NCBI GenBank assembly: GCA_024641705.1
Contig: JAHECO010000002.1
Location: forward strand, 72,282-136,281
Length of the DNA stretch: 64,000 nt
Source: Candidatus Kryptoniota bacterium
GTDB lineage: Bacteria; Bacteroidota; Ignavibacteria; Kryptoniales; JAKASW01
Direction of reading: 5' to 3'
Shown here: positions 1 to 64,000 of the stretch, piece by piece
Numbering within the stretch: position 1 is the first letter of the stretch
Layout of the letters: the number at the start of each line of letters is the position of its first letter
Notes under the pieces: generated by a model
What the model was told of the DNA's origin: nothing
Database searches by the model: none
Seen by the model: the letters and a program-made list of their open reading frames with translations, nothing else
Made by a program: the position numbers and the translations under genes

Positions 1-1410
1 AGGTTTATGATAGGCTACGCCCCGGACAGGTGGGACGGCCTTCTCAACTACCTCAGGAAGAAGGGGATCAGCGAGAAGGTGATCGAGAAATCCGGCCTCA
101 TACTGAAACGGCAGGACGGCTCAGGTTATTACGACAGATTCAGGGCGCGAGTGATGTTCCCCGTCCTTTCGCCCAGCGGGAGCGTGATCGCCTTCGGTGG
201 AAGGGCCATGAAGGCGGACGAGAGGGCAAAATACATCAACTCGCCGGAAACCGCTGCGTACGTCAAGGGAAGGACACTCTTTGGAATTTACCAGGCCAAG
301 GATTCGATGATCGAAAAAGATGCCTCGATACTTGTAGAAGGGTACGCAGACTTGATCGCCCTTCATCAGTACGGTATAAGAAACGTGGTCGCGTCCAGCG
401 GGACAGCACTCACTGCCGACCAGATACAATATATTTCCAGGTACACGCAGAATGTCTACCTGGTTTACGATGCCGATACTGCCGGCCAGGATGCTACGCT
501 TCGCGGAGCAGACCTTCTCCTCGAACAGGGAATGAATGTCTTTATCGTCGAGTTGCCGGCCGGTGAAGATCCCGATACTTATGTTCTCTCGCAAGGAAGC
601 GAGGCGTTCATGACCCTCATCGGCGGGGCGGTGAACATCGTCGAGTTCAAGGCTTCCCTCCTCGCGCGTCGATCCGGTAAATCCGCGGATCCGGCGGCCA
701 TAATACAATCGATCGTGGAATCCCTTGCAAAAGTCGGCGACGCCATCAGGGTAAACCTCTACGTGAAGACTCTTGCCGACAAATTTGGTTTGCGCGAAGA
801 ATCGATATACGAAGAATTGAAGAAAAAGAGGACTTCTCTGGGCGCTAGATCGAGACAGGTTCAGCCAAACGCTTCGGCAAATCTTTCTCAGCGGCTCTCA
901 GTATCCGATCGCAACTTGGTGAACATTATCTTGAAGGTCGACGAGTCGTTCTTAGATGTTATCGCCAAGCAAGTGGATAGACTAGAGATCCAAAATCGCA
1001 TCACCAGCGATATTGTTGAGAAATCCATTAGAGCTCGCCTTTCCGGTGAGCAGATGTCCACTGTTATTGACCAACTCTCTACGGAAGAATCACGTAAAAT
1101 TTTTGCGGAGCTGGCAACAGCAACCCCGGGAAGGAGCAAGGAGTGGTGGGAAGAAATTAGGCAAGGCACCGAATCGCCTGATTTTGTAAGATGGTTCGTT
1201 CAGTTTCTCATTAGTTACGAACTTGAACAGATTGAACAACAGTTTAAACTTATACACTCCTGGACCTTGGAAGCCGAAAGGAAGGGCATACCGACAGTGG
1301 ACTTAGATTCACAATATAGAGAACTGGAAAAGAGGAAAGACTTCCTTCTGCATGTTTTCGCAGACAGAAAGCTCATGGCTGATTACTTCAGAGATCTTCA
1401 GAACTCTTAG
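1..1410 (+). CDS. dnaG: DNA primase DnaG, 5'-truncated by the window edge
   Basis: Primase makes the RNA primers for chromosome replication. The frame is open to the left edge, so the N-terminal zinc-binding domain and the start lie outside the window. The visible part begins in the catalytic core (RFMIGYAPD, then AFGGRA and YINSPET, all typical of DnaG). The TOPRIM fold follows: VEGYAD near residue 112 gives the conserved glutamate, and YDADTAGQDA near 156 and GEDPDTY near 189 give the metal-binding acidic residues. The last 170 or so residues are variable, as expected for the helicase-binding domain. It ends at TAG. The 180 bases before the next gene show no clear terminator. Confidence 0.95.
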   Translation, partial: RFMIGYAPDRWDGLLNYLRKKGISEKVIEKSGLILKRQDGSGYYDRFRARVMFPVLSPSGSVIAFGGRAMKADERAKYINSPETAAYVKGRTLFGIYQAKDSMIEKDASILVEGYADLIALHQYGIRNVVASSGTALTADQIQYISRYTQNVYLVYDADTAGQDATLRGADLLLEQGMNVFIVELPAGEDPDTYVLSQGSEAFMTLIGGAVNIVEFKASLLARRSGKSADPAAIIQSIVESLAKVGDAIRVNLYVKTLADKFGLREESIYEELKKKRTSLGARSRQVQPNASANLSQRLSVSDRNLVNIILKVDESFLDVIAKQVDRLEIQNRITSDIVEKSIRARLSGEQMSTVIDQLSTEESRKIFAELATATPGRSKEWWEEIRQGTESPDFVRWFVQFLISYELEQIEQQFKLIHSWTLEAERKGIPTVDLDSQYRELEKRKDFLLHVFADRKLMADYFRDLQNS

Positions 1411-1590
1411 GCAGAAATCCCTTCCGAAAAGGATTCCCCCATGCTGCCAAGTCAGTAAAAGTGGACTATTTACGTTGGGCCCATTGCCTTATATTGTGCA
1501 ATGCCGTGCGTTTTTCGGCGCCCGGCAAGCGATTTTGCGTTGCGCCAGAAGAAACTTCGATCCGTCCCGCGGGACAAAAGGAGCGGAAAA

Positions 1591-1791
1591 TTGATTGAGA
1601 TACACGAGGAAAAATGCGACCTCTGCGGCTGCTGCGTGGGCGTCTGTCCCGAGAATTGCATCGACATGACCGAGAGCCGCATCTCGATAGTGGATGCGAT
1701 CTGCACGAGCTGCCGAAAGTGTGAGTGGGCTTGTCCGTTTGAGGTATTCAAGTTCAAGAATGACAAAGTCAGGTTGAAAGCGACCGCATGA
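1591..1791 (+). CDS. Small 2[4Fe-4S] ferredoxin
   Basis: A 66-residue ferredoxin, presumably a soluble electron carrier. Two complete cluster motifs are visible: C9-x2-C12-x2-C15-x3-C19-P and C38-x2-C41-x2-C44-x3-C48-P. I chose the TTG at 1591 because an AAAGGAG Shine-Dalgarno lies about 7 bases upstream; an ATG at 1501 would add 30 basic residues with no ferredoxin similarity. A perfect 12-bp palindrome (1564-1575) sits just before the ribosome binding site. The stop overlaps the start of the next flavoprotein gene (ATGA), so the two are probably co-translated and the ferredoxin is the likely electron donor for that reductase. Confidence 0.88.
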   Translation: MIEIHEEKCDLCGCCVGVCPENCIDMTESRISIVDAICTSCRKCEWACPFEVFKFKNDKVRLKATA

Positions 1792-2954
1792 AGGATTCAT
1801 ATGACGTAATAATAGTCGGCGGAGGCCCCGCCGGCACTACGGCTGCCCGTCACGCGGCAATGGGAGGAGCAAAGGTCCTCGTCCTCGAGAAGGACCGGGA
1901 GATCGGCGTACCGGTAAGATGCGGAGAAGCCGTAGATCATGAAGGGCTCGCACCGTTCATACAACCGGACAAGAAGTTCATCGCCTCTGAGATAAGGAGC
2001 TTCAAGCTGATCGCTCCCGACGGAACCGTGGTGAAACCGAATATAGAGGGGCTCGGCTACGTCCTCGACAGAAAAGTCTTCGATTATGAACTTGCAAGGA
2101 TTGCCGCCGATGAAGGCGCGGAGATCGTGACTAAGGCGTACGTCGACGGCGTGGAAAAGAGGGACGGGACGGTGACGGGGGTAACGGTCCAGTACCAGGG
2201 CAACAGACTGAAGCTTCGGAGCAAGATTGTCATCGGCGCCGACGGCGTCGAATCGCGCGTCGGAAGATGGGCAGGCATAGACACTACAGTTTCGATGCAC
2301 GACATGGAATCGGCCGCCCAGGTTACTGCCGCGAACATCGATGTCGAACAGGACACATGCTGTTTCTATTTCGGCGAGAGATACGCGCCGGGGGGCTACC
2401 TGTGGGTATTTCCGAAGGGAAACAAGACAGCCAACGTGGGACTGGCAGTTGCAGCCGACAGGAGCAAACAGAAGCACGCGCTGAAGTTCCTCGAAGAATT
2501 CATGGAAGAGATGTATCCAAATGCCGCGGTCCTCACCAAGCTCGCGGGTGGAGTCCCTTGTGCCGAGACGCTTGAAAAAATAACCATGCCCGGCCTCATG
2601 CTTGTCGGAGATGCAGCCCACCAGGTGAACCCCGTGTCCGGTGGTGGAATAATAAGCGGGATGATTGCCGGAAAGATAGCCGGCTCGGTTGCCGCCGAGG
2701 TCGCCAGGTCAAACGACATGAACCTGCTCGGTCGCTACGAGAAAGAATGGCGGGATTCGCTCGGTATACGTCACCACAGATATTACGGGATAAAGAAAGT
2801 CATATATAAATTCCGAGACAGTGAGCTGAATTCTATCGCCGCAGAAATCTCGAAACTTCCGGAGAAAGATCAGACTCTCGGTGCACTTTTCAAGCAAGCT
2901 GTCGTTAAGCACCCATTGTTGATACTCGACGTAATGAAGCTGTTTTTTGCCTGA
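1788..2954 (+). CDS. Geranylgeranyl reductase family flavoprotein
   Basis: A 388-residue FAD protein of the family that saturates polyprenyl chains (archaeal lipid reductases, ChlP/BchP, menaquinone-tail reductase MenJ). The N-terminal dinucleotide fold is VIIVGGGPAGTTAA (residues 7-20). PVRCGEA carries the family cysteine at 45. YAPGGYLWVFPKG (199-211) is the family hallmark, and GDAAHQVNPVSGGG (274-287) is the second FAD-binding motif. The start overlaps the ferredoxin stop by 4 bases. The natural substrate cannot be read from the sequence: a quinone tail, a membrane lipid or a pigment tail are all possible. No bacteriochlorophyll genes are present in the window. Confidence 0.88.
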   Translation: MKDSYDVIIVGGGPAGTTAARHAAMGGAKVLVLEKDREIGVPVRCGEAVDHEGLAPFIQPDKKFIASEIRSFKLIAPDGTVVKPNIEGLGYVLDRKVFDYELARIAADEGAEIVTKAYVDGVEKRDGTVTGVTVQYQGNRLKLRSKIVIGADGVESRVGRWAGIDTTVSMHDMESAAQVTAANIDVEQDTCCFYFGERYAPGGYLWVFPKGNKTANVGLAVAADRSKQKHALKFLEEFMEEMYPNAAVLTKLAGGVPCAETLEKITMPGLMLVGDAAHQVNPVSGGGIISGMIAGKIAGSVAAEVARSNDMNLLGRYEKEWRDSLGIRHHRYYGIKKVIYKFRDSELNSIAAEISKLPEKDQTLGALFKQAVVKHPLLILDVMKLFFA

Positions 2955-2969
2955 GCAATTTCAGCGGTC

Positions 2970-4379
2970 ATGAAGATCAACATAATCGTCAGCGCGGATG
3001 ATCGGATCAGGGAAAAGATCAAGTACGGCCTGACACTCCTATTTCATCCCCTCCACGCGGATGTCGTGTTTTCAAAAACAATCGCTCCGGATTGCCCGAC
3101 CATCTTCTACGGCCGTCAGCTGCCGAACGACTCCAAAAGGGTGCTCTGGATTCGGTCATCCGACAAGTTCACGCGATGCATTTCAAATTCGGTTGTCCCG
3201 GACGTTGCCGATGTGACATGGCTCGAATTTGAAGGCAAGAGACTTCCCAGGCTCTTCCCCACCCCTAACCCGATCAATCCTGAAATCGATTTCGACATCG
3301 CTGCGGCCGCATTCATGCTCGCATCAGACTATCAGGACCTGGTGAGCCTGGAGAGGGACGAGTTCGACAGGCTTCGGGCGATGGATTCCCTCCAATACAA
3401 GCTCGGCGTTCTCGGCTTCCCTGTCGTGAATTACTATTCCCTTTTTCTGAAGGAGAAAATCGAAGAATACTTCGGCGTCTCTCTGGAGCCAAAGATGTAC
3501 GCGGGAGGCAGCTGCGGCATAGCACTGACACACGACGTGGACTTTACCAGTTACCTCAATCTCAAGATGATCCGCCGGGAGATGTTCGGAATCGCGGTGC
3601 TCAACAGGCACCGGCTCGGATCCACTGAGCGCGCGGAAAAACTCCTCTTCCCCATATATGCCCTTTTGGGACGGGACTATCCTAAGATGGGGCTTGATTT
3701 CCTGCGCGACGCAGAGATCGAGAGCGGTCTCAGGTCAACCTTCTTCATGAAAACCGGGGCTACCGCGAAACAGGACATATCCTACAACTACAAGTCTGCG
3801 GGCATGAATGCTTTCCTGCGTTCGCTGACCGATGCCGGATTTGAGATCGGGATTCACCCGAGCATGAAAACCTACGTGGACGCAAACGAGTTCTTCAGGG
3901 AGAGAGACAGGCTCCAGGAATTCCTCGGTAAACGTGTCGATTCAGTCCGTCAGCACTATCTCAGGTTCACGGCGGGCAAGACCGTGCAGATATGGGAAGA
4001 TGCCGGGATGAAGTACGATTCGACGCTTGGGTTCTCCCGCGAGGCCGGGTTCAGGAACAGCGTCGCTTTCCCATATCCGCTGTACAATTTTGCCAAAGAC
4101 CGCATATCACCGGTGATCGAACTTCCAATGATCCTTATGGACGGGACCTTTGCCGAAAACAAGACACTCACCGGGGGCCAGGCGCTTGCCAGGATGAAGG
4201 AGTTGATACTTGAGACGAAGCTGGCACATGGCGCGGCGGCAATTCTCTTCCATAATTCCCTGACCGACCCGATAGACTTCCCCGGTTACACAGCCATCTA
4301 CTCGGAGCTCCTTCGCGAGATAAAGCGCGGCGAATTCTTCGCGGAAACACTTGGCGGGGTCATAGAAAACTTCCGGTGA
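2970..4379 (+). CDS. Polysaccharide deacetylase-like protein with extra N-terminal domain
   Basis: A 469-residue protein. The first 180 or so residues form a domain found ahead of deacetylase domains in FCB-group surface polysaccharide clusters, with a characteristic segment around residues 131-165. A NodB-like carbohydrate esterase fold follows: ALTHDVD (185-191) carries the catalytic-type aspartates, GIHPS (294-298) a metal-type histidine, and VRQHYLRF (326-333) resembles a later active-site motif. No signal peptide is seen, so it probably acts in the cytoplasm or at the inner face of the membrane on a saccharide precursor. The start lies 15 bases after the reductase, and the stop overlaps the next start (GTGA). 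The substrate is unknown. Confidence 0.75.
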   Translation: MKINIIVSADDRIREKIKYGLTLLFHPLHADVVFSKTIAPDCPTIFYGRQLPNDSKRVLWIRSSDKFTRCISNSVVPDVADVTWLEFEGKRLPRLFPTPNPINPEIDFDIAAAAFMLASDYQDLVSLERDEFDRLRAMDSLQYKLGVLGFPVVNYYSLFLKEKIEEYFGVSLEPKMYAGGSCGIALTHDVDFTSYLNLKMIRREMFGIAVLNRHRLGSTERAEKLLFPIYALLGRDYPKMGLDFLRDAEIESGLRSTFFMKTGATAKQDISYNYKSAGMNAFLRSLTDAGFEIGIHPSMKTYVDANEFFRERDRLQEFLGKRVDSVRQHYLRFTAGKTVQIWEDAGMKYDSTLGFSREAGFRNSVAFPYPLYNFAKDRISPVIELPMILMDGTFAENKTLTGGQALARMKELILETKLAHGAAAILFHNSLTDPIDFPGYTAIYSELLREIKRGEFFAETLGGVIENFR

Positions 4380-5254
4380 ATCCGTACATAATCCTCGTCA
4401 TCCAGATCCTCCTTGCAAGCGGAACGCATATCGTGGCGAACGTGGTCGCCAAGGAGGTACCGGCTACCAACCTGACTTTCCTCCGAACGCTCATTTCAGG
4501 CTCCGTTTACCTTTCCTACGCGCTCTACGCCGGACTGGCCTTCAGATTCAGAGGGAGGGACCTGGCTCTCCTGATACTTCTCGGGTTCCTTTCGATACCG
4601 ATCAATCAGTTTCTCTTCTTGCACGGAATGCGATACACGACCGCTACTGACGCCTCGCTCCTCTACGCAACCACACCGGTTCTCGTTCTAATAATTTCCA
4701 GAGTCTATTTGAAAGAGAAGATCCTTCCGACAAAAGTTGCGGGAAGCATGCTCGCCTTCCTTGGCGTCGCAATAATCGTCCTCGAGAACGGACTTCACAT
4801 AGGCATGTCTCATGTCAAGGGAGATATTTTTGTCTTCACCGGCGTGATCGCCTGGTCGCTCTATACGTCGCTGGGGAGGAAACTTGTTTTAAGGTACGGT
4901 GCCATACAGACCACGATATTCGCCTCTCTTATCGGGACCTGTTTGTTCGCACCTGTTGGGGTCTACTCGTCGATAGGATTCAGCTACTCGTCCTTAACGA
5001 CGGGCGAATGGATGGGGATCTTCTATCTTGCCCTCGGGACGTCGGTGGCCGGTTATGTTCTGTGGTACTCCGCGCTGAGCAAGATCGAAGCGGGTAAAGT
5101 CGCCGTATTCACCAACGGTCAGCCGGTCATGACGGCGATCCTCGCGTACCTTTTTCTCGGCCAGGGAATCTCGCTTACTTTCGCTGCCGGCGCGCTTGTG
5201 ACAATTAGTGGTGTGTTTATTACCCAGCTGGATTTGCGCCGTCGGCCCGTCTAG
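4376..5254 (+). CDS. EamA-family (DMT superfamily) transporter
   Basis: A 292-residue integral membrane protein with about ten hydrophobic helices arranged as two repeats of the EamA unit. Each repeat ends in a typical motif such as ATTPVLVLIISRVYLKEKI or NGQPVMTAILAYLFLGQ. The family exports metabolites, amino acids or sugar precursors. The start is GTG at 4376, overlapping the stop of the deacetylase-like gene by 4 bases, so it is translationally coupled to it and may move a product or precursor of that enzyme. The substrate cannot be predicted. It converges with the DUF192 gene on the other strand, only 5 bases away. Confidence 0.85.
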   Translation: MNPYIILVIQILLASGTHIVANVVAKEVPATNLTFLRTLISGSVYLSYALYAGLAFRFRGRDLALLILLGFLSIPINQFLFLHGMRYTTATDASLLYATTPVLVLIISRVYLKEKILPTKVAGSMLAFLGVAIIVLENGLHIGMSHVKGDIFVFTGVIAWSLYTSLGRKLVLRYGAIQTTIFASLIGTCLFAPVGVYSSIGFSYSSLTTGEWMGIFYLALGTSVAGYVLWYSALSKIEAGKVAVFTNGQPVMTAILAYLFLGQGISLTFAAGALVTISGVFITQLDLRRRPV

Positions 5255-5259
5255 TCCGG

Positions 5260-5763
5260 CTATTTCTCAAATTCTATTCTATCTCCGGCACTGATCCCAA
5301 ATCTAGCGCAGAAGCCGCCGTTCACTTCGACGACGTATTCGGCCGGCTGCCCGGACGTTATGGAAGCCTCGCTCAAGGGGGTCGCCTCCGGATAGACGGA
5401 GACTATTCTCCCGGACTTGTCGGCAAACACCATGTCGAGAGGGATATACGTGTTCTTCATCCAGAAATCCAAAGGCTGCTGGGTATCGAAGATGAACAGC
5501 ATGCCGTCGTCCTCCGGCATGTATTTCCTCCACATTAACCCCTGGGCCCGCGCGGCGTCATTGTCGGCTATCTCTATCTGTATCATCTTTATGATCGCGT
5601 TCGTCCCGTGTTTCAGGAAGACGAGCTGGCCGTCATCCATGAACTTCGGTCCGTCCTCCGGGTTCGGCTGTCCTGCACCGCGCTGTCCGGACCAGCCGAC
5701 AAGGATCGGGAATGCAATCACAAACACGGTACAATAGACCACGAGACTGCTTCTGTTCACCAT
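5260..5763 (-). CDS. DUF192 family exported protein
   Basis: A 167-residue protein with an N-terminal hydrophobic segment (residues 8-23) that looks like a signal peptide or membrane anchor. The DUF192 signature follows: GLMWRKYMPEDDGMLFIFD and FWMKNTYIPLDMVF, then a C-terminal strand ending ISAGDRIEF. The family is common, has no established biochemical role, and is usually exported. The gene stands alone, convergent with the EamA gene and downstream of the lysine 2,3-aminomutase cassette. A hairpin (5935-5961) separates it from that cassette, so it is likely a separate unit. Confidence 0.85.
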   Translation of the reverse strand: MVNRSSLVVYCTVFVIAFPILVGWSGQRGAGQPNPEDGPKFMDDGQLVFLKHGTNAIIKMIQIEIADNDAARAQGLMWRKYMPEDDGMLFIFDTQQPLDFWMKNTYIPLDMVFADKSGRIVSVYPEATPLSEASITSGQPAEYVVEVNGGFCARFGISAGDRIEFEK

Positions 5764-5934
5764 TTCAAAAGCCGACCAAAGTAAAGTACATGGTGCAACA
5801 CATCTTAATCCTCTGTTCTATGAAAATTCACGGATGAAAAATAAGAACTTGTGTGGAGATTTGCGATTCCCCTACTGCCGTTTCGATATCCGCTCATATC
5901 AGGGGGATGGCGTAGAGATGGGATTGAGGTGGAA

Positions 5935-5961
5935 ACCGGCTGGTCCGGTGGACCAGCCGGT
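5935..5961 (-). terminator. Strong hairpin after kamA
   Basis: A perfect 12-bp inverted repeat (5935-5946 with 5950-5961) and a GGT loop lies 14 bases beyond the kamA stop codon. The run after the hairpin on the minus strand is only weakly U-rich (TTCCACCTC). It could be an intrinsic terminator of modest strength or an mRNA 3'-end stabiliser. Confidence 0.6.
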
Positions 5962-5975
5962 CGGTCAAATTGAAG

Positions 5976-7157
5976 CTATTCTTCCGCCGGTTTGTCCACC
6001 GCGACCTTCACGGAGGCACGGCGTTTCGGTTTCGAGGCGCGGCGTCGCCGTTCTCTTATTATGACGGGCTGCTTCCTCAGGAACCTCTCGTCGATCTCCG
6101 GCTGGGCCTTCGCCTGACCCGTAATCTCATCGTACTCGAAGACCTCGTACTTGTAATTCCGGATGACGATCTTCTGGTCGTCATGATACAGGACATACTG
6201 CGGCAGGATCGGGATCTTCCCGCCGCCGCCGGGGGCGTCGATAACGAAATACGGCACCGCGAGCCCGCTCGTATGCCCGCGGAGCTTGTCCATAATTTCC
6301 AGGCCGGTTTTGACGGGGGTACGGAAATGGTTCGTGCTTTTCACCATATCCGCCTGGTAGATGTAGTACGGGCGCACCCGCATCATGAGCAGTTTGCGGT
6401 TGAGTTCCTTCACGACTTCGGGGTCATCGTTTACCCCCTTCATGAGGACCATCTGGTTGCCGAGCGGGAACCCTGCGTCTGCAAGAAGGTCGCAGGCTTG
6501 CCTGGCTTCGGGTGTGATTTCCCAGGGATGGTTGAAATGGACGTTGACGTACAGAGGTTGATATTTCTTCATCATCTGTACGAGCTCCGGGGTTATCCTC
6601 TGCGGCAGCACGCACGGCATTTTCGTGTGCACGCGGATTATCTCCACATGCGGGATTTCTCGGAGGCCTTTCAGAACCTTTTCGAGCATGACGTCGGTCA
6701 GCATCAACGGGTCGCCGCCTGAGACGATGACGTCTCTCACTTCCGGGTGAGCCATGATGTAATCCAGCCCGTCCTGGATGTACTTCATGCTTATCTTGGT
6801 GGAATCGCTCACCTTTCTTTTCCTCGTGCAGAAGCGGCAATACATGGAGCACTGGCTGGTGACGAGAAAGAGGACTCTGTCGGGGTATCGGTGGGTTATG
6901 CTCGGAACAGGACTATCATGGTCCTCATTCAGCGGATCCACAGGAAGACCGTCGTCTTCGAGCTCCTTGGCATCCGGGATGCATTGGAGCCAGATGGGGT
7001 CACCCGGGTACCTGATCAGGCCAAGATAGTACGGGTTGATTCTGATGTGGAAAAGGCTGTTCAGCCTTTCGGCAGTTTCTTTGTCAAAGTTGAAGCGCTT
7101 GACAAGGTCATCAGCACTGTCTATACTCTGCCTCAGCATCTGCTGCCACAGTTCCAT
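5976..7157 (-). CDS. kamA: Lysine 2,3-aminomutase (radical SAM, PLP)
   Basis: A 393-residue enzyme that should convert L-lysine to beta-lysine using SAM, a [4Fe-4S] cluster and PLP. The radical-SAM motif is C103-x3-C107-x2-C110 (CSMYCRFC). The PLP lysine is K314 in APGGGGK. The two aspartates that bind the substrate amino group in the clostridial enzyme are both present with the right spacing: D270 (YQAD) and D307 (VIDAPG). This fits lysine rather than glutamate as substrate. A very basic C-terminal tail of about 25 residues is unusual. The start is supported by GGAGG 8 bases upstream, which overlaps the end of the GNAT gene. It is the last gene of the cassette 9803 to 5976. EpmB-type activity is less likely because no EF-P modification genes are nearby. 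Confidence 0.9.
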   Translation of the reverse strand: MELWQQMLRQSIDSADDLVKRFNFDKETAERLNSLFHIRINPYYLGLIRYPGDPIWLQCIPDAKELEDDGLPVDPLNEDHDSPVPSITHRYPDRVLFLVTSQCSMYCRFCTRKRKVSDSTKISMKYIQDGLDYIMAHPEVRDVIVSGGDPLMLTDVMLEKVLKGLREIPHVEIIRVHTKMPCVLPQRITPELVQMMKKYQPLYVNVHFNHPWEITPEARQACDLLADAGFPLGNQMVLMKGVNDDPEVVKELNRKLLMMRVRPYYIYQADMVKSTNHFRTPVKTGLEIMDKLRGHTSGLAVPYFVIDAPGGGGKIPILPQYVLYHDDQKIVIRNYKYEVFEYDEITGQAKAQPEIDERFLRKQPVIIRERRRRASKPKRRASVKVAVDKPAEE

Positions 7158-7160
7158 AAA

Positions 7161-7640
7161 TTAGTCCTCCGAGATTTGTTTAACATAGACCACGAGATCA
7201 TCCCCCGGGCGGTAGTAGTCCTTTATCCTGCACCCCTCGTGATAATCTCGTTTTAGATAGAAACTCCGCGTGGAGAGGTATTTCTCCTGCGAACTCGTGT
7301 AGACCGTGATCAGCCTGCCTTTATGATTCATTATATCATGCTCGGCAAAAGAAAGAAGCTCCGTGCCGATCTTCTTTCCCTGCTGCTCAGGGTCAACCGC
7401 GATCCAGTAAATATCGTAAGTCCCGTCGGTGAGCGGCGTCGGTCCATAACAGACGTACCCTGCCACATTGTCCGTAACGGCAGTGTAAGTCCAGTAGCCG
7501 CTGTCAAGGGATTTGTCGAAGTAGGAATTGAGAAGCTCGTCGGCTATTTCCACCTCGGCTTCCGTGAAGTAGTCTGTTCTCTTCAAGATGTCCAGTATCG
7601 GGGCGTGATCTTCCCTGACCGTGGGTCTAATACGTACCAA
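7161..7640 (-). CDS. GNAT family N-acetyltransferase
   Basis: A 159-residue acetyl-CoA-dependent acyltransferase. The N-terminus VRIRPT is a usual GNAT first strand; the CoA-binding loop IAVDPEQQGKKIGTELL is at residues 80-96; TRSFYLKRDYH (124-134) is the usual C-terminal segment. It overlaps the upstream ATP-grasp gene by 14 bases and sits 3 bases before kamA, so it belongs to the same pathway. In archaea and some bacteria kamA (ablA) pairs with the acetyltransferase AblB to make N-epsilon-acetyl-beta-lysine, but AblB is longer, so this may be a functional analogue rather than AblB itself. The start is TTG at 7640, chosen by alignment of the first strand; its ribosome binding site is close, so the start is uncertain by a few codons. 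Confidence 0.82.
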   Translation of the reverse strand: MVRIRPTVREDHAPILDILKRTDYFTEAEVEIADELLNSYFDKSLDSGYWTYTAVTDNVAGYVCYGPTPLTDGTYDIYWIAVDPEQQGKKIGTELLSFAEHDIMNHKGRLITVYTSSQEKYLSTRSFYLKRDYHEGCRIKDYYRPGDDLVVYVKQISED

Positions 7641-8697
7641 CGCTCCTCTTGAAAGCTGATTCGACTATGTTGTTGATAAGCTGGCCGTATGTCCAACCGA
7701 AGGCTTCCGCACTCCGGGCAAACCCGGAGTCGCCAGGGGTAAGGTCGGGATTGGGGTTCACCTCGAGAACGTAGACCTTTCCGCTCTTGTCGACGCGCAT
7801 GTCGATCCTGGCGTAGTCCCTGCACTTCATCACCTGGTATGCTTTAACGGCGGTGTTCTGAATCTTCTGTTGGAGGCGTTGACTTATCTTTGCCGGGCAA
7901 ACGGGAACAGTAGACTTGTACTCCACGGTCTCCGGTATCCACTTCGCCTCGTACGACACGATGTGGTGGTATCCTTCGGGCATGGACGTGAAATCGATTT
8001 CCGATACCGGGAGTGCCACGACTTCCTCATTGCCGACTATTGCGACGTTGAACTCTCTTCCTTCGATGTATTGTTCCACCAGGAACGGCTGCTTGTATTT
8101 CCTGAGGACATCGCCGAGCAGACTCTGCAGATGGTCGCGGTCGTAGACCACGGAAGCGTTGGAGATTCCCGCGCTGGCATCTTCATGGATCGGTTTTGCA
8201 ATCACCGGGAAATCTATTTTCTTCCGTGACACCTCGTCAGGGGATGTGAAAACCCGGAACGATGGTACGTTGATCTTGTGAAACGAAAGGATCTCCTTCG
8301 CCCTTACTTTGTTCAGACAGCTCCCCAGTGTCAGGGGTCCGCTGCCCGTGTAAGGGATTCTGAGAAGCTCGTAAAGGCCGGCGACATTCATCTCCTGGAA
8401 CGAATCGCCTTCTATCGATTCGCAGAAGTTGAGTACAAGGTCTGGTTTCTCTTCCTGCAGCTTGTCCATCAGCCTGCCTATGGCCGGGCTTGTAAGAGCA
8501 GTGGAAACTTCGTATCCGGCGTCTGTAAGAACTTCGACAATTGTGTCCACCTGCTCTATCACGCTCATCAGCGAGGTATCTTCAGGGGTGCTCTTTGCCT
8601 CATGCTCGGTTTTGCCGCTGAAAGCCATTTCGAGTTCGGAACTGATGTCCAGCGAGGCCTCGTCGTAGACTACCGCGATCTTCTTTTTCTTTGGCAT
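7627..8697 (-). CDS. D-Ala-D-Ala-ligase-like ATP-grasp enzyme (second copy)
   Basis: A 356-residue ATP-grasp protein of the Ddl fold. Recognisable parts are NFCES (90-94), PYTGSGPLTL (115-124), the ATP-binding strand FPVIAKPIHEDASAGIS (163-179), VEQYIEGREFNVAI (207-220), CRDYARIDMRVD (292-303) and the metal-binding LEVNPNPDL (311-319). The N-terminal motif that carries the catalytic Glu in true Ddl is not visible, and there is a linker of about 25 residues near residues 25-50. It is therefore more likely an amino-acid or peptide ligase with another substrate than a cell-wall Ddl. It overlaps the GNAT gene and follows its paralogue by 41 bases. Confidence 0.85.
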   Translation of the reverse strand: MPKKKKIAVVYDEASLDISSELEMAFSGKTEHEAKSTPEDTSLMSVIEQVDTIVEVLTDAGYEVSTALTSPAIGRLMDKLQEEKPDLVLNFCESIEGDSFQEMNVAGLYELLRIPYTGSGPLTLGSCLNKVRAKEILSFHKINVPSFRVFTSPDEVSRKKIDFPVIAKPIHEDASAGISNASVVYDRDHLQSLLGDVLRKYKQPFLVEQYIEGREFNVAIVGNEEVVALPVSEIDFTSMPEGYHHIVSYEAKWIPETVEYKSTVPVCPAKISQRLQQKIQNTAVKAYQVMKCRDYARIDMRVDKSGKVYVLEVNPNPDLTPGDSGFARSAEAFGWTYGQLINNIVESAFKRSVGTY

Positions 8698-8738
8698 AAG
8701 CCGCCTCTATAAGTTCAACAAATACCGTTAGTTACGAA

Positions 8739-9803
8739 CTACTCTAATCCAAGCCTTCTGAGTGCTGCGTTCAGCACAGAATTGATCATTTCATCGTAAT
8801 TCAGACCGGCTGCTCTGGATGCCATTGGGAAACAGGAATGCTCCTCGGGATCCGGCAAAATCCCCGGTAACGGGTTGATTTCGAGGATATTGGGGTCGCC
8901 GTCAGCGTCGAGCCTTACATCAATCCTGCTCCAATCGCGGCATTTCAGGACCTCAAAAGTCTTCCGACAGATGTTCTCGATCTTCCTCCCCAGTTCATCA
9001 TCTATAGGGGCAGGACATTTGAACACCTCGATCGGAGAATTCTTGGTGTCCCATAGCCATTTCGCTTCGTAAGAATAAACCGGCAGTGCCTCCGATGGCA
9101 ATGAACTAAAATTCAACTCGACAGGCGGAAAGACTTTCAATTCATTCCCATTACCAAGCAGCGCGACGGTGAACTCCCTTCCGGGAAGGTATTCCTCCAC
9201 AAGCGCAGGCTGTTCGTAGTTAGTAAGTATTCGTTCAACTTCCTGCCTGAGGGCCTCGGGCGTCGTCACGTAAGAGGAATTGTATATCCCCTTGCTCGAA
9301 CCCTCATGCAGCGGCTTGACGAAGAGTGGATAGCGCAAAGAAGCTTCGGACGCTTCTTCGAATGAACGCGCGACAACGAACCTTGAAGTCGGAATACCGT
9401 GGTAGGACAGGATCTCTTTCGTCCTCGACTTGTCGAGACAAGTTGCAAGGGTTAACGGGTCGGATCCGGTATAGGGTAATCCAAGAAACTCCAGCATCGC
9501 AGGGATCTGAGCTTCCCTGCTGACTCCATTCATCCCTTCGGCAATGTTGAAGACGATGTCGAACCCACCTTCGCGAAGTCTTTCGTACGCGAACTCATCC
9601 GCCTCGATGAGAGTGACATTGTGGAACAGAGACAACGCACGCGCGACGGCGTTGATCGTCTCCAGAGTATCCCACTCGGCGTACATGTCCGCGACCTTCT
9701 CTTGTACCGTTACTGCGTTGAGGGGAGAAGAGTGGGAAGGAGATTGAGTGTTGTCGTCGAAGGTGCTCTCTCTTTTCTGGTTAAAGACAAGAGCAACATT
9801 CAT
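8739..9803 (-). CDS. D-Ala-D-Ala-ligase-like ATP-grasp enzyme (first copy)
   Basis: A 354-residue paralogue of the next gene. Conserved parts are FNIAEG (85-90), YTGSDPLTL (111-119), FVKPLHEGSSKGI (161-173), VEEYLPGREFTVAL (202-215), CRDWSRIDVRLD (288-299) and LEINPLPGILP (307-317). The glycine-rich ATP loop (HEGSSKG) is more canonical than in the second copy. The two share clear similarity along their length, so a duplication followed by specialisation is likely, perhaps for two successive ligations. It is the first gene of the cassette and has its own promoter at 9865-9892. A weak AGGA ribosome binding site precedes ATG 9803. Confidence 0.85.
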   Translation of the reverse strand: MNVALVFNQKRESTFDDNTQSPSHSSPLNAVTVQEKVADMYAEWDTLETINAVARALSLFHNVTLIEADEFAYERLREGGFDIVFNIAEGMNGVSREAQIPAMLEFLGLPYTGSDPLTLATCLDKSRTKEILSYHGIPTSRFVVARSFEEASEASLRYPLFVKPLHEGSSKGIYNSSYVTTPEALRQEVERILTNYEQPALVEEYLPGREFTVALLGNGNELKVFPPVELNFSSLPSEALPVYSYEAKWLWDTKNSPIEVFKCPAPIDDELGRKIENICRKTFEVLKCRDWSRIDVRLDADGDPNILEINPLPGILPDPEEHSCFPMASRAAGLNYDEMINSVLNAALRRLGLE

Positions 9804-10324
9804 ACATGATCCTGCATCATGTCCGACTTCAGGTATGTTGGCAAAGCGCCCACCATTTGCGTTAAATATAACGGTTTCTGCTTAAATGTCAAGCAAAGTG
9901 GTACAGTTTGAGGCCTTTCTCGGACGGCTATCACATCTCCCGCGAAGCCGGGTGCGACCGTCTCCGACGACGGTGACGACCGCATGCGCTCAGACCGAGA
10001 CACGACGCTCGAAGGAGCGATTGACGATGTTACGATCAGTAGTTAAGTCGGTATGAACAAGATCGATCATCACTTCAACGAAGGATCACAGATCCATTTC
10101 GAAGCGACCGATCACTCGCGATTGGGATCATTAACTTCTGTGCCACAGAAGAAGCAATCACTTTCCAGAGTTACGATTCTATGTGGTTAATGTAAGCATG
10201 GCACGCACGACTGTCGGCAGGAGTAAAGCGGATTGTATCCGATTAATCGGGGAAAGAATACGGATGACGCGGCCATCGCCTAAATATGCCTGAAGAAGCG
10301 GACAACATATGCGCGCCCGATAGA
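9804..10324. other. 521-bp intergenic region with promoter and GATC cluster
   Basis: No reading frame here looks like a protein. From left to right it holds the promoter of the ATP-grasp/kamA cassette (9865-9892), seven GATC sites within 96 bases (10034-10129), a 7-bp inverted repeat with one-base loop (10136-10150) and a perfect 12-bp palindrome (10239-10250). The PAP2 gene on the minus strand ends at 10325, so the right-hand part is its 3' flank. Confidence 0.6.
9865..9892 (-). promoter_or_regulatory. Sigma-70 promoter of the ATP-grasp/GNAT/kamA cassette
   Basis: On the minus strand TTGACA (9887-9892) is followed after 16 bases by TATATT (9865-9870). This is a perfect -35 and a five-of-six -10. 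The predicted transcript starts near 9858, about 55 bases before the first ATP-grasp start codon. Confidence 0.7.
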
Positions 10325-11215
10325 TCAGAATTCGAACGAGAGTTCTGCGCCCAGCGAATGATTGACGATGCCGAGCTGCACTTTGGCATATTTCCTGTTG
10401 AACGGCAGGTTTTCCACGATCTTTGTGCTTCCTATGCCGATAATAGCGCCGACGAAGACGTCGCTCGGCCAGTGCGCGCTTTCCATCACCCTTGAGATTC
10501 CGACAAGTGTTGCGGTGCCGTACGCGGCATAAGAGACCCACTTCTCCGGGTAGGAATCGGCAATCGAAGCCGCCGCGGCAAAAATTGTCGCCGTGTGTCC
10601 TGAAGGAAACGCATCGTAGCTCGCGATACTCTTGCTGCCGTTGTCTCTGTGTTCGAAATATGAAAGCGGACCGCTCCACCTTCCCCCCTCTTTTGTCATC
10701 ATACTGGGACGCTCCCTGCCGAAGGTGTTCTTCAGTATCTGAGTTGCGATTCCACTGAACAGGAAAGTCTCCATACCCAGATTCGCAGTTCGCAGCGAGC
10801 TCTGATCCCCCGTGATAAAATGATAAGCGTAAAAACCGCTGAAGAGCGCTATAGAAAATGTGCCGAGCCCCATCGTGCTCACCACAGGACTCACTGTAGA
10901 CAGCACGGAGCTCCGCATCCTAACACCGTGAAGATACTCGTATACTTCGTCATCCGATTCAAATAAACTGTATGCAATAGCGAGCCCGCCCCCTACCATT
11001 TCTGCAGGGGTAAGAAGCGGTTTCTTGATTGGCAGGACCGCAACCGATCGCTCGTTGGCTTGAGCGGTTCTATCGGCATGAAATTTCGGAGAAGCGTCCT
11101 TGCTTTGATCAAGAGAAGCAGCAGGCTGCTTGTTGATGACAGAAGCCGCGGGGGCCTTCTGATCACTTCGATGGTTCGGCAGAAGGAACAGCCAGCAGCA
11201 GAGCAGCAGAGTCAA
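10325..11215 (-). CDS. PAP2 family phosphatase
   Basis: A 296-residue membrane phosphatase of the type-2 phosphatidic acid phosphatase superfamily (lipid or undecaprenyl-pyrophosphate phosphatases). All three catalytic motifs are intact: K162-x6-R169-P170, PSGH (204-207) and S241-R242-x5-H248-x3-D252. An N-terminal hydrophobic stretch and a low-complexity linker precede the domain, and the C-terminus ends in an amphipathic strand finishing with Phe. The start given is TTG 11215; no in-frame ATG or convincing ribosome binding site is seen nearby, so it could begin further in. The gene stands alone. Its lipid substrate is not predictable. Confidence 0.82.
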   Translation of the reverse strand: MTLLLCCWLFLLPNHRSDQKAPAASVINKQPAASLDQSKDASPKFHADRTAQANERSVAVLPIKKPLLTPAEMVGGGLAIAYSLFESDDEVYEYLHGVRMRSSVLSTVSPVVSTMGLGTFSIALFSGFYAYHFITGDQSSLRTANLGMETFLFSGIATQILKNTFGRERPSMMTKEGGRWSGPLSYFEHRDNGSKSIASYDAFPSGHTATIFAAAASIADSYPEKWVSYAAYGTATLVGISRVMESAHWPSDVFVGAIIGIGSTKIVENLPFNRKYAKVQLGIVNHSLGAELSFEF

Positions 11216-11346
11216 GCAATCATCACAGGTTCGTGGCGTCTCGTTTGGTTAATGATGCTCAGTTCGATATCTTGCTCAACATGCCCGCCGCTGAATTTGT
11301 TCCCGAAACGAAGCTGTAGCCCGGCTCCGCGCCACAAGACGCCGCA

Positions 11347-12423
11347 TTAAGCGGCGGGATTCCCTTCCGTCGAATCCTGTTTGATTTCCGCCCTCGCCTT
11401 CGGCAGTGACCCGGGATACTTCTCCTGGAGAAAACGGATCATCTTCTCCCTGACTTCACATCTGAGATCCCAGGCAGTGCCCGAATCCGGTGCACTCATG
11501 AGTGCTCTCAACTCCACGGTATGCTCGGTAGCATTGGTGACCTGAAGTCCCCATGCCTTGCCGTCCCAGAGTTTGGAAGATTGAAGAATGTTATGCAATT
11601 GCAGCCTGATTTCTTCCACCGGCAGCGTATAATCGGTGTAAATAAACACGGTCCCCAGGAGGTCGGCAGATCTCCTGGTCCAGTTTTGGAAAGGTTTCTC
11701 GATGAAATATGAGAGCGGTACAACAAGCCTTCGCAGGTCCCATATCCGGACCACAACGTACGTAGTACCGATCTCTTCGATCCAGCCCCATTCCCCTTCC
11801 ACGATTACGACATCATCCAGCCTTATCGGCTCGGTCAAAGCCATCTGCAGGCCGGCGATGAGATTTGAAAGCGTCGGCCGGGCGGCCATGCCGATCACCA
11901 GGCCCGCAATCCCCGCCGAAGCAAAGAGCCCGGCGCCTATGCTCCTGATTGCGGGAAAAGTCATCAACATCACGGAGATCGAGACTATCGCTATGACAAC
12001 GACGATAATTCTTCGCAGGACATGGACCTGCGTCAACACCCGCCTCGCGGCCAGGTTGTCCCTGACATTGACATTGTATTTCTCCGCCATCATATCGGAC
12101 AGGACTTCTGTCAGTGCGATCGAAAGCCATGCTACGCTCGCTATGATGAGGAGGCCTATGAGGTGATTAACCGTGTCATGTATTTCAGGCTGAAGATGCA
12201 GAAGCGGCATGACGACTACAACACCGACAAGCGGCAGAAGAAGCGCGGCGGGCCTGCGCGAATGCTGTAAGAACGAATTGTCCAGCTTGCTTGGCGTTCT
12301 CTTCGCGATTCTCGATAAGACGCCGAACAAAATCTTATGTAACAGGAGACCGGCGACGATAGCAACCGCGAGTATACCCAGAGCCCGCAGCCAGCCCTCC
12401 CACAGAATAGTCATATCAGCCAA
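11347..12423 (-). CDS. MscS family mechanosensitive channel
   Basis: A 358-residue inner-membrane protein. Four hydrophobic helices occupy the first 200 residues, and the pore-lining helix region SAGIAGLVIGMAARPTLSN leads into the MscS beta domain with PIRLDDVVIVEGEWGWIEEI. The family opens under membrane tension to release solutes during hypo-osmotic shock. The TTG start at 12423 is supported by AGGAGG 9 bases upstream, whereas the internal ATG at 12414 is too far from it. The charged C-terminal tail is short. The gene is flanked by spacers of 131 and 156 bases, so it is probably transcribed alone. Confidence 0.87.
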   Translation of the reverse strand: MADMTILWEGWLRALGILAVAIVAGLLLHKILFGVLSRIAKRTPSKLDNSFLQHSRRPAALLLPLVGVVVVMPLLHLQPEIHDTVNHLIGLLIIASVAWLSIALTEVLSDMMAEKYNVNVRDNLAARRVLTQVHVLRRIIVVVIAIVSISVMLMTFPAIRSIGAGLFASAGIAGLVIGMAARPTLSNLIAGLQMALTEPIRLDDVVIVEGEWGWIEEIGTTYVVVRIWDLRRLVVPLSYFIEKPFQNWTRRSADLLGTVFIYTDYTLPVEEIRLQLHNILQSSKLWDGKAWGLQVTNATEHTVELRALMSAPDSGTAWDLRCEVREKMIRFLQEKYPGSLPKARAEIKQDSTEGNPAA

Positions 12424-12579
12424 TCAGATTTCCCTCCTTTCCTGGTTGTCGTGAGACATTGACATATTCATCTTACCAAAGAAAGGCTTTCGGCGCAACA
12501 GATGCGAGCAGACTTTTTGATTTACCGGATGGGTTGAATCGCGAAGGACAGGAGCGCACGCGGCGCGGGAGGATTAGAC

Positions 12580-13800
12580 TTAAAGAAGCTTCAGAATCTG
12601 ATCGAGAATTCTTCCGGCAACTTCATACTTAGGCAGGAGAGGTAGTTCCGTCTTCTCGTCCTCTTTTCCCAAAATTATTGTAACTCTATTTGTCTCGGTC
12701 CCGAAACCCGCCCCCTCTTCTCTGGGGTTGTTCACGACTATCGCGTCAAGTGACTTCGAAAGAAGTTTCTCCCTGGCATTCCGGATCGCGTCGTCCGTTT
12801 CGAGCGCAAACCCGACAAAAACCCGCTTGCCTTTCTTTGACGCCATCGATTTCAGGACATCGACATTCTCGACCAGCTCGAGCTTCGAGCTCCCGTCGGC
12901 GAACTCTGATTTCTTGATCTTACGGTCCGGCGGGTTGGCGACTTTGTAATCCGCAATTGCGGCGGTCATGACGAGCGCATCACACCATTCGATATTCTTC
13001 CCGACGGCGCTCAGCATTTCATCGGCAGTCCTCACGTTTTCCCTGGCGACATTTCTTGGGGTCTCCAGCGATACGGGGCCCGTGATAAGCCTGACCTCCG
13101 CCCCGCGATTTGCCGCGGCAGCCGCCACTGCGAATCCCATCCTGCCTGAACTCCGGTTCGAGATGAACCTCACGGCGTCGATCGGTTCCTGCGTCGGGCC
13201 TGCGGTGATGAGTATTTTCTTCCCCTCCAAATCCCTGTGGTGACCCTCGAAGAAGGCCTCCATCCTTCCGACAATCCTGTCGACCTCCGCAAGCCTACCG
13301 GGACCGGAAAGTCCGCTCGCCAGCTCTCCCTCTTCGGGCTCGATAACGATTACTCCGCGCTCCTTTAATTTCGATATGTTCGACGTTGTTGCCGGATGGA
13401 CATACATGTCGGTGTCCATAGCGGGTGCAATGACCAGCGGTGCGCGAAGGGCCAGCGCGATCGAAGTGAGGAAGTTGTCCGCAATCCCCTGTACAAGCTT
13501 TGCTATCGTCGTGGCGGTGACGGGAGCTATCAGCATCGCGTCGGCCCAGATTCCAAGCTCGATATGCCAGGTCCCGACCGAAGTGGGACGGTTCGGGTCG
13601 GGAAACATGTCCATATAAACCTGATTGTGGGATAGGGAGGAAAATGTAAGCGGTGCAATGAAGTTCGAGGCGGATGGAGTCATCACGACTCTTACATCGG
13701 CACCCTTCCTCTGAAGTTCGCGCAGGAGGAAGGCGCTCTTATAGGCTGCGATGCTTCCGCATACGCCGAGAATTATTTTCTTGCCGGAAATGGATGACAT
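12580..13800 (-). CDS. coaBC: Bifunctional phosphopantothenoylcysteine decarboxylase / phosphopantothenate-cysteine ligase
   Basis: A 406-residue two-domain enzyme of coenzyme A synthesis. The N-terminal flavin decarboxylase (CoaC) shows the first strand IILGVCGSIAAYKSA, the active-site histidine H79 in GTWHIEL, and APAMDTDMY (125-133). The C-terminal ligase (CoaB) shows ITAGPTQEPID, FISNRSSGRMG and KIKKSE. The flap motif that is ACGD in E. coli reads ASGLSG here, with Ser162 in place of the catalytic cysteine; I recall this variant from Bacteroidetes proteins. It is the last gene of the yicC-gmk-rpoZ-coaBC run. Confidence 0.95.
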   Translation of the reverse strand: MSSISGKKIILGVCGSIAAYKSAFLLRELQRKGADVRVVMTPSASNFIAPLTFSSLSHNQVYMDMFPDPNRPTSVGTWHIELGIWADAMLIAPVTATTIAKLVQGIADNFLTSIALALRAPLVIAPAMDTDMYVHPATTSNISKLKERGVIVIEPEEGELASGLSGPGRLAEVDRIVGRMEAFFEGHHRDLEGKKILITAGPTQEPIDAVRFISNRSSGRMGFAVAAAAANRGAEVRLITGPVSLETPRNVARENVRTADEMLSAVGKNIEWCDALVMTAAIADYKVANPPDRKIKKSEFADGSSKLELVENVDVLKSMASKKGKRVFVGFALETDDAIRNAREKLLSKSLDAIVVNNPREEGAGFGTETNRVTIILGKEDEKTELPLLPKYEVAGRILDQILKLL

Positions 13801-13863
13801 GCCGCCGGCCCCGCTTCACATTACGCTTATGAGGGTGCCAGCACGCATGTTCTGAAAGATTCC

Positions 13864-14160
13864 TTAGAGGGAGGATTTATAGCGGTAGATGATCTTGCCG
13901 TCCAGTAACTCGTTGAGCGCCTGTTCAGTAGGCTTCTGCAGCTTGTCGAATTCCTTGCTCAATTCAACTTGTTCCGGGTTCACTTTCTCGTCTTCTTCAA
14001 GGGATTCCTGGATCTGCTTGATCCCTTCAAGGCGCTGGCTGAATTCGATTTTTCTCTCGTCGCCGATCTGTCTCGCCCTGCGAGAGGCGACGACAATTGC
14101 TTCGTACGCGTTCCCGGTCACTATATCAAGTTGTCGTATGTCAATAGGTTTCAGTCCCAC
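13864..14160 (-). CDS. rpoZ: RNA polymerase omega subunit
   Basis: A 98-residue protein. MGLKPIDIRQLD is followed by GNAYEAIVVASRRARQI, the conserved omega/RPB6 helix, and by a C-terminal IIYRYKSSL. It is longer in the middle than E. coli omega, with an acidic coiled insertion (residues 47-75) typical of FCB-group omegas. It overlaps the end of gmk by 20 bases, the same gmk-rpoZ pairing seen widely in bacteria. It promotes assembly of beta-prime into RNA polymerase; rpoA, rpoB and rpoC are also in this window. Confidence 0.88.
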   Translation of the reverse strand: MGLKPIDIRQLDIVTGNAYEAIVVASRRARQIGDERKIEFSQRLEGIKQIQESLEEDEKVNPEQVELSKEFDKLQKPTEQALNELLDGKIIYRYKSSL

Positions 14161-14731
14161 TCGAAAACTCCTTACGTTTCTTGTTTATGATGTCAAAAAC
14201 CTCACCAACTGCGCGTTTTAGCTCATCATTGATAATAATATAGTCATATTCCCGACCTATCTCAAGCTCCATTTCGGCCCTTGCCATCCGCCGTTCGACC
14301 TGCTCCCTGGTCTCGCTCCCTCTTCCTTCCAGTCTCTGTTTAAGCGTCTGGATCGAAGGCGGTTTCACGAAGATCAGAACGGCTTCGGGGAACTTTGCCT
14401 TAATCGATAATCCTCCTTTGACATCCACATCGAAGATGATGTCCTGCCCTTTCGAAAGCGCTTTCTCGATCTCGCTCCGCAGAGTCCCGTAGTAATTGGA
14501 ATATATGTTCTCGAATTCGACAAGCTTGCCGTCGGCAATCTTCTTTTCGAACTCCCCTTTCGTAAGGAAGTAATAGTCTTTCCCGTCCACTTCACCCGCC
14601 CGCTTTTCGCGGGTCGTCGCTGAGACCGAGAACCCGAAAGTCGGGTACTGTTTCAGGACTTCTTTCACGATCGTCGTTTTCCCCCCGCCGCTCGGAGCCG
14701 ATATCACGAGCAGCATGCCGCGGTGCTTCAT
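14141..14731 (-). CDS. gmk: Guanylate kinase
   Basis: A 196-residue kinase converting GMP to GDP with ATP. The P-loop is APSGGGKTT (12-20). SATTREKRAGEVDGKDY is the GMP-binding segment, ENIYSNYYGT follows, and IFVKPPSI and RMARAEMELE belong to the core and lid. Full length for the family. The ATG at 14731 overlaps the yicC stop (ATGA), and its 3' end overlaps rpoZ, so the three genes are translationally coupled. Confidence 0.95.
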   Translation of the reverse strand: MKHRGMLLVISAPSGGGKTTIVKEVLKQYPTFGFSVSATTREKRAGEVDGKDYYFLTKGEFEKKIADGKLVEFENIYSNYYGTLRSEIEKALSKGQDIIFDVDVKGGLSIKAKFPEAVLIFVKPPSIQTLKQRLEGRGSETREQVERRMARAEMELEIGREYDYIIINDELKRAVGEVFDIINKKRKEFSSGTETY

Positions 14732-15603
14732 TCCAGGTTCTGTACCTGTTCTCTTATCTTTTCGAGTTCTTCCTTTATCTCCACAACGAGATGAGACATA
14801 TCCGCGTCGAAGGCTTTGGATCCCATCGTGTTTGCTTCCCTGTTCATTTCCTGGAGAAGGAAGTTCAGCCTTCTTCCATTTGATTCTTCCCCATCCAGAA
14901 GTTCCGTGAAAAACCGGTTATGAGTTCTGAACCTCACCACTTCTTCCGTGATATCCAGTTTGTCGGCAAGGAGGACAATTTCCATCTCGATGCGTGCGGG
15001 ATCGACTTCTTTCCCGTCAAGCACGCCGGCGACCTTTTGTCTAAGCCTCGACTTTTCCTCCTCTGTCCGCGATCGTGACAGTCCTTCGAGCTGCTCCAAA
15101 TCGGATTCCAGCTTCGCGATTCTTTTGAGAAGGTCAGCTCTCAGAGACCCCCCTTCGGTTGACCTTGCTTCATGAAGTTGAGCCAGTGCCAGGTCGAGGG
15201 CGGACTTTACCGACTCCCACTCCTCGCCGTCGGCGGTTTCGGGTGCCGCCGCCTTGAATAGGTCCCTGAAGGAAAGTACATGCTCCAACTTAAGAGGCGT
15301 CGATATGCCTGCGGACTTCTTGAGCGACTTAAGGAGTCTGACAACCTGTTTTACCGATTCCGCATCTACGAACACCTCGCCATTGTGCTGACCGGTACTC
15401 GTAGAAACCATTATCGACAGTTTACCCCTTCCAACCCTCTGCCGGACAGTCTCGCGTATTTCCATCTCTCGCGTGGAGAGCGCCTGCGGAAGCTTAACGT
15501 TTATCTCGAGATACCGGCTGTTCACGCTCCTTATCTCGACCGAAGCCGTACAATCGCCCACTCTGGCTTCCCCTTTGCCGAAACCGGTCATACTTTGAAT
15601 CAT
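14728..15603 (-). CDS. yicC: YicC/YloC family endoribonuclease
   Basis: A 291-residue protein. The N-terminal YicC domain begins MIQSMTGFGKGE and continues SVEIRSVNSRYLEI. The C-terminal DUF1732 domain contains EIVLLADKLDITEEVVR, NFLLQEMNREANTMGSKA and a final coiled segment EEIKEELEKIREQVQN, all diagnostic. Members of this family act on RNA; the physiological substrate in this organism is unknown. The gene precedes gmk by a 4-base overlap, a very common arrangement. A probable promoter is at 15644-15670. Confidence 0.93.
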   Translation of the reverse strand: MIQSMTGFGKGEARVGDCTASVEIRSVNSRYLEINVKLPQALSTREMEIRETVRQRVGRGKLSIMVSTSTGQHNGEVFVDAESVKQVVRLLKSLKKSAGISTPLKLEHVLSFRDLFKAAAPETADGEEWESVKSALDLALAQLHEARSTEGGSLRADLLKRIAKLESDLEQLEGLSRSRTEEEKSRLRQKVAGVLDGKEVDPARIEMEIVLLADKLDITEEVVRFRTHNRFFTELLDGEESNGRRLNFLLQEMNREANTMGSKAFDADMSHLVVEIKEELEKIREQVQNLE

Positions 15604-15643
15604 GGCTCGAGATTTCCTGCGGGATGGTTATTGAAATTTGGAA

Positions 15644-15670
15644 ATTATAATCCGCCTCGGCGATCTTCAA
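15644..15670 (-). promoter_or_regulatory. Possible promoter of yicC-gmk-rpoZ-coaBC
   Basis: A perfect TATAAT on the minus strand (15644-15649) has TTGAAG (15665-15670) 15 bases upstream. The spacing is short, so it may be weak or may need an activator. It lies about 41 bases before the yicC start codon. Confidence 0.45.
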
Positions 15671-15717
15671 TACTGATCACCGGCGGATCGACAACTACCA
15701 GTGTCACGGGGAGCGTC

Positions 15718-15918
15718 TTATCGCGACCTGCCCCTTGACTTCACCGGCATTTTGAACCGTTTGTCGACCATTCCTTTCTTGCCGTGGCTGCCAAATCTGT
15801 CGACCCACTTCTTCACGGTCTTCACATTGACACCGGTTCTCTCTGCTGTTCTTCTCAAGCTCTTCAATTTCTTGTACGTCTCGACAATCTTCATTCTTTT
15901 CTGCACATCACTCATCAT
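15718..15918 (-). CDS. Small helix-turn-helix protein
   Basis: A 66-residue basic protein. SLRRTAERTGVNVKTVKKWV (residues 20-39) is a clear helix-turn-helix of the homeodomain-like type, followed by a glycine-rich turn and a basic tail (GMVDKRFKMPVKSRGRSR) resembling the end of the N-terminal DNA-binding module of IS481/IS630-type transposases. No transposase catalytic domain follows within the next 114 bases. It is therefore a stand-alone DNA-binding protein or a domesticated transposase fragment. Expression signals are excellent: GAGGAG 8 bases before the ATG, and a consensus promoter containing a possible operator. It lies upstream of yicC in the same direction and might regulate itself or that operon. 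Confidence 0.72.
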   Translation of the reverse strand: MMSDVQKRMKIVETYKKLKSLRRTAERTGVNVKTVKKWVDRFGSHGKKGMVDKRFKMPVKSRGRSR

Positions 15919-15938
15919 GGTACAATCTCCTCTCTTAC

Positions 15939-15973
15939 ATGACTATTATAAGTCATCGGATTGTCTTTGTCAA
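15939..15973 (-). promoter_or_regulatory. Consensus sigma-70 promoter with -10 box inside an inverted repeat
   Basis: On the minus strand TTGACA (15968-15973), a 17-base spacer and TATAAT (15945-15950) form an exact consensus promoter for the helix-turn-helix gene. The -10 hexamer is flanked on both sides by ATGACT and AGTCAT, making an 18-bp inverted repeat (15939-15956). A repressor dimer bound there would block RNA polymerase, so this is a good autoregulatory operator candidate. The predicted start of transcription is about 20 bases before the start codon. Confidence 0.75.
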
Positions 15974-16082
15974 TCACCGATTGCCGAACCCGGCAACACG
16001 CGGACCGAAAGACCGGCGAACAACCGCCGGTTATTACATCCATGGTTGTGCAACGCATTCCCCAGTCGTGAGCCCGATGTCG

Positions 16083-17402
16083 CTAGTAGGGCATGTGAGG
16101 AGGAGACTCACGCCACGTCAATACACCGAACGTACCGGTGTAGGGGAAGGATGGCGGAGAATTCGATGCAAGCCGACTGTCGTATTGATAGTTCTTGTTG
16201 TATCCGGTGGCCGTCTGATTCGTGGAGCTGTTGAAAGTCCCGACCGGTCCGCGGGTCGCGTTCGCAATCGAACCCAGGAGGTGGATATAGGCGGAGGTCC
16301 CAAGATTTGTGGAGCTCCAACCGGAGTACGAAAAGGAACCGTTTTGGGCATAAATCGCGGCATCTATGTAGACGTTCTGCTGGCTGGCCGTCAAAGTGAC
16401 GTTGTTCTGTGCCACAAGTCCAAGCATGTCCGTACTGCTCGGATTCGTCGTGGGGTCGTTCTGATAGGTGACGTTGTTGTCTATCAATATGTTCCCGCTG
16501 TTGGTGGAACCGATTGCTCCCTGCTGCGCGACGACTGTCAGCTGGCCTCCGAGGACTCCCTGCACGTGCGCGTCACCGTTCGATACAGCGACGACCCCAT
16601 TTGGAGCGAAGCTGCTTAGCGGCAGGACAGAATCTCCCGAGGCCGGCACCCTGGTAGTGCCGCCGTGCCCGCCCGGTACATACGTAACAGTGTGAAACGA
16701 GACATCTTCCTCGTTAGTCGTGGTGTTGTAGGCAAAGGAAAGATAGACATCGTATGTGCTGTTAGTGTTGGTATTTGTATTGGTGAAGAGCTTGCTGGCC
16801 GTGGATGCGCTGGGGGTAACGGAACTCATGCCGTAACTGACTCCCGATTGGAAGCCGGCGAGAAATTTCGGCGTGGCTGCCAGCGATTTTGAGATGCCGA
16901 GCCTCGATGAAACCTGACCCTTAAATACCGGCGTCCCTGACACATACAGGGAATCATTCGTCGCCATCGGCCCGCTTACGGTATCTCCTGTCTTCCAGTA
17001 GATCCCGTTCTCTTTGTTTGAAAAGAATTCCCACTGGGAGTACTGCCTTCTTGTGAGAAGGACCTGGACGGTATCGGTATATGAACCGGTAAAATCGGAA
17101 TACGACGATGCCGACTGAAGCAACAGCTCAGAAGTGTGCCCTGCCACCGGGGTTGTGGTCACAGTGTAGTTTCCACCGGCGAACTGTCCGCTCAGTGAGA
17201 GTGCGGTAGCACTTACATCGGTAAAGAGAGAATCGCATCCGATATTTGCGCCGGCGCTGGCAATGTTGTAAACATTCGACTGCCCGTAGTACTGGACGTA
17301 GTTTTCTACGGCGCTGGTTGCCTCGCGGTTCCAGTACTTTCCCGCTATCCCGAAGACCAGGGAAAAACCGATGATAACAATGAGAGTTGCGCGTCCTACC
17401 AT
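16083..17402 (-). CDS. PilX/DUF4900-like pilus-associated protein
   Basis: A 439-residue protein with a single N-terminal hydrophobic helix (ATLIVIIGFSLVFGIAG) and a long extracytoplasmic domain rich in Ser, Thr, Asn and Gly. The C-terminal pattern RGPVGTF, GYNKNYQYDSRL, PPSFP and TWRE is typical of the PilX/DUF4900 proteins found with minor pilins. There is no GFxxxE prepilin cleavage site. Residues 205-215 hold a short (NT)n run. It is the last gene of a three-gene pilin-like operon (18552 to 16083) and probably forms part of a pseudopilus tip or an adhesin. Confidence 0.7.
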   Translation of the reverse strand: MVGRATLIVIIGFSLVFGIAGKYWNREATSAVENYVQYYGQSNVYNIASAGANIGCDSLFTDVSATALSLSGQFAGGNYTVTTTPVAGHTSELLLQSASSYSDFTGSYTDTVQVLLTRRQYSQWEFFSNKENGIYWKTGDTVSGPMATNDSLYVSGTPVFKGQVSSRLGISKSLAATPKFLAGFQSGVSYGMSSVTPSASTASKLFTNTNTNTNSTYDVYLSFAYNTTTNEEDVSFHTVTYVPGGHGGTTRVPASGDSVLPLSSFAPNGVVAVSNGDAHVQGVLGGQLTVVAQQGAIGSTNSGNILIDNNVTYQNDPTTNPSSTDMLGLVAQNNVTLTASQQNVYIDAAIYAQNGSFSYSGWSSTNLGTSAYIHLLGSIANATRGPVGTFNSSTNQTATGYNKNYQYDSRLASNSPPSFPYTGTFGVLTWRESPPHMPY

Positions 17403-17412
17403 AACCGACCCC

Positions 17413-18027
17413 TTATCTGCTATTCAAGTTCTTGGAGACGAGTCTTGTCTGTCTCCAGGTTGAAAAGACTTGTTTGTTCGAGGTGTCCGCGTAGACCGCC
17501 GTGGGCTGGACAGTCACGTTAACCTGTATCACCTCGACGCCTGCCGTGTCCCCGAGGAACGGCGTCATAACAGAATCCCCCAATTCATTGTAATACGACA
17601 GGTGAAATTGAGTGACTCCCAGGTTTGAGCTGTCGACCTCAGATACGCCGTTCAACCCGGTAACCCTGCGCACAAGCATCCTGACATTCCGGTTCGAACA
17701 ACCGGCTACCGCCCAGGGCTCAAGGTACCACGACACCGTGTCTATTTTCCCGTCGTTATTTACATCGGCCTGAAATGTTATGCTGTTTGTGTCGCCGGAG
17801 ATGATGAAGGAGTTGGCGGCGATTGTATCGTTGTTGCAGTACCCTATCAGCCTGAAATCCCATTCCAGGTTCTCGACGACTGAGGTTATGTTCTGCTGAA
17901 CGGAAAGCGATGATTGCGCCTGGAAAGTGTTGCTGGTGGCCCTCTCGTTCATCGCGAGCGCCGATAACAGGAGGAGGCTGCCGATGACCATCGACCCGAT
18001 GATGTCTAACATAGTTGTGCTGCCCAT
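17413..18027 (-). CDS. PilW-like pilin-related protein
   Basis: A 204-residue protein with one N-terminal membrane helix (MLDIIGSMVIGSLLLLSALA) and a globular, probably beta-rich, exported domain. The pattern LSVQQNITSVVENLEWDFRLIGY followed by ITFQADVNNDGKIDTVSWYL resembles PilW/type II secretion J-like minor pilins. The usual G/E prepilin signal is missing. It lies 6 bases after the upstream pilin-like gene and 10 bases before the DUF4900-like gene. The assignment rests on fold-like features and context rather than a strong signature. Confidence 0.6.
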   Translation of the reverse strand: MGSTTMLDIIGSMVIGSLLLLSALAMNERATSNTFQAQSSLSVQQNITSVVENLEWDFRLIGYCNNDTIAANSFIISGDTNSITFQADVNNDGKIDTVSWYLEPWAVAGCSNRNVRMLVRRVTGLNGVSEVDSSNLGVTQFHLSYYNELGDSVMTPFLGDTAGVEVIQVNVTVQPTAVYADTSNKQVFSTWRQTRLVSKNLNSR

Positions 18028-18033
18028 GACTCC

Positions 18034-18552
18034 CTACCTCCCCGCTCTTCCGAAAAACCAGTAGCTATAGACAGAGTGCATGACGACCGTATCCGGAAGG
18101 TCCTTGTTCCATACCCAGACATCCAGCCTTTTCGTCCAGCTCGGGCTACTCGAGTTCTGACCCAAGTCCGCGTAGTTGGCTACATAATACACTCTGGTCT
18201 TCAGGTAGTATTTCCCGGTACTAAGCGTAACGCTATCCAGCCTCCCCTGACCGTTGAGACCGTTGTAGTCGTCAAAATCGTCGAGGTCGTTTGGATCGTT
18301 GTTTTCCTGGCCGAGCGAGTTTGCCGGCGTAAGCTGTGCCAGAGTTGTGTCGACGCCTCTTACAGTACTGTCGTCAAACGCGGTCGAGTCGGCCTCCTGT
18401 ATAACCGAGGTGGCCAGTGAAACGGCATCGAGCCCGCAGTTGGTGCTGAGCAGGGTTTCGCCGGTCGAGTTTATGTCCCGATTGGTCGTCAGTATAACTG
18501 CCCCCAGCAGCATCATAGCCGCGATGGTCAGAAGAGTTTGCCCAGTACCCAT
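18034..18552 (-). CDS. PilV-like pilin-related protein
   Basis: A 172-residue protein starting MGTGQTLLTIAAMMLLGAVIL, a single N-terminal hydrophobic helix, then an exported domain with an acidic Asn/Asp-rich stretch (residues 83-98). SLATSVIQEADSTAFDD resembles the helix after the membrane segment in PilV-like minor pilins. Like its neighbours it lacks a recognisable prepilin peptidase site. First gene of the three-gene run, with an AAGGAG ribosome binding site. A large hairpin lies 124-179 bases upstream. No pilus motor or secretin gene occurs in the window, so partners must be elsewhere. Confidence 0.6.
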   Translation of the reverse strand: MGTGQTLLTIAAMMLLGAVILTTNRDINSTGETLLSTNCGLDAVSLATSVIQEADSTAFDDSTVRGVDTTLAQLTPANSLGQENNDPNDLDDFDDYNGLNGQGRLDSVTLSTGKYYLKTRVYYVANYADLGQNSSSPSWTKRLDVWVWNKDLPDTVVMHSVYSYWFFGRAGR

Positions 18553-18675
18553 TTAGTTCTCCTTTACCACTGGATCTGCTTTAATGTGCCAAATTGCCGG
18601 ACATTAATCAAATGACATAGCTGACCTACGTCACACCGGTGCGATCCGTCGCCTGGCTACACTCTGTCCGCACGG

Positions 18676-18731
18676 ACGTGCTCAAACGGCGGAATCGGCG
18701 AAGAGGCGTGCCGATTCGCGCTCAAGCACGT
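18676..18731 (-). other. Long imperfect hairpin between tRNA-Leu and the pilin-like operon
   Basis: Nested inverted repeats: outer 7 bp (18676-18682 with 18725-18731), then 3 bp (18689-18691 with 18719-18721), then 8 bp (18692-18699 with 18710-18717) closed by a 10-base loop, with one bulged base. No U-run follows on either strand, so it is not a standard terminator. It could be part of the 5' leader of the pilin-like operon, a processing site after the tRNA, or a repeat element. The rest of 18553-18794 shows nothing else clear. Confidence 0.5.
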
Positions 18732-18794
18732 TTGATCTTCAAGCAGGTTAATAGCCCCCTGGCCGGTTACAACAACTGACGGGGATGTAAGATG

Positions 18795-18882
18795 TGGTGC
18801 CGAAGGCGGGACTCGAACCCGCACGCCCTTTCGGGCCCTGCCCCCTCAAGACAGTGTGTCTACCAAGTTCCACCACTTCGGC
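18795..18882 (-). tRNA. tRNA-Leu, anticodon GAG
   Basis: Reads on the minus strand with a 7-bp acceptor stem (GCCGAAG with CTTCGGC), an anticodon stem CTGTC/GGCAG around the loop TTGAGGG, a long variable arm (class II) and T loop TTCGAGT. The 3' CCA is encoded (18795-18797). Anticodon GAG decodes CUC and CUU. It lies 45 bases downstream of pnp and may be transcribed with it. Confidence 0.95.
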
Positions 18883-18927
18883 TGGCATAAAAATTAAAAA
18901 ACGAAGAGAGAAAAAACAACACCGCGT

Positions 18928-21096
18928 CTAGCGACGCGGCCCTCTCCTCGGTCTGTCGGAATGACGCCGCTGACTGTGATATTCTTCCTCCTGACCGTCA
19001 GGGTTCGGATTTTCAATCAGGACCTTCCTGCTCAGATTGTAGCGTCCCATGTCGTCGACTTCCATCAGCTTTATCTCGACTTCGTCGCCGACCTTGAAGA
19101 CATCTTCGACCTTGTTCACTCGCTTGTGGTCGATCTGGGAAATATGAAGGAGTCCTTCCTTTCCCGGCAGGAACTCGACGAAAACGCCGAAGTCCATAAG
19201 ACGCTTTACCGTACCCTTGTAGACCTTCCCGACTTCGGGGACTTCTACAAGACGCTCTATCATCTCTCTTGCCTTGTCGCTCGACTCAGCCGAGACGGCT
19301 GCTATCACTACCGAGCCGTCGTCTTCGATGTTGACTTCGGCGCCGGTCTGCTGAACGATGCTCTTGATCATCTTTCCGCCCGGCCCGATAACTGCACCGA
19401 TCATATCGACAGGTATCTTGATGGAAGTCATCCTTGGTGCAAAGGGCGAAAGCTCCTTGCGAGGCTCCGAGATCCCCTGCTCCATGATCCCGAGAATGTG
19501 CTCGCGCCCCTCTTTTGCCTGTGCCAGGGCCTTCTGCATTATCTCGAACGAGATGCCGCGAATCTTTATGTCCATCTGGAATGCGGTAATACCGTCCCTG
19601 GTACCTGCGACCTTGAAGTCCATATCGCCGAGATGGTCCTCGTTGCCGAGGATGTCGGAGATGACCGCCACGTCTTCACCCTCCTTGATGAGGCCCATGG
19701 CTATACCGGCGACCGATTTTGCCAGGGGGACGCCTGCATCCATCAGCGCAAGCGAACCCGCACAGACTGTAGCCATCGATGAGGAGCCGTTCGACTCGAG
19801 TATGTCCGAGACGATGCGGACGGTATACGGGAAGTCCTTTTCTCCGGGGACGAGATTTTTCAGCGCTCTTTCGGCAAGATTTCCGTGCCCTATTTCCCTG
19901 CGCCCCGGTCCCATCATGCGGGCAACTTCCCCGACACTGTATCCCGGGAAGTTATAGTGAAGCATGAATCGCTTTGTCGACTCGGGGAGCAACCCGTCGA
20001 TAGTCTGCTCGTCAAGCTTCGTACCGAGCGTGACCGACGTGAGACTTTGGGTTTCGCCTCTCGTGAAGAGGGCGGAACCATGCGTTCTCGGCAGGATCCC
20101 AACCTCCACGGTTATCGGCCGGATCTCCTTGTATCCCCTGCCGTCCAGCCGCTTTCCCTCCTTCAGGATCATCTGGCGCATGTCATCTTTGTCGATGTCG
20201 TGAAGGACTTCAGATATCTTAGCTTCCTGCTCCGGATATTTCTCGGCGAGAGCGAGAAGCACATCTTCCTTGATTTTCTTTGTGCGGTCGCTGCGCTCGG
20301 CCTTCTTTACGACCGATCTGTTGAGCTCGTGAATGCGGTCGAACGACAAGCTCTTGATTTCAGTGAGCATGGCCTCGTCGGCTTCGTCCTTCGGGACTTC
20401 GCGCTTCACCTTGTTGGCGAGCGAGGCGAGCTCCTTCTGCAGCGCCACGATCTCCCTGATGTACCGGTGGGCAAATTCGAGAGCTCCCAGGAGGTCCGCT
20501 TCGGAAACCTCGTGAGATTCTCCTTCCACCATCACGATCGAGTCGTCTGTACCGGCAACCGTCAGGTCCATATCGCTCCTGTCGAGCTGCTGGACCGTCG
20601 GATTGACCACGTACTGTCCTTCTATTCTTCCGACCCTGACTTCAGCAATCGGGCCTTCAAACGGTATATCGGAGACTGCCAGAGCTGCGGAGGCGCCGAT
20701 CGCCCCAAGTACATCAGGGTCGTTCTCGCCGTCGAAGGAAAAGACAGTCGCGACGACCTGCGTCTCATAGACCCACTTCTTGGGGAACAGCGGGCGGATC
20801 GGCCTGTCTATCAGGCGCGCGGAAAGGACTTCCTTCTCGTTCGGCTTCCCTTCTCTCTTTATGAATCCACCTGGAATCTTTCCTGCGGCGGCCGTCTTCT
20901 CGCGGTATTCTACCGAGAGCGGGAGAAAGTCGATCCCTTCCCTGGCCTCCTCGCTCGCCACGACCGTCGCGAGCACCATTGTGTCGGCGTACCGAACCAT
21001 GACGGCACCGCTGGCCTGTTTGGCAAGCTTCCCGGTCTCAAGGGAGAGTTTCCTGCCGCCAATTTCTATTTCTTTGGATATAACACCTTCCATCAT
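18928..21096 (-). CDS. pnp: Polyribonucleotide nucleotidyltransferase
   Basis: A 722-residue 3'-5' phosphorolytic exoribonuclease that degrades and tails RNA. Two RNase PH domains: the first begins near GRKLSLETGKLAKQASGAV, and the second holds GPGRREIGHGNLAERAL and SDILESNGSSSMATVCAGS, the catalytic region. A KH domain (VIGPGGKMIKSIV) and an S1 domain (GKVYKGTVKRLMDFGVFVEF) follow, then a short arginine-rich tail. Full length. It lies 14 bases after rpsO, the classical rpsO-pnp pair, and ends the rimP operon. Confidence 0.97.
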   Translation of the reverse strand: MMEGVISKEIEIGGRKLSLETGKLAKQASGAVMVRYADTMVLATVVASEEAREGIDFLPLSVEYREKTAAAGKIPGGFIKREGKPNEKEVLSARLIDRPIRPLFPKKWVYETQVVATVFSFDGENDPDVLGAIGASAALAVSDIPFEGPIAEVRVGRIEGQYVVNPTVQQLDRSDMDLTVAGTDDSIVMVEGESHEVSEADLLGALEFAHRYIREIVALQKELASLANKVKREVPKDEADEAMLTEIKSLSFDRIHELNRSVVKKAERSDRTKKIKEDVLLALAEKYPEQEAKISEVLHDIDKDDMRQMILKEGKRLDGRGYKEIRPITVEVGILPRTHGSALFTRGETQSLTSVTLGTKLDEQTIDGLLPESTKRFMLHYNFPGYSVGEVARMMGPGRREIGHGNLAERALKNLVPGEKDFPYTVRIVSDILESNGSSSMATVCAGSLALMDAGVPLAKSVAGIAMGLIKEGEDVAVISDILGNEDHLGDMDFKVAGTRDGITAFQMDIKIRGISFEIMQKALAQAKEGREHILGIMEQGISEPRKELSPFAPRMTSIKIPVDMIGAVIGPGGKMIKSIVQQTGAEVNIEDDGSVVIAAVSAESSDKAREMIERLVEVPEVGKVYKGTVKRLMDFGVFVEFLPGKEGLLHISQIDHKRVNKVEDVFKVGDEVEIKLMEVDDMGRYNLSRKVLIENPNPDGQEEEYHSQRRHSDRPRRGPRR

Positions 21097-21110
21097 TTGT
21101 CCTTCTTCTT

Positions 21111-21380
21111 TTACTTTCTGAGGTGGAGTTCCTCTACAATTTTTCGATACCGCTCAATGTTCCTGGACTGCAAGTACTCAAGAAGCCTGCGGCGTTTGCC
21201 GACCATTCTCAGCAGACCGGTCCGTGAGTGGTGATCCCCCTTGTGTGTCTCAAAGTGGGAACCGAGCTCGTTGATCCTTTCAGTCAGGATAGCGATCTGC
21301 ACTTCCGGGCTGCCCGAGTCTTTTCCGGATTTGCCGTACTTCTTGATAATCTCCTGCTTCTCATCCTTCGTCAAAGGCAT
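21111..21380 (-). CDS. rpsO: Ribosomal protein S15
   Basis: An 89-residue small-subunit protein binding 16S rRNA helices 20-22. Visible are the usual [21 protein letters not shown] and [21 protein letters not shown]. The ATG at 21380 is preferred over an in-frame TTG at 21386, because AGGAG stands 8 bases before the ATG but only 2 before the TTG. The resulting length equals the usual 89. It lies between ribF and pnp in the operon. Confidence 0.96.
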
Positions 21381-21391
21381 TACCAAAACTC

Positions 21392-22333
21392 CTAATTTTG
21401 TTTGTTGATAGTTTTAACCAAAAATTCGTTCATCATGCGCTTGTCTTCATCCATCTGCGCTATGAGCTGTTCGGCAGACCCGAATTTCATCTCGTCCCGC
21501 AGCCGGTGTATGAAAGCCACTTTTATTCGCTTGCCGTAAATATCCCTGTCGAAATCCGAAATCCAGACTTCGACTGTCGGGGCACCTTCTTCTTCGAAGG
21601 TGGGCCGCACACCGATGCTTGCCAGGCCCGTCAGCTTGTTCCCTTCCACGGATGCTTCAACGATGTACACCCCGAAAGATGGGATCAGGAGGCGGTCGTC
21701 CACCAACTTCAGGTTGGCCGTCGGGTATCCGAGGAGCCTCCCCCTTTGGTCGCCCCTGATCACGTAGCCTTCCAGCGAATGAGGGCGCCCGAGCATTTTG
21801 TTCGCGAGCTGCAGATTCCCGTTCTGTATCTGCCGGCGAATCGTACTGCTTGAAACTTTTTCACCATCGATCAGAACTGCCTCGATGTAATCGACTCCGA
21901 AGCCGATCTTCGCTCCCACTTTACGGGCAAATTCGACCGTCCCCTGTGCGCCGCGTCCGAACGTGTGGTTGTAGCCCAGCACCAGCTCGTGTAAACCGAC
22001 TTTCTCATAGATCATCTTAATGAGAAAATCCTCCGCGGTCACAAGCGAAAAATCGCGGTCGAATTTCAAGAGGCAGATCTCGTCTATTCCCGCATCGCTG
22101 ATCATCTGCACGCGTTCTTCCTCCGTCAAGAGGAGCTGAACCTTCTTCTTTCCGATAATCTCCTGAGGATGCGGTTTGAATGTTATCAGGACACTCCTGC
22201 TTCCGAATGCACGCGACTTCTCCACGAGCGTGTTCAGTATCTTCCTGTGCGCGATGTGCAGACCATCGAAGGTCCCGACAGTAACGATGGACCCCGGATT
22301 GAACGCGATATCTTCCAGCGAGTAGCGGATCAT
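21392..22333 (-). CDS. ribF: Bifunctional riboflavin kinase / FAD synthetase
   Basis: A 313-residue enzyme that makes FMN and FAD from riboflavin. The N-terminal nucleotidyltransferase domain has [17 protein letters not shown] and [15 protein letters not shown]; the C-terminal kinase domain has [13 protein letters not shown] and FGVYIVEA. I take the ATG at 22333, which overlaps the truB stop by 4 bases (ATGA); a TTG 9 bases upstream is possible but unneeded. The neighbours truB and rpsO are its usual ones. Confidence 0.95.
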
Positions 22334-22992
22334 GCGGCGCAACTCACATTAAGTTCATCGAGGGTGATCGCGTTTCCAACTCTGTATTCGCCGATCCTCG
22401 TGCGGACCAGATCGATCAGCACGGATCCGCAACCGAGCTCACCGCCGAGATCTCTGGCGAGGCTTCTGATATACGTGCCGCTGGAGCAGGTCACCTTGAG
22501 TTTCAGGAGCGGCGGCACAAATGATTCTATCGAAATCCCGTATATGTTCACCTTCTTCGGCTTAAGTTCGAATTCGACCCCGCGTCTGGCCAGATGATAC
22601 GCCCTCTTGCCGCCCACCCATGCGGCCGAATATTCCGGCGGCACCTGTTCGATAGTGCCGACGAATTTCGCCACGGCCTCCCGCACTCTTTCCTCAGGGA
22701 AGGAGACATCGGAGGCCTTTTCCACAAGCTCCGTCTCCATGTCGTGGCTCTTCGAAGTAACGCCGAGCCTCAGAGTCGCCAGATATTCCTTATCCAGCCC
22801 GAGGAAGCTTCCCATGGACTTCGTCTTGTCCCCGGTCAGGATGATCAGCAATCCTTCGGCCAGCGGATCCAGTGTCCCCGCGTGGCCGACCTTCTTCAGC
22901 TTCAGCCCGTTGCGCACTTTCCGAACGACCTCGAACGAAGTCATGCCCTTCGGTTTGTACACAGAGATGATGCTGCCGGGCTCATTCGTCAT
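22330..22992 (-). CDS. truB: tRNA pseudouridine-55 synthase
   Basis: A 220-residue enzyme that converts U55 to pseudouridine in the tRNA T loop. The catalytic motif HAGTLDPLAEGLL carries the active-site Asp; YKPKGMTSFEVV and CSSGTYIRSLARDLG are also conserved. It is about 80 residues shorter than E. coli TruB and lacks the C-terminal PUA-like part, ending shortly after the core (RIGEYRVGNAITLDEL). Its start overlaps rbfA by 11 bases and its end overlaps ribF by 4. Confidence 0.95.
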   Translation of the reverse strand: MTNEPGSIISVYKPKGMTSFEVVRKVRNGLKLKKVGHAGTLDPLAEGLLIILTGDKTKSMGSFLGLDKEYLATLRLGVTSKSHDMETELVEKASDVSFPEERVREAVAKFVGTIEQVPPEYSAAWVGGKRAYHLARRGVEFELKPKKVNIYGISIESFVPPLLKLKVTCSSGTYIRSLARDLGGELGCGSVLIDLVRTRIGEYRVGNAITLDELNVSCAA

Positions 22993-23359
22993 CGTTATCG
23001 TTCTCTGAATCCTTTTTGTTTTCCTGGTGTGTCTTCCTCAGAAGGTCCTCGATATTGGCGACGTAATCCATTGTGTCATCTATGAAAAAAGCGATTTCCG
23101 GGGTGAACTTCAGCCTGACTTTCGCCCCTATGAACTGGCGTATATCCTTTTTGGCCTCGTTCAGGAGAAAGAGAGTGCGATCCTTCACCTTCACGTCTCC
23201 GAAGACGCTGATGTATACTCTTGCCAGTCTCAGGTCCGGCGACATAGACACCTTCGTGACGGTCATGAAACCCATCTCCGAAGTCCGGTAATCGCGTTCG
23301 ATAAGGGAACCGACCTCCTGCTTTATGAGATTACCGACTTTCTCTGTTCTTACGGACAT
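22982..23359 (-). CDS. rbfA: 30S ribosome-binding factor A
   Basis: A 125-residue KH-fold protein needed for late 30S maturation and 16S processing. It begins MSVRTEKVGNLIKQEVGSLIERDY and contains VTKVSMSPDLRLARVYISVF and RLKFTPEIAFFIDDTMDY, the family signature. A short acidic/lysine tail ends the protein. It lies 32 bases after infB and overlaps truB. Confidence 0.94.
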   Translation of the reverse strand: MSVRTEKVGNLIKQEVGSLIERDYRTSEMGFMTVTKVSMSPDLRLARVYISVFGDVKVKDRTLFLLNEAKKDIRQFIGAKVRLKFTPEIAFFIDDTMDYVANIEDLLRKTHQENKKDSENDNDDE

Positions 23360-23391
23360 TCAAAAACTCTTTCTTCCGGCAAGCGCCTGAA

Positions 23392-26157
23392 TTACGCAAG
23401 CGTTCGCTGGGTCTCCACTATCGTAAATGCTTCAATATTATCGCCGACCTTGACGTCGTTGAAGTTCTCGAGGCTGACGCCGCACTCGTACCCTTCTTCG
23501 ACCTCCCTTACATCGTCCTTGAACCTCTTGAGAGACGCTATGGTGCCTTCGAAAACGACGATCCCATCACGGACCAGTCTTACGCGGTTGTTCCGCTGGA
23601 TCTTGCCGTCCACGACATAGCAGCCTGCGACCGTTCCGAATTTCGGCACCTTGAAAGTCTGGCGGACTTCGAGCGAGCCGACGACATCCTCTCTGAGCTC
23701 AGGGCTCAGAAGGCCTTCAAGGCCTTTGCGGACGTTCTCGATGGCGTCATAGATAATGCTGTATAACTTAATCTCCACCAATTCCGCCTCGGCCAGTTTC
23801 CTCGCGGCGGCGCTGGGCCTGACGTGGAAGCCGAGGACTATCGCGTTCGAGGCGGCGGCGAGAAGCACATCGGATTCCGAAATCGCGCCGACGGCCTTGT
23901 GGATCACCTGAACTCTGACTTCCTCGTTCGAGAGCTTTGCGAGAGCATCACTGAGGGCTTCAACCGAACCGTCCACATCGCCCTTCACGACGATGTTCAG
24001 CTGTTTTATCATTCCCTCCTTGATTTCCTTGGAGAGATCTTCCAGCGTCACATGATGCTGCGTGCCGCGCATTTCCTGCTCACGCCTGATGACTTTTCTC
24101 CGGTTGCTTATATCGCGCGAAATCCGCTCGTTCTCGACCGCAACGAGGACGTCGCCCGCAAGCGGCAGCTCATCGAAACCGATGACCTGCACGGGCATCG
24201 CGGGTAGAGCCGATTCCATCTTCTTGCCGCGCTCGTCGGTCATGGCACGCACTTTCCCGCTCGTCGTCCCGGCAACATATGCGTCGCCGATTTTCAGAGT
24301 CCCTTTCTGTACAAGGACCGTTGCAACGGCACCTCTCCCCCTGTCGAGTGTAGATTCAATCACGACACCTCTTGCCAACCTGTCTGGGTTGGCTTTCAGA
24401 TCCAGGATGTCCGCCTCCAGGAGGACCTTTTCCAGGAGAAGTTCGACGTTTGTCCCCTTCTTTGCCGAAATCTCAACCGACTGCGTTTTCCCGCCCCACT
24501 CTTCGAGGAGGACGCCGTGATCCGCCAGCTGCTTCTTTATCCTGTCCGGATTTGCTTCAGGTCTGTCGATCTTGTTGATTGCCACGATGAGCGGCACGTT
24601 GGCTGCGCGGGCGTGGTTGATCGCTTCGATCGTCTGGGGCATAACATTGTCGTCTGCAGCGACTACGAGGATAACGATGTCGGTAACCTGTGCACCCCGG
24701 GCACGCATAGCCGTGAAGGCTTCATGGCCGGGAGTGTCCAGAAAAGTTATCTGCTTGCCGCTTGGCAGTTGTACCTGGTAGGCACCGATGTGCTGCGTTA
24801 TTCCGCCGGCTTCCCCGGCGACCACGTTCGCCTGTCTCACGAAATCCAGCAGCGACGTCTTTCCGTGATCGACGTGTCCCATGATTGTGACAACGGGAGG
24901 CCGGGACTTCAGGGCCCCGGCGTCATCAGCCTTATCTTCAAGTACCTCGTCCGTGTACTCCTGCTGAAGCTCGACCTCATAGCCGAAATCATCTGCCAGG
25001 AGTGTAATGGTCTCCAGGTCCAGCCTCTGATTTATCGATACCATCAGTCCGAACGAAATGCACTTGGAAATTACTTCGGCGACATCGACGTTCATCAACT
25101 TTGCGAGTTCGCCGACCGAGACAAACTCGGAGAGCCTCAGTTTTCGCTTCTCGATTTCTTTCTTCTCAATTTCGATCTGGGCAGCCTCGAATTTTTCTTT
25201 CCTTCTCTTTTTCCTGATGGCGGCGCGCTCCGACTCGCCGGCATCTTCGATGCTGGCCATAGTACGCTGGAAGGCCAGGTCGACTTCCGCCTGATCCACG
25301 TCCGGATGCCTTCCCTTCTTCTTTTTCTTCTTCTTAACCTCTTCTTCAGATTCGGTCTCCGGGACGGGCACGGGCTCCGTACTCTGCTCGCGGATTTTCT
25401 TCTTCTTCTTTTTCTTCTTCTTCTGAGACTGAGTCTCGGTCTCGAGCTGCGCTTCGGCTTCTTTCGTCTTCTTCTGCGCTTCTTCAAGTTCCTTGCGGAG
25501 CCGCATTTCCTCTTCGGTGATCAGACGCCCGGTCCTGAGATCCATCCTTCCGCGGATCTTCAATCCCTTCTCTTCCTTCTTGGGCGCCGCCTGCCGCTCG
25601 ACACTCTCTTTGGCAACCGTCTCGCGGGCGGGCTTCTCAGCGGCGACCGGACCAGATTCCTTTCCGGCAGCGGCCGGCGGCTCTGCGATCTCCGCGCCGG
25701 GCGGTTCCGGCTGTGCGGTCTGCGTAACACCCTCCCCCGCTGTTTCCTGTCCCACGGCCTGTTCCACAGCTCGGTCTGTCTCAACCAGCGGCGGTGCTTC
25801 GACGACTTCCGTCTGTGCGGGAGGGGCGGTCGGCTCCGCCGGCACGGGAGGTTCCATCTTGGCTTCGGCAACATGCCTGCTCTCGACCGTGACCGTGTCC
25901 ACGAGTCTCTTTACCGCGACCTTCTCTTCCTGTTTCTCAGTAAGCTGCTCCTTGATCTTCTGCCGCTTTTCTACCTGATCCAGTTCCTTCTTGAAATGAG
26001 CAGCCAGCTCATTATACATCTGTTCATCGACAGACGAGGTACGTTTGACTTTCTCATGCCCCTTGGTTTTGAGAAAGTCGACGATCTGGTCGGCAGACAC
26101 CTGGAACTCTGATGCGACTTTTGTTACGAGTTTTTTCTTCGTGGTTGTTTCAGCCAT
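23392..26157 (-). CDS. infB: Translation initiation factor IF-2
   Basis: A 921-residue GTPase that brings initiator tRNA to the 30S subunit. The IF2 N-domain is at residues 8-60. A long low-complexity linker (about 65-290) is rich in Pro, Ala and Glu, then Lys, with a run of nine lysines at 246-254. A second IF2-N-like segment (342-375) precedes the GTPase domain, with G1 GHVDHGKT (427-434), DTPGHEAF and NKID. Domains II to IV follow, with [16 protein letters not shown] near the end. It lies 25 bases after nusA. Confidence 0.97.
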
Positions 26158-26182
26158 GCTGAGAGTAGCCTTTCTTTAGAGC

Positions 26183-27490
26183 CTATTCATCCTGGGGTTC
26201 GTTTTCCGGTTCTTCCTCGAGTTCCTTGCGCATCATTTCTTTTATTTTCAGTATTTCCTCTTCCGGGATCTCGACATCCAGCTTGATTTCATCGTCGGTT
26301 GCTTCCAGGACATTTCTGGCCGTCAGGTATCCGGCATCAAGGAATTTGGTCAGAAGCTCTTCGCCGAGTTCCTCTTTGAACTCGGAGAGATCGATGTCGT
26401 ACATCTCCGCCTCTTCTCCTTCTTTTCCCGCGCCCTTGGCTTCCGGCACGACCCCTTCTCTCATAAGATCGATATCGAAACCCGTCAGTCTCGACGCGAG
26501 CTTGACGTTTATGCCTTCCTTGCCGATCGCTATCGATTCCTGATTGTTGTCGACCCAGACCTGCGCCTTCCTGTTCTCCAGGTCCACTTCAACTTTGGTC
26601 ACTTTGGCGGGTGTAAGGGCGCGCTCCACGAAAGACTTCGGTTCCTCCGAGTAGAGGAGCACGTCAATATTTTCATTGTTGAGCTCGCGGACTATGGAAT
26701 GGATCCTCACTCCCTTCATTCCGACGCAGGCTCCGACGGCATCGACTCTGGAATCGTTGGAGAGAACGGCCACTTTCGCCCTCTTGCCGGGATCACGGGC
26801 GATCGCCTTTATCTCGACCACACCGTCGAATATCTCGGGGATTTCCATTTCGAAGAGTTTCTTCAGAAACATCGGGTCGGCCCTGGAAATGATTACCTGC
26901 GGACCGGAGGTCCCTTTCCGCACTTCTTTCACCACGGCTCGGACCGTGGAATTTTTTCTGTAGTGCTCGTTGGAGATCTGTTCGGACCTGGGAAGGAACA
27001 ACTCCCGCCGGTTGTGATTCACGAGGATGAAATCACGCTTGACCTGATAGATCTCACCGACCACTATTTCGCCGATCATCTTATTGTATTCGTCGTAGAT
27101 AACATTCTTCTCGTATTCGTGCAGGCGCTGCAGGAATGTCTGCCGCGCGAAAACCACGAGCCTCCGCCCGAGCTCTTCAGGAGGGACTTCTTCGGGATAC
27201 TGGTCTCCTATTTCGAAATCGCCGTCGGGTTCGAGCTGCTTCAGTGCTTCGAGGCTTATCTCTTTACCGGGATTCTCGACCTGCTCGACGATGTTCTTAA
27301 TGACGTAAATTTCTATTTCGCCGCGATCGACGTTTGTGACGATATCGGTCTCGACGTCATCGCCGTATTTCTTCTTGACTATTCCCGCGAAAACCTCTTC
27401 AAGTATTTCAGATACGACCTCTTTGTCGATGCCCTTCTCTTTTGCGATTTCTGCCGCGGCAGATATGATCTCATTCTTCTCTGCGTGCAT
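26183..27490 (-). CDS. nusA: Transcription termination/antitermination factor NusA
   Basis: A 435-residue RNA polymerase-binding factor affecting pausing, termination and antitermination. The order is N-terminal domain (from AAAEIAKEKGIDKEVVSEIL), S1 domain (IYQVKRDFILVNHNRRELFL), then two KH domains (VGACVGMKGVRIHSIV, and IAIGKEGINVKLASRLTG). A single helix-hairpin-helix-like unit near residues 385-415 and an acidic tail end the protein. Because the operon leader contains a terminator, NusA may control its own synthesis there, as known for E. coli. Confidence 0.96.
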   Translation of the reverse strand: MHAEKNEIISAAAEIAKEKGIDKEVVSEILEEVFAGIVKKKYGDDVETDIVTNVDRGEIEIYVIKNIVEQVENPGKEISLEALKQLEPDGDFEIGDQYPEEVPPEELGRRLVVFARQTFLQRLHEYEKNVIYDEYNKMIGEIVVGEIYQVKRDFILVNHNRRELFLPRSEQISNEHYRKNSTVRAVVKEVRKGTSGPQVIISRADPMFLKKLFEMEIPEIFDGVVEIKAIARDPGKRAKVAVLSNDSRVDAVGACVGMKGVRIHSIVRELNNENIDVLLYSEEPKSFVERALTPAKVTKVEVDLENRKAQVWVDNNQESIAIGKEGINVKLASRLTGFDIDLMREGVVPEAKGAGKEGEEAEMYDIDLSEFKEELGEELLTKFLDAGYLTARNVLEATDDEIKLDVEIPEEEILKIKEMMRKELEEEPENEPQDE

Positions 27491-27501
27491 TTATCCTCCT
27501 G

Positions 27502-27960
27502 TCACCATCTGATTTTAACTCTTGCTTCTATTATCGAGTCGAATCCCAGTTCAATCGAAGCCGTTTCTGTTCTCAGTGTTATCTTGTCGTCAGTCAGGCC
27601 GGTCAGGTCGCCTTCCGCCTGCCTCGTCTCCCCCGCTTCCAGGTATTTTACCGACATCCCTCTTCCTATGTTGCTTTTGTACTGCCTTCTGTCCTTCAAC
27701 GGCACGCCGACTCCCGGCGAGGAGACATCCAGCCGAAAACTCTCACCGAGGATACCCGATGTCTCAAGGAGAGGGAGCACTTGCCGGCTGATCTCGGCGC
27801 ATTCGTTGATGGTTATCCCCCTCTCGGTGTCGCAGAAGACCTCAAGCAGCTGCCTCTTGCCTTCTCCCTTCAGGGACAAATCGACAAGAAAGGCGCCCTG
27901 GTTCTGGACCGCAGGGTCGAGTAATCCTCGCAATTTCTCTATTTTCGCAGTTCTTTCCAT
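27502..27960 (-). CDS. rimP: Ribosome maturation factor RimP
   Basis: A 152-residue protein required for 30S assembly. The order is a first alpha/beta domain with GAFLVDLSLKGEGKRQLLEVFCD and ITINECAEISRQV, then SFRLDVSSPGVGVPLKDRRQY, the family signature, and a C-terminal Sm-like domain. It is the first gene of the operon. The start codon stands only 7 bases after the U-run of an intrinsic terminator (27968-27996), and the ribosome binding site AGAAGA is weak. Confidence 0.94.
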   Translation of the reverse strand: MERTAKIEKLRGLLDPAVQNQGAFLVDLSLKGEGKRQLLEVFCDTERGITINECAEISRQVLPLLETSGILGESFRLDVSSPGVGVPLKDRRQYKSNIGRGMSVKYLEAGETRQAEGDLTGLTDDKITLRTETASIELGFDSIIEARVKIRW

Positions 27961-27967
27961 ATCTTCT

Positions 27968-27996
27968 AAAAAAAATAGCCCAGAAATTCCGGGCTA
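27968..27996 (-). terminator. Intrinsic terminator in the rimP operon leader (probable attenuator)
   Basis: On the minus strand a 9-bp stem with one G-U pair and a 3-base loop (27976-27996) is followed directly by eight U residues (27968-27975), and then after 7 bases by the rimP ATG. No gene lies upstream in this direction, since the neighbour is divergent. The terminator can therefore only act on the operon's own transcript. In E. coli, terminators in the leader of the same operon mediate NusA autoregulation. Confidence 0.8.
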
Positions 27997-28014
27997 ATCG
28001 TCCGAGACACATAA

Positions 28015-28043
28015 AATATACTCGGCGCAATCCACTTTTTCAA
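28015..28043 (-). promoter_or_regulatory. Sigma-70 promoter of the rimP-nusA-infB operon
   Basis: TTGAAA (28038-28043), exactly 17 bases, then TATATT (28015-28020) on the minus strand; each hexamer matches consensus at five of six positions. Transcription should start near 28008, only about 12 bases before the terminator hairpin begins. Confidence 0.7.
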
Positions 28044-28140
28044 CCCTGTGCAGGGCGCGACGCCGCGTCGGGGGGCAGTGTCCTAATCTGAAAGCAGTCT
28101 ATTCCAACGTCTTGGTTACATATCTGATAAACGACGGAAT

Positions 28141-28168
28141 TGTCATTCCCACGTGCGCGGGAATGACA
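28141..28168. repeat. Palindromic intergenic repeat
   Basis: A perfect 10-bp inverted repeat (TGTCATTCCC with GGGAATGACA) around an 8-base loop. Its outer arm TGTCATTC is shared with the composite repeats at 32753 and 33468, so it may belong to a related family of dispersed palindromes. Confidence 0.6.
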
Positions 28169-28228
28169 GTCGAGAACTCTCATCGCATCATGGCGTGAAA
28201 CTAGGACAGTACCTGTCGGGGGCAAAAG

Positions 28229-28257
28229 TTGATTTTAAAGCCAATATTTAGTAAAGT
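28229..28257 (+). promoter_or_regulatory. Likely promoter of the TonB/parvulin-like lipoprotein gene
   Basis: TTGATT (28229-28234), 17 bases, TAAAGT (28252-28257), each four of six to consensus, about 36 bases before the start codon. A GGGGGGAG ribosome binding site follows. Confidence 0.45.
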
Positions 28258-28293
28258 TGTTGGATATTAAGTTGAAAGAAAGGGGGGAGTCTA

Positions 28294-28923
28294 ATGTTCC
28301 GTTTGAGGCTGTTTCAGTGCCTTCTACTGATAACCGCATCACTCCTGACAGCCGGCTGCGCTTCGTTCGAGAACATCGATTCAAGGATTACGCCACCAAC
28401 GGTGATTGAAAAAGTACCGCTGCCCACGCCCCCGGCCGAATTGGCCACCAGGGATTTCTACATCAAGATGGAAATGCTCATAAGCAAGGATGGGACTGTT
28501 CGGCACGTGGTCCTCACAAGATCCACGGGGGACGCCGAATGGGATTCCGCGGCGGTCCAGCGGATAATGATGTGGAAGTTTTCACCGGCCTTGTTGGACA
28601 ACAAGCCGATTCAAATGAGGATTATTCAGACCGCGAGGGTCGTCTCAAGTCAGCCCGTAGTGATGGATCTTTCGGAGATAATCGTCGGCACTTATGCCGA
28701 GGCAGATTCGGCGTACAGGCTCATCAGGGAGGGGAAAGATTTCGATTCCACTGCTTCAATGTTCCGTTCCTCGGTTCCCGGCATGCCAAGCGGACATTTA
28801 GGCGAAGTGGATATCCACCGCTTCCAGAGCGAAATCCAGGACGAACTGCTGGCTCTGAAGCAGGGTGAATTCACTCACCCGCTGCCGCTCGGGTCGTATT
28901 TCGCCATTTTCAAGAGACACTAG
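28294..28923 (+). CDS. Lipoprotein with TonB-C-like and parvulin-like domains
   Basis: A 209-residue protein with a lipoprotein signal peptide: basic start, hydrophobic core and lipobox LTAGC, giving Cys22 as the first mature residue. Residues 55-112 resemble a TonB C-terminal domain (MLISKDGTVRHVVLTRSTGD, then AVQRIMMWKFSPAL). Residues 125-209 resemble a PpiC/parvulin prolyl isomerase domain (AEADSAYRLIREGKDFDSTA, then PSGHLGEV, then LLALKQGEFTHPL). Either domain is common alone; I do not know this fusion as a named family. It probably sits in the outer or inner membrane facing the periplasm. It stands alone, ahead of tRNA-Ser. Confidence 0.7.
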   Translation: MFRLRLFQCLLLITASLLTAGCASFENIDSRITPPTVIEKVPLPTPPAELATRDFYIKMEMLISKDGTVRHVVLTRSTGDAEWDSAAVQRIMMWKFSPALLDNKPIQMRIIQTARVVSSQPVVMDLSEIIVGTYAEADSAYRLIREGKDFDSTASMFRSSVPGMPSGHLGEVDIHRFQSEIQDELLALKQGEFTHPLPLGSYFAIFKRH

Positions 28924-28935
28924 GAAGTTCAGGGA

Positions 28936-28965
28936 CAAGCTGCGAGGTCGGCATCCCGCAGCTTG
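28936..28965 (+). terminator. Hairpin after the lipoprotein gene
   Basis: A perfect 9-bp stem (28936-28944 with 28957-28965) around a 12-base loop, 12 bases past the stop codon. Only three U residues follow, so termination may be partial or factor-assisted. Confidence 0.55.
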
Positions 28966-28970
28966 CGCCT

Positions 28971-28999
28971 TTGAATCTCCGCCCGCAAATTCGTAAATT
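28971..28999 (+). promoter_or_regulatory. Possible promoter of tRNA-Ser and the cytochrome bd-like operon
   Basis: TTGAAT (28971-28976), 17 bases, TAAATT (28994-28999), four of six matches each. The predicted start is about 7 bases before the tRNA. No other promoter is obvious before the oxidase genes, so they may be read through from here. Confidence 0.45.
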
Positions 29000-29012
29000 A
29001 AGCCGACAAGTT

Positions 29013-29096
29013 GGAGGGTTGGCAGAATTGGCTAATGCACCGGTCTTGAAAACCGGCGCCCCTCGGGGCTTGGGGGTTCGAGTCCCTCACCCTCCG
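29013..29096 (+). tRNA. tRNA-Ser, anticodon TGA
   Basis: Acceptor stem GGAGGGT with ACCCTCC, anticodon stem CCGGT/ACCGG around the loop CTTGAAA (anticodon TGA), a long class II variable arm with the stem CCCC/GGGG, and T loop TTCGAGT. The discriminator is G, typical of tRNA-Ser. CCA is not encoded, unlike in the tRNA-Leu of this window. It reads UCA and, by wobble, other UCN codons. Confidence 0.95.
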
Positions 29097-29157
29097 CTTC
29101 TCCAACCCTTCCTACACGTTAACACGACCACAAATCAAAATCTCCTTGGAGGACTCA

Positions 29158-30591
29158 ATGCATTATCCCTGGTGGTATGTCCCCAACCTCACCTCACCGA
29201 TGCTTATCGCGTTGATAGCGACGGTCCATGTCTTCGTCTCGCTCTACGCCGTCGGCGGAGGCATCGTCCTGGCGGGGGAAGTCTCCTACGCTTACAAAGT
29301 AAACAACAAATCACTTCTTGATTACCTCAAATCTCACACGCTTTTCTTTATTCTTCTCACGGTCGTATTCGGCGCAATTACAGGAGTCGGCATCTGGTGG
29401 ACGATCGGTCTTGCGTCCCCTCTTGCCACCGAATCGCTGATACATATCTTTGTTTTCGGCTGGGCGATGGAGTATGTCTTCTTCGTCCTCGAGATAGTCT
29501 CCGCCTTCATCTTCCACTACTACTGGGGACGGCTCGATGCCGGAACACATAAGACAATCGGCTGGATCTACGCGGTGGCCGCATATATCAGCCTCGTTCT
29601 GATAACCGGCATCACCGCCTTCCAGCTCGACATCGGTAACTGGACCCCCGATAAAGGAATGTGGGTCGCGTTCTTCAACCCGCAAACCTTCCCGCAGATA
29701 ATCGCACGGTCCGGCGCGTCGCTGCTGCTCGCGTCTCTTTACATTTATCTGCACGCGGCCTTCAAGCTCAAGAACGATCACCAGCTCCGCGCACTCGTCG
29801 AGAACAGGACATCCAAATGGGCGATGGCCGGTGCGGCACTGGTGACGATCGGAGGAGCATGGTGGTACTTCAACATACCGCCGAGTGCCAAGGCCGCGCT
29901 CGCAGGAGCCAGCGCACTCAACATTCTGTCTATACTGGTCTTCGCAGCCTCGGCCGTCGTGTTCTTCATGCTGTTCTTCGGACCATACCGCAACCCCGGC
30001 TGGATCAATCCGGGATTCGCCATCCTATATTTCCTTCTGGGAATTGCGGCGACCGGCACCGGTGAGTTCATTCGCGAAGGCGTGCGCAAGCCGTATATAG
30101 TCTATAATTACGTCACCGGCAACAATGTGCTCGTCTCGGAAATTCCGAAGCTGCAATCGACAGGATATCTAAACGGCGGAACATGGACGAAAGCGTTCAT
30201 GAAGGCACATTACCCGCAGGTTTTCGATACGACCGGCAACATCGATGACGCGAAACTGCTGCAGCTCCCCGAGGGGGACCAGGTCAAGGTCGGACAGGTC
30301 CTCTTTCAATATCACTGCAACAACTGCCACTCCGTCGGAGGATTTTCCGGAGTAGCTGAGCTCACGCGGGGATGGAGCAAGGACATGATCCATACCGTGG
30401 TCACTCACCTGGCAAAAGCACATTTCTTCATGCCGCCATGGTGCGGAACGCAGGCTGAGGCGCAAATGCTCACCGAATACCTGGCTTCCCTCTCGGAGCC
30501 CAGCCCGCCCGGGATGAGGTTCGGAAAGGCGGTCAACCCCGCGCTGAAACAACTCGCAGACGGAACCTTGAGAGAGGAGGGTGGCAAATGA
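29158..30591 (+). CDS. Cytochrome bd-superfamily subunit I with C-terminal cytochrome c domain
   Basis: A 477-residue membrane protein related to CydA, with about eight or nine transmembrane helices. Features shared with CydA are an early helix histidine (H24), a helix with E105 and E112 in place of the paired glutamates, and GEFIREGVRKPY (302-313), the counterpart of the conserved E-x-GRQPW segment. Residues 378-450 form a cytochrome c domain: C387-N-N-C390-H391 is the haem c site and M425 in FFMPP is a probable sixth ligand. The fused haem suggests electrons come from a cytochrome c or similar carrier rather than directly from quinol. The ATG at 29158 follows GGAGG by 5 bases; an in-frame TTG at 29146 overlaps that site and is rejected. 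Confidence 0.82.
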   Translation: MHYPWWYVPNLTSPMLIALIATVHVFVSLYAVGGGIVLAGEVSYAYKVNNKSLLDYLKSHTLFFILLTVVFGAITGVGIWWTIGLASPLATESLIHIFVFGWAMEYVFFVLEIVSAFIFHYYWGRLDAGTHKTIGWIYAVAAYISLVLITGITAFQLDIGNWTPDKGMWVAFFNPQTFPQIIARSGASLLLASLYIYLHAAFKLKNDHQLRALVENRTSKWAMAGAALVTIGGAWWYFNIPPSAKAALAGASALNILSILVFAASAVVFFMLFFGPYRNPGWINPGFAILYFLLGIAATGTGEFIREGVRKPYIVYNYVTGNNVLVSEIPKLQSTGYLNGGTWTKAFMKAHYPQVFDTTGNIDDAKLLQLPEGDQVKVGQVLFQYHCNNCHSVGGFSGVAELTRGWSKDMIHTVVTHLAKAHFFMPPWCGTQAEAQMLTEYLASLSEPSPPGMRFGKAVNPALKQLADGTLREEGGK

Positions 30592-31724
30592 ATCCCCAGT
30601 TTTTAATCGGACCGGTTTCTCCGCTCGGCAGCCCGGCACCGTTCTGGTTCATTACTTTCTTCAAGGTGCTCGGCTTCATACTCCACATGATACCGATGAA
30701 TATATGGTATGCAGGAATGGTTCTCGTCGCGATCTACGCGACGTTCGGCAAAAACCATTCGCTCGAACTGGCACACCGGCTCTCCCGGACCATGCCGGTA
30801 ATCGTGGCGGTCGGTGTAAACCTCGGTATCGTACCCCTCCTGTTCACCCAGGTAGGTTATTATCAATTCTACTATCCCGCGGGAATATTGATGGCTCATG
30901 CGTGGTTCAGCGTGATCATCATCCTGATCTTCGCGTATTACGGAGTGTACGTCTATTCGCTGAGCGTCAGGAAGAACAAGAGCACGAAGTTCGCGCTCGC
31001 GTCGGCATGGATAAGTTCAATAGCATTCATCTTCATCGGATTCCTCTTCGCGAACAACTTCAGCCTGATGTCGAACCTGAACAGCTGGATACACATTTTC
31101 AACAAGACGAACGTGGGCGGCGCAGTCCTCGGAACCGGATTGAATACATCGGATCCGACATTGATACCGAGATGGCTGATGATGTTCGGGCTCGCGATGA
31201 CGACCACGGCCGTCTTCATCGCCTTCGACGCCGTATTCTTCAAGAAACGGGACACTTCTGAGGATTACAAGAGATGGGCTGGCAAGTTCGCGCTAATCCT
31301 CTACGTGATCGGGCTGGTATGGTTTGCAGCTTTCGGCAGCTGGTACATATTCGGCGCGATGGATAAATCGGTCATCGCGGAAGTGACCGCTCATCCGCTC
31401 ATCTATTTCCTCTTCGGTCTGACCGCGGTGTCGCCGGGCTTCGTCCTCGTGACGCTGTTCGTCCAGAGGAAGGGACTGAAGAAAGGCGGAGTGATACTCG
31501 CTACCGTTCTCCAGGTCGTGACTCTGAGCCTGAACGCGGTGAGCAGGCAGTGGGTCCAGAACGTGGAGATATTTCGATATGAAGATATTTCCAAACTGCC
31601 GGTCAATACTCAGTGGAGCCCGATGATCGTTTTCTTAATCCTATTCGTGATCGGGCTTGCGGTAGTGGGCTGGATGATCGCCAAGATCGCTGCCGTCGAG
31701 AAGCAGGCGGCGAATATTTCTTAG
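30588..31724 (+). CDS. Cytochrome bd-superfamily subunit II-like membrane protein
   Basis: A 378-residue protein with about nine transmembrane helices. Its start overlaps the stop of the cytochrome c-containing subunit by 4 bases (ATGA), so the two are made together. Similarity to CydB is weak by eye; several features (an early histidine in FILHMIPMNIWYAGM and a second in MAHAWFS) look more like a second CydA-type subunit. It may form a heterodimer of two CydA-like chains. It is terminated at the hairpin 31737-31768, where it converges with engB. Confidence 0.7.
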   Translation: MNPQFLIGPVSPLGSPAPFWFITFFKVLGFILHMIPMNIWYAGMVLVAIYATFGKNHSLELAHRLSRTMPVIVAVGVNLGIVPLLFTQVGYYQFYYPAGILMAHAWFSVIIILIFAYYGVYVYSLSVRKNKSTKFALASAWISSIAFIFIGFLFANNFSLMSNLNSWIHIFNKTNVGGAVLGTGLNTSDPTLIPRWLMMFGLAMTTTAVFIAFDAVFFKKRDTSEDYKRWAGKFALILYVIGLVWFAAFGSWYIFGAMDKSVIAEVTAHPLIYFLFGLTAVSPGFVLVTLFVQRKGLKKGGVILATVLQVVTLSLNAVSRQWVQNVEIFRYEDISKLPVNTQWSPMIVFLILFVIGLAVVGWMIAKIAAVEKQAANIS

Positions 31725-31736
31725 GATGGGATGTCG

Positions 31737-31768
31737 GATGCAGGCAGGATAATCTTCTTGCCTGCATC
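31737..31768. terminator. Bidirectional hairpin between the oxidase operon and engB
   Basis: A perfect 10-bp stem (31737-31746 with 31759-31768) that can extend by three more pairs, one of them G-U. It lies between convergent genes, 12 bases after one stop and 21 after the other. U-runs are weak on both sides, so efficiency is uncertain. Confidence 0.6.
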
Positions 31769-31789
31769 ACACTTTAAACCGGGGTTAGG

Positions 31790-32386
31790 TTAATCCTTGG
31801 ACTGGGTAAAATCTTCAACGATCTTCACGAGCTCGGCACGCCCCTGACCGTTTATCGCCGAAAACGGAAGGAAGCACTGGCAGTACTTGAGGTTGGGAAG
31901 CTGCGCTTTGGCGCGAGCCATATGCGTATTCATCTTATTCTGCGAGAGCTTATCCGCTTTTGTCATAACCACGACGTAGGGGATCTTGTAAAACTCGAGC
32001 CAACCGATCATGATCTTGTCCAGCTCCATAGGCTCGTGCCGGGCATCGAGTATCTGGACCACCAGTTTCAGCTGTTTTCTCTCCTGGAGGTAGGTCTCGA
32101 CAAGCTTGGCCCAGCTTGACTTCATGTGTTCCGGGGCGATGGCGTATCCGTAACCGGGAAGGTCAACGAAGTAATGCTCGTCGTTGATCAGGAAAAAATT
32201 CAGGGACCTGGTCTTTCCGGGGGTAGAGCTGGCCTGGGCGAGGTTCTTCTTGTTACAGAGCTTATTTATCAGAGAGGACTTGCCGACGTTAGATCTTCCG
32301 ATGAACGCAACTTCAGGCAAATCGGTATCCGGCACCTGCGAATAGTCCACAGCACTTGTAACAAATTTCGCTGCTTCGATCTTCAT
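31790..32386 (-). CDS. engB: Ribosome biogenesis GTPase EngB (YihA/YsxC)
   Basis: A 198-residue GTPase needed for 50S assembly. G1 is GRSNVGKSS (30-38), G2/switch I TPGKTRSLNFF, G3 DLPGYG, G4 TKAD and G5 near FSAINGQG, all intact. Length is normal. It stands alone, with a 12-bp palindrome (GAGATTAATCTC, 32437-32448) about 50 bases upstream that overlaps a possible -35 box. Confidence 0.95.
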   Translation of the reverse strand: MKIEAAKFVTSAVDYSQVPDTDLPEVAFIGRSNVGKSSLINKLCNKKNLAQASSTPGKTRSLNFFLINDEHYFVDLPGYGYAIAPEHMKSSWAKLVETYLQERKQLKLVVQILDARHEPMELDKIMIGWLEFYKIPYVVVMTKADKLSQNKMNTHMARAKAQLPNLKYCQCFLPFSAINGQGRAELVKIVEDFTQSKD

Positions 32387-32671
32387 AAGGTCACTTCCCC
32401 ATTAAATTCATTTCACGCTTAAAGTTAACAAAATTGGAGATTAATCTCAATCCATCGGACGGGCCGCTAATGCCCGGGTTTGTCGTGGCTCCTCAATTCT
32501 CACGTTTTTTGCCATCTTCATAAAACCGTTTTTATCAAGTCTCTCTAATCCACTGGCAACATGCAACTAATACCAATTCTAGCAACACAAAGTGAGTATT
32601 ATACCCATTCGGAGTCACGCGCCGGCGGGATGAAGGACCCAAAAACGTATAGAGAAACAATCCCACCAATC

Positions 32672-32791
32672 CTGGATTCTTCGTCGCCCGTCCGCAGGGC
32701 GGCCGGACTCCTCAGAATGACAATGCACACCCGGCAACATACAACCCAAACATGTCATTCTGAATCCCGTGAAACGGGATGAAGAATCCAG
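32672..32791. repeat. Composite inverted repeat, copy 1 (120 bp)
   Basis: Ends are perfect 11-bp inverted repeats (CTGGATTCTTC with GAAGAATCCAG). Inside lies a second inverted pair (CAGAATGACA with TGTCATTCTG). Each half contains its own hairpin: CGCCC with GGGCG in the left half, and ATCCCGT with ACGGGAT in the right half. Copy 2 at 33387-33506 has the same length and about nine in ten bases the same by eye. The form is that of a REP/BIME-like or miniature mobile element. Confidence 0.85.
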
Positions 32792-32812
32792 CCTGCAGGG
32801 AATGCCGCAAAT

Positions 32813-32840
32813 CTGGATTCTTCAGTCGTTCAGAATGACA
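32813..32840. repeat. Half unit of the composite repeat
   Basis: Contains CTGGATTCTTC and CAGAATGACA joined by a shortened 7-base middle. It lies 21 bases after copy 1 and mirrors the right half of that copy. Confidence 0.75.
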
Positions 32841-32898
32841 CTTAGAGGTCTGCGCATGAACGAACAAAGATGTCACGAAAGCAGAGAGACTTGAGAAC

Positions 32899-32927
32899 TT
32901 GACATTTTTCTGCCGGTAGGTTAGCAT
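32899..32927 (+). promoter_or_regulatory. Sigma-70 promoter of the GIY-YIG gene
   Basis: TTGACA (32899-32904), 17 bases, TAGCAT (32922-32927): a perfect -35 and a four-of-six -10. It is 14 bases from the GTG start, so the leader is very short. Confidence 0.55.
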
Positions 32928-32941
32928 TCGGCGGGAGAGCC

Positions 32942-33229
32942 GTGCGGACTTATCACGTGTACATCATGGCAAACAAGAAAAACGGGACCATCTACACAGG
33001 CGTCACTAATAATATCGCGAACAGGGTGTACCAGCATAAACACAAGCTTGTTCCCGGATTTACTAGCCGGTACGGCTTGGATCGGCTTGTCTATTGCGAA
33101 GAGCACAATGACATACGAATGGCCATCGTTCGCGAGAAGCAAATCAAGGGGTGGACGCGAAAAAAGAAACTCGCACTCATCGAGTCTATCAACCCCAGCT
33201 GGGATGATCTGAGCGAGGGATGGTATTGA
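32942..33229 (+). CDS. Small GIY-YIG domain nuclease (YhbQ-like)
   Basis: A 95-residue protein that is a single GIY-YIG domain. HVYIMANKKNGTIYTGVTNN holds the two tyrosine motifs (Tyr7 and Tyr18), R28 is the conserved arginine in NRVYQHK, and AIVREKQIKGW carries the conserved glutamate. The GTG start at 32942 has GGGAG a few bases before it. Proteins of this size (COG2827) are widespread; DNA nicking is suspected but the cellular role is unsettled. It lies exactly between two composite palindromic repeats (32672-32840 and 33306-33506), which suggests a link with them. Confidence 0.88.
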   Translation: MRTYHVYIMANKKNGTIYTGVTNNIANRVYQHKHKLVPGFTSRYGLDRLVYCEEHNDIRMAIVREKQIKGWTRKKKLALIESINPSWDDLSEGWY

Positions 33230-33305
33230 TCCGCCAACAGACCGCAATGCCATTCCTTCATCCGGGGCCACTCCCTGCAAAACGCAGAGTAAGCTCAGGC
33301 GAGAT

Positions 33306-33316
33306 GAAGAATCCAG
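33306..33316. repeat. Isolated repeat arm GAAGAATCCAG
   Basis: An exact copy of the right-hand terminal arm of the composite repeat, in inverted orientation to the left arm of copy 2 seventy bases later. Probably the end of a decayed element. Confidence 0.55.
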
Positions 33317-33386
33317 TCCCTGGAAAGTTTGCTAATCTTGAAGTGAGGGATTTTCGCCGAAGACAAATCTCCGATCGGTGCGACTG

Positions 33387-33506
33387 CTGGATTCTTCGTC
33401 GCCCGTCCGCAGGGCGGCCGGACTCCTCAGAATGACAATATACACCTGGCAAGATACCACCTAAACCTGTCATTCTGAATCGCGTAAAACGGGAGGATGA
33501 ATCCAG
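33387..33506. repeat. Composite inverted repeat, copy 2 (120 bp)
   Basis: Same length and layout as copy 1. The left 53 bases are identical to copy 1; differences are concentrated in the middle and right half (about 11 in total by eye). The right terminal arm is altered (GGATGAATCCAG). Identical left halves suggest recent spread or gene conversion. Confidence 0.85.
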
Positions 33507-33656
33507 ACCATAAGTCCGAAAGTGAGGTAGACACTGGGCCCCGACACGTCTGCCGGATAATCATGGAAAATGATTTGCCCGTGCAGGGCGGATTTGATCC
33601 GTCCGTCAAGCACTTGCGGTAGGATTCCTTACGGTGTGTTACGATATGCGGGCGTA

Positions 33657-34109
33657 CTACTGAGCCGGGGTAGACTCGGCTTTGGCTTCCTTCACCGGAG
33701 TTTCTTCCTTCTCCTTCTTGGACTTGCGGCGTTTCTCCGCTTCGTCCGCGGCATTGAAGTCGACCAGTTCTATAATGGCAACTTCACCGCCGTCTCCATG
33801 CCGCTGTCCGAGCTTCACTACCCGGGTGTACCCGCCCGGTCTGTCCTGCACTCTCGGCGCAATTTCGGAAAAGAGTATCTTCAATGCCTCGCGGTCCTTT
33901 ATGAAGCGCGATACATGCCGCCGGGCCGGCACGCTGTCTTTTCTGGCTTTGGTTATCAGGGGCTCTATGAAGACGCGCGTCTCCTTCGCCTTAGCCAGCG
34001 TCGTCCTGACCTGTTTGTATAGTATGAGGCTCGTTGCCAGAGACTCCATCAGAGCTTTCCGATGGGAATGCGTCCTCTTTAGTTTTCTTCCAGAATTCAG
34101 GTGTCTCAT
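33657..34109 (-). CDS. rplQ: Ribosomal protein L17
   Basis: A 150-residue large-subunit protein near the exit tunnel. The core starts MRHLNSGRKLKRTHSHRKAL and contains LITKARKDSVPARRHV and RPGGYTRVVKLGQRHGDG. Some 25 residues beyond the usual end form a charged Lys/Glu/Ala tail (from RRKSKKEKEE). It is the last gene of the long ribosomal operon, 15 bases after rpoA. Confidence 0.96.
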   Translation of the reverse strand: MRHLNSGRKLKRTHSHRKALMESLATSLILYKQVRTTLAKAKETRVFIEPLITKARKDSVPARRHVSRFIKDREALKILFSEIAPRVQDRPGGYTRVVKLGQRHGDGGEVAIIELVDFNAADEAEKRRKSKKEKEETPVKEAKAESTPAQ

Positions 34110-34124
34110 TCTTAAAAACTCCGA

Positions 34125-35096
34125 TTACTCGTTCTCGTCTTTCAAATATTTGCTGACGTCCATTCCGCCGATCTTCTCCGCCAGTTCTGCCAGCGACTTC
34201 CTTCCGAAATTTCTGAACCTCAGGAGCTCCGCCTCGTCCTTGTTGACAAGTTCGGAGATGGTATGGATGTTGGCGGCCTTCAGGCAGTTGTGCGCCCGCA
34301 CCGAGAGTTCGAGTTCATCCACCGACATCTTAAGAAGTTTCCTGATGCGTGCGGCTTCCTCTTCCTGTGCGGAGCCTTCCTCTGTTGCCTCCTGATGTAT
34401 CCCGAGATTGAGGAAGAGCTGGATATGGTCCTGCAGCATTTTCGCCGCCGTCGTGACCGCGTCTTCGGGGGTTATCGAGCCGTCTGTTTCCACTTCGAGC
34501 GTCAGCTTTTCGAGAGTCGTTTTCTCTCCGATTCCCGTCGGCTGAACGAAAAATCTGACGTTTCTGATCGGTGAGAACAGCGCGTCGATCGAAACCAGGT
34601 CTTCCGGCGCTTCCGCAAGCTTGTGGTCTTCGGCGGGCTCGTAGCCTTTCCCGCGGCTTATCCTCAACTCGACCTCTATCTCCCTCGAGTCACTTAGAGT
34701 GCCGATGTGGTGTTCCGGGTTCAGCACTTCTATCTGGGGGTACTGGCGCTGGATTTCCTCCGCCGTGAATTCCATCGGGCCTTTCAGCTTCAGGTTGATC
34801 TTGTTGATCTTTTTGTCTATCAGCTTAACCCGGACCCCCTTGAGATTCAGCGTGAAATCGACGAGGTCTTCGGACATCCCTTTGATGGTGGAGAACTCGT
34901 GAAGCGCGCCGGGAATCCTAAAATGTGTGAATGTCCATCCGGGTATGGACGAGAGCAGGACTCTCCTGAAGGAATTGCCCAGGGTAGTAGCGTAGCCGCG
35001 TTCAAGCGGTTCCACCACGAAGCGACCGAAAGTATTACTATAACTAGACTGATCCAAGACAATTGTTTCTGGCATTTGCAATTTCACAGCGCTCAT
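34125..35096 (-). CDS. rpoA: RNA polymerase alpha subunit
   Basis: A 323-residue subunit. The N-terminal assembly domain contains FVVEPLERGYATTLGNSFRR and LLSSIPGWTFTHFRI; a flexible linker follows near residues 225-250. The C-terminal domain that contacts promoters and activators has LELSVRAHNCLKAANI and LLRFRNFGRKSLAEL. Full length. It sits between rpsD and rplQ, the classical alpha operon order. Confidence 0.97.
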   Translation of the reverse strand: MSAVKLQMPETIVLDQSSYSNTFGRFVVEPLERGYATTLGNSFRRVLLSSIPGWTFTHFRIPGALHEFSTIKGMSEDLVDFTLNLKGVRVKLIDKKINKINLKLKGPMEFTAEEIQRQYPQIEVLNPEHHIGTLSDSREIEVELRISRGKGYEPAEDHKLAEAPEDLVSIDALFSPIRNVRFFVQPTGIGEKTTLEKLTLEVETDGSITPEDAVTTAAKMLQDHIQLFLNLGIHQEATEEGSAQEEEAARIRKLLKMSVDELELSVRAHNCLKAANIHTISELVNKDEAELLRFRNFGRKSLAELAEKIGGMDVSKYLKDENE

Positions 35097-35132
35097 TAGA
35101 TTTTCACCTCAATTAAATTTCTCAGTTGCTCT

Positions 35133-35148
35133 TCCCGACTCGTCGGGA
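35133..35148. repeat. Small palindrome in the rpsD-rpoA spacer
   Basis: A 6-bp stem, TCCCGA with TCGGGA, around a 4-base loop in an 88-base spacer that is long for this operon. Similar GC-rich palindromes occupy other long spacers here. It may be a dispersed repeat or an mRNA structure. Confidence 0.5.
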
Positions 35149-35184
35149 TCCCTTCGGATAACGCCTCTTTCAGCGCAACAGTCA

Positions 35185-35817
35185 TCACTTCGAGTACAAC
35201 TCGACGATAAGCTGTTCGTGGACATCGGGCAGCGGTATCTCCCCGCGTTCGGGGACCTGAAGGAACGTTCCCGTCAGCTGGGCCTTGTCGAGCTGCAGAT
35301 AGGACGGCAACATTCCGTCCTTAACCCTCTTGAGGGAAGAATGGATGGCGTCGAGCTGGTTGCTCGCCTCGGCCACTTTGATGACATCCCCGGCCTTCAC
35401 CAGATAGGATGCAACGTCCACCCGTTTGTCGTTCACCAGGAAATGTCCGTGGAGCACGAGCTGCCTGGCGCCCTTTCTCGACGGCGCGAAGCCCAGCCTG
35501 TACAGGACGTTGTCGAGTCTCCGTTCGAGGAGCCTCAACAGGTTCTCGCCTGTTCTGCCCTTCTGGTGGGTGGCCATCTCGAAGTAGTTCCTGAACTGCT
35601 GCTCGAAGACGCCGTACATGCGTTTCACCTTCTGCTTCTCGCGGAGCTGCACTCCGTACTCGCTGACTTTCTGGCGCCTGCGGAGGCCGTGCTGCCCGGG
35701 GGCGTAGTTCCGCCTCTCAAGCGGACACTTGTCAGTGTAGCACTTGACTCCCTTCAGAAACAGCTTCTGTCTTTCTCTTCTGCACAGTCTGCAACTCGCT
35801 TCTACATATCTTCCCAT
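35185..35817 (-). CDS. rpsD: Ribosomal protein S4
   Basis: A 210-residue primary 16S rRNA-binding protein and assembly initiator. It is the zinc-binding (C+) form with Cys9, Cys12, Cys26 and Cys31 near the N-terminus. The S4 RNA-binding domain contains RRLDNVLYRLGFAPSRKGARQ and GHFLVNDKRVDVASYLV. In many bacteria S4 represses the alpha operon by binding its mRNA; no such site was identified here. Confidence 0.97.
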   Translation of the reverse strand: MGRYVEASCRLCRRERQKLFLKGVKCYTDKCPLERRNYAPGQHGLRRRQKVSEYGVQLREKQKVKRMYGVFEQQFRNYFEMATHQKGRTGENLLRLLERRLDNVLYRLGFAPSRKGARQLVLHGHFLVNDKRVDVASYLVKAGDVIKVAEASNQLDAIHSSLKRVKDGMLPSYLQLDKAQLTGTFLQVPERGEIPLPDVHEQLIVELYSK

Positions 35818-35838
35818 TTACTACTCCGAAAAATTTGA

Positions 35839-36225
35839 TTAAACTCTACGTCTCTTTGGAGGCCTGCAGCCGTTGTGAGGAATCGGCGTCACATCGCGGA
35901 TGCTCGTGATCTCGAGTCCGCCGGTCTGAAGCGATCTGATAGCCGCTTCACGTCCGGACCCAGGTCCCTTGACAAGGACTTCCACTTTCTTCATGCCGAG
36001 GCTTGCCGCTTCTTTTGCGGCGGCCTCTCCGGCCGACTGCGCCGCATACGGAGTGCTCTTCCTCGATCCTTTGAATCCCATCTTGCCCGCGGAGGACCAG
36101 GACACGACGTTACCGTAGATGTCCGTAAGGGCGACGACGGTGTTGTTGAACGTCGCTTTTATATGCGCTATGCCGTGGGCGTCGACCTGTGTCTTCTTAC
36201 GCTTTTTTCCTGCTGCCTTTGACAA
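35839..36225 (-). CDS. rpsK: Ribosomal protein S11
   Basis: A 128-residue protein of the 30S platform. Contains [36 protein letters not shown] and a C-terminus [18 protein letters not shown], all typical. The N-terminus is basic and extended by a few residues. It lies 19 bases after rpsM and 21 before rpsD. Confidence 0.97.
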
Positions 36226-36244
36226 CTCAAAAACCTCCTATGCT

Positions 36245-36628
36245 TTACTTCTTAGCCGCGACTTTCTTCTTGCCGGCAACCGTGCGTCTCTTGCCTTTAC
36301 GCGTTCGCGAATTCGTCCGGGTGCGCTGGCCTCTGACGGGGAGTCCCCTCCGATGGCGCAGCCCGCGGTAGCTCCCGATGTCCATCAATCTCTTGATGTT
36401 CATCTGGGTCTCGCTCCTCAGGGCACCTTCCACCTTGTACTCGGTGGTGATCACCTGCCGGATCTTCGCGACCTCTTCATCGCTCAGCTCGGCGATGTGC
36501 TTTGCAGGGTCGACTCCCGCTTTCTCCAGTATGTCGATGGCGGACGCATGGCCGATCCCGTAGATGTAAGTCAGGCCGATCTCGGCCCGCTTGTTTTTCG
36601 GTAAATCTACTCCTGAAATTCTCGCCAA
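36245..36628 (-). CDS. rpsM: Ribosomal protein S13
   Basis: A 127-residue protein of the 30S head that contacts the P-site tRNA and the 50S subunit. It begins [22 protein letters not shown], has the helix-hairpin-helix [15 protein letters not shown], and ends in a basic tail after [19 protein letters not shown]. Normal length. It lies 15 bases downstream of rpmJ. Confidence 0.97.
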
Positions 36629-36643
36629 CTTAATTCTCCTTTG

Positions 36644-36760
36644 TTATCCCTGGCGCTGCTTGTGTTTCGGATTCTTCTTGCAGATCACTCTGACAACGCC
36701 TTTGCGCTTGATAACCTTGCAGTTGTCGCAAAGCTTCCGCACCGATGCTCTGACTTTCAT
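36644..36760 (-). CDS. rpmJ: Ribosomal protein L36
   Basis: A 38-residue protein, [20 protein letters not shown] at its start, ending [11 protein letters not shown]. It is the zinc-binding form, with Cys11, Cys14, Cys27 and His33 as ligands. It stabilises domain structure in 23S rRNA. It sits between infA (12 bases) and rpsM (15 bases), its normal place. Confidence 0.96.
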
Positions 36761-36772
36761 TTTCTCAATTCC

Positions 36773-36991
36773 TTACTTGTAACGATAAACGATTCTGCCT
36801 TTGCTGAGGTCGTACGGGGAAAGCTCAACCGTGACCTTGTCTCCGACCAGAATCTTGATGAAGTTCATTCTCATTTTTCCCGAGATATGCGCCAGGATCT
36901 CGTGGCCGCTGTCCAGCTTGACACGAAATGTCGCGTTGGGCAGCGTCTCGCTTATTGTACCGTCGACCTTAATCTGTCCTTGTTTAGCCAT
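36773..36991 (-). CDS. infA: Translation initiation factor IF-1
   Basis: A 72-residue OB-fold protein that binds the 30S A site. It begins [20 protein letters not shown] and contains [20 protein letters not shown] and [18 protein letters not shown], all diagnostic. Its start overlaps the end of map by 8 bases, so it is probably translationally coupled. Confidence 0.97.
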
Positions 36992-37751
36992 TGGAAGCAG
37001 TCAGTATTTCCGGTTTTCCATCTGTTATTACGACAGTATGTTCAAAATGAGCCGAGGGTTTGCCGTCCGATGTATAGACGGTCCAGCCATCCCTCGCCGT
37101 GTAGACTCTATATGATCCCGCGTTGACCATCGGTTCGATCGCCAGTGTCATTCCCGTACGGAGCAGAGGGCCTTTGCCTCTTTTCCCGTAATTCGGAACC
37201 GGCGGGTCTTCATGTAGCTTCGTACCTATCCCGTGTCCGACCAGGTCGCGAACCACCGAGAAGCCGTTGGATTCCACGTATTCCTGGACAGCCTGCGAGA
37301 TATCCTCGACGTGGTTATGGGCTACTGCGTTCTCGATTCCCACGTACAGCGCCTTTTCCGTCACCTCCATCAGCTTCCGCTTTTCTTCGGATATCTCTCC
37401 GATGGCGAACGTTCTGGCAGCGTCTCCGTAGTAACCATTCTTTATCGCTCCGACATCGACGGAAAGCAGCTGCCCCTCTTCCAGCCTTCTCGGGCCGGGT
37501 ATGCCGTGAACGACCTGGTCGTCGATCGACAGACATATCGTTGCCGGAAAAAGGTTCCGCTTGTCGAAACCGTAACCCTTGAACGCGGGTTTTGCATTTT
37601 GTGAAAGAACGTAATCTTCTGCGATCCGATCCAGTTCTTCGGTGGTGACTCCCGGCTTCACATGCTTCCCGACGATTTCCAGGATGCCGGCCACCACTTT
37701 GCCCACCTCGCGCATTAAATCTACTTCGCGGGGTGTCTTAACAGTAATCAT
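36984..37751 (-). CDS. map: Methionine aminopeptidase, type I
   Basis: A 255-residue metalloenzyme that removes N-terminal methionine from nascent proteins. The five metal ligands are readable: Asp in [14 protein letters not shown] (two of them), His in [10 protein letters not shown], Glu in TLAIEPMV and Glu in HFEHTVVIT. Normal length for the bacterial type without an N-terminal zinc finger. It lies directly after secY (6 bases); adk, often found between secY and map, is absent. Confidence 0.96.
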
Positions 37752-37757
37752 CCAAAA

Positions 37758-39101
37758 TCAAGAATAACGACGGCTTTTCAGTTTTCCGGTCTTCATGAAG
37801 CCGTCATAATGGTGCATCACCAGCTGTGATTCAATCTGGTGTACAGTCTCCAGGCCTACGCCGACGATAATGAGCAGGCTTGTGCCTCCAAAAAACGAGG
37901 CGAAACTCTGGCTCACTCCGAACCTCACCATGAACGCGGGCAGGATCGCGACTATCGCCAGGAATATGGACCCCGGGAGCGTCACCTTCGTAAGTATGTT
38001 GTCAATGAAATCCGCCGTGTGTTGTCCGGGCCTGATACCCGGGACGAACCCACCCTGTTTCTTCATGTTGTCCGCGACGTCGGTCGGGTTGAAGGCAATG
38101 GCTGTGTAAAAGTAAGTGAAGAAAATAATCATCAAAGCGTAAATGAAAGAATAGACGAACGACGTGAACGAGAAGTATCCCGCGATGCTCTGCATGAACT
38201 CGTTCTCCGGGAAGAATGTCAAAACCGTCTGCGGAACGAACATGATCGACTGCGCGAAGATGATAGGCATAACGCCTGCTGTGTTCACGCGGATCGGGAT
38301 ATACTGCATTACACCGCCGTAAACTTTTCGGCCCACGACCCTCTTGGCATACTGCACCGGGACCTTCCTGGTTCCTTCGGTCACGTACACGATGGCCGCG
38401 ATGATTCCGATCATCAGGGCGACAACCACGAGCTCGGAGATGAAGCCCCTCGTGCCTGAGCTGACGAGCTGGTACTCATCAAGTATCGCGTTGGGAAATC
38501 TGGCTATGATGTTGATGGTGATGATCAGGGAGATACCGTTGCCGATACCTTTGTCGGTAATCTGTTCGCCAAGCCACATCATGAAGATAGTGGCCGAGGT
38601 CAGGAATATAACGGTGGACAGAGTGAAACCGATTCCGCGGACCACGTCGGGAATGACGGGAAATCCACCCGGAGTGGTCATGCTTTCCAGCCTGACGCTC
38701 ACGCCCCATGCCTGCAAAGCAGAAATGAGTACCGTGCCGTAGCGGGAAAGCTGCCTTATCTTCTTCTGACCTTCCTCGCCCTCCCTCTGCAGCTTCTGGA
38801 AGTACGGAACAACCGCGCCAAGAAGCTGGATGACGATTTCTGCGCTGATGTAAGGCATAATCCCCAACGCGAAAATTGCCGCGTTAGAGAAAGCTCCTCC
38901 GGCGAACAAGTCGTACAATCCGAACAGCGTGTTCTGCGATTGAGTCCGGGTAACTTCTGCAAGCAGAGATGCGTCCACACCCGGAAGAGTGATATGCGCT
39001 CCGAGCCGGACGACAGCAAGGAGTCCCGCAGTGTAGAGAATCCGCTTCCGCAAATCCTCCACCTTGAAGACGTTTCTTAGACTCTCAGTTAGTCTCGACA
39101 T
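37758..39101 (-). CDS. secY: Preprotein translocase subunit SecY
   Basis: A 447-residue ten-helix channel subunit for protein export and membrane insertion. Contains TLPGVDASLL, GIMPYISAEIVIQLL in the second helix, RLESMTTPGGFPVIPD, and GGVMQYIPIRVNTAGVMPII, a hallmark segment. Cytoplasmic loops are rich in Arg/Lys as expected. It is 3 bases after rplO. SecE should be encoded next to nusG just outside the window. Confidence 0.97.
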   Translation of the reverse strand: MSRLTESLRNVFKVEDLRKRILYTAGLLAVVRLGAHITLPGVDASLLAEVTRTQSQNTLFGLYDLFAGGAFSNAAIFALGIMPYISAEIVIQLLGAVVPYFQKLQREGEEGQKKIRQLSRYGTVLISALQAWGVSVRLESMTTPGGFPVIPDVVRGIGFTLSTVIFLTSATIFMMWLGEQITDKGIGNGISLIITINIIARFPNAILDEYQLVSSGTRGFISELVVVALMIGIIAAIVYVTEGTRKVPVQYAKRVVGRKVYGGVMQYIPIRVNTAGVMPIIFAQSIMFVPQTVLTFFPENEFMQSIAGYFSFTSFVYSFIYALMIIFFTYFYTAIAFNPTDVADNMKKQGGFVPGIRPGQHTADFIDNILTKVTLPGSIFLAIVAILPAFMVRFGVSQSFASFFGGTSLLIIVGVGLETVHQIESQLVMHHYDGFMKTGKLKSRRYS

Positions 39102-39104
39102 TTC

Positions 39105-39596
39105 TTATGACTCGAGTGTTTTTGTCCCGCCGATAGCCGGGATCATTTCGACTTTGCCGCCTGCCGCTGCTATCTTCTCGGAGGCCGATTTGCTGAAAGC
39201 GTTTGCAGTCACCTGCAGTTTCGCGCTAAGATTCCCGTCGCCGAGTATCTTTACCGGGACAGATTTCTTCGCCACAGCCCCGAGCCTGTAGAGCACTTCG
39301 GGGGTAACCACTCCGTCTGCAAGCTTCCCCGACTCGGCAAGCTTGCCGAGGGTGGAGACATTGACGATCTGGAACTCCACGCGGAACGGGCTCTTGAAAC
39401 CGAATTTCGGGATACGCCTGTTAAGCGGCATCTGACCGCCTTCAAACCAGGGTCTGATCTGATCACCTGAACGGGAACGCTGCCCTTTGTGTCCCTTTCC
39501 CGCCGTCTTGCCGTGACCCGAACCGACTCCGCGTCCGATGCGCTTTACCTTTTTTCTCGCACCCGGAGCATACTTCAAATTTCCTAGAACGTTCAT
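39105..39596 (-). CDS. rplO: Ribosomal protein L15
   Basis: A 163-residue large-subunit protein. The glycine-rich N-terminal part (GRGVGSGHGKTAGKGHKGQR) and GGQMPLNRRIPKFGF are typical; the C-terminal globular domain contains VKILGDGNLSAKLQVTANAF. About 15 residues longer than E. coli L15 at the C-terminus. It lies between rpmD and secY. Confidence 0.96.
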   Translation of the reverse strand: MNVLGNLKYAPGARKKVKRIGRGVGSGHGKTAGKGHKGQRSRSGDQIRPWFEGGQMPLNRRIPKFGFKSPFRVEFQIVNVSTLGKLAESGKLADGVVTPEVLYRLGAVAKKSVPVKILGDGNLSAKLQVTANAFSKSASEKIAAAGGKVEMIPAIGGTKTLES

Positions 39597-39604
39597 GAAA
39601 TCTC

Positions 39605-39793
39605 CTAAGCCTCCTCAACACGGACTAGATGCTGGACTTTAGCAATCATTCCTCTGATCTGAGGAGTATCTTTCTTCACCACCGATTTTCTGATCCTGCC
39701 GAGCCCGAGTGCTTCGATTGTAAGCTTCTGCCTCTTCGGCCTCTCGATGGTGCTTCTGATCTGTGTTATCTTGATTTTCTTTTCGCCACTCAT
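39605..39793 (-). CDS. rpmD: Ribosomal protein L30
   Basis: A 62-residue protein with [19 protein letters not shown] and [20 protein letters not shown], the normal L30 pattern, and a final VQHLVRVEE. Its start overlaps the rpsE stop by 4 bases. Confidence 0.96.
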
Positions 39794-40374
39794 TTGGATA
39801 CCTCCGCCGAATCTGCCGTCGCGCCGCTTGCCGTCTCAGGACCGGCGTCGACCGCAAACAGATCACGCGTTCTCATGCCGCGCTTCTCTGATATCATATG
39901 GGCGTCGGAGAGATTCAGCAGCGCACGCATCGTCGCCTTGACGACGTTATGCGGGTTCGACGAGCCCATCGACTTTGTAAGAACGTCCTGAACGCCTGCC
40001 GATTCAAGAACCGCGCGGACGCCTCCGCCGGCTATCACGCCCGTACCGGGAGTTGCAGGTTTCAACAAGACCTTCGCGGCGCCGAATTTACCGATCACCG
40101 GATGCGGGACAGTACCGCGCAGCACCGCCACCCTTACGACATTCTTCTTGGCGTCGTCGACTCCCTTGCTGATGGCGTCGTTAACTTCGTTGGCTTTGCC
40201 GAGGCCGACTCCGACGCTTCCCTTGCCGTCACCGACCACGACGATCGCGTTGAAGCTGAAGCGCCTTCCGCCTTTTACAACCTTTGCCACGCGGTTGATA
40301 TGGACGAGCTTTTCCTTCAGCTCCGTTTGATCCGGCTTTACTCTTTGTGCGTTCTTAAGGTCTCTTAATTTCAT
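39790..40374 (-). CDS. rpsE: Ribosomal protein S5
   Basis: A 194-residue 30S protein involved in decoding accuracy. Contains [40 protein letters not shown] and [22 protein letters not shown]-terminal Ala/Ser/Asp-rich tail of about 20 residues goes beyond the usual end. It lies between rplR and rpmD. Confidence 0.97.
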
Positions 40375-40389
40375 TTGTCAAATGCCTTT

Positions 40390-40761
40390 TTAAAATTTCA
40401 AACCGCCTTCGCGCGCGCCGTCGGCGAAGGCTTTCAGTCGGCCGTGATATATGTGTCCGCCCCTGTCGAAAATCACCTGCTGGATGTTCTTCTCCAGCGC
40501 CTTCTTTGCGAGAGCCTTCCCGACGATCTTGCTGACGTTGGCCTTTCCCTTAACGGTCTTCAGCTCTTCCGCGATTTCCTTATTGAGGCTCGACACCTGC
40601 AAAATGGTTCTTCCGCGGCTGTCGTCGACAATCGTTCCATAGATATGTTTAAGACTCCTGAAAACCACGAGGCGAGGCCGCTCCGTAGTCCCCTGGATCT
40701 TCTTTCGCAGACTGCGTTTGGCTCTTTCGTGGCGCACTTTCTTTATTTCAAGACGTCCCAT
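40390..40761 (-). CDS. rplR: Ribosomal protein L18
   Basis: A 123-residue 5S rRNA-binding protein. Contains RAKRSLRKKIQGTTERPRLV, FRSLKHIYGTIVDDS and a C-terminal FDRGGHIYHGRLKAFADGAR, the family signature. It lies 20 bases after rplF. Confidence 0.97.
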   Translation of the reverse strand: MGRLEIKKVRHERAKRSLRKKIQGTTERPRLVVFRSLKHIYGTIVDDSRGRTILQVSSLNKEIAEELKTVKGKANVSKIVGKALAKKALEKNIQQVIFDRGGHIYHGRLKAFADGAREGGLKF

Positions 40762-40781
40762 TTTGAATTAACCTCGAAGTT

Positions 40782-41321
40782 TTATTTAGCCGCTGCCGCT
40801 GCTTTTCCAGCTTTGCGACGGACAAATTCGTTTTCATATTTCACGCCTTTACCCTTGTAAGGTTCCGGCGGACGGAAAGACCTCAGCTTGGCGGCCACCT
40901 GCCCGACGAGCTGTCTGTCGATTCCAGAAATGACGATGCTTGTCGGTGACGGCGTCTGTATTTTCACTCCCTGGGGCGGCCTGAAAAGGATCGGGTGGGA
41001 GAAACCGAGAATCATCTGGATGTTCGAACCTTTCATCTCGGCCCTGTAACCGACTCCTACTATTTCGAGTTTCCTCTCGAACCCTTGGGTCACTCCGGTT
41101 ACCATATTGTTGAGCAGCGCCCTCCAGAGGCCGTGGACAGCATCGAAAGAATTTCCTCTGACTTTCACGAGTGCCTCTTCACCGCCGACTTCGATGGATA
41201 CCGCCTGGTGAAGCTTGGCCGAGATTTCGCCTTTCGGTCCCTTCACCTTGACCGCTCCGTCAGACACCTGCACCGTCACTCCTTTCGGGATCGCAACGGG
41301 CTTCTTGCCAATTCGTGACAC
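40782..41321 (-). CDS. rplF: Ribosomal protein L6
   Basis: A 179-residue protein near the L7/L12 stalk base. It begins MSRIGKKPVAIPKGVTVQV and contains LLNNMVTGVTQGFERKLEIV and PPEPYKGKGVKYENEFVRRK. Two related domains as usual; the tail is Lys/Ala-rich. Normal length. Spacers of 18-20 bases on both sides. Confidence 0.97.
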   Translation of the reverse strand: MSRIGKKPVAIPKGVTVQVSDGAVKVKGPKGEISAKLHQAVSIEVGGEEALVKVRGNSFDAVHGLWRALLNNMVTGVTQGFERKLEIVGVGYRAEMKGSNIQMILGFSHPILFRPPQGVKIQTPSPTSIVISGIDRQLVGQVAAKLRSFRPPEPYKGKGVKYENEFVRRKAGKAAAAAK

Positions 41322-41339
41322 TTTAAGAACTCCTTGTAA

Positions 41340-41735
41340 TTACCAAATGTAGCAGATTATTTCTCCGCCCACGTTCAGGCGACGGGCATCCTTGTCTGTC
41401 ATTACGCCCCTGTTAGTCGAAACGATCGCAACTCCCAGCCCGTTCAACACACGGGGTAGTTCGGTTGCGCCGGCATATACGCGGCGACCTGGGACCGAGA
41501 TACGCTTCAGACCGGAAAGGACCGGCTTGCCATTGTAGTACTTTAGATAGATCCTGATGGTGCCTTGAGTGGCTGTCTCCATCTCACTGTACTTGTCTAT
41601 ATAGTGCTGCTCATACAGGATCTTCGTAATGGCTCTCTTCAAATTACTAGCCGGGATATCCACTCTTCTCTGCCGTGCGGTTGCTGCATTTCTCAGTCTT
41701 GTGAGGAAATCAGCAATAGGGTCAGTCATCGACAT
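41340..41735 (-). CDS. rpsH: Ribosomal protein S8
   Basis: A 131-residue primary 16S rRNA-binding protein. It begins MSMTDPIADFLTRLRNA and ends with STNRGVMTDKDARRLNVGGE followed by IICYIW, both diagnostic. In E. coli S8 represses the spc operon by binding near rplE; the equivalent site was not identified here. Confidence 0.97.
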   Translation of the reverse strand: MSMTDPIADFLTRLRNAATARQRRVDIPASNLKRAITKILYEQHYIDKYSEMETATQGTIRIYLKYYNGKPVLSGLKRISVPGRRVYAGATELPRVLNGLGVAIVSTNRGVMTDKDARRLNVGGEIICYIW

Positions 41736-41757
41736 CGACTTCCACTCCTAAGTTAAA

Positions 41758-41943
41758 TTACCAACTTGCTTTCTTGATACCGGGTATAAGCCCGTCCAAA
41801 GCCAATTTTCTGAAGCAAATGCGGCAGACGCCGAATTTGCGGTAGTAAGCTCGCGGCCTCCCGCAGATAGTGCAGCGGTTATGCTTTCTCACTTTGTACT
41901 TGGGCTCTCTTTGAGCTTTGACAATCATTGCTGTCCGCGCCAC
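41758..41943 (-). CDS. rpsN: Ribosomal protein S14, zinc-binding type
   Basis: A 61-residue protein of the short C+ type (also called rpsZ). Cysteines at 24, 27, 40 and 43 ([20 protein letters not shown]) bind zinc. The C-terminus [15 protein letters not shown] is typical. It lies in its normal place between rplE and rpsH. Confidence 0.97.
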
Positions 41944-41962
41944 TCAAATACTCCTTTCGAAA

Positions 41963-42661
41963 TTAAGCAGCCTCTCCGAAGGCACCTTCGGAGGCTTCAC
42001 GTTTTCTGAAAGGCATTCCGAAACCTTTCAACAACTCGTACGCTTCTTCGTCCGTCTTGGCAGTCGTCACGAATGTGATGTCCATGCCGAAGATTCTCTC
42101 GATCTTGTCCACGTCTATTTCCGGGAATATGATCTGCTCCTTCAGGCCGAGCGTGTAGTTGCCGCGACCGTCGAACGACTTGTCAGGCACTCCTCTGAAA
42201 TCGCGGACGCGCGGGATAGCCAGGCTTATCAGCCTGTCCATGAACTCGTACATCTTGGCGCTTCTGAGTGTTACCTTGCAGCCGATCGCTATGTTCTCGC
42301 GAAGCTTGAAGTTCGATATAGCCTTTTTGGAGCGCCTGATCGCAGGCTTCTGGCCGGCTATGAGGGTCAGTTCGCGAACGACCGTCTCAAGGATCTTCTG
42401 GTCCTGAGTCGCCTCGCCGACGCCGCAGTTTATCGATATCTTCTCAAGCCTGGGGACCTGCATCGTGTTGCTGTAGCTGAACCTCTTCATCAGGGCCGGG
42501 ACGACTTCCTTCTTGTATGACTCGGCCAGACGAGGAGTGACTTTCTCTTCGACGACTTCCTCAACGTGCGGGGCCGCCTTGCCTTTCGGCTGCTGCTGGG
42601 CCTTGGGTTTCTTCTCTTTCCCGCCCTGCGCCGCTGGATTTTGGGTTTTCTCTTTTGCCAT
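41963..42661 (-). CDS. rplE: Ribosomal protein L5 with N-terminal extension
   Basis: A 232-residue 5S rRNA-binding protein. The L5 core starts at about residue 42 ([20 protein letters not shown]) and contains [37 protein letters not shown] and [20 protein letters not shown]. The first 41 residues are an extra Lys/Gln/Pro-rich, then acidic, segment not found in standard L5. No alternative start codon exists at the core boundary, so the extension appears genuine. Confidence 0.95.
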
Positions 42662-42674
42662 TCTTCAGACTCGT

Positions 42675-42998
42675 TTAAAACATTTCGTTACAGTTTTTGC
42701 AGACGCGCATTTTCTGCTTGCGTCCGCCCGTGGCAGTCGCCACCGTCGCATATCCGACCCGGCTCGCCTTGCTGCACTTCGGGCAGACAACCATCACGTT
42801 TGATGCATGGATCGATTGCTCTCTCTCCAGTATTCCTCCTGCAGGCATCTTGCTGGTCGGCTTAGTGTGACGCTTCCTGACATTCACTCCCTCGACGAGA
42901 ACTCTCTGTTTGTCCGGGATTACGCGCAACACTTTTCCCGATTTGCCGCGGGAGTTGCCGCTGATGACTAGAACCATGTCGTTTTTATGAACGTTCAT
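42675..42998 (-). CDS. rplX: Ribosomal protein L24
   Basis: A 107-residue assembly-initiating protein of the large subunit. It begins MNVHKNDMVLVISGNSRGKS, a KOW motif, and contains VEGVNVRKRHTKPTSKMPAG and a C-terminal pair of CxxC motifs (CPKC and CKNC) suggesting zinc binding. It lies 14 bases after rplN. Confidence 0.96.
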   Translation of the reverse strand: MNVHKNDMVLVISGNSRGKSGKVLRVIPDKQRVLVEGVNVRKRHTKPTSKMPAGGILEREQSIHASNVMVVCPKCSKASRVGYATVATATGGRKQKMRVCKNCNEMF

Positions 42999-43012
42999 TC
43001 TTAAAACCTCTC

Positions 43013-43381
43013 TTAAAGTACTTCGGGGGCTAGCGAGACAATCTTCATGAATTGCTTGTCACGAAGCTCGCGCGCGACCGGTCCGAAGATGCGTGTGCCC
43101 CGCGGTTCGCCCTGCTGGTTCAGAAGGACCGCCGCGTTCTCATCAAACCTGATGAATGTTCCGTCGGCTCTCTTGTATTCCTTCTTGGTCCGCACGACGA
43201 CGGCCTTCGACACGTCGCCCTTCTTCACTTCCGCACCGGGTATCGCCTGTTTGACTGCGACCACGATGAGGTCACCGAGTCCGGCGTAACGCCTGTCGTG
43301 CCCGCCGAGCACTCTGATGCAGCGGACCTTCTTTGCGCCCGAATTGTCGGCGACTACGAGATTCGTTTCTTCCTGAATCAA
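43013..43381 (-). CDS. rplN: Ribosomal protein L14
   Basis: A 122-residue protein at the subunit interface. Contains [40 protein letters not shown] and [20 protein letters not shown]. Length and sequence are standard. It lies between rpsQ and rplX. Confidence 0.97.
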
Positions 43382-43395
43382 TTCCTAAACCTCCG

Positions 43396-43665
43396 CTACT
43401 TCGCTTTTTCGACAATCTCTACGAGGCGCCAGCGTTTACTCTTCGACAGCGGCCGCGTTTCCATGATCTTCACGATATCGCCTATACGCGCTTCGTTCTT
43501 TTCATCATGCGCCATGAGCTTCGTGGTTTTCCGGAAATATTTCTTGTAGATGGGGTGCGGAACCCTTCTCTCGATGCTCACAAGGATGGATTTCTGCATC
43601 TTGTTGCTCACGACTTTTCCGACCCTGACTTTTCTAAGGCTTCTTTTTTCGGTTGTGCTTTCCAT
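43396..43665 (-). CDS. rpsQ: Ribosomal protein S17
   Basis: An 89-residue OB-fold protein binding 16S rRNA. Contains [39 protein letters not shown] and [20 protein letters not shown]. Its start overlaps the last base of rpmC, indicating tight coupling. Confidence 0.97.
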
Positions 43666-43910
43666 CAGGCGACCTCATTCTTATCTGAAGCTTCGGCGGA
43701 AGTGTTCTTCGAGGCCGCGGTCTCCCGTTCGCGGAGGATCGTCCTCATCCGCGCGATCTCTTTCTTGAGAAAGCGAATCTGTACCGGGTTCTTAACCTCG
43801 CCGCCGACGGCTTTCTGAAACTTCATCTTGTCCAGCGCCTCCAGGTTGTCCTTGATGCGCTGCCGCAGTTCCTTCTCCGACATAGGCCGGAGCTCATGGG
43901 GCTTTATCAT
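43665..43910 (-). CDS. rpmC: Ribosomal protein L29 with C-terminal tail
   Basis: An 81-residue protein near the tunnel exit. The L29 core is [20 protein letters not shown] to [14 protein letters not shown] (about 65 residues); a Ser/Ala/Asp/Asn-rich tail of 15 residues is extra. It lies 4 bases after rplP. Confidence 0.95.
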
Positions 43911-43914
43911 TTCT

Positions 43915-44334
43915 TTAACCCTCGTAATCCATACTTACGACAAACTTCGTCTTTATCGGCAGCTTGTGCGCCGCAAGCCTCAAAGCTTCTTCTGCGAGGG
44001 CCGCACTCACGCCGCCGATCTCAAACATTACTCTGCCGGGTTTCACTACGGCAACCCAGAACTCCGGCATGCCTTTTCCTTTTCCCATTCTTGTCTCGGC
44101 CGGCTTCTTGGTCACCGGTTTGTCGGGGAAAATTCTGATCCAGATTCTTCCGTCGCGTTTCATCTGTCTCGTCAGGGCGACACGTGCCGCCTCGATCTGC
44201 CGGGCAGTAATCCAGCCGGGCTCCAGAGCCTTCAGCCCGAAGTCCCCAAACGCGACGGTGCTTCCGCGCTGGGCCTTGCCGCGCATCCTGCCGCGTTGAG
44301 TCTTTCTGTATTTCACCCTTTTAGGCATCAACAT
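43915..44334 (-). CDS. rplP: Ribosomal protein L16
   Basis: A 139-residue protein near the A site. Contains [40 protein letters not shown] and [20 protein letters not shown], all typical. The ATG at 44334 is supported by AGGAGA about 8 bases upstream; a second in-frame ATG two codons later is possible. It lies 19 bases after rpsC. Confidence 0.97.
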
Positions 44335-44353
44335 AAGTGAATCTCCTTAACTG

Positions 44354-44995
44354 TTATCGCGGAAGCGGTCCGTAGACCTCGCCGCGGCAAATCCAGACTT
44401 TAACACCGATCAAACCGTAAATCGTCCGGGCAGCGACACTTGCGTAATCGATATCGGCACGCAGGGTGTGCAAGGGAACACGTCCTTCACGGTACTGCTC
44501 CGTGCGGGCGATTTCAGCACCGCCGAGCCTTCCCGCGCACATCACCCTGATCCCTTCGGCACCCATCCTGCTCGCCGAAGTGATGGCGTTCTTCATCGCA
44601 CGCCGGAAATTAATTCTTCCTTCGAGCTGATTGGCAATGTTCAATGCTACCAGATACGCATCAAGCTCTGGCCGCTTTATCTCGAACGTCTTTATCTTGA
44701 CTGCCTCCCGGCTGGTGAGCTTCTTCAGTTCGGCTTCGAGCTGGTTGACATCCTTTCCGCTCTTTCCAATGACAATTCCCGGACGGCTCGTGTGGATAGA
44801 AACCGTCATCTGACTTCCCTTACGTTCGATTATGAGGCGCGATACACCTGCCTTGTCGAGACGGTTCCGCAGGTAATTCCTGACTCTCTCATCTTCAGTC
44901 AGCAGCTTCGAATAGCCCTTGCGCTCGAACCATGTCGAGTCCCAGTCTCGTGTGATTCCGAGCCTAAAACCGATAGGATTAGTCTTTTGTCCCAA
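44354..44995 (-). CDS. rpsC: Ribosomal protein S3
   Basis: A 213-residue protein at the mRNA entry site. It begins [20 protein letters not shown], has the KH motif [19 protein letters not shown], and contains [20 protein letters not shown] and [20 protein letters not shown]. Standard length. A 51-base spacer with a palindrome separates it from rplV. Confidence 0.97.
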
Positions 44996-45013
44996 AAGTT
45001 CCTCCTAAGTCGT

Positions 45014-45030
45014 TCCCGGAAATGCCGGGA
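45014..45030. repeat. Small palindrome in the rplV-rpsC spacer
   Basis: A 6-bp stem, TCCCGG with CCGGGA, around a 5-base loop in one of the few long spacers of this operon. No U-run follows. Comparable to the palindromes at 35133 and 57402. Confidence 0.5.
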
Positions 45031-45046
45031 TGCGTCTGGATTAATT

Positions 45047-45391
45047 TCATTCTTTGGTTGCCACTACAACTGTTATGTGGTTGCTTCTCTTTCTTATACG
45101 ATAGGCGCGTCCCTGAGGGGCCGGCAAAACTCTCTTTGCCACGGGACCGCCGTCTATAAAAATCTCTTTGATGAAAAGGCTCTCTTCGTCGATCTTGCCG
45201 ACATCTTCCCTGTTCATGATGTTGGCAACGGCCGAGCGCACGGCTTTCTCGGCATCCTTGGCCGCATGCTTCGGGGAAAAATGCAGGATCGATAACGCCT
45301 GGCCGACGCTCTTTCCACGGACCAGGTCGGCAACGAGCCTCATCTTCCGTGGCGAAGAGCCGATGTATCTGGCAATTGCTCTAGATTCCAT
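45047..45391 (-). CDS. rplV: Ribosomal protein L22
   Basis: A 114-residue protein lining the exit tunnel. Contains AIARYIGSSPRKMRLVADLV, KDAEKAVRSAVANIMNREDV and the tunnel hairpin VLPAPQGRAYRIRKRSNHIT. Standard length. It lies 13 bases after rpsS. Confidence 0.97.
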   Translation of the reverse strand: MESRAIARYIGSSPRKMRLVADLVRGKSVGQALSILHFSPKHAAKDAEKAVRSAVANIMNREDVGKIDEESLFIKEIFIDGGPVAKRVLPAPQGRAYRIRKRSNHITVVVATKE

Positions 45392-45404
45392 TTCCTGAAC
45401 TCCT

Positions 45405-45692
45405 TTATCCGGCCGTAGCTGTCTTTTCGGATTTCACGCCCGGGTGAGTCCTGAAGGTACGGGTCGCTGCAAACTCTCCGAGCCTGTGTCCGACCATCGC
45501 CTCTATGATGTACACCGGGATGAACTTGTTTCCGTTGTGGACCGCGAAAGTGTGACCGACAAAATCGGGGACGATCATGCTGTCTCGCGACCAGGTCTTG
45601 ATCACTTTCTTCTGGTTCTTCTTGTTGAGATCCTCAACTCTCTTGAGAAGCTTCGGATCGACGTAAACACCTTTTTTTACCGAACGAGCCAT
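45405..45692 (-). CDS. rpsS: Ribosomal protein S19
   Basis: A 95-residue 30S head protein. It begins [20 protein letters not shown] and contains [31 protein letters not shown] and [18 protein letters not shown]. Standard. It lies 13 bases after rplB. Confidence 0.97.
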
Positions 45693-45705
45693 GTCATTCC
45701 AACCG

Positions 45706-46533
45706 TTACTTTCTGCGTTTCACGATATACTTGTTTGACTGCTTGTTTCTCTTGCGGGTCTTCTTGCCCTTCGTCTTCCAGCCCCAGGGCGACACCGGGT
45801 GGGGGTTACCCTGCGGGGACTTTCCTTCACCGCCGCCGTGCGGATGGTCGACCGGGTTCATAACGACGCCGCGCGACTGCGGCCTGACTCCGAACCAGCG
45901 AAGCCTGCCTGCTTTGCCCCAGCTGATGTTCTCATACTCGGCGTTGCCGACTACTCCGATGGTGGCTTTGCAATCTGTCCTTACCATTCTCATTTCACCT
46001 GAAGGGAGCCTCAGAGTTGCGAAATTGCCTTCCTTTGCAGCCAGCTGCACCGAGTTGCCGGCACTCCGTGCTATCTGCGCACCCTTGCCGGGCTTCAATT
46101 CCACGTTATGAATCGTAGTGCCGACGGGGATGTTCTTGAGCAGCATGGCGCTGCCCGTCTTTATCTCGGCTTGTTGGCCGGTCTGAACGATATCCCCAAC
46201 CTTGAGGCCGTCGGGGGCGATAATGTACCTCTTCTCTCCATCGACGTAATGAAGGAGGGCGATCCTTGCGTTGCGGTTCGGATCGTATTCGATTGCCGCG
46301 ACCTTTGCGTCAATGCCGTTTTTCTCGCGCTTAAAATCTATGATCCGATAAAACTTCTTGTGTGCGCCGCCGCGATGGCGAGATGTTATCCGGCCCTGGT
46401 TGTTCCTCCCTCCGGAGCTCTTCAACGGTGCGACCAGGGCTTTCTCCGGCTTGGTCTTAGTGACCTCTTCGAACGTGGAGACGGTGTAGAACCGGGTCGC
46501 CGGGGTCATTGGTTTTAATTTCTTCAAACCCAT
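45706..46533 (-). CDS. rplB: Ribosomal protein L2
   Basis: A 275-residue protein close to the peptidyl transferase centre. Contains [40 protein letters not shown] and [16 protein letters not shown], which carries the conserved histidine near the active centre. Standard length. A 65-base spacer without clear structure separates it from rplW. Confidence 0.98.
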
Positions 46534-46598
46534 TTCAAAATCCTTTGCCGTTCATTATTTCTTCGCTGGCATACCGCATAGTGCAATCTGCAATCAAC

Positions 46599-46889
46599 CT
46601 ATGCAGCACCGAGCAAGTCGATCGTGTAACCTTCCATGAGTGTAACAACCGCCTTCTTCCTCATGGGCCGTCTTCCTTCGAAACGTCCGCGCTTGGTCAT
46701 CGTGCCTATCAGCTTGCCTTTCACTACCACCGTGCGAACGCTTTTCACTTTAACGCTGAAACGCTTCTCGATCTCGCGCGTGATTTCAATCTTGTTTGAT
46801 TCTTTTCTCACTTCAAAGACATACTGGTGCTGCTCCTGCAGCTTCGTATTCTTCTCAGTCAAGAGAGGTCTTACCAAAACCGAACTCAT
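46599..46889 (-). CDS. rplW: Ribosomal protein L23
   Basis: A 96-residue protein at the tunnel exit, the docking site for trigger factor and SRP. Contains LVRPLLTEKNTKLQEQHQYV and SNKIEITREIEKRFSVKVKS. Its start overlaps the rplD stop by 4 bases. Confidence 0.96.
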   Translation of the reverse strand: MSSVLVRPLLTEKNTKLQEQHQYVFEVRKESNKIEITREIEKRFSVKVKSVRTVVVKGKLIGTMTKRGRFEGRRPMRKKAVVTLMEGYTIDLLGAA

Positions 46890-47524
46890 TTCGTTTCTCC
46901 GACCAGTTTATCCTGTAAAGCCGTGAGCGCACTCTTCTGGAAGAGGACTACGTCGTTGTCCAAAATCTCGTATACCGACGCTCCTACAGCATCCTTGACG
47001 AACACCCGGGGCATATTTCTCGCCGCAAGCGCAACCTTCCTGTCACCCTTGGGCAGAAGGACGAGTACTTTCTTCCCCTTCAAGCCGAGGGAGCTGAGTA
47101 TCTCGACGACGCGCTTTGTCTTCGACTCCTCAAGCGTGAAGTCTTCGACCACGACTACGCCGCTGTCTTTGGCCTTATAGGAGAGTGCCGACTTCTTCGC
47201 GAGGTCTTTCACCTTATCGTTGACTTTCTTCACATAATCGTGAGGCCGAGGCCCGAAGATCGTTCCGCCGCCGACCCATACGGGGTTTCTGGTCGAGCCG
47301 CTGCGGGCTCTTCCCGTGTGCTTCTGCTTCCACGGTTTCTTCCCGCCGCCGCGCACTTCCCCGCGTGTCTTCGTCTTGTGAGTACCCTGGCGGGCGTTGG
47401 CCAGATAGGCAGTCACTGCCTGGTAAATGGCCTGGTCGTTCGGTTCGATCCCAAACACGGCCGCGGACAACTCAACCTTCTCGCCCGACTTGCTCCCGTC
47501 GATTTTCAACACTTCTAATTGCAT
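46886..47524 (-). CDS. rplD: Ribosomal protein L4
   Basis: A 212-residue protein with an extended loop into the exit tunnel. Contains ARQGTHKTKTRGEVRGGGKK, HTGRARSGSTRNPVWVGGGT and a C-terminal Rossmann-like domain. I take the ATG at 47524 (MQLEVLKIDG), which matches the usual L4 start and has GAGG 8 bases upstream. A GTG at 47542 overlapping the rplC stop would add six residues and cannot be excluded. In E. coli L4 also represses the S10 operon. Confidence 0.95.
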   Translation of the reverse strand: MQLEVLKIDGSKSGEKVELSAAVFGIEPNDQAIYQAVTAYLANARQGTHKTKTRGEVRGGGKKPWKQKHTGRARSGSTRNPVWVGGGTIFGPRPHDYVKKVNDKVKDLAKKSALSYKAKDSGVVVVEDFTLEESKTKRVVEILSSLGLKGKKVLVLLPKGDRKVALAARNMPRVFVKDAVGASVYEILDNDVVLFQKSALTALQDKLVGETK

Positions 47525-47538
47525 CTTGGCAACCTCTT

Positions 47539-48159
47539 TCACTTCCAGATTTGGACGTAACCGTTGGTCGGCCCGGGGATGGAACCTTCCACGAGAATAA
47601 TGTTCGAGTCAGGGATCAGACGAACCACCTTCAGATTCTTCATAGTGGACCTTTTTCCGCCCATTCTTCCGGCCATCCGCAACCCCTTGAAGGAGCGGGA
47701 AGGATAGGAAGAGCTGCCGACGGAACCGGGGGCGCGCAACCTGTCGCTCTGGCCGTGTGTCACAAGGCCGCCTCCGAAATGGTGACGCTTGACCACTCCC
47801 TGGAATCCCTTTCCTTTGGAAGTACCGGTCACGGAAATCTTGTCGCCGACGGAAAACACCTTGTCGACATTGATGACGTCGCCGAGTTTGAACGACGCGA
47901 TGTCGAACCCGTCAAACTCGCAAAGCATCGCCGCAGGCTTGACTCCGGCTTTCGCAAAATGTCCTTTCATCGGCTTGGTGACGACGCGTTCGGGCTTCTC
48001 GCCGAAACCGAGCTGGAGCGCCTCGTATCCGTCGCGATCCTTGGTCTTGATCGCTGTGACGGCACACGGTCCCGCCTCGATTACGGTCACGGAGATGGCG
48101 TTGCCCTTCTCGTCGAAAACGTTAGTCATGCCGAGTTTCTTGCCAAGCAGACCGCTCAT
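47539..48159 (-). CDS. rplC: Ribosomal protein L3
   Basis: A 206-residue assembly-initiating protein. It begins MSGLLGKKLGMTNVFDEKGN and contains VTGTSKGKGFQGVVKRHHFG and SSSYPSRSFKGLRMAGRMGG. The PrmB glutamine-methylation region is recognisable. A spacer of 136 bases precedes it after rpsJ. Confidence 0.97.
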   Translation of the reverse strand: MSGLLGKKLGMTNVFDEKGNAISVTVIEAGPCAVTAIKTKDRDGYEALQLGFGEKPERVVTKPMKGHFAKAGVKPAAMLCEFDGFDIASFKLGDVINVDKVFSVGDKISVTGTSKGKGFQGVVKRHHFGGGLVTHGQSDRLRAPGSVGSSSYPSRSFKGLRMAGRMGGKRSTMKNLKVVRLIPDSNIILVEGSIPGPTNGYVQIWK

Positions 48160-48165
48160 GGTATA

Positions 48166-48282
48166 ATTCTCAATTTTAAATTCTCAATTCTTAATTACGT
48201 ACATCCGGGTAATCATGGCCGGAATGAAGAGTGCAAATTCAACATTTAAAATTCGAAATTCAGACCTGTCCTGACGACAGGT
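48166..48282. repeat. AT-rich direct repeat and palindrome in the rpsJ-rplC spacer
   Basis: ATTCTCAATT occurs twice (48166-48175 and 48180-48189) in an AT-rich stretch. A palindrome follows with a 7-bp stem, ACCTGTC with GACAGGT, around a 5-base loop (48264-48282). The 136-base spacer is unusually long for neighbouring genes in an S10 operon and looks like an inserted repeat rather than a leader. Confidence 0.5.
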
Positions 48283-48295
48283 CAGGAATTTTAAA

Positions 48296-48604
48296 TCAGA
48301 CCTTCATCTCGACATCGACCCCCGCGGGGAGATCGAGTTTGGTCAGAGAGTCAACCGACTTCGACGACGCATTATAGATGTAAATCAACCGCTTGTGCTG
48401 TCGAAGCTCGAACTGCTCGCGGCTCCGCTTGTCGACGTGCGGAGAGCGAAGCACGGTATAGATCGTCTTCTTAGTCGGCAGCGGGATCGGGCCGGAAACA
48501 ACGGCTCCGGTGGACTTGATCGTCCTGACGATCTTCTCCGCCGATTTGTCAATCAGAGCGTGATCGTAGGATTTCAACTTTATCCTGATAGTCTGACCAG
48601 CCAC
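48296..48604 (-). CDS. rpsJ: Ribosomal protein S10
   Basis: A 102-residue 30S protein that also serves as NusE in antitermination. Contains [40 protein letters not shown] and [18 protein letters not shown]. Standard. It lies 60 bases after tuf, joining the str and S10 clusters. Confidence 0.97.
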
Positions 48605-48664
48605 AGCTTACCTCGTTTGTATGATTTTGTCAGCGTTCAAGTGGAGATACAGCATTCCGTATCC

Positions 48665-49879
48665 CTATTCTATGATCTTCGTTACGACACCTGCACCGAC
48701 CGTGTGACCGCCTTCGCGGATAGCGAACCTAAGTCCTTCTTCCATAGCGATCGGGGTTATCAGCTCGATCCTCAGGTTGTCGACGTTGTCGCCGGGCATA
48801 ACCATCTCGGTACCCGACGGGAACTCCGTAGCCGAGCCGGTAACGTCTGTCGTGCGGAAGTAGAACTGCGGACGATATCCTTTGAAGAACGGAGTATGGC
48901 GGCCGCCTTCTTCCTTGCTCAGGACATAAACCTGTGCGATGAACTTGGTGTGAGGAGTAATAGATCCTGGCTTCGCAAGAACCATTCCGCGCTCGAGCTC
49001 ATTTTTCTCTACGCCGCGGAGCAGAGCGCCGATGTTGTCGCCCGCCATTCCTTCGTCGAGTTCTTTTCTGAACATCTCAAGTCCGGTAACGACAGCCTTC
49101 TTGTGGGCGCCGAGACCGATTATTTCGATTTCCTCGCCGACCTTCACTTTTCCGCGTTCGACACGGCCCGTTCCGACGGTACCGCGGCCGGTGATGGTGA
49201 AGACGTCTTCGATCGGCATGATGAACGGCTTGTCGACATCGCGCTGGGGGAGCGGTATATAGCTGTCTACGGCATCCATCAGGTCGAATATGCACTTCAG
49301 GCGCGGATCCTCGGGCGTAGCATTGGGATCATTTCCCGCTTCCATAGCCTGGAGAGCGCTGCCGCGGATTACAGGTATCTCATCGCCGGGGAAGTTGTAC
49401 TTCTTCAGCAGGTCGCGGACCTCGACCTCAACGAGTTCGAGGAGCTCAGGGTCGTCAACCATATCGACTTTGTTCATGAAGACAACGATTTTAGGCACAC
49501 CCACCTGATAGGCCAGCAGGATATGCTCGCGGGTCTGAGGCATCGGACCGTCGTTAGCCGCAACTACGAGGATCGCCCCGTCCATCTGGGCGGCGCCGGT
49601 GATCATGTTCTTTATATAGTCGGCGTGTCCGGGGCAGTCGACGTGCGCGTAGTGTCTTGTGGCAGTCTGATATTCCACGTGTGCAGTTGCGATCGTTATG
49701 CCGCGGGCCTTTTCTTCGGGGGCGTTGTCGATACTATCGAAACTCCTGGCGGATGCCCAGCCTTTCTTGGCCAAGGCGAGCGTGATTGCGGACGTTAGTG
49801 TAGTCTTGCCGTGGTCGATGTGCCCGATCGTGCCGACGTTGATATGCGGCTTACTGCGGTCGAATTTCTCCTTTGCCAT
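48665..49879 (-). CDS. tuf: Elongation factor Tu
   Basis: A 404-residue GTPase that delivers aminoacyl-tRNA. G1 GHIDHGKT, G3 DCPGHADY and G4 NKVD are intact; domains II and III follow with [19 protein letters not shown] and [15 protein letters not shown]. Slightly longer than E. coli EF-Tu because of an insertion near [19 protein letters not shown]. Only one tuf copy is in the window. An AAGGAG ribosome binding site precedes it, and a 103-base spacer separates it from fusA. Confidence 0.98.
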
Positions 49880-49982
49880 CTAAATTCTCCTTATGATTTT
49901 TTCAAACTAATTATCCCAACAAGTCGGAATTCCGCATGCGGTGATACCGACAGAAAGAGACGAACGGAAAGCGAGTTTCCGG

Positions 49983-52076
<2,094 letters not shown>

Positions 52077-52103
52077 GTTCTATCTATAACCTTCCGGTCT
52101 TTT

Positions 52104-52571
52104 CTACCACCTATAGTGGGCGAAGGCCTTATTGGCTTCCGCCATTTTGTGGGTGTCTTCACGCTTCTTAATAGCGTTTCCTTCACCGTTCGAAGCGGCT
52201 ATTATCTCGGCAGCAAGCTTCAGCGACATCGATTTATCCTTGCGCTCTCTGGCATACCTGATCAGCCAGCGCATTCCAAGTGCGAGACTCCGCTCGGGGC
52301 GGACTTCACTGGGGACCTGGTAGGTCGCACCACCGACTCTGCGGGCGCGAACCTCTATAATCGGCTGGACGTTGTTCAGTGCCTTCCTGAACACGTCGAG
52401 CGGATTTTGTTTCGTCCGCTGCTCGACGATGTCAAATGCATCGTAGAGTATGCGGCGGGCAAGGTGTTTCTTGCCGGAGCTCATGACATTGTTCACGAAC
52501 TTCGCCAAGAACACATCATTATACTTCGGGTCAGGGATCACCTGACGCCTGTCAGAGCGCTTTTTCCTCAT
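52104..52571 (-). CDS. rpsG: Ribosomal protein S7
   Basis: A 155-residue primary binder of the 16S 3' domain. Contains [40 protein letters not shown] and a C-terminal [11 protein letters not shown]. Standard. It lies 21 bases after rpsL. Confidence 0.97.
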
Positions 52572-52592
52572 CTTAAACTCTTCTTGTTATAA

Positions 52593-52973
52593 TTATGCCG
52601 AAGCTTTAGGCTTCTTGGCACCGTATTTTGACCTGCCTTGCTTCCTGTCTGTCACGCCGGCAGTGTCAAGAGTGCCTCTTATGATGTGATAACGCACGCC
52701 AGGAAGATCTTTAACACGGCCACCTCTGATCAAAACTATTGAGTGCTCCTGAAGGTTATGTCCCTCGCCAGGGATGTAAGCCGTAACTTCTATTCCATGG
52801 ACCAGCCTAACGCGCGCTACTTTGCGGAGAGCCGAATTCGGCTTCTTAGGTGTGGTGGTATAGACGCGGGTGCATACGCCCCGCTTTTGCGGGTTTCCCT
52901 GAAGCGCGGGGGACTTTCCTTTGAGAAGAATCCTCTTCCTCCCCTGCCTTATCAGTTGGTTAATCGTCGGCAA
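52593..52973 (-). CDS. rpsL: Ribosomal protein S12
   Basis: A 126-residue decoding-centre protein. Contains [34 protein letters not shown] and [20 protein letters not shown]. The lysines in TPKKPNS and GRVKDLPG are the streptomycin-sensitive wild type, and the Asp of KDLPG is the RimO methylthiolation site in other bacteria. It is the first gene after the rpoBC terminator and its own promoter (53014-53042). Confidence 0.98.
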
Positions 52974-53013
52974 TGTGTTCCTCCAAAATACGTACCTTCA
53001 TCATAGAGATAAA

Positions 53014-53042
53014 AATATAAAAAACCGCGCCCAAACAAGCAA
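53014..53042 (-). promoter_or_regulatory. Possible promoter of the rpsL-to-rplQ series
   Basis: On the minus strand TTGCTT (53037-53042), 17 bases, TATATT (53014-53019). The -10 is five of six, the -35 only three of six. It lies between the rpoC terminator and rpsL, where a promoter is needed. Confidence 0.45.
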
Positions 53043-53055
53043 GAAATCGCGCCAT

Positions 53056-53084
53056 AAAAAGGGGGAGAAATTTCTTCCTCCCCC
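53056..53084 (-). terminator. Intrinsic terminator after rpoC
   Basis: On the minus strand a GC-rich stem of 7 bp plus further A-T pairs (53061-53084) is followed by five U residues (53056-53060), 17 bases after the rpoC stop codon. It separates the rpoBC operon from the rpsL operon. Confidence 0.85.
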
Positions 53085-53101
53085 GCTCTGACACCGTTCT
53101 C

Positions 53102-57373
<4,272 letters not shown>

Positions 57374-57401
57374 TAAAGAAACCTCCAATTTTTATCACAC
57401 T

Positions 57402-57426
57402 CCCGATCCGCCGCAGGCGGACCGGG
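57402..57426. repeat. Palindrome in the rpoB-rpoC spacer
   Basis: An 11-position stem with one A-C mismatch (CCCGATCCGCC with GGCGGACCGGG) around a GCA loop, in a 65-base spacer. No U-run follows. It may be a dispersed palindrome or an RNA processing site setting the rpoB/rpoC ratio. Confidence 0.55.
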
Positions 57427-57438
57427 ATCACAAAGTCT

Positions 57439-60400
57439 TTACTTTCGGTCATCACTTCTTGCGAATTCACCGTCATGCATAACCTTCACTTCGAGACCGA
57501 GTCCCTGGAGCTCGCGTACAAGCACGCTGAAGGCTTCGGGTATTCCCGGCTCGGGAGTGTTTTCGCCCTTGACGAGAGACTCGAACAGTTTAGATCTGCC
57601 GGGCACATCGTCACTCTTCACGGTCAGCATTTCCTGGAGGACATGTGCTGCGCCGTATGCCTCGAGGGCCCAGACTTCCATCTCACCGAATCTCTGGCCT
57701 CCGAACTGCGCTTTTCCGCCCAACGGCTGCTGGGTAATGAGCGAATACTGACCGGTCGACCGGGCGTGTATCTTGTCTTCCACAAGGTGGTCGAGTTTCA
57801 TCATATACATGTAGCCGACCGTGACCTCGTTCGAGAATGTCTCACCGCTCTTTCCGTCATACAGGACTGTTTTGGAGTTATCGCTGAGACCGGCTTTTCG
57901 GAGTTCTTCCGCGACCTCTTCCCACGTGGCGCCGTCGAAAATCGGGGAAGCGTATTTCACGCCAAGCTTTTCCGCTGCCCAACCGAGGGCGGTCTCATAG
58001 AGCTGGCCAATGTTCATACGCGACGGAACACCGAGAGGATTAAGCACCATCTGTACCGGCGTACCGTCCGGGAGAAACGGCATGTCTTCTTTGGGGACTA
58101 CGATGGAGACGACTCCCTTATTGCCGTGCCTGCCGGCCATCTTGTCTCCGACCTGAAGTTTGCGCTTCGAGGCAACGTAGACTTTTGCGAGCTGCACAAT
58201 TCCCGGGGGAAGCTCATCGCCTGTGATCGCTTTATTTCTCTCACGCCGCGCTTCTTCCTCGAGATCAAGCACGCGGGCATGGTAGTTTTTGTAGATCTGT
58301 TCGATAAGCCTGTTCTTCCTGGCGTTATCAACCCATGGTTCGCTGAAGTCCAGCTTCTCGAGATCGTCGAATTTCTGGAAGGTTTCCCTCTTCAGCGAAG
58401 TTCCGCTGCGAATCACGACGGAGCCATCCCTCGCGCGTATGCCCGTAGATGCCTCTTCTTCAAGAAGTCCTGCAAGTTTGTCGATCAGCTTCTCGTGTAC
58501 TTCGCTCTTCGCGGTCTTCAACCACTTTTCGATCTCTTCGAGCCGCTTCTTCTCTTCCTTCTTCGACTCGGCGTCTTTCTTCTTTCTGGAAAACAACTTC
58601 GTGTCGATGACGACGCCGCGCATTCCGGGAGGGGCCTTCAGCGACGCATCTTTGACATCGCCGGCTTTGTCTCCGAAAATCGCACGGAGGAGCTTCTCTT
58701 CCGGCGTAACGTCGGTCTCGCCTTTAGGGGTGATCTTACCGACGAGGATATCGTTCTCGACGACTTCCGCGCCGACCCTGATCATGCCGTTGTCGTCGAG
58801 GTCTTTCGTCATTTCTTCGGACACGTTCGGGATGTCGCGGGTCAGTTCCTCTTCACCGCGCTTGGTGTCCCGGACGCTGGTCTCGAGCGACTGGATGTGG
58901 ATAGATGTAAACGCGTCCTGGGCCACGAGGTCCTCGCTCACTATGACCGCGTCCTCGAAATTGTACCCGTGCCATGGCATGAACGCCACAAGCACGTTTC
59001 TTCCGAGGGCAAGCTCGCCGTTTTCCGTCGAGCATCCGTCCGCAAGGACGTCGCCCTTCTTGAACCGCTGCCCGACCTTGACAAGAGGTTTCTGGTTTAC
59101 CGTAGTGTCCTGGTTGGTCCTGAAGAACTTGCGAAGCCTGTATTCGGCCGTCCGGAGGTCCTGGAAGCTGGCGATAAATTCATCCGACTTCTCGTTGATA
59201 TCGTATTTGACGACGAGGTGGCTGCCGTCGACCTCCTGGACAAGTCCATCATGTTCGGCGACGACGAGAGTCCTCGAATCGACTGCCACTTTCCGCTCCA
59301 GGCCCGTCCCTACAACCGGGGCTTCATTGGCGATGAGCGGAACAGCCTGACGTTGCATGTTCGCTCCCATGAGCGCGCGGTTGGCATCGTCATGCTCGAG
59401 GAACGGGATCAATGCCGCGGCCGGGCTTACTATCTGGTTCGTCGCGATGTCCATGAACTGGACTTCCGAGGGTTTTTCCAGGATGAAGTCGCCGTGGTAT
59501 CTTGCGCGGGCGCGCTCGCCTACTATTCTTCCCTTTTCGTCGACTTCGGTGTTTGCCTGAGCGATCTTGTACTCATCTTCCTGCGCAGCGCTAAGGAACA
59601 CGATCTCGTCCGAAGCGACGCCGTTGACCACTTTGAAATATGGAGTCTCTATGAATCCGAAGTCGTTCACGCGGGCATGAACCGCAAGAGACGAGATGAG
59701 TCCGATATTCGGGCCTTCAGGCGTCTCGATAGGACACAACCGGCCGTAGTGCGTGTAGTGGACGTCGCGGACTTCGAAACCCGCCCGCTCTCTCGTAAGA
59801 CCTCCCGGTCCGAGTGCGCTCATGCGGCGCTTGTGCGTCATTTCCGCGAGTGGATTGGTCTGATCCATGAACTGTGACAGCTGGCTGGTCCCGAAGAAGG
59901 AATTCAGCACAGTGGTTATCACGCGGGCATTCACAAGACCCTGCGGAGTAAAATTATCCTCATCATGAATGTTCATCCGCTCCTTCACGTTGCGGACCAT
60001 CCTGGTAAGGGCAAGATTGAACTGGGACTCAAGCTGTTCCCCGACGGTCTTGACGCGTCTGTTGCCGAGGTGGTCGATATCGTCGATCTGTCCCTCGTCC
60101 CGGCGGAGTTTCAACATGTAGTCGATGATCGCCACGATGTCTTCTTTGGTCAGGATGGTAGTCGACGTGGAAATCTCCAGCGAGAGCTTGGCGTTCATGC
60201 GGTAGCGTCCGACGTTTCCGAGGTCGTACCTCTTCTCGCTGAAAAACATCTTCTCGAGGAGTCCGCGGGCAGTCTCAGTGTCCTGAGCTTCGACGGATCT
60301 CAGCTCTTCATAAATCTTCTTCAGGGCGCCTTCGCTGGAACTCGTGGAATCCTCCCTGATCGTGTTGAGCAGGATCGGGTCGTCCCCCTTGCGGGTCGTC

Positions 60401-61290
60401 TTCAACACTCTGAGCTTCTTCACGTTGGCGTTCTTTATGAGCTCGACCGTTTCCTCGGTCAACTTCAGCTCTTCGAGTGACAGGTCCGACGTGTCGATGA
60501 TAATTTCGCCGGTCTTCGTGTCCACGACATCGCCGACCAGTCTTCTCCCGACGAGTTCTTCCACCTCGAGCTTAGCGACGTTCAGTTCCTCGACCTGCTG
60601 GAAGAGCTCGAGTATGTCTTCGTTCTTCTCGTATCCAAGTGCACGAAGGAGCGTGGTTGCATAGAACTTTTTCTTGCGGTCAATATAGACCCACAGAATG
60701 CTGTTGATATCCGTCGTGAACTCCAGCCAGGCACCCCTCATCGGGATGACACGGGAGCTCCATATTCTCGCCCCGTTAGGATGTTCGGTCTCGACGAAAA
60801 ACACACCCGGCGATCTGTGGAGCTGGCTGACCACGACGCGCTCTGCGCCGTTGATGATGAAAGTCGCACGGTCGGTCATGTACGGGATAGATCCCAGATA
60901 CACTTCCTGTTCCTTGGCTTCCATGAACCCTTCTTTACCCGGGTCGGGGTCCTTGCTCGCAAGACGGAGTTTTGCCTTCAGCGTCACCGAATATGTCAAG
61001 CCCTTTTCAATACACTCTTCAACTCCGTAGCGCGGCTTCTCTATGCTGTACTCGACAAAGTCGAGGGCAAAGTGTTCCTTGTTGTCGTAGACGGGGAAAT
61101 TGACCTGGAAAACTCCCTGCAGGCCGATCGCCCTCCTCCTTTTGGAAGTGATATCTTCCTGGAGGAATTTCCTGAACGACTGGATCTGAACATCGAGGAG
61201 ATCCGGGTAATCGACCCTCTGAGGAATCTTTGCGAAGTTTAAGCGCGCCGAATCCTGCCCATTAGAATTGCCGTTCTTCAACGTAATCAC
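57439..61290 (-). CDS. rpoB: RNA polymerase beta subunit
   Basis: A 1283-residue subunit forming half of the active centre. The rifampicin-pocket region reads FFGTSQLSQFMDQTNPLAEM, then THKRRMSALGPGGL, i.e. the sensitive wild-type residues. HYGRLCPIETPEGPNIGLI, GRNVLVAFMPWHGYNFEDA and KMAGRHGNKGVVS are conserved core segments, and the C-terminus has GGKAQFGGQRFGEMEVWALE. A 149-base spacer with a large hairpin separates it from rplL. Confidence 0.98.
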   Translation of the reverse strand: MITLKNGNSNGQDSARLNFAKIPQRVDYPDLLDVQIQSFRKFLQEDITSKRRRAIGLQGVFQVNFPVYDNKEHFALDFVEYSIEKPRYGVEECIEKGLTYSVTLKAKLRLASKDPDPGKEGFMEAKEQEVYLGSIPYMTDRATFIINGAERVVVSQLHRSPGVFFVETEHPNGARIWSSRVIPMRGAWLEFTTDINSILWVYIDRKKKFYATTLLRALGYEKNEDILELFQQVEELNVAKLEVEELVGRRLVGDVVDTKTGEIIIDTSDLSLEELKLTEETVELIKNANVKKLRVLKTTRKGDDPILLNTIREDSTSSSEGALKKIYEELRSVEAQDTETARGLLEKMFFSEKRYDLGNVGRYRMNAKLSLEISTSTTILTKEDIVAIIDYMLKLRRDEGQIDDIDHLGNRRVKTVGEQLESQFNLALTRMVRNVKERMNIHDEDNFTPQGLVNARVITTVLNSFFGTSQLSQFMDQTNPLAEMTHKRRMSALGPGGLTRERAGFEVRDVHYTHYGRLCPIETPEGPNIGLISSLAVHARVNDFGFIETPYFKVVNGVASDEIVFLSAAQEDEYKIAQANTEVDEKGRIVGERARARYHGDFILEKPSEVQFMDIATNQIVSPAAALIPFLEHDDANRALMGANMQRQAVPLIANEAPVVGTGLERKVAVDSRTLVVAEHDGLVQEVDGSHLVVKYDINEKSDEFIASFQDLRTAEYRLRKFFRTNQDTTVNQKPLVKVGQRFKKGDVLADGCSTENGELALGRNVLVAFMPWHGYNFEDAVIVSEDLVAQDAFTSIHIQSLETSVRDTKRGEEELTRDIPNVSEEMTKDLDDNGMIRVGAEVVENDILVGKITPKGETDVTPEEKLLRAIFGDKAGDVKDASLKAPPGMRGVVIDTKLFSRKKKDAESKKEEKKRLEEIEKWLKTAKSEVHEKLIDKLAGLLEEEASTGIRARDGSVVIRSGTSLKRETFQKFDDLEKLDFSEPWVDNARKNRLIEQIYKNYHARVLDLEEEARRERNKAITGDELPPGIVQLAKVYVASKRKLQVGDKMAGRHGNKGVVSIVVPKEDMPFLPDGTPVQMVLNPLGVPSRMNIGQLYETALGWAAEKLGVKYASPIFDGATWEEVAEELRKAGLSDNSKTVLYDGKSGETFSNEVTVGYMYMMKLDHLVEDKIHARSTGQYSLITQQPLGGKAQFGGQRFGEMEVWALEAYGAAHVLQEMLTVKSDDVPGRSKLFESLVKGENTPEPGIPEAFSVLVRELQGLGLEVKVMHDGEFARSDDRK

Positions 61291-61350
61291 ACTCCTTTAA
61301 AAATTTTTCGAAGAGAGATTTGAGTAGCGGGCGCGTCCCACATAAAGACA

Positions 61351-61386
61351 GGTAATCCGTCCCCGGATTATCCGGGACGGATTACC
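61351..61386 (-). promoter_or_regulatory. Large hairpin in the rplL-rpoB spacer
   Basis: A perfect 13-bp stem (61351-61363 with 61374-61386) plus two inner G-C pairs. No U-run follows it on the minus strand. In E. coli the rplL-rpoB spacer carries a partial terminator and an RNase III site that lower rpoB expression relative to L7/L12; this hairpin lies in the same place and may do the same. Confidence 0.55.
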
Positions 61387-61439
61387 GAACTGGCTACAAT
61401 AACTGATACTGATAACGTTCAAATGCCCGCTAAAGTTTT

Positions 61440-61826
61440 TTACTTCAGCTCGACAGTTGCTCCAGCCTCTTCGAGTTCTTTCTTCAGTTTTTCCGCGTCC
61501 GCCTTGGACAAGGCTTCCTTCACGACTTTCGGGGCGCCGTCCACAAGGTCTTTCGCTTCCTTGAGGCCGAGTCCGGTCGCCGCGCGGACAACCTTAATGA
61601 CGTTGATCTTCTGTGTCCCTGCACTGATGAGATTGACGTCGAATTCGGTCTTCTCCTCGGCTGCTGGTGCCGCACCGCCTCCGGCTACGGCTGCCGCTCC
61701 GGCAATCACTACCGGCGCCGCGGCGGTCACCCCGAACTTATCCTCCAGCGCCTTTTTCAATTCGGATGCTTCCAAGAGGGTGAGTTTGCTTATCTTATCC
61801 ACCAGGTCCTGAACTGCTTCTGACAT
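61440..61826 (-). CDS. rplL: Ribosomal protein L7/L12
   Basis: A 128-residue stalk protein that recruits translation factors. The N-terminal dimerisation domain ([20 protein letters not shown]), an Ala/Gly-rich hinge ([14 protein letters not shown]) and the C-terminal domain ([29 protein letters not shown]) are all present. It lies 33 bases after rplJ. Confidence 0.98.
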
Positions 61827-61859
61827 TTCTTATTTCTCCTTTTGAAATTCTATTTTGTT

Positions 61860-62390
61860 CTATGCGGCCTGAGCGGGGAGCTTCTTCTCCACCGCATCGA
61901 GCACTGCAACCAGATCACGCATCACGGCCGAAATCGATCCTGCGATACCTGAAACCGGGGCGTTGATGCTCCCTAGTATCGCGCTGATCATTTCAGGCTT
62001 GGACGGCATCAACGCAAATTCATTCAGTCTCTTCCCGTCAAATACCTGCTTGTCGACGATGAACGCCTTCGTCGCAGGCTTCTGACTCTTGTCGAAGAAT
62101 TTCTTCAGTACTTTCGCCGGCGCGATAGGGTCTTCCGACCCGAAGGCAATTCCCGTCGGCCCGACCAGGTAGCCATACGCGGCTTCGTCGGACGAGTAAG
62201 TCTTCATTGCCTTCTTGATCAGGGTGTTCTTCACAACCTGATACTTCACGCCGGTCTTCTGGAACTCTCGCCGCAACTCATTGCTTTCGGCGACGGTCAT
62301 TCCTGCAAAGTCCGTGAAGAAAAGACTGCTTGAATTGGACATCAGCTCCGCCACATCAGCGACGACCTGTTCCTTTTCATCCTTTTTCAT
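61860..62390 (-). CDS. rplJ: Ribosomal protein L10
   Basis: A 176-residue stalk base protein that holds L7/L12 dimers on its C-terminal helix. Contains NSSSLFFTDFAGMTVAESNE, LRREFQKTGVKYQVVKNTLI and a final helix (ISAVMRDLVAVLDAVEKKL). In other bacteria L10 represses its own mRNA through a leader; the spacer before it holds a hairpin (62418-62444). Confidence 0.97.
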   Translation of the reverse strand: MKKDEKEQVVADVAELMSNSSSLFFTDFAGMTVAESNELRREFQKTGVKYQVVKNTLIKKAMKTYSSDEAAYGYLVGPTGIAFGSEDPIAPAKVLKKFFDKSQKPATKAFIVDKQVFDGKRLNEFALMPSKPEMISAILGSINAPVSGIAGSISAVMRDLVAVLDAVEKKLPAQAA

Positions 62391-62417
62391 CTTTTCCTCA
62401 GATGTTTGACATTAGTG

Positions 62418-62444
62418 CTGTTCCGGGGGTAGGACCCCGTACAG
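62418..62444 (-). promoter_or_regulatory. Hairpin in the rplA-rplJ spacer, possible L10 leader element
   Basis: A CGGGG/CCCCG stem inside a CTGT/ACAG outer stem with small internal bulges, in a 79-base spacer ahead of rplJ. The position is that of the autoregulatory L10 leader in other bacteria. The spacer is shorter than the usual leader, so this is tentative. Confidence 0.35.
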
Positions 62445-62469
62445 GCTTAGAAGCATTCGGTGCGTAAAC

Positions 62470-63171
62470 TCAGTGTATGCTCGCGGCGAGCGACTTGTCG
62501 ATCTTGACCGAAGGGCCCATCGTCGACGATATCGCGACGGTCTTGATATACTGCCCTTTTGCGGATGCCGGTTTCAACCTGTTGACCGCAGCCAGGAAGG
62601 ATTTCACATTGTCGACGAGTTTATCCTTGTCGAAAGAAGCCTTCCCCACGACCGCGTGGAGGTTGCCTGCCTTATCGACTCTGAACTCGATCTTGCCGGC
62701 CTTGATCTCCGTGACAGCTTTGGCGACATCCGGTGTCACTGTGCCGCTCTTCGGGTTGGGCATCAGCCCTTTCGGCCCGAGAACTTTGCCGAGCTTTCCG
62801 ACATCAGCCATGACGTCGGGAGTGGCTACTATAACATCTATATCCGACCAGCCTTCCTGAAGTTTCTTGAGGTAATCGTCGAACCCGACATGATCCGCTC
62901 CAGCCTGCTTGGCATCTTCCTGCCTCTGGGCCTGTTTGGCGATAACGAGGACCCGGACGGTCTTGCCGATCCCGTGCGGAAGAGAGACAGTGCCTCTGAC
63001 CGCCTGATCGGCGTGTCGCGGATCGACGCCGAGGCGGACGGCTATGTCGACGGTCTCGTCAAACTTTGCTTTCGCCGTCTCTTTGATCTTATCCACGGCT
63101 TCTTCGACGGTGTATTCCTTGTTCTTTTCAACCAGCTTGGTCAGTTCTCTAGTTCGCTTGCTTTGTTTCAT
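62470..63171 (-). CDS. rplA: Ribosomal protein L1
   Basis: A 233-residue protein of the mobile L1 stalk that helps E-site tRNA leave. Contains [35 protein letters not shown] and [16 protein letters not shown]. Standard length. In E. coli L1 represses the rplK-rplA mRNA. It lies 19 bases after rplK. Confidence 0.98.
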
Positions 63172-63190
63172 TTTTATAAACTCTTCTTTT

Positions 63191-63616
63191 TTAGCCTTCG
63201 ATTACGATGCCCATGCTGCGCGCCGTGCCGGCGACCATGCTTGCAGCAGCTTCGACGTCCGTCGTGTTCAAATCCGGCATCTTCATTTCCGCGATCTTTT
63301 TCACCTGTTCGTACGTGACCTTTGCGACTTTCACGCGGTTCGGCTCACCCGAACCCTTCTCGATCTTTGCCTCTTTGACGAGGAGGACTGCGGCGGGCGG
63401 GGTCTTAGTTATGAACGCAAACGACTTGTCCGAATAGACCGTGATCACGACGGGGATAATCAATCCCTGTTTGTCCTGCGTACGGGCGTTGAACTGTTTG
63501 CAGAACTCCATAATATTGACGCCCTTCTGGCCGAGGGCAGGACCCACCGGCGGTGCCGGAGTCGCCTGTCCGGCCGGTATCTGCAACTTTACAAAACCGA
63601 CAACTTTCTTAGCCAT
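63191..63616 (-). CDS. rplK: Ribosomal protein L11
   Basis: A 141-residue protein of the GTPase-associated centre. Contains [36 protein letters not shown] and a C-terminal rRNA-binding domain ([16 protein letters not shown]). Standard length. It lies 12 bases after nusG. Confidence 0.98.
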
Positions 63617-63628
63617 TGTTCACCTGGG

Positions 63629-64000
63629 TTATCTCTCTAGTTCAACTTCAGTAAAACTCAATTCGACGGGGGTCGGGCGACCGAATATGGTCACGGTTAC
63701 CTTCAGTTTCATGCGGTCCTGGTTCACTTCCGACACTTCTCCTTTGAAAGTCGAGAAGGGACCGCTCGTCACCTTCACCTTGTCTCCCGTCTTGAACGGC
63801 ACTTCCATGACTTGCCGTTCTTCGTGCTCGTCGATCCGCCCTTTCATCCTCACGACCTCATCGGGTCGAAGCGGGCTCGGGTCTCCCTTGGGTCCGACAA
63901 AGCTTATAATGGACGGCACACTGAGTATGAAACCCTTCACCCTGTCGTCCATTTCGGTTTCGATCATCACGTATCCCGGCATGAAGTTCCGGGTTTTCAC
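63629..64000 (-). CDS. nusG: Transcription factor NusG, 5'-truncated by the window edge
   Basis: The frame is open to the right edge, so the first part of the N-terminal domain is outside. Visible are the end of the NGN domain (FMPGYVMIETEMDD, then VPSIISFVGPKGDPSPLRPD) and the C-terminal KOW domain (GDKVKVTSGPFSTFKGEVSE). NusG links RNA polymerase to Rho and to the ribosome through S10. It precedes rplK, as in most bacteria; secE is expected just beyond the edge. Confidence 0.95.
   Translation of the reverse strand: MKTRNFMPGYVMIETEMDDRVKGFILSVPSIISFVGPKGDPSPLRPDEVVRMKGRIDEHEERQVMEVPFKTGDKVKVTSGPFSTFKGEVSEVNQDRMKLKVTVTIFGRPTPVELSFTEVELER

Follow-up and report, generated by a model that had tools for sequence, protein, structure and literature searches.

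Transposases of the IS481 family (NCBIfam NF033577; Pfam PF13011 and PF13518, HTH_28) carry an N-terminal helix-turn-helix (HTH), and the small protein described here aligns both with this HTH and with the stretch that follows it. BldC of Streptomyces, a 68-residue regulator (PMC5859096), is likewise a small solo HTH protein without an effector domain. With regard to promoters, PMC6847099 gives the Bacteroidetes consensus as TTTG / TANNTTTG, which differs from TTGACA / TATAAT, so that a conserved promoter of the sigma-70 type in Bacteroidetes MAGs is worth noting. Our literature searches found no paper on the HTH gene itself.

The gene lies on the minus strand of the window, by which we mean the whole 64,000-nucleotide stretch of DNA that was analysed, as an open reading frame of 66 codons (15718-15918). 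Its promoter, on the same strand, comprises a -35 box, TTGACA (15968-15973), a 17-base spacer and a -10 box, TATAAT (15945-15950), and matches the consensus at all 12 positions. Between TATAAT and the ATG at 15918 are only 26 bases, which contain the Shine-Dalgarno sequence AGGAG (minus strand, 15927-15931), making for a very short leader; the orthologues have AGGAG too. A perfect dyad, ATGACT-N6-AGTCAT (ATGACTTATAATAGTCAT, 15939-15956), is centred on the -10 box. An initial annotation had read these features, from 15973 to 15718 on the minus strand, directly from the DNA, and all of them are present. The left arm of the dyad overlaps a second element, TGAnT (minus strand, 15951-15955), a candidate binding site directly upstream of the -10 box that is conserved across orthologues. 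Within 14600-17400 the TTGACA-17-TATAAT promoter is the sole promoter-like match. The 4.62-Mb genome holds three exact 12-of-12 sites with 17-base spacing and 40 places within one mismatch of the consensus promoter, compared with 4 forward and 4 reverse for a reversed control pattern.

In Pfam searches the 66-residue protein scored 37.5 bits against HTH_28 (cut-off 25) and 31.1 against HTH_23 (cut-off 24.6), and only marginally exceeded the cut-off for LZ_Tnp_IS481 (22.4 versus 22.2). Its best NCBIfam match is to an IS481 transposase, with residues 7-56 aligned to profile positions 1-51 of 284 at 33.2 bits. This score is far below the curated full-length value of 224; the IS630 score likewise falls short of its own value (23 versus 100), and the DDE catalytic domain is absent. 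An AlphaFold2 model (mean pLDDT 82.9) has three main helices (4-18, 21-28 and 32-45) and a poorly determined basic tail, and the three-helix HTH fold, together with the Pfam score, places the protein in HTH_28. Structural matches to the model were HTH domains, those of TnsB and IstA among others, none with E below 0.1. The proposal that this is a transposase-type solo HTH is thus borne out by the HTH_28 score and by the NCBIfam alignment over the first 51 IS481 positions. The predicted model has no evident dimerization part. The protein is strongly basic (22 Lys and Arg versus 5 Asp and Glu; pI 11.56), its orthologues are 60-66 residues long, one lacking the C-terminal six, and the recognition-helix region, NVKTVKKW, is invariant in all 12.

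To assess its conservation, we investigated the distribution of the gene at three taxonomic levels. It is present in single copy in 12 of the 13 genomes of the genus; the remaining genome (84% complete) lacks both the gene and a yicC match. In every one of the 12 genomes holding the locus, the gene sits upstream of yicC, gmk, rpoZ and coaBC, with coaBC cut short by the end of the contig in one of them. Mean pN/pS was 0.125 for the HTH gene, compared with 0.106 for rpoZ, 0.227 for yicC and 0.338 for a neighbouring pilin-like gene (the last from the 10 of 12 genomes that carry it), with synonymous differences saturated (pS about 0.83). The HTH gene is therefore under purifying selection and about as constrained as rpoZ. 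An IS481-like HTH without a catalytic domain is what a decaying insertion-sequence remnant would leave behind. However, the gene has been kept in place across saturated synonymous divergence at low pN/pS, and the usual hallmarks of a transposase are missing: there is one copy in the genome, and no convincing terminal inverted repeats flank it, with only weak ones in 15550-16250. The initial annotation had named a recent, unconserved remnant as the outcome that would overturn it and had pointed to orthologues beside yicC in relatives as a check; the stable position next to yicC settles both, and conservation of the gene refutes the remnant reading, which we regard as scarcely credible.

No orthologue was found beyond the genus in our class and phylum genome samples. 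Among the 391 genomes of the class sample, matches outside the genus occurred in 3 of the other 378 (E 1e-3), all partial: one (L073) looks like a fragment of an IS481-like transposase; the second (L015) we judge, by its sequence alone, to be a piece of an IS3-type transposase; and the third (L072) has no open reading frame of at least 60 residues on the matched strand. In the phylum sample of 395 genomes, partial matches were found outside the genus in four (E 1e-4). The five sister-family genomes in which the sequence upstream of yicC was read (L124, L125, L128, L130 and L137) share a different gene there, taken for prfB from its sequence. Searches of viral contigs and phages found no relatives of the protein, and plasmid records gave two partial matches (residues 22-53 at 62% identity and residues 23-53 at 58%), the second to a Dietzia plasmid gene annotated as an IS481 family transposase.

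To probe the promoter, we aligned the 12 orthologous HTH promoters by their -35 boxes. All 12 have TTGACA unchanged, the spacing is fixed at 17 bases and the -10 box conforms throughout to TAnnAT, some relatives having TAATAT or TATTAT. Just before the -10 box, TGAnT is nearly invariant (T, G and the final T in 12 of 12, A in 11 of 12). Among fourfold-degenerate columns of yicC, the HTH gene and rpoZ, each with 12 rows, none of 59 reached 11 of 12, so selection acts on the conserved bases of the promoter; the pilin-like gene, with 20 such columns in 10 rows, had none conserved either. At other near-consensus promoters of the genome, TGA was found at the equivalent place in 0 of 26 (of 39 other matches, 29 had a locus, and 3 of these were lost to contig ends). 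A motif combining the promoter with TGAnTTA had 56 matches over the 13 genomes, whereas the control pattern gave 12. The HTH promoters themselves account for 12 of the 56, and we ascribe the remaining excess to ordinary promoters. The tail TGASTTAWTAT had 59 matches versus 53 for the control over the same 13 genomes, 5 of them at HTH promoters. Lacking a genome-wide excess, TGAnT, if it is an operator, is a local one, and the whole-genome search found no regulon sharing either the promoter-plus-TGAnTTA motif or the dyad. One recurring match (G000, G010 and G012), traced to its gene in nine genomes, was rejected as a shared operator because TTGA is kept in just 4 of the 9. At loci L146-L154, a promoter-like TTGACTT...TTGAATTAAAATTG precedes an open reading frame of roughly 830-880 residues and is kept in close congeners but not in distant ones.

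According to the initial annotation, the perfect dyad is a symmetric operator on which the protein acts as an autorepressor, presumably as a dimer. The dyad is exact and rare, its centre is the -10 box and its left arm takes in the conserved TGAnT. It is unique in the window at up to two mismatches, where shuffled sequences average 1.87 occurrences, and the chance of six complementary flanking bases at a given centre is about 1 in 4,096. Rare as it is for a given centre, the dyad is no repeated genomic motif, with one exact occurrence and five at up to one mismatch compared with ten for the control. Nor is it conserved: the arms are complementary at 6 of 6 positions in this genome but at only 1-3 of 6 in the 11 relatives, all of which lack the downstream arm although NVKTVKKW is identical in them. 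The further copies near promoters that the initial annotation had proposed to look for were found neither elsewhere in the genome nor, even allowing three mismatches, at the relatives' HTH promoters. Together with a predicted model lacking a dimerization element, these observations make a dimer on the dyad very doubtful. From the alignment, the symmetric second arm is most likely a lineage-specific addition or chance and not part of the core site.

We favour, as our best guess, autoregulation through the conserved promoter element, a tentative reading that we would put a little short of an even chance. Counting against it are the lack of an evident dimerization part in the three-helix model and, between the HTH gene and yicC, a hairpin in the window and a gap of variable length. 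The main rival, possible though unlikely, is an abundant, loosely specific DNA-binding protein of nucleoid type that has no operator of its own, with the promoter bases read by RNA polymerase alone. A strong, constitutive promoter with TTGACA invariant in 12 genomes, a strong ribosome binding site whose AGGAG is conserved, the pronounced basicity of the protein and the lack of a repeated site in the genome would all fit such a protein, as would the conservation of spacer bases at other promoters of the genus. The promoter of tRNA-Leu bears directly on this last point: in it, 7 of the 17 spacer columns are conserved in at least 8 of 9 genomes, comparable to the 6 of 17 conserved in at least 11 of 12 in the HTH promoter (9 of 10 tRNA-Leu loci were usable, L039 having no such promoter upstream). 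Conserved spacer bases thus need not mean a regulator and may instead be RNA polymerase contacts, which weakens the operator inference for TGAnT, conserved as it is where the dyad is not. Against the nucleoid-type protein stands its invariant recognition helix, which in HTH proteins usually denotes sequence-specific binding. Moreover, TGAnT is missing from all 26 of the scored near-consensus promoters, and the second orthologous promoter keeps TTGA in fewer than half of its genomes.

The tRNA-Leu(GAG) promoter appears to be of a different type from its neighbour. It reads TTGTTT-17-TAATTTTT (minus strand, 18883-18919), is kept in 9 of 10 genomes and resembles the Bacteroidetes TTG / TAnnTTTG type, in a TTG / TAnnTT form, unlike the nearby sigma-70-type HTH promoter. 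The tRNA-Leu gene downstream of it (18795-18882) was called by ARAGORN; Rfam at the gathering threshold gives only a tRNA-Ser at 29013.

The genomic context on the other side of the HTH gene suggests a further possibility, that the protein regulates genes elsewhere in trans, such as the upstream pilin-like genes, without acting on its own promoter. Three pilin-like genes precede the HTH gene in 10 of the 12 genomes. Yet the other two, in which no match to them was found, still keep the HTH gene beside yicC, and no repeated site that could serve such a regulator was found, so we consider this quite unlikely. In the window, three minus-strand genes occupy 16083-18552, between pnp and the HTH gene. 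Their N termini look prepilin-like by eye; the first is a weak, below-cut-off match to DUF4900, and one was measured as fast-evolving.

Downstream on the minus strand lie yicC (14728-15603), gmk (14141-14731), rpoZ, encoding the omega subunit (13864-14160), and coaBC (12580-13800). The names first given to these genes hold, with YicC, RpoZ and CoaBC identified by Pfam and gmk by reading its sequence, and all four are syntenic. Across genomes, the HTH gene is separated from yicC by 103-367 bp. In the window this gap contains a hairpin (minus strand, 15650-15688; -20.8 kcal/mol) followed by the A/T tail TATAATTT, possibly a weak terminator, which is unconserved. Neither a conserved promoter nor, by intergenic folding, a conserved hairpin with a T-run was found in this gap among the 12 genomes, which makes shared transcription with yicC possible, and the HTH promoter may feed yicC-gmk-rpoZ-coaBC by read-through.

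Collectively, gene conservation, synteny, purifying selection and the predicted fold reveal that a transposase-type HTH has been exapted and fixed as a gene in one genus. In the mechanism that we favour, this HTH, of IS481/IS630 type, would be a free-standing, vertically inherited regulator of 60-66 residues, expressed from a sigma-70-type promoter of its own with a very short leader. Promoter conservation suggests that the protein most likely binds TGAnT, just ahead of the -10 box, and perhaps TTGA of the -35 box as well, and that, bound there, it would limit its own promoter. The same promoter may supply yicC-gmk-rpoZ-coaBC. A more speculative and rather unlikely extension is that the HTH was captured ahead of these genes in the ancestor of the genus and that its self-limited, sigma-70-consensus transcription sets how much guanylate kinase and RNA polymerase omega subunit is made. 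If true, this would be a control knob specific to one genus, built from a mobile element and acting on core genes for nucleotides and transcription. The conserved promoter bases offer a cheap, direct test of whether a minimal HTH of this size, be it monomer or oligomer, is able to control a promoter.

For such a mode of action, BldC is a model of how a small solo HTH could work on repeats. BldC is MerR-like, whereas our protein is not, an assignment to MerR/BldC having been rejected (PF13411 MerR_1, 13 bits; cut-off 21.6), and no repeat array was seen here. The DNA-binding domains of TnsB/IstA/Mos1-type transposases (PDB 8rdu, 7svw, 8b4h and 4u7b) and Cgl2762 (2jn6) are among the best fold matches, all helix-turn-helix, with similarity confined to the HTH and no E below 0.1. 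Unlike IS481 transposases, which align with its HTH and the adjoining stretch, the protein has no DDE domain and is encoded by a single-copy, vertically inherited gene at a fixed locus with its own promoter. It is a clear example of a DNA-binding module of transposase type that has become fixed as a host gene, with a narrow origin in one genus and a fixed core-gene neighbourhood.

What the first reader, a model, noticed from the sequence alone, without database searches (positions are those of the whole stretch)
27961..28043. Promoter, intrinsic terminator and start codon compressed at the head of the rimP-nusA-infB operon
Seen: a good promoter (28015-28043), then about 12 bases later a 9-bp hairpin with eight U residues, then 7 bases to the rimP ATG. 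The neighbour upstream is divergent, so the terminator acts on the operon's own RNA. Known: the E. coli operon has leader terminators used for NusA autoregulation. Inference: a minimal attenuator in which most transcripts stop before rimP unless termination is prevented. The closeness to the ATG means an initiating ribosome or a bound factor could compete directly with the hairpin.
Basis: partly seen in the sequence, partly recalled or inferred. Interest (0 to 1): 0.65.

Follow-up and report, generated by a model that had tools for sequence, protein, structure and literature searches.

The report
Promoter-abutting terminator guarding the nusA operon
Right after the promoter of the rimP-nusA-infB operon lies a built-in stop signal that is conserved across a whole bacterial phylum and moves to nusA when rimP is lost, so it is most likely a brake through which the cell keeps its termination factor NusA in balance.

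Summary
On the minus strand: promoter TTGAAA-17-TATATT (28043-28015), 9-bp hairpin (27996-27976), U8 (27975-27968), 7 nt, rimP ATG (27960); the upstream neighbour is divergent. It is not chance: 86 of 89 rimP upstream regions from the class carry a strong hairpin plus U-run (shuffles 0.7%), the stem changes by compensatory swaps, and a promoter sits 10-26 nt before it in 82 of 87 (shuffles 2.3%). It reaches across Bacteroidota (49 of 50, looser scan). In 768 kb of its own genome no other gene shows the arrangement. Two families of the class have lost rimP; there the same promoter-hairpin-U-run stands before nusA in at least 26 genomes. So the attenuator belongs to nusA, which argues against RimP as general regulator and for NusA feedback, as reported for B. 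subtilis. With only about 6-16 nt of RNA before the stem there is no room for a riboswitch, antiterminator or leader peptide. Kind: the known 'rimP-leader' attenuator in a reversed-polarity, minimal variant. Termination itself and NusA's role are inferred, not measured.

The parts
28015..28043 (-). promoter TTGAAA-17-TATATT of the operon
   Evidence: -10 box 6/6 invariant and -35 block 9/10 invariant in 9 same-genus genomes while the spacer is 2/17
27997..28008 (-). presumed initially transcribed 5' segment, about 12 nt (GTCTCGGACGAT), with a genus-conserved CTC[CG]GACG
   Evidence: start site inferred from the -10 position, not measured; 7/11 of the 11-nt initial segment invariant in genus
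27976..27996 (-). terminator hairpin TAGCCCGGA-ATT-TCTGGGCTA
   Evidence: stem 15/18 columns invariant in genus; compensatory swaps across class
27968..27975 (-). U-run (8 U)
   Evidence: 8/8 invariant in genus; U8 or U5-N-U3 typical across class
27961..27967 (-). AGAAGAT, short SD-like linker between U-run and ATG
   Evidence: poorly conserved, 2/7
27502..27960 (-). rimP, first gene of the operon
   Evidence: PF02576, E 3.3e-17
26183..27490 (-). nusA, proposed effector and regulated gene
   Evidence: NusA_N, S1 and KH domains
23392..26157 (-). infB (IF2), third gene of the operon
   Evidence: IF-2, GTP_EFTU and IF2_N domains

Best explanation
The operon's own promoter fires straight into an intrinsic terminator. 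RNA polymerase makes about 12 nt, then the hairpin, then U8; a fraction of complexes stop there and release an RNA of about 41 nt, and the rest read on into rimP-nusA-infB. NusA, bound to RNA polymerase, promotes hairpin folding in the exit channel and so raises termination; when free NusA is scarce, readthrough rises. This is negative feedback on NusA and, with it, on IF2 and RimP. Shown here: the parts, their conservation, their dedication to this operon, and their presence at nusA where rimP is absent. Inferred: that termination occurs, that it is partial, and that NusA is the effector.
For: Strong hairpin plus U-run in 86/89 class regions against 0.7% of shuffles, with a promoter 10-26 nt before the stem in 82/87 against 2.3%. 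Stem pairs swap GC<->CG between lineages; arms exchanged between sequences with different 5' arms pair in only 10%. Genus footprint covers -35, -10, stem and U-run but not the spacer or upstream flank. Exactly one copy, at rimP, in each of the 8 of 13 genomes hit by the exact pattern. Only gene in 768 kb/647 ORFs with such a terminator and a divergent neighbour. Phylum-wide, 49/50 (looser scan without its own shuffle control). In rimP-less families f14 and f18 the element precedes nusA, with infB following nusA in the two checked. B. [quoted passage not shown] The very short RNA before the stem leaves no sensor RNA, favouring a factor carried by RNA polymerase.
Against: No transcript data for this organism: the start site, the short RNA and the extent of termination are unmeasured. 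NusA and IF2 stay linked in the rimP-less genomes checked, so IF2 or another factor is not excluded. A 9-bp stem with a perfect U8 could terminate well without NusA. The stem polarity is opposite to the published rimP-leader motif.
Confidence: 0.6

Rival explanations
1. Attenuator with a different effector: IF2, another elongation factor (NusG, a cold-shock protein), or RimP relieves or stimulates termination.
For: IF2 is encoded in the same operon and follows nusA in rimP-less genomes; E. coli operon transcripts are all cold-induced (PMC6511841).
Against: RimP is unlikely as general effector because families without RimP keep the element. The short RNA before the stem leaves little room for RNA-binding regulators. 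The experimental precedent is NusA.
Confidence: 0.17
2. Unregulated partial terminator: it only lowers and fixes operon output, with no feedback.
For: The stem is strong and the U-run perfect; nothing in the sequence shows a sensor.
Against: Output could be lowered far more simply by a weaker promoter; phylum-wide retention of a full promoter followed by a terminator is hard to explain without a regulatory use.
Confidence: 0.1
3. The hairpin works on the finished mRNA (5'-end stability or translation initiation), not as a terminator.
For: The stem ends 15 nt from the AUG; the U-run could pair with the A/G-rich first codons (89-nt and 64-nt folds) or serve as an S1 landing site.
Against: The U-run is fixed directly 3' of the stem over the whole class while the distance to ATG varies from 7 to more than 50 nt; in f14 the element lies about 90-160 nt before nusA. 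That fits termination, not ribosome-site control.
Confidence: 0.07
4. Ordinary 3' terminator or insulator for transcripts coming from upstream.
For: In 52 of 82 regions with a resolvable upstream neighbour that gene is co-directional.
Against: In the window and 29 relatives the neighbour is divergent, and the operon's promoter lies upstream of the terminator, so the operon's own RNA must cross it. The five other start-proximal terminators in 768 kb all follow a co-directional stop by 18-35 nt; this one does not.
Confidence: 0.03
5. The roughly 41-nt released RNA is itself a small regulatory RNA acting in trans.
For: The 5' segment CTC[CG]GACG and the stem are conserved within the genus.
Against: Across families the sequence changes freely while the structure stays, not expected for a trans-pairing RNA; no Rfam family matches.
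Confidence: 0.03

Closest known systems
rimP-leader attenuator (Naville & Gautheret 2010, PMC2965389; Rfam RF01770)
   Same: Intrinsic-terminator hairpin plus U-run in the 5' leader of rimP-nusA-infB, 4-130 nt from the gene start, no visible antiterminator; NusA proposed as effector.
   Different: Stem polarity reversed (GCCC..GGGC instead of GGGc..gCCC); RF01770 does not match; hairpin begins only about 12 nt after the presumed start site; found before nusA in rimP-less lineages.
NusA-stimulated attenuation of the B. subtilis nusA operon (Mondal et al. 2016, as summarised in PMC12288461)
   Same: Same operon, leader intrinsic terminator controlling readthrough; works alike if NusA is the effector.
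   Different: B. subtilis rimP leader is about 180 nt (PMC2965389); here about 48 nt in all. NusA dependence is not measured here.
E. coli metY-rimP-nusA-infB leader with terminators t1 and t2 (PMC6511841)
   Same: Terminators upstream of rimP; NusA represses the operon.
   Different: No tRNA and no processed leader here; one promoter and one hairpin.
Structured 5' element of rimP in Flavobacterium psychrophilum (PMC9723704)
   Same: Same phylum, transcribed region 5' of rimP judged a likely cis-regulator, conserved in the family, no Rfam match.
   Different: Not identified there as a terminator or tied to NusA in the passages read.

Membership tests
rimP-leader (Naville & Gautheret 2010) | Lies in the 5' leader of the rimP-nusA-infB operon | tested here: met
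rimP-leader (Naville & Gautheret 2010) | Rho-independent terminator hairpin with U-run | tested here: met
   structure only:
rimP-leader (Naville & Gautheret 2010) | 4-130 nt between terminator and gene start | tested here: met
   7 nt from U-run, 15 nt from stem
rimP-leader (Naville & Gautheret 2010) | Stem motif GGGc(...)gCCC | tested here: not met
   The window has GCCCgg..cuGGGC. Bacteroidia-like relatives (GAGGGGAC..GTCCCCTC) and order relatives (GTGGG..CCCAC) have the G-first polarity
rimP-leader (Naville & Gautheret 2010) | No antiterminator structure | tested here: met
   About 12 nt of RNA precede the stem; folds show no competing structure of similar strength
Rfam RF01770 rimP | Covariance-model match at the site | tested here: not met
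   no match at the site; own-genome best 27.3 bits elsewhere, cut-off 47
NusA-autoregulated attenuator (B. subtilis nusA type) | Termination in the leader increases with NusA | not testable with these tools
   needs in vitro transcription or NusA depletion
NusA-autoregulated attenuator (B. subtilis nusA type) | Element is tied to nusA rather than to rimP | tested here: met
   present before nusA in f14 and f18 genomes without RimP
E. coli metY leader type | tRNA gene and tandem terminators between promoter and rimP | tested here: not met
   no tRNA in the leader; one hairpin
Leader-peptide (ribosome-mediated) attenuation | Short reading frame upstream of or within the terminator | tested here: not met
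   no start codon in the roughly 12 nt before the stem

The most novel reading that the evidence does not exclude
A phylum-wide NusA homeostat with no sensor RNA: the promoter drives transcription straight into a terminator read only by NusA on RNA polymerase, and the device is inherited with nusA, so that when rimP is lost it stands before nusA. It would be among the shortest attenuators known (released RNA about 32-45 nt).
Probability: 0.45. Interest if true: 0.62.

Novelty: new variant of a known kind. Interest (0 to 1): 0.5.

Why it matters
The rimP-leader was called the most ubiquitous bacterial attenuator (PMC2965389), yet which product it serves was left open between NusA and RimP. Lineages without rimP that keep the element before nusA answer this in part: it serves nusA (with infB). 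The version in this class has almost no RNA before the hairpin, so it is a clean substrate for asking how NusA alone tunes intrinsic termination close to a promoter.

Tried and rejected
Rfam at gathering and relaxed thresholds gave no RNA family at the site. RF01770 on the own genome gave only sub-threshold hits elsewhere. A riboswitch, T-box or ribosomal-protein leader was rejected because only about 12 nt precede the stem. Ribosome competition was rejected on geometry. An alternative rimP start upstream was rejected because of an in-frame stop 36 nt upstream of the ATG. A MAFFT alignment of hairpins from many families aligned badly because loops differ, so pairing was tested by core-pair tallies and arm swapping; those tallies use hairpins found by pairing, so the independent test is the shuffle comparison. 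My promoter search fixed the spacer at 17 nt; the same rule was applied to the shuffles. Another copy of the motif was sought: none in the own genome by exact pattern. The Mondal 2016 paper is not held and is cited through PMC12288461.

Full report
What is there. On the minus strand, reading 5' to 3': GGGTTGAAA (the -35 hexamer TTGAAA is 28043-28038), a 17-nt spacer, TATATT (28020-28015), 18 nt, the hairpin TAGCCCGGA-ATT-TCTGGGCTA (27996-27976), eight T (27975-27968), AGAAGAT, and ATG of rimP at 27960. The genes that follow are rimP, nusA and infB by Pfam, and the upstream neighbour (28294-28923, +) is divergent. rimP has an in-frame stop 36 nt upstream of this ATG and no other start between. 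If transcription starts about 7 nt after the -10 box (general knowledge, not measured), the RNA has about 12 nt before the stem and would end near 41 nt.

Is it chance? The hairpin plus U-run folds at -13.5 kcal/mol where shuffles average -4.3 (0 of 200 as good). A strong terminator appears in 0.7% of shuffles of this upstream region (139 of 20,000). In 768 kb of the same genome (647 ORF-genes by a simple caller, 26 strong terminators outside genes) six lie within 60 nt upstream of a gene start: five follow a co-directional stop codon by 18-35 nt and look like ordinary gene ends; rimP is the only one with a divergent neighbour. The core sequence, as an exact pattern, occurs exactly once in each of 8 of 13 near genomes and never in the other 5; all 8 matches end 9-19 nt before the rimP genes mapped.

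Conservation. I took rimP upstream regions from 61 related genomes and 80 public contigs found with NusA (MAGs titled Bacteroidetes, Ignavibacteria, Melioribacter). After removing duplicates 87 of 90 carry a hairpin and U-run, 68 of them within 25 nt of the start codon. With stricter criteria 86 of 89 do, against 0.7% of 3,560 shuffles; a TTG-17-TA promoter lies 10-26 nt before the stem in 82 of 87, against 2.3% of shuffles. In nine same-genus genomes aligned without gaps on the hairpin, the -10 box is 6/6 invariant, the -35 block 9/10, the stem 15/18 and the U-run 8/8, while the spacer is 2/17, the flank upstream of the promoter 0/22 and the linker before ATG 2/7. Between families the stem changes as pairs: GCCC/GGGC, CGCC/GGCG, GTCC/GGAC, GTGG/CCAC. 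Core pairs 1-4 each occur as both G-C and C-G, and exchanging arms between sequences with different 5' arms leaves only 10% paired. So structure and U-run are kept, not sequence. The upstream gene is divergent in 30 and co-directional in 52 of the resolvable cases, so the element does not depend on its neighbour. In a phylum-wide sample 49 of 50 regions show it with a looser scan, usually behind a TAnnTTTG-type -10 box; that scan allows longer loops and had no separate shuffle control.

The test that separates rimP from nusA. RimP (PF02576) is missing from 44 of 291 class genomes at least 95% complete, mostly two whole families, f18 and f14. In these nusA is the first gene of the unit. Upstream of nusA stands the same arrangement: for example TATATTTG, then GGCGCTCCTAAAAGCGTC-TTTTTTG in f14, or TAAATTTG, then AATGGGCTGTATGCCCATT-TTTTG in f18. 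The strict scan finds it in 26 of 32 scored loci. Two of the remaining six are cut off by the contig end (L217, L240). Three (L210, L214, L218) show a hairpin with U-run by eye but with a longer loop or shorter stem, and one (L213) has a hairpin with a poor U-run. infB follows nusA in the two I checked, one of each family. The element therefore goes with nusA-infB, and RimP cannot be the general regulator.

How it most likely works. Across the class the gap from -10 box to GC core is 13-22 nt (10th-90th percentile), leaving roughly 6-16 nt of RNA before the stem: too little for a ligand sensor, an antiterminator or a protein site of the usual kind. What remains is a factor on RNA polymerase. 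NusA is the natural candidate: it stimulates intrinsic termination, and in B. subtilis its operon is autoregulated by NusA-stimulated termination in the leader (PMC12288461). In E. coli the operon has terminators t1 and t2 before rimP and its transcripts rise when NusA-dependent termination is reduced (PMC6511841). I put about 0.85 on 'regulatory or partial terminator on the operon's own RNA' and 0.6 on 'NusA feedback'. Everything about actual termination is inference from sequence.

Comparison with what is known. Naville and Gautheret (2010, PMC2965389) described the rimP-leader as the most ubiquitous attenuator: a short terminator with a GGGc..gCCC stem, 4-130 nt from the start, no antiterminator, with NusA (or possibly RimP) proposed as effector. 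Our case works like it and sits at the same place, but the stem motif is reversed in this class and the Rfam model does not match. Other phylum members and the sister family f2 have the G-first stem, so polarity flips within the phylum; this argues that the published motif is not itself essential. In Flavobacterium psychrophilum a transcribed, structured 5' element before rimP was reported without Rfam match (PMC9723704), which supports that such leaders are transcribed in the phylum. What I did not find in the papers searched is the near-zero 5' RNA, the phylum-wide presence in Bacteroidota, and the presence at nusA in rimP-less families.

Verdict. It is a new variant of a known kind; the useful new evidence is that the element belongs to nusA.

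Noticed in passing
window 28143-28168: A near-perfect palindrome GTCATTCCCACGTGCGCGGGAATGAC lies between the divergent genes; it looks like a REP-type unit but is the only copy in 768 kb of this genome.
   Followed up: partly
window 28294-28923 (+): The divergent neighbour joins a TonB C-terminal domain (residues 57-111) to a PPIC-type rotamase domain (133-208), an unusual-looking combination.
   Followed up: no
window 29013-29097 (+): tRNA-Ser (TGA) between the TonB/rotamase gene and the next gene cluster; another tRNA, Leu (GAG), at 18795-18882 (-).
   Followed up: no
L012, immediately upstream of rimP: In one same-genus genome (G011) only the 3' arm CTGGGCTA, the U8 run and the start remain; the sequence changes abruptly at the hairpin loop, a real rearrangement or an assembly break at the hairpin.
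   Followed up: no
families f14 and f18 of the class (G034, G043, G052, G155, G262-G291, G319-G323): RimP_N is undetectable in whole families of near-complete genomes, an apparent loss of a widely conserved 30S maturation factor.
   Followed up: partly
class loci such as L026, L047, L086, L105: Many U-runs have a recurrent interruption (TTTTTGTTTG or TTTTTATTTG), a feature that could make termination weaker and more dependent on NusA.
   Followed up: no
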